A stretch of 8,137 bases of DNA from Candidatus Mcinerneyibacteriota bacterium (lineage in GTDB: Bacteria > AUK180 > JAQVHJ01), in NCBI GenBank assembly GCA_030630935.1, contig DAOVMD010000123.1, positions 1 through 8,137 of the forward strand, in the 5' to 3' direction. The notes under the pieces are model-generated. The model was not told where the DNA came from. It was given only the letters and a program-made list of their open reading frames with translations, and made no database searches. Below, one piece after another: positions 1 through 8,137 of the stretch; the stretch's first letter is position 1, and each line of letters starts with the position of its first letter. Position numbers and translations under genes: made by a program.

Positions 1-43
1 AAGAGACTTATAAGTGGCTTATTTAAATTGTTTATATTTGTTT
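1..43. repeat. imperfect 43-bp direct repeat, copy 1
   Basis: Aligned without gaps to 249-291 it matches at 36 of 43 positions. The shared blocks are AAGAGAC at the left, TTATTTA in the middle and ATTGTTTA followed by ATTTGTTT at the right. The copy starts at the window edge, so the repeat may extend further left. Function is unknown; duplicated ends of an inserted segment or a dispersed repeat are both possible. Confidence 0.6.
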
Positions 44-84
44 AGAGCGCCCTTTGCTTAAAGGTTCAATTGAATGCAAAATTA

Positions 85-106
85 ACTACTGAACACGCTG
101 AACACG
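85..106. repeat. left arm of a distant 15-bp inverted repeat, with tandem 9-mer
   Basis: Positions 85-99 (ACTACTGAACACGCT) are the exact reverse complement of 607-621, giving inverted arms around about 507 bp. The arm overlaps a perfect tandem duplication of CTGAACACG (89-97 and 98-106). AAAAT occurs close outside both arms (78-82 and 622-626), but on the left it is separated from the arm by 2 bp, so it is only weak evidence for a target-site duplication. Confidence 0.6.
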
Positions 107-185
107 TCGCAAAAAAACAAGAACAAAAAAAAGAATAATTTAATTTAACTCGCTTCGCTCAAACTTTTTTATTTGACAGGGAACT

Positions 186-204
186 TAAGAGAACATAAGA
201 GAAC
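186..204. repeat. tandem decamer TAAGAGAAC(A/T)
   Basis: Two exact copies of TAAGAGAAC lie at 186-194 and 196-204, a 10-bp period equal to about one helical turn. A related GGGAAC precedes them at 179-184. The spacing could suit a protein binding the same DNA face, but in such A-rich sequence chance slippage is equally likely. Confidence 0.35.
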
Positions 205-248
205 TAAAAAAAACAAACAAAAGAGAAAAATTTTTAACAGTGACTTTA

Positions 249-291
249 AAGAGACATGTAATTGATTTATTTATATTGTTTACATTTGTTT
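249..291. repeat. imperfect 43-bp direct repeat, copy 2
   Basis: This is the second copy of the repeat at 1-43, same orientation, with a 248-bp offset and no gaps. The mismatches cluster in the centre (offsets 8-18) while both ends are well preserved. It lies immediately left of the hairpin mosaic that begins at 313. Confidence 0.6.
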
Positions 292-312
292 TAATAAGAA
301 TTTTTTTCTTAA

Positions 313-429
313 CAGTCCTGGAAGGACTGATGATAGTAGCCCAGCAATTTATTGCTGGGTTATAAAGTAAAAAGACAACAACAGTCCCGTAGGGACTGAT
401 GTTTGTTCAAAGGAATTAATTCCTGTGAA
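313..429. repeat. mosaic of four short hairpins (two units)
   Basis: Four palindromes follow one another. CAGTCCT/AGGACTG lies at 313-329 with a 3-nt loop. CCCAGCAAT/ATTGCTGGG lies at 340-359. CAGTCCC/GGGACTG lies at 382-398 with a 3-nt loop. A perfect 14-bp palindrome at 411-424 extends to 406-429 through TTCA/TGAA with one mismatch. They form two units about 69 bp apart, each a 7-bp-arm hairpin starting AACAGTCC and ending GGACTGATG, followed by a second hairpin of unrelated sequence. I have seen similar palindrome mosaics between genes in several bacterial phyla. Mobilisation in trans by a REP-type (IS200-like) transposase is a hypothesis. Confidence 0.65.
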
Positions 430-484
430 TAATTATATAAACAAGTTAAATTCAAAATATATTAATAGAATATTTGTATCGTTT

Positions 485-535
485 AGTAGGGATGAACGGT
501 GTGGACATAAGTTAGATCTGCGATGCGCCCCTACT
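485..535. repeat. imperfect AGTAGGG/CCCTACT palindromic element
   Basis: AGTAGGG at 485-491 pairs with CCCTACT at 529-535, enclosing a GC-richer core. The segment at 513-528, read on the minus strand, is GCGCATCGCAGATCTA. This differs by one base from 7905-7920 in the other repeat of this window. The GTAGGG...CCCTAC ends resemble a widely dispersed class of small intergenic palindromes. No transfer RNA or other RNA structure is evident. Confidence 0.5.
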
Positions 536-586
536 GCTATCTATAAAACGACTATTCTCTACTCTCTGCTATCTGCTATCTACTCA
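534..586. repeat. degenerate heptamer tandem repeat (CTRCTMT)
   Basis: Five consecutive heptamers at 552-586 fit a loose CTRCTMT pattern. Two of them are identical CTGCTAT (566-572 and 573-579), and another CTGCTAT stands alone at 534-540. The strand is strongly pyrimidine-rich. It runs directly into the hairpin at 580-608, sharing the last unit. A slippage-generated repeat is the simplest reading. Confidence 0.55.
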
Positions 587-608
587 AGCAACAGAGTTGC
601 TTGAGTAG
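580..608. repeat. perfect 13-bp-arm hairpin
   Basis: CTACTCAAGCAAC (580-592) and its exact reverse complement (596-608) are separated by AGA. Such an arm is well beyond chance for this length. No T-run follows directly (next bases CGTGTTCAG), so it is a poor intrinsic terminator. It abuts the right arm of the long inverted repeat (607-621) and lies about 40 bp upstream of the -35 box of the first TPR gene, so it may be a mobile-element end or an upstream structure. Confidence 0.6.
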
Positions 609-621
609 CGTGTTCAGTAGT
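607..621. repeat. right arm of the 15-bp inverted repeat
   Basis: AGCGTGTTCAGTAGT is the exact reverse complement of 85-99. Together the arms bracket most of the repeat-rich region, which could mark one composite insertion. Confidence 0.6.
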
Positions 622-645
622 AAAATCTTTTTTAAGAAAAATTTC

Positions 646-674
646 TTGACATTTACTAATAAATCTGATATTAT
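646..674 (+). promoter_or_regulatory. sigma70-type promoter of the first TPR gene
   Basis: TTGACA (646-651) is a perfect -35 box, followed after exactly 17 bp by TATTAT (669-674). The predicted start of transcription is near 681, leaving a leader of about 17 nt before the ATG at 698 with AAGGAGG at 686-692. A short palindrome (AAGAAA/TTTCTT, 634-647) overlaps the left edge of the -35 box and could be an operator, though it is AT-rich and weak. Confidence 0.8.
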
Positions 675-697
675 GAATTTTAAACAAGGAGGAAGCG

Positions 698-1654
698 ATG
701 AAAAAGATTTTAATTTTTTCTGTATTTATTCTGATTGGATTATTATTTCTGACCATTTCAGCAAGTGCTGATAACTATGATAAAGCCCTTGATTACTACA
801 ATGCAGGAGTTGATCTCCATGATAGTAATCCTGATGCTGCTTTAAAAAACTATTTTAAGGCTCTTAATTATGATACTTCAATTGCTGAAGTATACCTGAA
901 TATTGGATTGATTTATATTAATAAAAATGACTTAGACCAGGGTGAGAAATATACTCTTCAAGCTTTGGAGACCTTTGTTAAGACAAAAAAGAAAGTTTCA
1001 GGGAGCCAAACTTATGAAAGATTAGTTGCAATTTGTAATAGTAATATCGGTCTTATTTATTTGAAAAGAATGGCAAAAGTTACCGATACTGAAACTAAGC
1101 AAAAATACCTTGAATATGCCTTAACTGATTTTCTATGGGCTCTTGAAGTAGACCCCACTTATTCAATTGCAAAAGATTATTATGCTGACAACTTACCTAA
1201 TATTAAAAAATCTGGTCCGGAATTCTATGATGATGGTGTAGATTATCTTGATAAAGAAAAAAGTTTTGAAGCTATCATCAGATTTAAAATTGCAATTGAT
1301 TTAGATCCGTCAATTGGGGAAGCACATCTAAATACCGGTCTTGCATATATGAGAGAAGGTGATTATTATTATTGTGAAATTTATTCAAAAGAAGCAATTA
1401 ACACCTTTAGAAAATATAAAAAAGTAATTGCTCAGGGTCAAACCATAGAAGAATTAATTGCGATATGTTACTTGCACATGGGACTTGCATATATAGGTAA
1501 AGCCAGAGATGCTGATGACAAGGGTAATTATAGTGATGCAGAAATCTATCACAAGACTGCTTTAGAGATGTGGAAGAAAGGTATGACGGAAGACCCTACT
1601 TTCTCAAAGCTTAAGAAGGCTTATGCTAAATACGAAAAGAGTTATAAAGAATAA
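698..1654 (+). CDS. exported tetratricopeptide-repeat (TPR) protein
   Basis: The 318-residue protein starts with a signal peptide: basic MKK, a hydrophobic stretch to about residue 20, then Ala-Ser-Ala, consistent with signal peptidase I cleavage after Ala24. It lacks the lipobox cysteine of its two neighbours. The mature part is alpha-helical TPR sequence with typical features such as YLNIGLIY and DP(T/S) turns. It divides into two homologous halves, about residues 26-168 (module A) and 177-318 (module B). Each has a KKV...Q(S/T)...L..IC segment between helices. TPR domains usually scaffold protein contacts; the partner here is unknown. The start has an ideal ribosome binding site (AAGGAGG, 5-nt spacer) and its own strong promoter. 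It is probably periplasmic or secreted. The TPR assignment is firm; the specific role is unknown. Confidence 0.85.
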   Translation: MKKILIFSVFILIGLLFLTISASADNYDKALDYYNAGVDLHDSNPDAALKNYFKALNYDTSIAEVYLNIGLIYINKNDLDQGEKYTLQALETFVKTKKKVSGSQTYERLVAICNSNIGLIYLKRMAKVTDTETKQKYLEYALTDFLWALEVDPTYSIAKDYYADNLPNIKKSGPEFYDDGVDYLDKEKSFEAIIRFKIAIDLDPSIGEAHLNTGLAYMREGDYYYCEIYSKEAINTFRKYKKVIAQGQTIEELIAICYLHMGLAYIGKARDADDKGNYSDAEIYHKTALEMWKKGMTEDPTFSKLKKAYAKYEKSYKE

Positions 1655-1792
1655 ATAATTATAACAGGGGTCTGGAAAAAATACTATTGTTTGCTCTCGG
1701 TGAGGTTAACGAATTTTACCGAATATTAACATTTCTATTTAGTAATTAATATTAGCATTTTGATATTGTAACATCAATTGTATAAATTTTTC

Positions 1793-1821
1793 TTGACATT
1801 TTGCTAATTATTTGATATCAT
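1793..1821 (+). promoter_or_regulatory. sigma70-type promoter of the second TPR gene
   Basis: TTGACA (1793-1798), a 17-bp spacer and TATCAT (1816-1821) form a strong promoter. The wider sequence, including TTCTTGACATTT and the TGATAT block running into the -10 box, closely resembles the promoter at 646-674, so the promoter was probably duplicated with the gene. The rest of the intergenic stretch from 1655 is AT-rich, with no convincing terminator for the preceding gene. Confidence 0.75.
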
Positions 1822-1850
1822 ATTAATAATCTAAAAAAAAGGAGAAAAGA

Positions 1851-2837
1851 ATGAAAAGGAATGTCATTTTTGTTTTTACTCTTGTAATAGGGGTATTTTT
1901 ACTTATTGCCTGTGGAGATAGTGATACAAAGACTACTACTACAACTACGTCAAATTATGACCAAGCAATCGAATATTATAATGAAGGTGTAATTTTGCAT
2001 GATACTAATCCTGATCAATCAATGGAAAAGTATAAATTGAGTCTACAAAATAGTACCGATATCGGGGAAGTCTATTTAAATATAGGCTTAATTTATAGTA
2101 ACAGAGATGATTATGATAAGGGTGAAGAATATACAAAAACTGCCCTGTCAACTTTTCAAAGAACCGGGAAAAAGGTTTCAGATACCCAATCTCTTGAAAG
2201 ATTAAAATCGATTTGTAATAATAATATTGGAACAATTTATATTCAGAGGATGAATTCTGCATCAGATGAATTTACTATGAAAAGACATTTAGATACAGCT
2301 CTTTCCTACTTTAAAAAGGCAATGGATATTGATTCGAGTTATTTAACTGCAATTGATAATTATAATACGTTTAAAAATTATGTTCCAAAACCTAAAGAAG
2401 GGGTAAATTTTTATAACGAAGGAGTTGACCTTCTGGATGCAAAGAAATATAAACAAGCAATCGCAAAATTTCAAATTGCAATTGAGAAAGATCCTTCTAT
2501 AGGTGAAGCATATTTGAATATTGGATTATGCAATCTGAGAACCGGGGATTACAAAGGTACTGTGAAATGGACAAAAGAAGCTATTAATACATTTAAAAAG
2601 TATAAGAAGGTTGTTGGGGAAGGTCAGACACTGCAAGAACTAATTGCAATATGTTACCTTAATATTGGCATAACTAATATCTTGCTAGCTCAGGAAGCTG
2701 ATGGGAATGGAGATATTCCAACCGCAAAAGCGTATCATAAAACTGCACTTGAGAACTTTGAAAAGGGTATTGCAGAAGACCCGACTTATGCAAAAATTAA
2801 AGAACTTAAAAGTAAATATAAAGATAGTTACAAATAG
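1851..2837 (+). CDS. TPR-repeat lipoprotein (two modules)
   Basis: This 328-residue paralogue of the preceding gene begins with a lipoprotein signal: MKRN, a hydrophobic segment, and lipobox Leu-Ile-Ala-Cys with the lipidated cysteine at residue 21. A short threonine-rich linker (about 26-33) follows. Glycine at +2 would not trigger inner-membrane retention under the E. coli rule, but that rule may not hold here. The mature protein has module A (about 35-176) and module B (about 187-328), both TPR-like. Module A contains KKVSDTQSLERL and module B KKVVGEGQTLQEL, matching the modules of the first gene. AAGGAG at 1839-1844 with a 6-nt spacer supports the start. The third paralogue follows after 42 bp and is probably co-transcribed. 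It likely acts as a membrane-anchored protein-binding scaffold; its ligand is unknown. Confidence 0.87.
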   Translation: MKRNVIFVFTLVIGVFLLIACGDSDTKTTTTTTSNYDQAIEYYNEGVILHDTNPDQSMEKYKLSLQNSTDIGEVYLNIGLIYSNRDDYDKGEEYTKTALSTFQRTGKKVSDTQSLERLKSICNNNIGTIYIQRMNSASDEFTMKRHLDTALSYFKKAMDIDSSYLTAIDNYNTFKNYVPKPKEGVNFYNEGVDLLDAKKYKQAIAKFQIAIEKDPSIGEAYLNIGLCNLRTGDYKGTVKWTKEAINTFKKYKKVVGEGQTLQELIAICYLNIGITNILLAQEADGNGDIPTAKAYHKTALENFEKGIAEDPTYAKIKELKSKYKDSYK

Positions 2838-2879
2838 AATTTTCTCTAACTTAATATTTAACCAAAAAAGGAGTTTAAG

Positions 2880-3374
2880 ATGAAGAGAAACTATATTCTA
2901 ATTTTAGGTGTAGTTATTTCTGTATTCCTGGCATTCGCTTGTGGAGATAGTGATACAACAACCACAACTACACCAACAGGAAATTATGATAAAGCGGTAG
3001 AATATTATAATGAAGGTGTCAATTTAGATGAAAATTATCCAGATCAAGCTATGGAAAAATACAAATTAAGCTTACAAAATAGCACAGATATTGGGGAAGT
3101 TTATCTTAATATCGGTATGATTTATTTTAAAAAAGGTGATGTGTCTAATGCTGAGTATTATTTCAAAATTGCACTTGCAACATTTGAAAGAACAAATAAA
3201 AAGGTTTCCGGTACCCAGTCTCTTGAAAGATTAAAAGCAATTTGCAATTATGATCTTGGGCTCCTTTATTTAACAAAAAATGATAAAGCCACTGCGTTAT
3301 CATATTTCGAAAAAGCAATGGATACTGATCCTGCTTGTACAAAGGCAAGAGATTATTATAACGCAAATAAGTAA
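2880..3374 (+). CDS. short TPR-repeat lipoprotein (single module)
   Basis: This 164-residue paralogue is about half the length of its neighbours. The signal peptide ends in Ala-Phe-Ala-Cys (Cys21), followed by GDSDT and a threonine-rich linker almost the same as in the upstream gene. Only module A is present (about 35-164), including KKVSGTQSLERLKAIC. Compared with the upstream module A it lacks about 10 residues after the IC motif, giving a more canonical TPR spacing. It stops cleanly with TAA and no module B remnant is obvious downstream, so it looks like a functional single-module protein, not a frameshifted one. AAGGAG at 2868-2873 supports the start. No promoter is evident in the 42-bp gap, suggesting co-transcription with the second gene. 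Confidence 0.85.
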   Translation: MKRNYILILGVVISVFLAFACGDSDTTTTTTPTGNYDKAVEYYNEGVNLDENYPDQAMEKYKLSLQNSTDIGEVYLNIGMIYFKKGDVSNAEYYFKIALATFERTNKKVSGTQSLERLKAICNYDLGLLYLTKNDKATALSYFEKAMDTDPACTKARDYYNANK

Positions 3375-3410
3375 TTAAGATTAGGTTTTTATTTGGAATA
3401 ATAACTTAGT

Positions 3411-3439
3411 TTGAAATAAATTTAGAGATTTTATATTTA
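3411..3439 (+). promoter_or_regulatory. predicted promoter of the pdxA-rsmA operon
   Basis: TTGAAA (3411-3416) is one base from the -35 consensus and is followed after 17 bp by TATTTA (3434-3439). Its geometry matches the two stronger promoters in the window. It lies 81 bp before the first operon gene. AT-rich sequence makes chance matches common, so this is moderate evidence only. Confidence 0.45.
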
Positions 3440-3446
3440 ACTTTTA

Positions 3447-3480
3447 CTTAAGAATAGGATCATGGACTTATTCAGTTAAG
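3447..3480 (+). promoter_or_regulatory. possible leader stem-loop upstream of the operon
   Basis: CTTAAGAATA (3447-3456) can pair with TATTC plus TTAAG (3469-3480), leaving a 2-nt bulge (AG) and a 12-nt loop. It lies just downstream of the predicted -10 box and so near the start of the leader. No T-run follows, and it matches no riboswitch I recognise. It is AT-rich and of modest stability. Confidence 0.25.
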
Positions 3481-3520
3481 ATATGAAAGTAAATGTAAAG
3501 ATTCATACAGAATAGGAAAT

Positions 3521-4417
3521 ATGAAAAAAGCACTTAGCATCAGTTTAGGTTCAAGTACAAGGGATCATTCGACTATAATCAAATTATTAGGAGAAGAAGT
3601 AGAATTATCCCGAATTGGAACTGACGGTGATGTTAAAAAGGCTATGCAGTTATTTAAGGATTATGATGGTAATGTTGATTGCATGGGTCTTGGCGGGATG
3701 ACCTTCAAGTTTTATATGGAGAAGGAAAGAACCCTCAGGAGTGCTTATAAAATTGTTAAGGGGGCTATTCAGACACCTGTAGTTGATGGCGCCAATCTAA
3801 AAAGAACACTTGAAGGGAATCTTTTACAATATCTAAAAAAGAAATTTGATTTTGATTTCGGTGAAAAGACTTGCTTTTTAAACTCAGCAGTTGACAGATA
3901 TTCTTTAGCGACTTCATTTCTAAAAGAAGATTTTCAAATTACTTATGGAGATTTCATGGTAATACTTGGTCTTCCTTTTCCTGTTAAGAAACTTAGGAAA
4001 ATCGAGATCTTAGCGGCGATACTTATGCCATTACTTTCTCTTGCACCTGTTTCGTGGCTTTACCCGACCGGTGAGAAGCAAGAGACATCTCAAGATAAAT
4101 ATTCTGAGCATTATGATAATAATCATTTTATTGCTGGAGATTTTTTATTTATTAAGCAATATATGCCGAAATTTATGAAGGATAAAATTATAGTAACAAA
4201 TACAACAACGCAAGAAGACGTGGAATTATTGAGAAAAGCCGGAGTTAAATATTTAATTACATCAACTCCGGTTTTTGAAGGCCGATCATTCGGGACAAAT
4301 GTATTTGAAGCCGCATTAGTAGCCGCATCCGGAAAAGGCCGAGTTTTAGAGACTGAAGAACTTACCGAATTACTAAAAGAAATCAATTACAAACCAAGGG
4401 TTGAAAAACTAAATTAA
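3521..4417 (+). CDS. conserved protein, family often annotated quinate 5-dehydrogenase
   Basis: The 298-residue protein resembles a family seen in anaerobic Firmicutes and candidate phyla whose database label is quinate 5-dehydrogenase; I recall that label but know of no solid biochemical proof. Visible landmarks are SLGSSTRDH (8-16), RIGTDGD (31-37), GLGGM (56-60), a hydrophobic stretch at about 161-180 that might be a membrane-associated helix, and a C-terminal TSTPVFEGRSFGTNVFEA block (248-265) characteristic of the family. I see no classical GxGxxG dinucleotide-binding motif, so a dehydrogenase role is doubtful. The start has only a weak, close AGGA (3514-3517), but the N-terminus fits the family and no better in-frame start exists upstream. 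It is first in the operon, and its stop overlaps the next start as TAATG. Confidence 0.6.
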   Translation: MKKALSISLGSSTRDHSTIIKLLGEEVELSRIGTDGDVKKAMQLFKDYDGNVDCMGLGGMTFKFYMEKERTLRSAYKIVKGAIQTPVVDGANLKRTLEGNLLQYLKKKFDFDFGEKTCFLNSAVDRYSLATSFLKEDFQITYGDFMVILGLPFPVKKLRKIEILAAILMPLLSLAPVSWLYPTGEKQETSQDKYSEHYDNNHFIAGDFLFIKQYMPKFMKDKIIVTNTTTQEDVELLRKAGVKYLITSTPVFEGRSFGTNVFEAALVAASGKGRVLETEELTELLKEINYKPRVEKLN

Positions 4418-5196
4418 TGATAAAAAAATTAGTTGCGATCATTTTGGCTGGAGGTATAGAACAGGGGGAGTTAGCAGAGATTCTGGACGAAAGGAATCTT
4501 AAACCGCTTCTCATTATTAATGGGAAACCAATGATAACCAGGATAATTGAATGCATTGAGCAAGTCGATATAATCAAGAAAATTTATATCGTTGGAAGGC
4601 CTGAAATTCAAGGATTTGTTAAATTTACAAAACCAAGTCAATTTCTTGTTAATGAAAAATCTCTACTTGATGGTTTGAAATTAGTTTACTCAAATTTAGC
4701 TGAAGATGAAGAACCAATAATATTATCAGATGATATCCCTTTAATTACACCTGAAGTTATCAAGAAATTTATAAAAATAATTAATTCATTAAATGCTGAT
4801 TGTTGTTATGTTCTTATTCCAAAAACCGCGATGGAAAAAGAATTCCCTAACTCAACAAGAACATTCTTTTCTTTAAAAGAAGGTAAGTTTTGCGGTGCAG
4901 ATATCGGTTATTTAACACAGAGCGGATTTAAAGAAGCTGGTTGGATAATTGATCAGTTATATTCACGTAGGAAGAAAACAGGGACATTAGTAAAATTATT
5001 AGGATTAAAACTAACCTTTAAATTTATTTTTAAAATAATCAATCTTCCTGAAATTGAAAAAAGGATTCAGGAGATTGTAAAAATCTCAGTAAAATTTTTA
5101 ATTATGGACGAACCTATAATAGGTATGGATATTGATAAAATAATACATTACAAGAAAGTATTAGAGTATTTAGAAAGAAGAAAGGGAAATGGATAA
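4417..5196 (+). CDS. MobA-like nucleotidyltransferase
   Basis: The 259-residue protein shows the GT-A-type NTP transferase fold signature: beta strand VAIILAGG (6-13), the conserved Lys-Pro (29-30) before LLIINGKPMI, and LSDDIPLITPEVI (103-115), where Asp105/Asp106 should bind the metal-nucleotide. A C-terminal GMDIDKIIHYKKVLEYL (236-252) resembles the (D/N)IDTPED end of this superfamily. The glycine-rich loop after LAGG is unusual: it reads IEQGELAEILDERN instead of the common GxGxRMG, so nucleotide choice cannot be predicted. Family members transfer NMP to sugar phosphates, alcohols or molybdopterin. MobA itself is unlikely, as no molybdenum genes are nearby. It overlaps the previous gene by 1 bp and the next by 8 bp, indicating translational coupling; no clear ribosome binding site precedes it. 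Confidence 0.75.
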   Translation: MIKKLVAIILAGGIEQGELAEILDERNLKPLLIINGKPMITRIIECIEQVDIIKKIYIVGRPEIQGFVKFTKPSQFLVNEKSLLDGLKLVYSNLAEDEEPIILSDDIPLITPEVIKKFIKIINSLNADCCYVLIPKTAMEKEFPNSTRTFFSLKEGKFCGADIGYLTQSGFKEAGWIIDQLYSRRKKTGTLVKLLGLKLTFKFIFKIINLPEIEKRIQEIVKISVKFLIMDEPIIGMDIDKIIHYKKVLEYLERRKGNG

Positions 5197-5659
5197 AAAA
5201 ATTCTACGTATTATCGCTCATTCCGGAGATAATATTATCTGGATTGGATTTTCAATATTAATGTTGTTATCATTCTCTAAGCAATTACAATTTTTTGCGA
5301 TTTTAATCTTAGCTGCAAGTATTTTAGGGGCAGTTTTATCTTCAATAATTAAGGTTATTTTTAAGAAGGAGCGACCTATAAAGGATAAATATTCTGAATA
5401 TGCTCCATGGGCAAAATTCGATTTAAGTTCTTTTCCCTCAGGTCATATCTCCCGGATAGCAGCGGTTGCTTTTACTTTAGGTTATTATTATCCTTATACA
5501 TTTATTTATATGGGGATTTACACAATAGTTCTTGCATATAGCAGGAAGAAATTAGGGTATCATTACGCTTCTGATTTAATTGGAGGAGTGGTGGTAGGTG
5601 CGGTGTCTTCCGCTTTGGTTATAGTCTTATTCTGGAAATTTAATTTCAATCAGCCATGA
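5189..5659 (+). CDS. PAP2-family membrane phosphatase
   Basis: The 156-residue integral membrane protein carries the complete PAP2 catalytic signature: K55-x6-R62-P63, P83-S-G-H86 and S118-R119-x5-H125-x3-D129. His125 is the expected nucleophile and His86 the acid. Hydrophobic segments at about 15-30, 34-56, 88-116 and 127-149 give several membrane passes. PAP2 enzymes dephosphorylate lipid phosphates such as undecaprenyl diphosphate, phosphatidate or phosphatidylglycerophosphate; the substrate cannot be read from sequence. The small size fits the compact bacterial BcrC/PgpB-like types. Its start lies inside the end of the nucleotidyltransferase gene (8-bp overlap), and its stop overlaps the next start as ATGA. 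The context suggests metabolism of a lipid-linked or activated phosphate compound. Confidence 0.9.
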   Translation: MDKKILRIIAHSGDNIIWIGFSILMLLSFSKQLQFFAILILAASILGAVLSSIIKVIFKKERPIKDKYSEYAPWAKFDLSSFPSGHISRIAAVAFTLGYYYPYTFIYMGIYTIVLAYSRKKLGYHYASDLIGGVVVGAVSSALVIVLFWKFNFNQP

Positions 5660-6114
5660 AATTCATTGTGGATGAGACTTTAGGTAAGCTTGCTAAATGG
5701 ATACGGTTTTTGGGATATGATACAGAATCCTGCTTTCAGTTAGATAATCCTGAAATAATGATTAAAGCGATGGATGAAAATCGTATTATCCTAACGAGAG
5801 AAACTGATTTTTCACAAAATAAAAATTTAAATTTACAGGTAGTTATTATTGAATTTGACAATTTAAAAGAACAACTTCTTCAATTAAAAAAGCAGCTTGG
5901 AGTTACGGTTACTCCTGAACAATTTATGCGATGCAGTATTTGCAATTCTGAATTGAAGGTTGTGGATAGAGCCTTTATAACAGGTAAGGTACCGCCATAT
6001 ATTATTAAGACCAAATCAAAATTTAAATATTGTTCAACCTGTAATAAAGTATTCTGGGAAGGAACTCATTTAAATGGAATAAAAAAGTTAATAAAGGAAG
6101 TTTTCGATGCATAG
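5656..6114 (+). CDS. Mut7-C RNase domain protein with zinc ribbon
   Basis: The 152-residue protein matches the Mut7-C family. It begins MKFIVDETLGKLAKWIRFLG, where Asp6 corresponds to the acidic residue of the PIN-like fold, followed by RIILTRETDF (43-52) with Asp51. The C-terminal half carries a zinc ribbon with cysteine pairs C93-x2-C96 and C126-x2-C129 and the typical FWEGTH ending (133-138). The family is related to the C-terminal domain of Mut-7 exonuclease and predicted to act on RNA, but bacterial members are largely uncharacterised. Length is typical and all expected landmarks are present. It overlaps the previous gene by 4 bp and the next by 8 bp. Placement beside rsmA may hint at RNA metabolism, though co-location does not establish this. 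Confidence 0.88.
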   Translation: MKFIVDETLGKLAKWIRFLGYDTESCFQLDNPEIMIKAMDENRIILTRETDFSQNKNLNLQVVIIEFDNLKEQLLQLKKQLGVTVTPEQFMRCSICNSELKVVDRAFITGKVPPYIIKTKSKFKYCSTCNKVFWEGTHLNGIKKLIKEVFDA

Positions 6115-7090
6115 AATTGGAGTTACAATTGGAGATATTAACGGTGTTGGTCCTGAGATATTTTTAACTGCATTTCAAAAAGAAAAGAAGTTATTCTCAA
6201 ATAATCGGATTATTTTAATAGGTTCGAAAGTTGCGATAGAGTTCTATAGAAAAAGAATGAGGTATAATAATAAACCGGTTAAAATTAAATTTCAAAATTA
6301 TAATGAATCAAATGAAGTATCCGGAAATACTTTAGAGATTGTAAATATCAAGAATACTTCATATATTCCGGAACCAGGGAAAATTTCAAAAGATGCCGGC
6401 AGAATCGCTTATTCTTCTATCCTGAAAGCTTGTGAAATGATTAAAGATAAAACGATTGATGCAATTGTTACATTGCCAATTAATAAAGTAAATTTGAGAA
6501 AGGCAAACTGTAAATTTACAGGGCACACCACAATACTTGAGAATGAATTCAAAAAAAGAATTTCGATGTGCTTCCTCTCAAAACAAATGAATATTTTATT
6601 AACTACAATTCATATTCCTTTATCAGAAGTACACATAGCAATTAATAAAAATTTAATTATCGAGAAAGTTTCTGCTGTAGATGCTTTTTTTAAAATTAGA
6701 GGCATAGAAAATATATTTCTTATACTTGGTTTAAATCCTCATGCCGGGGAAGAGAATATTTTTGGAGAAGAAGAGACTCAAGAAATAATTCCTGCAGTAA
6801 AAAGTCTAAAGAAACTCGGTGTAAATATTTCAGGTCCGGTTCCACCCGATTCTGCTTTTACTGAAATGAACAGGAAGGAATTTGATTTTTTCGTATGTAT
6901 GTATCATGACCAGGGATTAATTCCTTTGAAATCACATGCATTTTTTGAATCATGTCAGTTATCGGTTGGTCTCGATTTTGTAAGAACATCAGTGTCGCAT
7001 GGAACAGCTTTTGATATTGCAGGGGAAGGAATTGCGAATCCAAGTTCATTTATATTCGCATTAAAGAAAACTTGCAGGCTTTTAAAATGA
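6107..7090 (+). CDS. pdxA: 4-hydroxythreonine-4-phosphate dehydrogenase PdxA
   Basis: PdxA oxidises 4-phosphohydroxy-L-threonine with NAD(P)+ in the DXP-dependent route to pyridoxal phosphate. The 327-residue length is normal. Landmarks are GDINGVGPEI (9-18), TGHTT (138-142), metal-binding His169, His212 (LGLNPHAGE) and His267 (MYHDQGLIPLK), substrate-binding Lys275 and Arg293, and SHGTAFDIAGEGIANP near the end. The position matching E. coli Asn283 is Gln284 here, a change in the substrate pocket. AAAGGAAG (6093-6100) precedes the ATG at good distance, so translation can start independently despite the 8-bp overlap with the previous gene. It overlaps rsmA as ATGA. The pdxA-rsmA pairing also occurs in E. 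coli. No other B6 genes are visible in the window. Confidence 0.95.
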   Translation: MHRIGVTIGDINGVGPEIFLTAFQKEKKLFSNNRIILIGSKVAIEFYRKRMRYNNKPVKIKFQNYNESNEVSGNTLEIVNIKNTSYIPEPGKISKDAGRIAYSSILKACEMIKDKTIDAIVTLPINKVNLRKANCKFTGHTTILENEFKKRISMCFLSKQMNILLTTIHIPLSEVHIAINKNLIIEKVSAVDAFFKIRGIENIFLILGLNPHAGEENIFGEEETQEIIPAVKSLKKLGVNISGPVPPDSAFTEMNRKEFDFFVCMYHDQGLIPLKSHAFFESCQLSVGLDFVRTSVSHGTAFDIAGEGIANPSSFIFALKKTCRLLK

Positions 7091-7884
7091 GAGCAAAATT
7101 ATCTCAGCACTTTTTATTTGATGGGAATATATTAAATAAAATTGTTAATCTATCAGGTCTGAAAAGAGGGGAGTCAGTAATTGAGATCGGTGCAGGAATG
7201 GGAACATTGACAGAGGTTCTTTTACCCGATGCTAAAAGAATCTGTGCATTTGAGTTAGATAGAAAACTTGTTTCAATTATGAAAGAACGTTTTAGTAGAA
7301 AAATGAATCTTGAGATCATTCAGGGGAATTTCCTGAAGTTTAACCTGGCTGATTTGAAAAAGGAAGAGAATGAAAAGTTTCGTGTGATTGCGAATATTCC
7401 TTATGCAATTACAACAGATATTATTTCTAAACTCATTAATAATAGGAAATTGATTTCATCAGCAACATTGACTGTTCAGAAGGAATATGGCGAAAGATTA
7501 GTCGGGAAACCAGGTACTAAAAAATATTCTGCGCTTACGGTTTTTGTAAACTCCTACGCAGATATTGACCTCCTCTTTAAAATTCAAGCAGCTGCATTTT
7601 CACCTGCGCCAAAAGTTGATTCGGTTGTTGTGAAACTCGATTGGAATGTGAAGGAAAAAGTTTTGGATTTAGATTCAAAAAAATTCTCTCTTTTTGTAAA
7701 GTTATTATTTTCAGAGAGAAGAAAGCAATTAAAAAATAGTTTAAAGATCCTGACAAAATTTGAATCTGATGTAGTTGAAGGGATATTAAAGAAATTAAAT
7801 ATCCCCGGTAATATTCGTCCTGAAAAACTTTTACTTGATGAGTTTATTATGTTATTTAAAGAGGTATATTGGAATGAAAAATAA
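7087..7884 (+). CDS. rsmA: 16S rRNA (A1518/A1519) dimethyltransferase RsmA/KsgA
   Basis: RsmA transfers four methyl groups from S-adenosylmethionine to two adjacent adenosines in helix 45 of 16S rRNA late in small-subunit assembly. The 265-residue protein has KLSQHFL (4-10), the SAM motif EIGAGMGTLTE (33-43), the acidic end of strand 2 at FELD (55-58), the catalytic NIPY (103-106), the FSPAPKVDS block (171-179) and RRKQLKNS (211-218). I chose the ATG at 7087 because MRAKLSQHFL matches the family N-terminus and makes a 4-bp ATGA overlap with pdxA. An upstream in-frame TTG at 7072 would add only five non-conserved residues. It is the last intact gene of the operon. Loss of this enzyme gives kasugamycin resistance in other bacteria. 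Confidence 0.96.
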   Translation: MRAKLSQHFLFDGNILNKIVNLSGLKRGESVIEIGAGMGTLTEVLLPDAKRICAFELDRKLVSIMKERFSRKMNLEIIQGNFLKFNLADLKKEENEKFRVIANIPYAITTDIISKLINNRKLISSATLTVQKEYGERLVGKPGTKKYSALTVFVNSYADIDLLFKIQAAAFSPAPKVDSVVVKLDWNVKEKVLDLDSKKFSLFVKLLFSERRKQLKNSLKILTKFESDVVEGILKKLNIPGNIRPEKLLLDEFIMLFKEVYWNEK

Positions 7885-7921
7885 AACGGCATTTGAATAT
7901 CATTGCGCATCGAAGATCTAG
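7874..7921 (+). pseudogene. possible truncated start of a seventh operon gene
   Basis: An ATG at 7874 overlaps the end of rsmA by 11 bp, in the same overlapping style as the other operon genes, with AAAGAGG about 8 bp upstream as a plausible ribosome binding site. The frame encodes only 15 residues (MKNKTAFEYH, then residues from repeat DNA) before TAG. It runs into the GC-rich repeat at 7900, which supplies the stop. I infer that a downstream gene may have been cut by the repeat, or that the ATG is accidental. No recognisable continuation follows the repeat. Confidence 0.25.
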
Positions 7922-7950
7922 CGCAGCGTCCGCGCAGCGTGGCAATCTCG
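7900..7950. repeat. GC-rich TCATTGCG...GGCAATCTCG dispersed repeat
   Basis: The 51-bp island is sharply richer in GC than its surroundings. Its ends, TCATTGCG and GGCAATCTCG, form an imperfect inverted pair and match the ends of a small repeat I have seen between genes in many bacterial genomes. Inside are two copies of GCGCAGCGT with an 11-bp period (7921-7929, 7932-7940). Positions 7905-7920 match the minus strand of 513-528 at 15 of 16 bases. It sits directly behind rsmA. Confidence 0.6.
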
Positions 7951-8002
7951 CTTTTATCAAATATTATTTATAGTAGTCTTTACGGTAGTATGAAAAAATG
8001 AT

Positions 8003-8033
8003 AGGAAGAATATAAAGCAGCTCTTTTCTTCCT
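8003..8033 (+). other. weak hairpin downstream of the operon
   Basis: AGGAAGAA (8003-8010) pairs with TTCTTCCT (8026-8033) around a 15-nt loop. It might terminate or stabilise the operon transcript, but the long loop and the absence of a T-run after it make this a weak call. The remaining DNA from 7951 to 8137 shows no supportable gene. Confidence 0.25.
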
Positions 8034-8137
8034 TACACAGTTTTCGAATTTCATTTATAAGATAATTTAATATAAATCAGTTCTTTGACATAGTTTCGCT
8101 TCGCTACACATTTGATATTTATGGTTGATAATTATTA

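Follow-up and report, generated by a model that had tools for sequence, protein, structure and literature searches.

PorW/SprE and BamD are examples of TPR lipoproteins that function in the type IX secretion system (T9SS) or in outer-membrane assembly. NlpI, a TPR lipoprotein of the E. coli outer membrane, has been shown to act as a scaffold of peptidoglycan hydrolases (PMC7049810). The length of the repeat also varies between described systems: the TPRs of kinesin light chain are 42-residue repeats, such longer variants (42PR) being accepted as TPRs (PMC5642895), and the residue numbers of the clamp in Hop TPR2A imply about 41 residues for the second TPR of that domain (PMC7524759).

The locus described here lies in a window of 8,137 nucleotides (the whole stretch of DNA analysed), which is one entire contig (DAOVMD010000123.1) of an incomplete draft genome (GCA_030630935.1; 3.16 Mb, 471 contigs, 80% complete) of a Candidatus Mcinerneyibacteriota bacterium. 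Its three TPR genes arose by the copying of one three-repeat block, which is ordinary gene family growth and no new kind of system. Their products probably form a small lineage-specific family of exported envelope TPR scaffolds, in which modules resembling Hop TPR2A bind segments of partner proteins.

Three adjacent genes and five modules

The features of the locus are as follows.
644-674 (boxes 646-674), + strand: sigma-70-like promoter of gene 1, TTGACA-N17-TATTAT, 11/12 consensus matches
698-1654, + strand: gene 1 (P0001), 318 aa, signal peptide without lipobox, modules A1 and B1
773-1213, + strand: module A1 of gene 1, 147 residues
1214-1651, + strand: module B1 of gene 1, 146 residues
1793-1821, + strand: sigma-70-like promoter of gene 2, TTGACA-N17-TATCAT, in repeat D8 with 637-674
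1851-2837, + strand: gene 2 (P0002), 328 aa, lipoprotein, lipobox LIAC, Cys21, Thr-rich linker, modules A2 and B2
1953-2399, + strand: module A2 of gene 2, 149 residues
2400-2834, + strand: module B2 of gene 2, 145 residues
2880-3374, + strand: gene 3 (P0003), 164 aa, lipoprotein, lipobox AFAC, Cys21, module A3 only, partial copy of the 5' part of gene 2
2982-3371, + strand: module A3 of gene 3, 130 residues, third TPR of the canonical 34 residues

The spread of five modules over three adjacent genes (A-B, A-B, A), proposed by the sequence-only reading, is confirmed by the coordinates, with module borders placed where the internal repeat starts, and by the pairwise scores. Identities are 49-64% between A modules, 55% between B modules and 29-35% between A and B, and all ten module pairs give local scores 23-74 standard deviations above those of shuffled sequence; by this comparison the two module types are homologous. 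The consensus quoted for each type was recovered as well, except that its opening KKV is K-K-(V/I/T) in the family and T-T-A in a remote module.

The description of the products as exported TPR proteins also stood, based on the signal peptide of gene 1, the lipoboxes of genes 2 and 3, and TPR profiles matched above the Pfam cut-offs (TPR_1, TPR_11 and TPR_12 in P0001; TPR_1, TPR_2, TPR_12 and others in P0002; TPR_8, TPR_2, TPR_1 and TPR_12 in P0003). The lipobox pattern is matched by P0002 and P0003, in both of which Cys21 is followed by a Thr-rich linker, and is not matched by P0001, whose signal peptide is of Sec type, or by P0004, a relative with a signal peptide encoded in another genome of the same family (G001). 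Since each of the seven genomes of the class has Omp85 and Por secretion tail proteins, the host is diderm, and the proteins should reside in the periplasm or on the outer membrane. The Por tail proteins are numerous in all seven genomes, which suggests type IX secretion in the phylum.

The sigma-70-like sites of genes 1 and 2 are strong, and a TTGACA...TATTAT arrangement resembling that of gene 1 precedes the gene in G001. Only 42 bases separate gene 3 from gene 2, a gap in which no strong promoter-like site was found. Comparison of these two genes gives a dN of 0.25 and a dS of 1.7 (dN/dS about 0.15), and most variation falls at codon position 3; because of this and because dN is well below dS, the proteins are under selection.

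Fold and order of duplications

Structure prediction places the modules within the TPR fold. The AlphaFold2 models of P0002 (pLDDT 89) and P0003 (pLDDT 86) both consist of stacked antiparallel helix pairs, each module comprising three such pairs (TPRs) and a capping helix, and solved TPR domains fill the lists of structural matches. A pTM of only 0.56 for the two-module model of P0002 does not fix the orientation of the two modules to each other. Hop TPR2A is the top solved match of the B module (Z 19.1, 2.1 Å, 125 residues) and, in an independent search, of the A module (Z 19.0, 2.1 Å, 121 of 130 residues), other peptide-binding TPR domains also being among the top solved matches for both. 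Measured from conserved glycine to glycine, the first TPR has 33-34 residues, the second 48 in all modules, and the third 45-48, but 34 in A3. The modules thus share with Hop/STI1 TPR2A (PDB 1elr, 3fwv) three TPRs, a cap and a lengthened second TPR, from which they differ in that this TPR has 48 residues rather than about 41, in their low identity (15-22%), in the absence of the carboxylate clamp, and in being bacterial and exported. TPRs of more than 34 residues are also a feature of the TPR_12/kinesin-light-chain type (PF13424), and the TPR_12 profile matches residues 71-149 of P0003; the bacterial kinesin-light-chain-like BtubC (5o01) is matched over profile positions 30-102. Unlike in that type, the second TPR of the modules has 48 residues, not 42, and only the second and third TPRs are long.

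The order of duplications was addressed with a tree of seven family modules (the five described here and two from G001), with one remote module as the outgroup. The A modules form one clade (99/99) and the B modules another (90/88), A1 pairing with the A module of G001 (99/100) and B1 with its B module (93/96). The claim that the A/B duplication preceded the gene duplication is upheld by these clades and by AU tests, in which the opposite arrangement, A grouping with B inside each gene, was looked for and rejected (p-AU 2e-9 for A1+B1 and 8e-7 for A2+B2); the same tests rule out that A and B evolved in concert inside one gene. The tree and the AU tests together imply that A and B split first and that the lineages of genes 1 and 2 split before the two genomes did. 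The gene 2 type may have been lost in G001, or it may sit in the missing 28% of that assembly.

The 5' part of gene 2 is the most likely source of gene 3. Because the fork between A2, A3 and A1 is unsettled in the tree, this origin rests on sequence identity and the shared lipoprotein leader, the A modules of the two genes being 64% identical and the DNA repeat D1 (1835-2134 and 2864-3163, 70% identical) linking the 5' part of gene 2 with gene 3. Gene 1 would be the likely ancestral, non-lipidated member, the lineage of genes 2 and 3 would have gained a lipoprotein anchor, and gene 3 would be a partial copy with a single domain. The case documents, for a phylum about which little is known, how domain duplication was followed by gene duplication and then by partial copying, and how a soluble protein gave way to a lipid-anchored form. 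Because such expansions of TPR paralogues are common, its wider significance is small.

Spread and proposed role

A profile built from the module, the search that the sequence-only reading had called for, recovered the full module in only three of about 480 genomes (the large searches scored the best 10 first-look candidates per genome): the source genome, G001 and one remote genome, G185. Within the phylum the module profile finds it in two of seven genomes, other matches there being mostly confined to profile positions 5 to about 75, a region of generic TPR, apart from a few that are longer but weak. The only close relative found is the single A-B gene of G001 that encodes P0004 (L009:1435-2385). 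Among the 386 nearest genomes there was one further full-length match, that of G185 (E 1e-24), and the relatives of G185 yielded no other strong full-length match; none was found at E 1e-14 in 98 genomes of two further phyla, a set that holds no positive control. Nine contig matches of 21-32% identity are weak partial TPR matches. Judged by these profile searches, the module is likely to be rare.

The G185 protein (L054:670-1935), from a different small phylum, carries one full module with TPR lengths of 34-48-48, identical to those of the B modules, behind a zinc-ribbon-like start and putative membrane helices. It differs from the family in having a single module of 24-30% identity, with Ala in place of Cys and TT in place of KK. 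On a broader reading, the 34-48-48 module with its invariant hydrophobic concave face would be a distinct peptide-binding domain with a sparse distribution among diderm candidate phyla. One lineage would employ it singly and tethered to the membrane, another in tandem within lipoproteins, and its envelope ligand would be hydrophobic, in contrast to the ligand of clamp TPRs; this is considered unlikely.

Among the residues that all eight modules share without exception are Y5 and V9 of the first TPR, E2, L5 and N6 of the second, I2 of the third, and G8 throughout; such residues are largely at helix-A positions. In TPR domains of known structure these positions, by TPR numbering, face the groove, and from this numbering we infer the same exposure here. 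The carboxylate clamp residues of TPR2A were taken from PMC7524759 and were mapped in this analysis to Lys5/Asn9 (first TPR), Asn6 (second TPR) and Lys2/Arg6 (third TPR). In place of this set the modules have Tyr5/Val9, Asn6, Ile2 and Asn, Asp or His at position 6, and a eukaryote-like Hsp90/Hsp70 co-chaperone is ruled out by the absence of the clamp. If the modules act as other TPR domains do, the helix-A (concave) face of each should bind a peptide or helix segment of a partner protein, in a groove that would be mainly hydrophobic, and the clients would presumably be envelope proteins. The A-B proteins, with two domains, might link two partners, or two segments of a single one. NlpI demonstrates that such a mode of action is open to a TPR lipoprotein and offers a likeness as an exported one (PMC7049810), from which the family differs in showing no homology to it beyond the TPR (NCBIfam PRK11189, 16.8-18.9 bits against a cut-off of 250).

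Rival readings and genomic setting

The conspicuous KKV...IC stretch had been read as lying outside the standard TPR, with an invariant cysteine between helices, and as possibly defining a distinct family. In the model of P0003, helix B of the second TPR spans residues 88-105, a nine-residue loop (106-114) carries K-K-V-x-x-x-Q, and helix A of the third TPR spans 115-136, so that the stretch is, in the predicted structure, the tail of a lengthened second TPR and the first turns of the next helix A. The part of the claim that survives is the lengthening, the second TPR being 14 residues longer than the canonical 34 in eight of eight modules, the remote one included; an insertion foreign to TPRs is ruled out by the TPR_12 match, which crosses the stretch unbroken, and by the superposition on Hop TPR2A. 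What appeared to be a new element is thus a lengthened TPR. That the stretch defines a distinct family whose cysteine performs redox, metal or acylation chemistry between helices would fit the rarity of the module and the invariance of the cysteine in all seven family modules. The cysteine (Cys122 of P0003), however, sits well inside a continuous helix, at position 3 of helix A of the third TPR, is Ala in the remote full-length module and has no conserved partner residue. The helix position and the Ala dispose of a catalytic or structural cysteine between helices. Conservation of the stretch is also no higher than that of the other TPRs: identity between A and B is 0.35 in loop and helix, against 0.31 in the first TPR and 0.40 in the second, and against the remote module, which has TT at this site, the loop is the least conserved part (0.17). 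A family so defined, with cysteine chemistry, is exceedingly improbable.

A role as dedicated accessory or assembly factors of the T9SS or of outer-membrane assembly in the phylum accords with the use of TPR lipoproteins by such systems (PorW/SprE, BamD), with the Por tail proteins in every genome of the class, and with weak hits among the NCBIfam models: P0003 reaches 27.7 bits (E 1e-6) with PorW/SprE, for which the cut-off is 250, and P0002 36.2 bits (E 4e-9) with BamD, for which it is 81.4. These matches are, however, far under the cut-offs and no more than any TPR would give, all scores for the NlpI, BamD, PilW and PorW equivalogs lying far below the curated NCBIfam values, and since all five other genomes of the class have tails and Omp85 without the full module, the module cannot be a core part of either system; such a dedicated role is quite unlikely. 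A selectively near-neutral paralogue expansion, with gene 3 as a decaying fragment without a role of its own, would account for the missing module B and for a position so close behind gene 2 in the absence of a strong promoter-like site. Against this, gene 3 retains an open frame, an intact lipobox and a ribosome-binding site, has a confident predicted fold of its own, and shows the low dN relative to dS given above, which makes decay very unlikely. The reading of the family as envelope scaffolds with peptide-binding grooves is preferred to all of these.

No partner gene adjoins the TPR genes in the window, and the G001 copy has other neighbours. A 298-residue protein without a Pfam or NCBIfam match (3521-4417) heads a close-packed run with the downstream genes for NTP transferase, PAP2, Mut7-C, PdxA and KsgA, which are unrelated housekeeping genes; an operon of the remaining window genes with the TPR genes is unsupported, the G001 copy lying in a different context. 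A mobile or viral origin was also rejected, there being no plasmid match and no viral relative by the module profile; one weak generic TPR match occurs in a virus contig. The non-coding region upstream of gene 1 is bracketed by an 18-base inverted repeat (82-99 and 607-624, 94% complementary) and contains, at 314-359 on the minus strand, a match to the Acido-Lenti-1 RNA (Rfam RF01687, 40.9 bits). Matches to RF01687 number at least 45 in the source genome and 29 in G001, with none in the five other genomes of the class, a distribution like that of a dispersed palindromic (REP-like) repeat; a stretch resembling it begins at 380 (repeat D14).
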